A DNA stretch of 11,317 nucleotides from Hyphomonas sp. (lineage in GTDB: Bacteria > Pseudomonadota > Alphaproteobacteria > Caulobacterales > Hyphomonadaceae). Position numbers and translations under genes: made by a program. The notes below the pieces were generated by a model. It worked only from the letters and a program-made list of their open reading frames with translations. It ran no database searches and was not told where the DNA came from. Location of the stretch: assembly GCA_024743015.1 (NCBI GenBank), contig JANSXJ010000094.1, positions 1-11,317 on the forward strand. Direction: 5' to 3'. Below are positions 1-11,317 of the stretch, one piece after another; position 1 is the stretch's first letter, and each line of letters begins with the position of its first letter.

Positions 1-1107
1 CAGCACGTAAGGCTTCGACATGTATGGGTCGCGCAGGACACGGGATCCCTGCCGATCGACAATCAGACAGGCCCGGCGAAAATCGCCAAACGCGATTGCC
101 GCTGCCCCGTTTGCAATATCAGGCATGTCTTCCAGCTCGGTCACAGGATAGCCGAGCACCGTCGATGCTTCACCGCCCGTTCCAGGCACCCACAGATAGC
201 GACCGTCGCCATCTTTCAGCTTTCTGACAATCGCGGCTGTGCGCCGGTTCATCAAAAACCGACCATTTGTACGAAACTGCGACTTAGGCGCATAAATCAG
301 GTCGATTAGCTGATCGCCAGCATCAGTCTGGGTAAAGTCCCCATCCAGCGCTCCGATCTTTCCCCGTTCGTGATTGGCGTCGCTGACAATGGTGTAATTC
401 AGCAATCCGCGCGGTTTGCTAACGCCGTCCCCCATAACGAAGGCAGCGCTTTCCTGAACGCTGAACGCCGTCTCGACCTCATCTGCGATCCATTCGTCAA
501 TATCTGCATATGCATCATCCAGCAGGGTCTGCGTTGCAGCCGGCATGGCATATATCTCGCCCGCCGGAAACTCTAACAGTTCCAGGTCATTGGTGACCGT
601 TTCGAACCGTGTATCGCGTTCATTGGCCCAGACTGCGCCAACGCCGAGCGAAACCGGCTTTCGGTAAGTCCCTGCCGAGGTCTGGCGTACCGACGCGATC
701 TGGCGCATGGGTGAGGCCTGCATGAGACGCGACTCAATCAAGCGATCGAGTTCTGGCGGCGCGAGATGGCCACCCTGCTCATCGGTCGTCGTCGAGAGCG
801 CTTTGGTATCAAGACTTGCAAAGCCGCTCTCATCGCCCTTACGCAAATATCTCGACCAGGCGGTTTGATGCTCCATGTGCTGTTCATTCACAGGGGCGTT
901 TTCCGGTCGCGCTGCCTTCAGGCTTAGCACATCGATGCGTTTATCGAGGCGCGCCAGTTTTTCATCCAGAAGCGTGTCTGCAGCGCCTTTCTGCTCCAGC
1001 TCCGCCAGGCGGGCATCATTGGTGTTCTTATAGGTTTCGAATGTCGCCAACAGTTCTGCGGCGATCGATTTAGCCTCGCTGGTCATAGCTTTGGTTTCCT
1101 TGGTCAT
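1..1107 (-). CDS. HK97-type major capsid protein, GTA-like (3' end beyond window)
   Basis: Main shell protein of the HK97-fold head, the counterpart of RcGTA gp5. The frame is open from the start to the window edge, giving 369 codons without a stop, so only the last few tens of residues should be missing. Residues about 12-62 are charged and helical, like the N-terminal scaffolding (delta) domain of HK97 capsids. Near residue 104 comes the typical junction ALSTTTDEQGGHLAPPE, where the prohead protease normally trims; after it comes the shell fold, with KPRGLLNY, RFLMNRRT, YLWVPG and a late GDFRRACLIVDRQG stretch. Two ATGs lie in tandem (first bases 1110 and 1107). The AAGGAG is only 2 nt from the first but 5 nt from the second, so I chose 1107. 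It starts about 20 bp after the protease stop, as expected in a head operon. The family assignment is by recognition of these motifs. Confidence 0.9.
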   Translation of the reverse strand, partial: MTKETKAMTSEAKSIAAELLATFETYKNTNDARLAELEQKGAADTLLDEKLARLDKRIDVLSLKAARPENAPVNEQHMEHQTAWSRYLRKGDESGFASLDTKALSTTTDEQGGHLAPPELDRLIESRLMQASPMRQIASVRQTSAGTYRKPVSLGVGAVWANERDTRFETVTNDLELLEFPAGEIYAMPAATQTLLDDAYADIDEWIADEVETAFSVQESAAFVMGDGVSKPRGLLNYTIVSDANHERGKIGALDGDFTQTDAGDQLIDLIYAPKSQFRTNGRFLMNRRTAAIVRKLKDGDGRYLWVPGTGGEASTVLGYPVTELEDMPDIANGAAAIAFGDFRRACLIVDRQGSRVLRDPYMSKPYVL

Positions 1108-1131
1108 CATTTCTCCTTCGGACCTAATTCT

Positions 1132-1554
1132 TCACATCAATTGGAATCTTGCGGCGGGCTGCATCGGTTCAGCCACCAGGGACACTTCAATAAGGTCGAT
1201 GTCGGCCAACAGGCGTCCGCCCGCGGTGCGGGTCGTCCAGAGCCGTGGCCGAAATCCGATCGACAGACCGTTCAATCCATCCCTCGCGAGCTTCGCCGCT
1301 GTTTCGCTTTCAATCAGCCCTCGAACGAACAACCCATGTCCGGTTTCGGTTAGACGCACCCACCGCCCCGCAACTGCCCCGCTGCGATGTTGCAAGAGCA
1401 TGGGTGGCGTGCCAGCGCGGAGGCTGCGCGAAAATGCGCCGGCGCGAATGATATCACCCGAGAGATCAGGACTGCCGAAGACCGCCGCGTACCCTTCAAT
1501 CAGGCTCGGCAGCGAATTATCGGATGGGCGTTGGAATCGCGCGGCATTGATCAT
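1132..1554 (-). CDS. HK97-family prohead protease (peptidase U35-like), GTA-like
   Basis: Maturation protease that removes the capsid scaffolding domain during head assembly. The 140-aa length fits the small GTA-type members of the family. Motifs seen: EGYAAVFGSPDLSGDII near residues 20-36, the LLQHRS motif with likely catalytic His56, LNGLSIGF with likely nucleophile Ser98, and DLIEVSLV with Glu123, a candidate third active-site residue. The roles of His, Ser and Glu follow the family; the numbering is mine. The start ATG shares ATGA with the portal stop (4-bp overlap, 1551-1554), implying translational coupling, and the only Shine-Dalgarno-like run (GAGG) is rather far upstream (10 nt). RcGTA has a small ORF (g3.5) between portal and protease; there is no room for it here. 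Confidence 0.92.
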   Translation of the reverse strand: MINAARFQRPSDNSLPSLIEGYAAVFGSPDLSGDIIRAGAFSRSLRAGTPPMLLQHRSGAVAGRWVRLTETGHGLFVRGLIESETAAKLARDGLNGLSIGFRPRLWTTRTAGGRLLADIDLIEVSLVAEPMQPAARFQLM

Positions 1555-2684
1555 GATCGACCAACCTCATTGCCCGCTTGCAAACCCAACATGATGCGCT
1601 TCTCGTCGTCGCTTAAAAAGTCTGCTCCCGATACGCGCGTCCAGAGTGCATCTCTCTCTGCCGCAAAGGCGGGCACCTGATCCACAATCGGGGTCACGTC
1701 TGCGTCTTCAAACCGCCCGCTTAGCCACACGCTGAGCGCATTAGCCGTCCTCTGCACCAGCGGTAAAATGGTGAGCCGCCAGAAGGCAGCGTGCGCCTCC
1801 TTGTAAGTCGCGTAGGTATTGTCACCAGGAATTCCCAGCAGCATAGGCGGCACCCCAAAGGCAAGCGCAATCTCGCGCGCGGCGGCATGACGCGTTTCAG
1901 CGAAATCCATCTCTGCGGGGGAAAGGCTCATCGGCTTCCAGTCGAGGCCGCCTTCGAGCAAGAGCGGTCGGCCAGCATTTGAAGCGCCGGTATGTTCAGA
2001 CGTCAGTTGTTCTTTTAGCCGATCAAATTGCTCATCGGTGAGGCGCCCGCCATCCTTGCCATACATTAGCGCACCTGACGGGCGCGCTGCATTGTCGATG
2101 AGCGATTTTGCCCATCCGGCAGACCCATTGTGCATATCAAGCGCGCGGCGTGCCGCCGACAGCGGGGACAGCCCATACGCGCTGCCGCCGGGATGATAAA
2201 GTTGCAGGTGCAGCACGGGCAGCCAGCCATCCGCGTCCCGTCCTATCAACCGCTCGCCCTTCTTTTGTCGCAGCGCATATCCAGAGACATGCCCACGGTC
2301 ATCCTGGCGCACACGAACGGCATCTGCGCGGAGACCGAATAGCCCGCGAGGGACTGTTTCCTCGGGCAAGGTCACCGCCTCTGCCCAAGCGTTTCCTGTG
2401 ATCTGCAGGTCAATGTAAAGCTGCTCGATCAGAGATTGCCCGGATTGTTCCGGTGACGGCTCTTTTATTAGCTTTTGCACGGCTTCATTTTGACATTGAA
2501 GCGCGATGGACGCTGCCGCTTCAGCGATCATTCGTGCGCAGCGATACACAATCGCATTGCCGGCATATCCTTCGCGCACAAGCGTGGCAGGATCCGTTCG
2601 GCCCCAATTCGCACCCGGCAAACCGGCCAATGCGATCCAGGACTCTCCACTTTTCATTTCTGGTTTGGACCAGGGCAGCTTCAT
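1551..2684 (-). CDS. HK97-family phage portal protein, GTA-like
   Basis: Portal ring subunit at the head vertex through which DNA is packaged; counterpart of RcGTA gp3. The chosen ATG gives 377 aa, close to the usual GTA portal length. Recognisable stretches include REGYAGNAIVYRCARMIAEA near residues 37-56, the LYHPGG/YGLSPLSAARRAL core in the middle, and the conserved FGVPPMLLGIPGDNTYATYKEA segment typical of HK97-type portals. A longer frame could start at a GTG with first base 2699, but GGAGAGG lies 3-9 nt before the ATG at 2684 and no ribosome site precedes the GTG, so the ATG is preferred. In known GTA clusters the terminase gene lies directly upstream. Here a two-gene plus-strand unit intervenes, so this gene needs its own promoter in the roughly 190-bp divergent gap or very long read-through from the terminase. 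Confidence 0.92.
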   Translation of the reverse strand: MKLPWSKPEMKSGESWIALAGLPGANWGRTDPATLVREGYAGNAIVYRCARMIAEAAASIALQCQNEAVQKLIKEPSPEQSGQSLIEQLYIDLQITGNAWAEAVTLPEETVPRGLFGLRADAVRVRQDDRGHVSGYALRQKKGERLIGRDADGWLPVLHLQLYHPGGSAYGLSPLSAARRALDMHNGSAGWAKSLIDNAARPSGALMYGKDGGRLTDEQFDRLKEQLTSEHTGASNAGRPLLLEGGLDWKPMSLSPAEMDFAETRHAAAREIALAFGVPPMLLGIPGDNTYATYKEAHAAFWRLTILPLVQRTANALSVWLSGRFEDADVTPIVDQVPAFAAERDALWTRVSGADFLSDDEKRIMLGLQAGNEVGRS

Positions 2685-2746
2685 AAGCCTCTCCGACACC
2701 GCTTACACGTCTCAACGCTACGGAATTTAGGCCCGCCGCGACCCCG

Positions 2747-2777
2747 CCGGATTCATTTCCGGTTTCTTAAGTTTTTT
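2747..2777 (+). terminator. Hairpin followed by T-rich run upstream of the ParA gene
   Basis: CCGGA and TCCGG (2747-2751 and 2758-2762) form a 5-bp stem with a 6-nt loop, followed on the plus strand by TTTCTTAAGTTTTTT. This has the shape of a weak intrinsic terminator for plus-strand transcripts arriving from the portal side. The short stem and interrupted T run keep confidence low. The remainder of the 2685-2875 divergent gap showed no convincing -35/-10 pair on either strand, although promoters for both flanking genes would be expected there. Confidence 0.3.
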
Positions 2778-2875
2778 CAGGCGATTTGATGGGTATGGAG
2801 TGTACTGGTTCCCCAGCCTGTGGGCGTGGGCAGCGTAATTTCTGACATCGGTACGTAGACAGAAAAGGGGCCTCA

Positions 2876-3784
2876 ATGCTCGGACGGGTCATTTCCGTTG
2901 CCAATTCAAAAGGCGGCGTGGGCAAAACAACAACAACGGTTTCACTGGCGGAGGCCTTCGCGGCTGAAGGCTACAAGACTCTGGTGGTCGATCTGGATAG
3001 CCAGGCCAACGCATCCTTGCTGATTTATGGCGAGAATGGCGATGAGCGCCTCTACGACGCGATCCATAATTACACCAATGTCTCTGATTATCTGCGCGAG
3101 AACTTTCTTGGCGAGTGTTTCGCGCACATGACGAAATTCATCGTTCCCCATGCGAGCGACGTCACATTCATGGGTAAGCCGCTTGACCTCTCGCTGGTAC
3201 CGGCGACGCCGGGACTGCGCCGGGCGGAGCGTGAGCTCATCTACATTCTGACCGAGCAAGGATATTCAATGACTGCGATCGAAGGCCGGGTTGGCCTTCG
3301 CCTGCGTCAGGATATGGCGGATCTCCGCAAACAATATGACGTCGTCATTTGTGACTGCCCCCCTGGAATCTCGGCGATGACAGAAGCAACGCTTTCCGCG
3401 TCCGATCTGATCATAGTCCCTACAATTCCGGACTTCATGTCGACGCTCGGCCTCGACCTCTTTACCGGCGATATAATCGAAAGTCTCAAAAAGCGCGGCC
3501 TGTCCAACCGGCCTGTCGTGCTGCCAACCAAGTTTGACGGGTCGGCGCATCAGAGCATCGTTCTCGACGCCATGCGCGATGGTGCGACCGATCCAGAAAG
3601 CGAGTATGACATCTTCCAGACCGTCATCCCGCAAAAATCTGACTTCGCAGCAAACCCCGTTGAGCTGGGTGCAAACCCGACACTCGCTCAGAAGTGGCCA
3701 GGGGATGCGCTGTCGACAGTGAATATGCTATATCAGGAAGTGCAAGCCCGACTCGCGGCGCAATCAGAACCGGCAGCAGCATAA
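2876..3784 (+). CDS. ParA/MinD-family ATPase, orphan type, inserted in the GTA head cluster
   Basis: A 302-aa deviant-Walker P-loop ATPase. Motifs seen: the Walker A KGGVGKTT at residues 12-19, with signature lysine Lys12 and P-loop Lys17; the A' motif VVDLDSQANAS at 37-47, with probable catalytic Asp41; Walker B DVVICDCP at 155-162; and the family segment VPTIPDFMSTLGLDLF at 182-197. It has no N-terminal helix-turn-helix, unlike plasmid ParA proteins that autorepress. Such ATPases bind DNA nonspecifically as ATP dimers and position plasmids, chromosomes, chemoreceptor arrays, carboxysomes or other cargo with a small partner. No ParB gene follows; instead a 141-aa gene begins 3 bp after the stop. 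The ATG follows AGGGG with about 6 nt spacing. The cargo is unknown. Lying between terminase and portal, on the opposite strand, suggests a link to the particle, but that is inference. Confidence 0.93.
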   Translation: MLGRVISVANSKGGVGKTTTTVSLAEAFAAEGYKTLVVDLDSQANASLLIYGENGDERLYDAIHNYTNVSDYLRENFLGECFAHMTKFIVPHASDVTFMGKPLDLSLVPATPGLRRAERELIYILTEQGYSMTAIEGRVGLRLRQDMADLRKQYDVVICDCPPGISAMTEATLSASDLIIVPTIPDFMSTLGLDLFTGDIIESLKKRGLSNRPVVLPTKFDGSAHQSIVLDAMRDGATDPESEYDIFQTVIPQKSDFAANPVELGANPTLAQKWPGDALSTVNMLYQEVQARLAAQSEPAAA

Positions 3785-3787
3785 ATC

Positions 3788-4213
3788 ATGGCCCTTATTC
3801 CAGACGGACGCAGCGCGCTTTCAGCTATCCTTGCGCATGAGTCCCTGTTTCCACGCGTCAAAGATTCAGACCTTTCCGCCGCAGCAATCAAACTGGCTCG
3901 AAAGCAAATTATTGCAGCAGGCCTGACGCGCGATGATTTGCTGACGCTCAAGGAGACGCTCGGCGAAGACATGTTTGAGAAAACACTTGATAGTCTGACC
4001 CCCTATCACGTGAAGCTTCTGGCGCGGCGACTGGATAAAACCGCGGCGGAAATCGAAGTGAATACAGGCAGCTCCGCCTTGTCTCACGTTCGAAAGATAC
4101 TGTCGGGAGATGCAACACCAAGCGCGGCTGCGGAACCCGCTGCAACCAGGGAAGAGCCTGCGCCCCCGAAAAACAAATACCTCGGTCGCAAAGCCTTTCG
4201 CACAGGACGCTAG
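3788..4213 (+). CDS. Small protein of unknown family, putative partner of the adjacent ParA-like ATPase
   Basis: I do not recognise this 141-aa protein. Residues about 8-108 look mostly helical and charged (for example SAAAIKLARKQIIAAG at 30-45 and YHVKLLARRLDKTAAEIE at 73-90). Residues about 109-127 form an Ala/Pro/Glu-rich, probably disordered linker. The C-terminus is strongly basic (KNKYLGRKAFRTGR, 128-141). There is no signal peptide or membrane segment, so it should be cytoplasmic. The start is 3 bp after the ATPase stop and has no clear Shine-Dalgarno of its own, which points to translational coupling. By position and build it resembles the small adaptor proteins that stimulate ParA-type positioning ATPases or link them to cargo, but I see no sequence similarity that proves this. 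Its TAG stop overlaps the convergent terminase stop within CTAG. Confidence 0.82.
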   Translation: MALIPDGRSALSAILAHESLFPRVKDSDLSAAAIKLARKQIIAAGLTRDDLLTLKETLGEDMFEKTLDSLTPYHVKLLARRLDKTAAEIEVNTGSSALSHVRKILSGDATPSAAAEPAATREEPAPPKNKYLGRKAFRTGR

Positions 4214-5526
4214 ATTGCCCGAATGCGCGGCGCGCCCTGTTTATTAAGCATAAGTGTCGTCACGGCCCAAACCAGTGCATCCACGCGGTCCGGTGACCCG
4301 ACAAACCCTTCCGCGCCGAACCTGCACATTTCGTCCTCCAGGGCGCTTAGAGCATTGAAGTGCGAAACCTTCCCGCGGGCATATAGCGCAGCCACAGGTG
4401 CCGCGCGGGCGCGTTTACCCAGCCGCGCATGAACCAGTTGGATCGGCATCGAACAATCCACGCTTTCAAGAACCGTGCGGACCATTTCGCCGCCCTGATT
4501 GGCCTCCGCGACGATACCGGACGCGCCTGCCTGTTTGGCAAGCGAAAGTGCGCGGGCCGCCCAGTCAGAGGGCTTTTCGCCCTGAACCGTCCCGTCCGCC
4601 AGGATGAAACAGCGCTCCCCGAATCCAGCGGCCTGGGTCTTGCCAGCAACAATAATCCCGCAAGCGTCCGACCCGGAATGCGCCGAAGCAGGCGGATCGA
4701 TCGCCACGATGACGTCGTCCATTTTCTCAGGGATCTGGCGGATCCGCGCCTGGTCAATGTCGCTGCGCAGCCAAAGCGCGCCGGCAAGGTCTTCCACAAG
4801 TTCGCCTTCCAGCTCCTGCCGGCCGAGCGTAGTCCCCGAATAGGCCGCTTCCATGCTCTCGACAAATCCTGGCGCAAGGTTGCCAAGATTATCCCGCGTG
4901 CCCCCTTTGGTAAGGACGGCTTCTCCTTCGACGAGTTTTCGAACAAGCGGGACCGGTCGCGGCGTAGTCGTCACCACACAGCGCGGATCGGCGCCAAGGC
5001 GTAAGCCAAGCTGCAAATTACTCCACACGGTTTCCCCTTTGGCCCAGACGCCAATCTCATCGCACCACGCCGCGTCGAATTGTGGCCCGCGCAGACTCTC
5101 CGGGTCTTCCGCGGAGAAGACATGCGCAACCGCACCATTTGACCATTCGAGCCTTCGGCGAGAGACATTGAAGTAAGGGCGTTCGCGCGACCGAGGCTCG
5201 ATGCTGCGAAGCCCCGAAGCGCCTTCAATCATCACCTCCCGAACATCGCCCAGCGTCGGACCGACCAGCGCGATCCGCGCATAACCCCCAAAACGCGCTG
5301 CGAACCGCGTCCACTCCGCTCCGGCGCGCGTTTTGCCGGCACCGCGTCCGCCCATGAACAGCCATGTCCGCCACTTGTCCGCGGGCGGTCTTTGCGGGTC
5401 GCGCGCCGTGAGCAAGAATGGCGCGTGTTGCAGACGAAGCGCCTGCGCGCGGTCCAGTTTTCTCGTGAATTCCAGGTGTTTGATCCACCAATCGCCCCAG
5501 GTGGGCGGGCCATACTCAACGTCCAT
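4210..5526 (-). CDS. Large terminase / DNA-packaging ATPase-nuclease, GTA-like (ORFg2 type)
   Basis: Motor that pumps DNA into proheads and cuts it at headful. The 438-aa protein has the full two-domain build. In the ATPase domain: Walker A GGRGAGKTR at 59-67, the FSAEDPESLRGPQFDAAW segment near 137-154, Walker B with CDE at 155-157, and coupling motif TTTP at 186-189. In the RNase H-like nuclease domain: AIDPPA with Asp277, the VAEANQGG segment with Glu341, and SPDRVDALVWA near 411-421 with Asp413/Asp416. The wording of these motifs is of the alphaproteobacterial GTA type rather than of a typical prophage. The start is constrained: an in-frame TAG lies four codons upstream of the ATG with no other start codon between, and no good ribosome site is visible. 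The gene follows the biotin carboxylase gene by 123 bp on the same strand; no small terminase gene fits in that gap. Confidence 0.95.
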   Translation of the reverse strand: MDVEYGPPTWGDWWIKHLEFTRKLDRAQALRLQHAPFLLTARDPQRPPADKWRTWLFMGGRGAGKTRAGAEWTRFAARFGGYARIALVGPTLGDVREVMIEGASGLRSIEPRSRERPYFNVSRRRLEWSNGAVAHVFSAEDPESLRGPQFDAAWCDEIGVWAKGETVWSNLQLGLRLGADPRCVVTTTPRPVPLVRKLVEGEAVLTKGGTRDNLGNLAPGFVESMEAAYSGTTLGRQELEGELVEDLAGALWLRSDIDQARIRQIPEKMDDVIVAIDPPASAHSGSDACGIIVAGKTQAAGFGERCFILADGTVQGEKPSDWAARALSLAKQAGASGIVAEANQGGEMVRTVLESVDCSMPIQLVHARLGKRARAAPVAALYARGKVSHFNALSALEDEMCRFGAEGFVGSPDRVDALVWAVTTLMLNKQGAPRIRAI

Positions 5527-5649
5527 GCGCCAAGGCTACTTCGTCGTGGAGCCCGTCGACTTCGATCTCGGATTGCCGCAGCAAACACCTGTATTAAAAC
5601 GAAATTCGCCAAGGTCAGAACCGGGAATTGCAGCCTCAGAAGCAGCTAT

Positions 5650-7548
<1,899 letters not shown>

Positions 7549-7653
7549 TAGGCTTCGTCCTTAAACGTCTAGATTGCCGGCTGGCGATAAAGCCTTGCCC
7601 CAGCCTCCTCTTACCGCCTAAGCTATTCATGAGGAAAGAGTAAGGGGAAACAA

Positions 7654-7995
7654 ATGGCATATGCATCAGGCGTTCGCCTTAGCAGTCTGGCTGGAATTAT
7701 CGGGGCCGGAATTGGCGGCTATATCGGGTATACCCAGGCCGCAGATGTCAGCGATCTGACGCCGGTCAGCGGTGCGCTGATCCTTGGTGGCGTAGGCCTC
7801 GTCGCCGGGAGTGCTGGCGCTTTCCTTCTCAAGTCGCTGATGCAGTTTCTCATCTACGCCATTATGTTTGGCGTCGTGGTGTTCGTCTTCCAGAACCAGA
7901 TTGAGGCGATGACGGGGATCAATCCGTGTGACGCTACGATCGCGTTCTTGAGGGATCTCGGCTTACCTGTCGGTATGCTACCGGGCGTAGAATGA
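7654..7995 (+). CDS. Small multi-pass membrane protein of unknown function
   Basis: I do not recognise a family for this 113-aa protein. It has three likely membrane segments: about residues 10-28, rich in Gly/Ile/Ala with GxxxG-like spacing (GAGIGGYIG), about 40-59 (ALILGGVGLVAGSAGAFLL), and about 63-80 (MQFLIYAIMFGVVVFVF). A short tail of about 30 residues follows with a single Cys. The glycine-zipper pattern suggests tight helix packing. The start is well supported by AAGGGG six bases upstream of the ATG. It is divergent from the carboxylase alpha subunit gene (105-bp gap) and convergent with the hydratase, whose stop is 1 bp away, so it is embedded in the liu locus on the opposite strand. 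Nothing ties it to leucine metabolism. Confidence 0.82.
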   Translation: MAYASGVRLSSLAGIIGAGIGGYIGYTQAADVSDLTPVSGALILGGVGLVAGSAGAFLLKSLMQFLIYAIMFGVVVFVFQNQIEAMTGINPCDATIAFLRDLGLPVGMLPGVE

Positions 7996-7996
7996 T

Positions 7997-8791
7997 CTAA
8001 CTGGCCCAATCGGGTTTGCGCTTTTCAAGGAAGGCTGCCAGCCCCTCCTTGCCTTCTTCGCTGGTGCGTCGTTCGGCAATACGTTTGGCCGTCGCGCGGC
8101 TCAGCGCGGGGCCGAATGGCTCGTCCGCGAAGTCCAGCACCAGATTCTTGGCATCGCGAATCGCTCCAGGCGCCGCCCCCATAGCCAGGTCGGCAATGTG
8201 TTCTTCCATGCCCGCAAGCTCTTCGAGATCTGAAACAACATACTGAACCAGTCCAATTTTCTCAGCGTAATCCGCGTCGAACACTTCCGCTGTCACAAAT
8301 AAGGCCTTTGCCCAGCGCGGACCGATCGCGCTGATCACGAAGGGCGAAATCGTTGCCGGTGTCAGCCCAAGCCGAACCTCGCTGAATCGGAATTTGGTTC
8401 CCTTGACTGCTACGGCGACGTCGCAAGCTGCAACCAAACCTGCGCCGCCGCCCATCGCCGCTCCCTGCACGAGCGCCAAGGTCATTTGAGGCAGCTCGGC
8501 GAGTTTTCGGAGCATTTCCGCGAGCGCCAACGCATCCTGCTCATTGTCTTCGCGCGTCCAGTGCTGGGCTGCTTTCATCCATTCGAGATCGGCTCCGGCT
8601 GAGAAGCTTTTCCCCGCCCCGCGCAGGATCACCATTCTCAGCGTATCCTGCTCTTCAAGCGTTTCCAGCGCGTCGGTCAGCTCTTCGATGACCTGACTAT
8701 TAAAGGCATTGTGTTTGTCGGGCCGGTTCAGCGTCAGAATTGCAATTCCGGCGCGGGTCGCATCGAGGCTGATGGTTTCGTATTGGCTCAT
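7997..8791 (-). CDS. liuC: Enoyl-CoA hydratase/crotonase family, probable methylglutaconyl-CoA hydratase
   Basis: Probably hydrates 3-methylglutaconyl-CoA to HMG-CoA, the step after the carboxylase in leucine breakdown. The 264-aa length is standard for crotonases. Motifs seen: LNRPDKHNAF at 21-30, the first oxyanion-hole segment FSAGADLEWM at 63-72, the second GAAMGGGAGL at 110-119, and SEVRLGLTPATISPFV at 137-152, with Glu138 matching the first catalytic Glu of rat crotonase. By my hand alignment the second catalytic Glu position is Ala163. I recall this as usual for bacterial LiuC/AtuE-like members, but could not check it. The GADLEWM wording and the position between the two carboxylase subunits support the specific call; a general enoyl-CoA hydratase is the alternative. 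AGGAG lies about 6 nt before the ATG. The gene is preceded by an intrinsic terminator, so it probably has its own promoter. Confidence 0.88.
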   Translation of the reverse strand: MSQYETISLDATRAGIAILTLNRPDKHNAFNSQVIEELTDALETLEEQDTLRMVILRGAGKSFSAGADLEWMKAAQHWTREDNEQDALALAEMLRKLAELPQMTLALVQGAAMGGGAGLVAACDVAVAVKGTKFRFSEVRLGLTPATISPFVISAIGPRWAKALFVTAEVFDADYAEKIGLVQYVVSDLEELAGMEEHIADLAMGAAPGAIRDAKNLVLDFADEPFGPALSRATAKRIAERRTSEEGKEGLAAFLEKRKPDWAS

Positions 8792-8825
8792 TCGGATCTC
8801 CTGAAGAGATCACTCTATAGCGTAT

Positions 8826-8839
8826 TTCGCCGAAGCGAA
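8826..8839 (-). other. Small hairpin with UUCG tetraloop in the hydratase leader
   Basis: On the minus strand TTCGC-TTCG-GCGAA forms a 5-bp stem closed by the very stable C(UUCG)G loop, about 35 bp before the hydratase start. No T run follows, so it is not a terminator. A TATAGA sequence just downstream could be a -10 element, but no matching -35 was found. Confidence 0.3.
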
Positions 8840-8856
8840 GGCTTTTCACCCGCGAC

Positions 8857-8887
8857 AAAAAACGAAACGCCCGCGAAAACCGCGAGC
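8857..8887 (-). terminator. Intrinsic terminator after the second EF-hand gene
   Basis: Read on the minus strand, GCTCGCG-GTTTT-CGCGGGC (8887 to 8869) makes a 7-bp GC-rich stem with one G-U pair, followed by GTTTCGTTTTTT. It lies about 40 bp after the EF-hand gene stop and before the hydratase gene, so the EF-hand genes and the hydratase are likely separate transcripts. Confidence 0.7.
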
Positions 8888-8927
8888 GCTTCCTTGGAGA
8901 GTCGTGGGGTCTAGAAAAGCAGAGCGT

Positions 8928-9233
8928 TTACGAAGACCGCTCTTTGTCCTTGTCACCATGCTTTTTCTTTTTGCTGGCTTTTACGGCTGCTTCGAACTCG
9001 GCCAGTGTCATTTCGCCATCGTCGCCCGCAACCTTGGCGAATTTCGCACCGGCTTCCTCGGCGCTGTGCTTACCGTCGGCAGTCTTGTAGGCGACATATT
9101 CGGCCTGCGTGATCACGCCGCTCGCGTCAGCGTCGATCTTGTTGAAGTAATCGGCTGGTGATCCGGCATGAGCAACAGCAAACGCGCTGGCGGCAAACAG
9201 ACCGAACGCACCGGTCAAAAGTTTGGTTTTCAT
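8928..9233 (-). CDS. Small exported EF-hand protein (one canonical, one degenerate loop)
   Basis: A 101-aa protein with a clear signal peptide (MKTKLL, hydrophobic core, cleavage probably after AHA at residue 23), so it is probably periplasmic or secreted. The first calcium-binding loop is canonical (DADASGVITQAE, 34-45). The second region (KVAGDDGEMTLAE, 67-79) lacks the Asp at loop position 1 and, aligned with the neighbouring paralogue, is one residue short, so it may not bind calcium. The tail is rich in Lys (KKKKHGDKDK). I chose the ATG at 9233 because GGAGG stands about 8 nt upstream and a signal peptide follows at once; the longer open frame upstream has no such support. The gene is followed by an intrinsic terminator and preceded by a long inverted repeat, so it is probably its own regulated unit. 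The precise role is unknown. Confidence 0.87.
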   Translation of the reverse strand: MKTKLLTGAFGLFAASAFAVAHAGSPADYFNKIDADASGVITQAEYVAYKTADGKHSAEEAGAKFAKVAGDDGEMTLAEFEAAVKASKKKKHGDKDKERSS

Positions 9234-9265
9234 CGAAAGTTCCTCCCTGGAACAGTTTGAGTGAG

Positions 9266-9285
9266 CGCCCTTGAAAGGGAGGCGC
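9266..9285 (-). other. Short stem-loop between the inverted repeat and the EF-hand start
   Basis: CCCT-TGAA-AGGG, extended by GCG/CGC across a small bulge, can fold in the presumed 5' leader of the EF-hand gene, about 35 nt before its start codon. It might affect mRNA stability or translation. There is no independent support. Confidence 0.25.
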
Positions 9286-9323
9286 ACTACAGATGTAACA
9301 ATCTTGCGTGTTACATTTGTAGT
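9286..9323. promoter_or_regulatory. 15-bp imperfect inverted repeat, putative operator
   Basis: Arms at 9286-9300 (ACTACAGATGTAACA) and 9309-9323 (TGTTACATTTGTAGT) are reverse complements at 14 of 15 positions, separated by 8 bp. The repeat lies 53-90 bp upstream of the downstream EF-hand start, in an AT-richer stretch than its surroundings. A further similar half-like element (TTACCATTTTGTAA) follows directly at 9324-9337. This is the expected size and place for a dimeric transcription factor site; the regulator is unknown. Confidence 0.5.
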
Positions 9324-9354
9324 TACCATTTTGTAATGATCCGTTTCAGCATGC

Positions 9355-9380
9355 GAGGAGCCCGCGCTTACGGGCTCCTC
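9355..9380 (-). terminator. Perfect 10-bp hairpin after the first EF-hand gene
   Basis: GAGGAGCCCG (9355-9364) and CGGGCTCCTC (9371-9380) pair perfectly around a 6-nt loop, about 28 bp past the EF-hand stop. Neither strand has a T run next to it, so it may be a transcript-end stabilising hairpin or a U-poor terminator rather than a classical intrinsic terminator. Confidence 0.5.
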
Positions 9381-9408
9381 ATCAGGTATCAAGAGGATTG
9401 CTCGCGCC

Positions 9409-9693
9409 TTACATTTGCTTGTCGGAGTCAGGCTCTTCTTCTGATTTTTGCACTCTGGCTGCGTCCATTTCGGCTTCCGAAATCATACCGCTCGCGTCGG
9501 TGTCGATTTCAATGAACTTGATCAGTGCATCCGCGGGCGACATCTCGCCGTTGCTTGTCTTCCAGCTAACAAACTCGCTTTCAGAAACGAAGCCATCTTT
9601 ATTGGCGTCGACAGTCTGGAACGTTACGTCTTCTCCCGCGGACGCAGCAAATGCGCAAGCCGAGAAGCCTAACAGCAAAAAATAACGGGTCAT
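9409..9693 (-). CDS. Small exported EF-hand protein with two canonical calcium loops
   Basis: A 94-aa protein with an N-terminal signal sequence (MTRYFLLLGF..., probable cleavage after ASA at residue 19). Cys13 in FSAC is a poor lipobox, so lipoprotein processing is possible but less likely. Both EF-hand loops match the 12-residue consensus: DANKDGFVSESE at 29-40 and DTDASGMISEAE at 64-75. The tail is acidic (EEEPDSD). The segment between the loops (FVSWKTSNGEMSPADALIKF) matches YVAYKTADGKHSAEEAGAKF of the next gene in spacing and several residues, so the two are probably tandem paralogues. The ATG at 9693 is chosen because GGAG lies 6 nt upstream and the signal peptide begins there. Calcium binding in the periplasm or outside is likely; its job is unknown. 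It is separated from the carboxyltransferase gene by 240 bp. Confidence 0.87.
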   Translation of the reverse strand: MTRYFLLLGFSACAFAASAGEDVTFQTVDANKDGFVSESEFVSWKTSNGEMSPADALIKFIEIDTDASGMISEAEMDAARVQKSEEEPDSDKQM

Positions 9694-9933
9694 GGTATTC
9701 TCCAATTCAATCACACCACTTCGTGTGGCGTCCCTGAAACTGCCTGCCCCAATGGCCAAAAACCCGTGACGATTCCGAAAGCTGGATGACGCGTTGTTCA
9801 CGACAATTCCGCAGGAATAGTGTGTATGCCCGCCAATACGCCGTGACTCATCGTGAGCTGCGAGTGTTTGCTCACGCTTTGCTGGTGCAGGTTATCCGAG
9901 AATTAATCCGCGGGTGCGTCAGCCCGCAGTATC
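9694..9933. other. Intergenic region between carboxyltransferase and EF-hand genes
   Basis: No gene is seen here. It contains a 5-bp GC stem (GCGGG/CCCGC, 9910-9927) just after the carboxyltransferase stop, which might be a weak terminator but has only a short AT run after it. It also has a perfect 7-bp inverted repeat CGTGAGC/GCTCACG with an 11-nt loop (9852-9876). A promoter for the EF-hand gene would be expected, but I found no convincing -35/-10 pair. Confidence 0.4.
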
Positions 9934-11317
9934 TTACATTCGGAAAACGCCGAATCCACGCTCATCAAACGGTGCGTTCAACGCTGCGGAGAGCGCAAGC
10001 CCCAGAACGCGGCGAGAGTCGGCCGGATCGATAATCCCATCATCCCATAGGCGCGCCGTAGAATAGTAAGGCGAACCTTCATGCTCATAGAGATCGCGGA
10101 TCGGGGCTTTGAACGCTTCTTCTTCATCCGCGGACCAGTTTTCTCCGCGACGTTCCATGCCATCGCGTTTGACGGTGGCCAGCACCGATGCCGCCTGCTC
10201 GCCACCCATTACGGAGATGCGGGCATTTGGCCACATGAACATAAACCGCGGACTATAAGCGCGGCCGCACATCCCATAGTTTCCAGCCCCGAAAGAGCCA
10301 CCCGTGACCAAGGTTAGTTTGGGCACCGACGCCGTTGCCACAGCGGTCACCATCTTTGCGCCGTCCTTGGCGATACCTCCGGCCTCATATTTCGAGCCGA
10401 CCATAAAGCCGGTCAGATTTTGCAGAAACAGCAGTGGGATGCGGCGCTGATCGGCCAGTTCTATAAAGTGCGCGGCCTTTTGCGCGCTTTCGCTGAACAA
10501 GATCCCATTATTCGCCAGGATGGCAACGGGCATCCCATAGAGATGGGCGAAACCACACACCAGCGTATCGCCGTAAAGCTTCTTGAACTCGTGAAATTCA
10601 GATCCGTCGACCAGTCGCGCGATCACCTCTCGGGCATCGTAAGGTTCGCGAACGTCCTGAGGGACCAATCCATGCAGCTCAGCCGGGTCATAGAGCGGTT
10701 CCGAGGGCTCCTGCAAACCCACTGTTGCTGGCTTGGGAAGATGCAGCGTCCGCACGATGGAGCGCACAATCGCGAGCGCATGATCATCATTGGCCGCATA
10801 GTGATCTGCCACCCCGGATTGCCGGGCGTGGACGTCGGCACCGCCAAGGTCTTCAGCGGAGATTTCTTCGCCAGTCGCAGCTTTTACGAGCGGCGGTCCG
10901 CCGAGGAAGATCGTCCCTTGCTTGCGGACAATCACGGTTTCGTCCGACATGGCCGGGACATAGGCCCCGCCCGCCGTGCACGACCCCATAACTGAGGCGA
11001 TCTGAGGAATGCCTTTCGCGCTCATATTGGCTTGATTGTAGAAGATCCGCCCGAAATGCTCTCGGTCTGGAAAGATCTCGGATTGATGAGGGAGGTTCGC
11101 GCCGCCGCTATCGACCAGATAGATGCACGGCAAATTGTTCTGTTCCGCGATCTCCTGCGCGCGCAGGTGTTTTTTCACGGTCATCGGATAGTAAGTGCCG
11201 CCTTTGACGGTGGCGTCGTTACAGACGATCACGCATTCGCGCCCTTCCACCCTGCCGACGCCAGCGATCATGCCTGCACCAGGTGCTTCATTGTCGTACA
11301 TGTCGTGAGCTGCGAGC
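9934..11317 (-). CDS. liuB: Methylcrotonyl-CoA carboxylase beta subunit (carboxyltransferase), 5' end beyond window
   Basis: Transfers CO2 from biotin to 3-methylcrotonyl-CoA. The frame is open to the window edge (460 codons plus stop), and about 75 N-terminal residues should lie outside, judging by the usual length of about 535. Motifs seen: [14 protein letters not shown] at the start of the visible part, [18 protein letters not shown], the [10 protein letters not shown] segment, [31 protein letters not shown], and the C-terminal [16 protein letters not shown] and [16 protein letters not shown]. These wordings are characteristic of the methylcrotonyl-CoA enzyme rather than propionyl-CoA carboxylase beta. 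With the hydratase and alpha subunit downstream, the order follows the known liuB-C-D arrangement, but with two EF-hand genes inserted. An upstream isovaleryl-CoA dehydrogenase gene would be expected beyond the window. Confidence 0.95.

Follow-up and report, generated by a model that had tools for sequence, protein, structure and literature searches.

A ParA-type ATPase and a small helical partner, lodged at the terminase–portal junction of a GTA-type cluster, probably serve the cell rather than the GTA

The DNA analyzed here, a stretch of 11,317 nucleotides referred to as the window, carries a GTA-type gene cluster on one strand and, on the other, a two-gene unit encoding a ParA-type ATPase and a small partner (Table 1). 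An earlier note on this DNA had placed the unit between terminase and portal on the opposite strand, and this arrangement was confirmed: both open reading frames are as described, and the flanking genes match the respective protein families. The stop codons of the partner and terminase genes overlap by 4 bases, and the ParA and portal genes are divergent, with 176 bp between their starts. The label GTA is based on homology and gene order, the cluster being known here from its genes alone. RcGTA-type clusters of Alphaproteobacteria usually follow the order terminase, portal, protease and capsid, as in the window; the pair differs from such a cluster in lying on the other strand, in being absent from most clusters sampled and in outliving the clusters. 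Upstream of the GTA cluster lie genes for a biotin carboxylase (5650-7548), an enoyl-CoA hydratase (7997-8791) and a carboxyltransferase (9934-11301), a methylcrotonyl-CoA carboxylase-like set whose position is retained in several relatives. If the GTA genes from terminase through portal were transcribed as one message, it would cross the whole pair in antisense (4210-5526 versus 2876-4213), and GTA induction might silence the pair in this way.

Table 1. Genes and sequence features of the ParA–partner locus, in window coordinates
Feature	Position	Strand	Details
ParA-type ATPase, 302 aa	2876..3784	+	Walker A KGGVGKT at residues 12-18; D41; D160
Partner (putative adaptor), 141 aa	3788..4213	+	Helical domain 7-106; low-confidence segment 113-126; basic tail 128-141
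Codons of the conserved partner C-terminal tail, KNKYLGRKAFRTGR	4169..4210	+	Putative ParA-contacting peptide
Upstream block, TTTCCxxTTTxTTAA and following bases	2756..2796	+	5' of ParA
GTA-type large terminase, 438 aa	4210..5526	-	Terminase_6N/6C
GTA-type portal	1551..2699	-	Phage_portal
HK97-type prohead protease	1132..1554	-	Peptidase_S78
HK97-type major capsid protein	1..1110	-	Phage_capsid; cut by window edge

The ATPase has the ParA fold and the hallmarks of the ParA/MinD group with a deviant Walker A motif, that is, the P-loop signature with its catalytic lysines and the motif-2 and Walker B aspartates; its Pfam matches are AAA_31 (118 bits) and CbiA. K12, K17, D41 and D160 are all present in 23 of 23 aligned orthologues, in agreement with the full set of catalytic motifs claimed in the earlier note. 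Because the P-loop already starts at residue 11, the protein has no N-terminal DNA-binding domain, in contrast to type Ia plasmid ParAs, in which such a domain precedes the P-loop. Nor does a ParB lie alongside, the partner matching no ParB-type Pfam family. These two further points of the earlier note hold as well, as does its comparison with cargo-positioning ATPases, given a single-domain, catalytically complete ParA with a constant small partner.

The ParA is also partition-like, matching PHROG 164 ("ParA-like partition protein") and sharing 28-32% identity with the best 12 plasmid relatives listed. These features would suit a partition cassette for the segregation of a DNA locus, with the partner as a divergent centromere-binding protein. 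However, a search of 72,556 plasmid and 50,697 phage records at E 0.01 gave no hit for the partner, no DNA-binding family reaches its Pfam cut-off against it, and a separate chromosomal parA-parB is kept in the genome, with a true parB beside another parA, so that this reading is most improbable. Chromosomal ParABS systems (M. xanthus ParA, 8RAY; Soj, 2BEK) use a ParB partner, whereas the window pair has a helical partner and no ParB next door.

An AlphaFold2 model of the partner (49 sequences) consists of a confident helical domain, a segment of very low confidence that is likely a disordered linker, and a low-confidence tail. The tail motif Y[LIF]GR[KR]xFR occurs in 49 of 49 aligned partners, which range from 139 to 214 in length, and, when V is also allowed, in all 120 homologues listed of the 177 identified by protein search. 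Across these 120 sequences, the median net charge is -1 for the first 20 residues and +6 for the last 20. A structure comparison retrieved no match among solved or viral structures. DIMCO_N (PF16844) is matched at E values up to 0.1 by 37 of the 49 partners and is a precomputed assignment for one relative (P0037); the window partner reaches 24.1 bits over residues 50-110, short of the curated cut-off of 36.7 that defines membership. The partner family is without a Pfam name.

Within a 398-genome sample of the order, the partner is found at 49 places in 48 genomes from three genera. These 48 genomes also contain 49 places with an orthologous ParA, scoring 535-585 bits; the next ParA scores 207 bits. 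The pair is therefore not a product of chance or assembly error, and it is a sharply bounded family. The organism names among the partner homologues listed are Hyphomonas, Henriciella, Hyphomonadaceae or only "Pseudomonadota". The partner is present in 41 of 42 Hyphomonas genomes, and the sole miss (G337) is likely an assembly gap, since a terminase fragment lies at the very end of a contig. This defines a ParA partner family that is near-universal in Hyphomonas. No description of the pair or the partner family was found in the literature searched, most subscription papers and all bioRxiv preprints being beyond reach.

The earlier note had suggested that the pair positions GTA assembly sites or packaging on the nucleoid. 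In keeping with a role in placing GTA capsids, packaging or the GTA locus itself, the pair has a conserved placement within the cluster: it lies in the terminase-portal junction, in the same orientation, in three genera, and in the 44 loci read from relatives every terminase, portal, protease or capsid match is oriented opposite to the pair. A single insertion before the three genera diverged would be the simplest history. The pair is nevertheless kept without GTA genes in many genomes. Among the 42 Hyphomonas genomes, capsid is found in 20 (one of them a fragment) and terminase in 29 (25 long and 4 fragmentary), and the pair occurs without a capsid gene in 21; with the pair in 41 genomes and capsid in 20, the two are not lost together. 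In the window's genus (29 genomes), 10 genomes carry the pair, counting one (G021) in which it is present only as two fragments at contig edges, and 20 carry capsid; both are found in 5, the pair only in 5, capsid only in 15 and neither in 4. Capsid thus accompanies 5 of 10 pair-bearing and 15 of 19 pair-less genomes; the two show no positive association (Fisher p 0.20, without correction for relatedness). Single-contig assemblies behave similarly: one (G211) has the pair and neither capsid nor terminase, and two (G309 and G009) have the pair and terminase but no capsid. Conversely, terminase is present in 317 of all 398 genomes, versus 48 for the partner.

Individual loci were read at 45 of the 49 places, including the window; those in G133, G221, G226 and G370 were left out, as were further copies in G021 and G399-G402. 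Terminase and portal flank the pair on both sides in 20 loci and on one side only in 9. The other 16 have no terminase, portal or capsid match of at least 100 bits. In 15 of these, the DnaJ gene that borders the cluster on its far side is nearby, and the sixteenth is a satellite copy described below. L179, L190, L196 and L197 end near a contig edge. A tree of pair-bearing ParAs requires no fewer than 12 changes of capsid state and contains a clade of eight Hyphomonas that all lack capsid; labels were taken from genome capsid searches, apart from two g8 genomes labeled from locus reading, and G357 was labeled capsid-positive from an 84-residue fragment.

Sequence constraint also separates the ATPase from its neighbors. 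Median pN/pS, taken over 4-6 sequences per gene from pair-bearing relatives, is 0.045 for ParA, 0.247 for the partner, 0.365 for terminase, 0.257 for portal, 0.195 for capsid and 0.102 for biotin carboxylase. ParA is unusually conserved, under stronger constraint than terminase, portal or capsid, while constraint on the partner does not exceed that on portal or capsid, so that only ParA stands out. Since pS is similar throughout (0.65-0.73), this set gives no sign that the pair is younger than its neighbors. Constraint on ParA persists in capsid-less groups, with dN/dS of 0.02-0.09 wherever dS is below 1. For the partner, six within-group comparisons in two capsid-less Hyphomonas groups gave dN/dS of 0.27-0.51, and comparison of the two copies in genome G016 gave 0.10; the loci in these dN/dS sets were picked by hand, and the partner values are given without the largest capsid-less group.

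Taken together, these observations contradict a GTA-positioning role, which is very improbable: the pair is kept without capsid in half of the Hyphomonas genomes and of the pair-bearing genomes of the window's genus, its ParA is constrained unlike GTA genes, and a transcript through the cluster would be antisense to it. Pair-less GTA clusters are common, including those of the 15 genomes noted above, which speaks against the pair as a GTA part. The search for close homologues away from GTA clusters, proposed in the earlier note as a check, largely went against its idea, recovering among others the extra copy in a phage-satellite-like element. The alternative offered alongside, an unrelated cassette, fares better. 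As related bacteria keep the pair after loss of the cluster, its role is probably to organize some other component of the cell. More generally, a gene found within a GTA cluster need not belong to the GTA; here, the surrounding cluster erodes while its strongly constrained passenger is kept.

The junction itself is prone to insertion. Ten of 13 terminase loci from pair-less genomes have a terminase-portal gap of 0-167 bp, one ends at a contig edge before portal, and in two, both from one genus (g4), terminase and portal are 0.9-1.0 kb apart with another gene between them. In the window's genus, the gap is 25-167 bp in six of seven pair-less loci, the seventh ending at a contig edge. One g4 insert (L171, 8644-9552) encodes a trypsin-like protein matching a candidate defence model with 77.5 bits; the other (L172, 8542-9429) is a gene of no assigned family. 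A further 40 junctions were picked, non-randomly, from the listed terminase places, and 37 could be scored, 3 being without a portal match. Six of the 37 contain inserted genes (L210, L214, L220, L221, L234 and L235): a similar protein of 143-157 aa, as judged by eye, in four, an HTH gene in one and unassigned genes in one. Two gaps above 300 bp were not counted as inserts, one with a misread portal start (L218) and one with no clear gene (L232). The inserts in the g4 loci and in these six junctions mark the terminase-portal junction of GTA clusters as a place where accessory genes have landed repeatedly; of the inserts seen there, the pair is the most widespread.

The second copy in G016 lies on contig C5 in a stretch of ~10.7 kb (L044, 4402-15070; also L065). 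Judged by its genes, which include a tyrosine integrase, Toprim_3, DUF3987, a Terminase_4 small terminase and a SIR2-like gene, the stretch, which adjoins tRNA-Ser(CGA), appears phage-satellite-like. This copy, the other inserts at the junction with their candidate-defence match, and the patchy presence of the pair in the window's genus would all fit a cargo module with an anti-phage or mobile-element role that, like other accessory genes, entered an insertion hot spot of the GTA. Near-universal presence in Hyphomonas and the low pN/pS of ParA are, however, unlike fast-turning defence cargo. PADLOC models give no match to the partner and, for ParA, one candidate family matched weakly near the P-loop (26 and 22 bits). 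Such a module is an unlikely explanation, though one that keeps a modest chance.

The region upstream of the pair contains conserved elements of its own. Of 32 Hyphomonas loci, 30 carry AAATCTG[CG] at -46 to -54, versus 0.22 expected from random windows. A different block, listed in Table 1, recurs in 8 of the 10 loci compared in the window's genus, both GTA-bearing and GTA-less; it is weaker in the satellite copy and was not found in L051. This block is probably part of the pair's own promoter region.

Based on these data, the pair is probably a two-component ParA-adaptor positioning system that serves the cell, not the GTA, and was inserted at an insertion-prone GTA junction. By analogy with ParA biology, ATP-bound ParA dimers would coat the nucleoid, and the helical domain of the partner would bind one cargo. 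The flexible linker would then present the conserved basic C-terminal tail to a ParA dimer, contact would stimulate ATP hydrolysis, and the cargo would follow the ParA gradient. In this proposal, the partner contacts ParA through its tail and binds its cargo through the helical domain. None of the findings pointed to GTA capsids as this cargo. Alternatively, the pair could be a regulator and not a transport device, acting as a FleN-like anti-activator with the partner docking on a transcription factor, which is decidedly unlikely. Like the GTA role and the partition cassette, this reading is less likely than a defence or mobile-element role.

Known systems provide precedent for the proposed contact. 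In ParA-ParB, hydrolysis is reported to be triggered when the ParA dimer is bound by a short motif centered on an Arg or Lys (PMC12462528), and the basic N-terminus of McdB reportedly acts in the same way (PMC12204374). The ParB of the genome begins MSPAKQSRLGKGLSALI, where L-G-K resembles the L-G-R of the partner tail; the ParB motif is N-terminal, whereas the partner's [LIF]-G-R lies at the opposite protein end. Known ParA partners usually present a basic N-terminus (PMC12204374, PMC10241942), and the C-terminal position of the basic end therefore counts against the mechanism. A contact peptide that follows a linker at the C-terminal end would be a variation on the usual layout. Unlike McdB with its basic N-terminal ParA-binding peptide (PMC12204374), the window partner has an N-terminus that is not basic. 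McdA-McdB positions carboxysomes, and no carboxysome gene is among those identified in the window.

Other observations count against the ParA-adaptor reading as a whole. The analysis identified no cargo and tied no neighbor to the pair beyond the GTA locus and its flanks. Presence in only 10 of 29 genomes of the window's genus is unusual for a housekeeping system, the satellite-like copy adjoining a SIR2-like gene suits a defence or mobile-element role, and the partner is loosely constrained, with pN/pS like that of portal and capsid.

A sister family of the order has a related unit. At four loci ("type C", L156-L159), another ParA is followed by a partner; two of the six sister loci, with similar ParAs (L160 and L161), have no such partner, which also counts against the ParA-adaptor reading. 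Comparison of the 49 partners with 24 sister-type homologues as families gave 95.7% (E 9e-9, 108 columns), making the two partner families homologous, and all 24 have a conserved basic C-terminal segment of their own. The sister ParAs score ~200 bits against the family model of the window ParA. No terminase, portal, protease or capsid match was found in 20 sister loci, showing that a ParA-partner unit also occurs apart from GTA genes. L156-L158 have a Robl_LC7-like gene just downstream (sub-threshold, checked in L157) and an MHYT protein upstream (Pfam-confirmed in L157). L157 also encodes a PBP-OmpA protein.

A more specific version of the ParA-adaptor reading would make the pair a second dedicated ParA transport system of stalked, budding Hyphomonas, with a new C-terminal-tail class of adaptor, that moves or docks a large cargo budward, possibly in the second step of chromosome transfer or in pole marking in H. 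neptunium; this is a very remote prospect. Henriciella is not known to bud, and the presence of the pair there is evidence against a purely budding-specific role. Hyphomonas does offer a tractable model species: PMC6650430 reports as unknown both the mechanism of the second step of chromosome segregation in H. neptunium, through the stalk, and the pole-marking factors. The same paper describes a stalk without DNA before that step (PMC6650430), which would hinder any nucleoid-gradient ParA there too. A link between the pair and H. neptunium segregation or pole marking is only a possibility, and a testable one.

Finally, a "type B" ParA-partner pair was observed at L143-L155 and L162. Genomes with the window's pair have no such second ParA at E 1e-40. 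A full partner ending in RDxKxFxY is encoded in 12 of these 14 loci. In several f1 loci, the type B pair lies 3' of a gene for a pyridine-nucleotide-disulphide oxidoreductase, as checked by Pfam in L145; f3 loci also have the pair.
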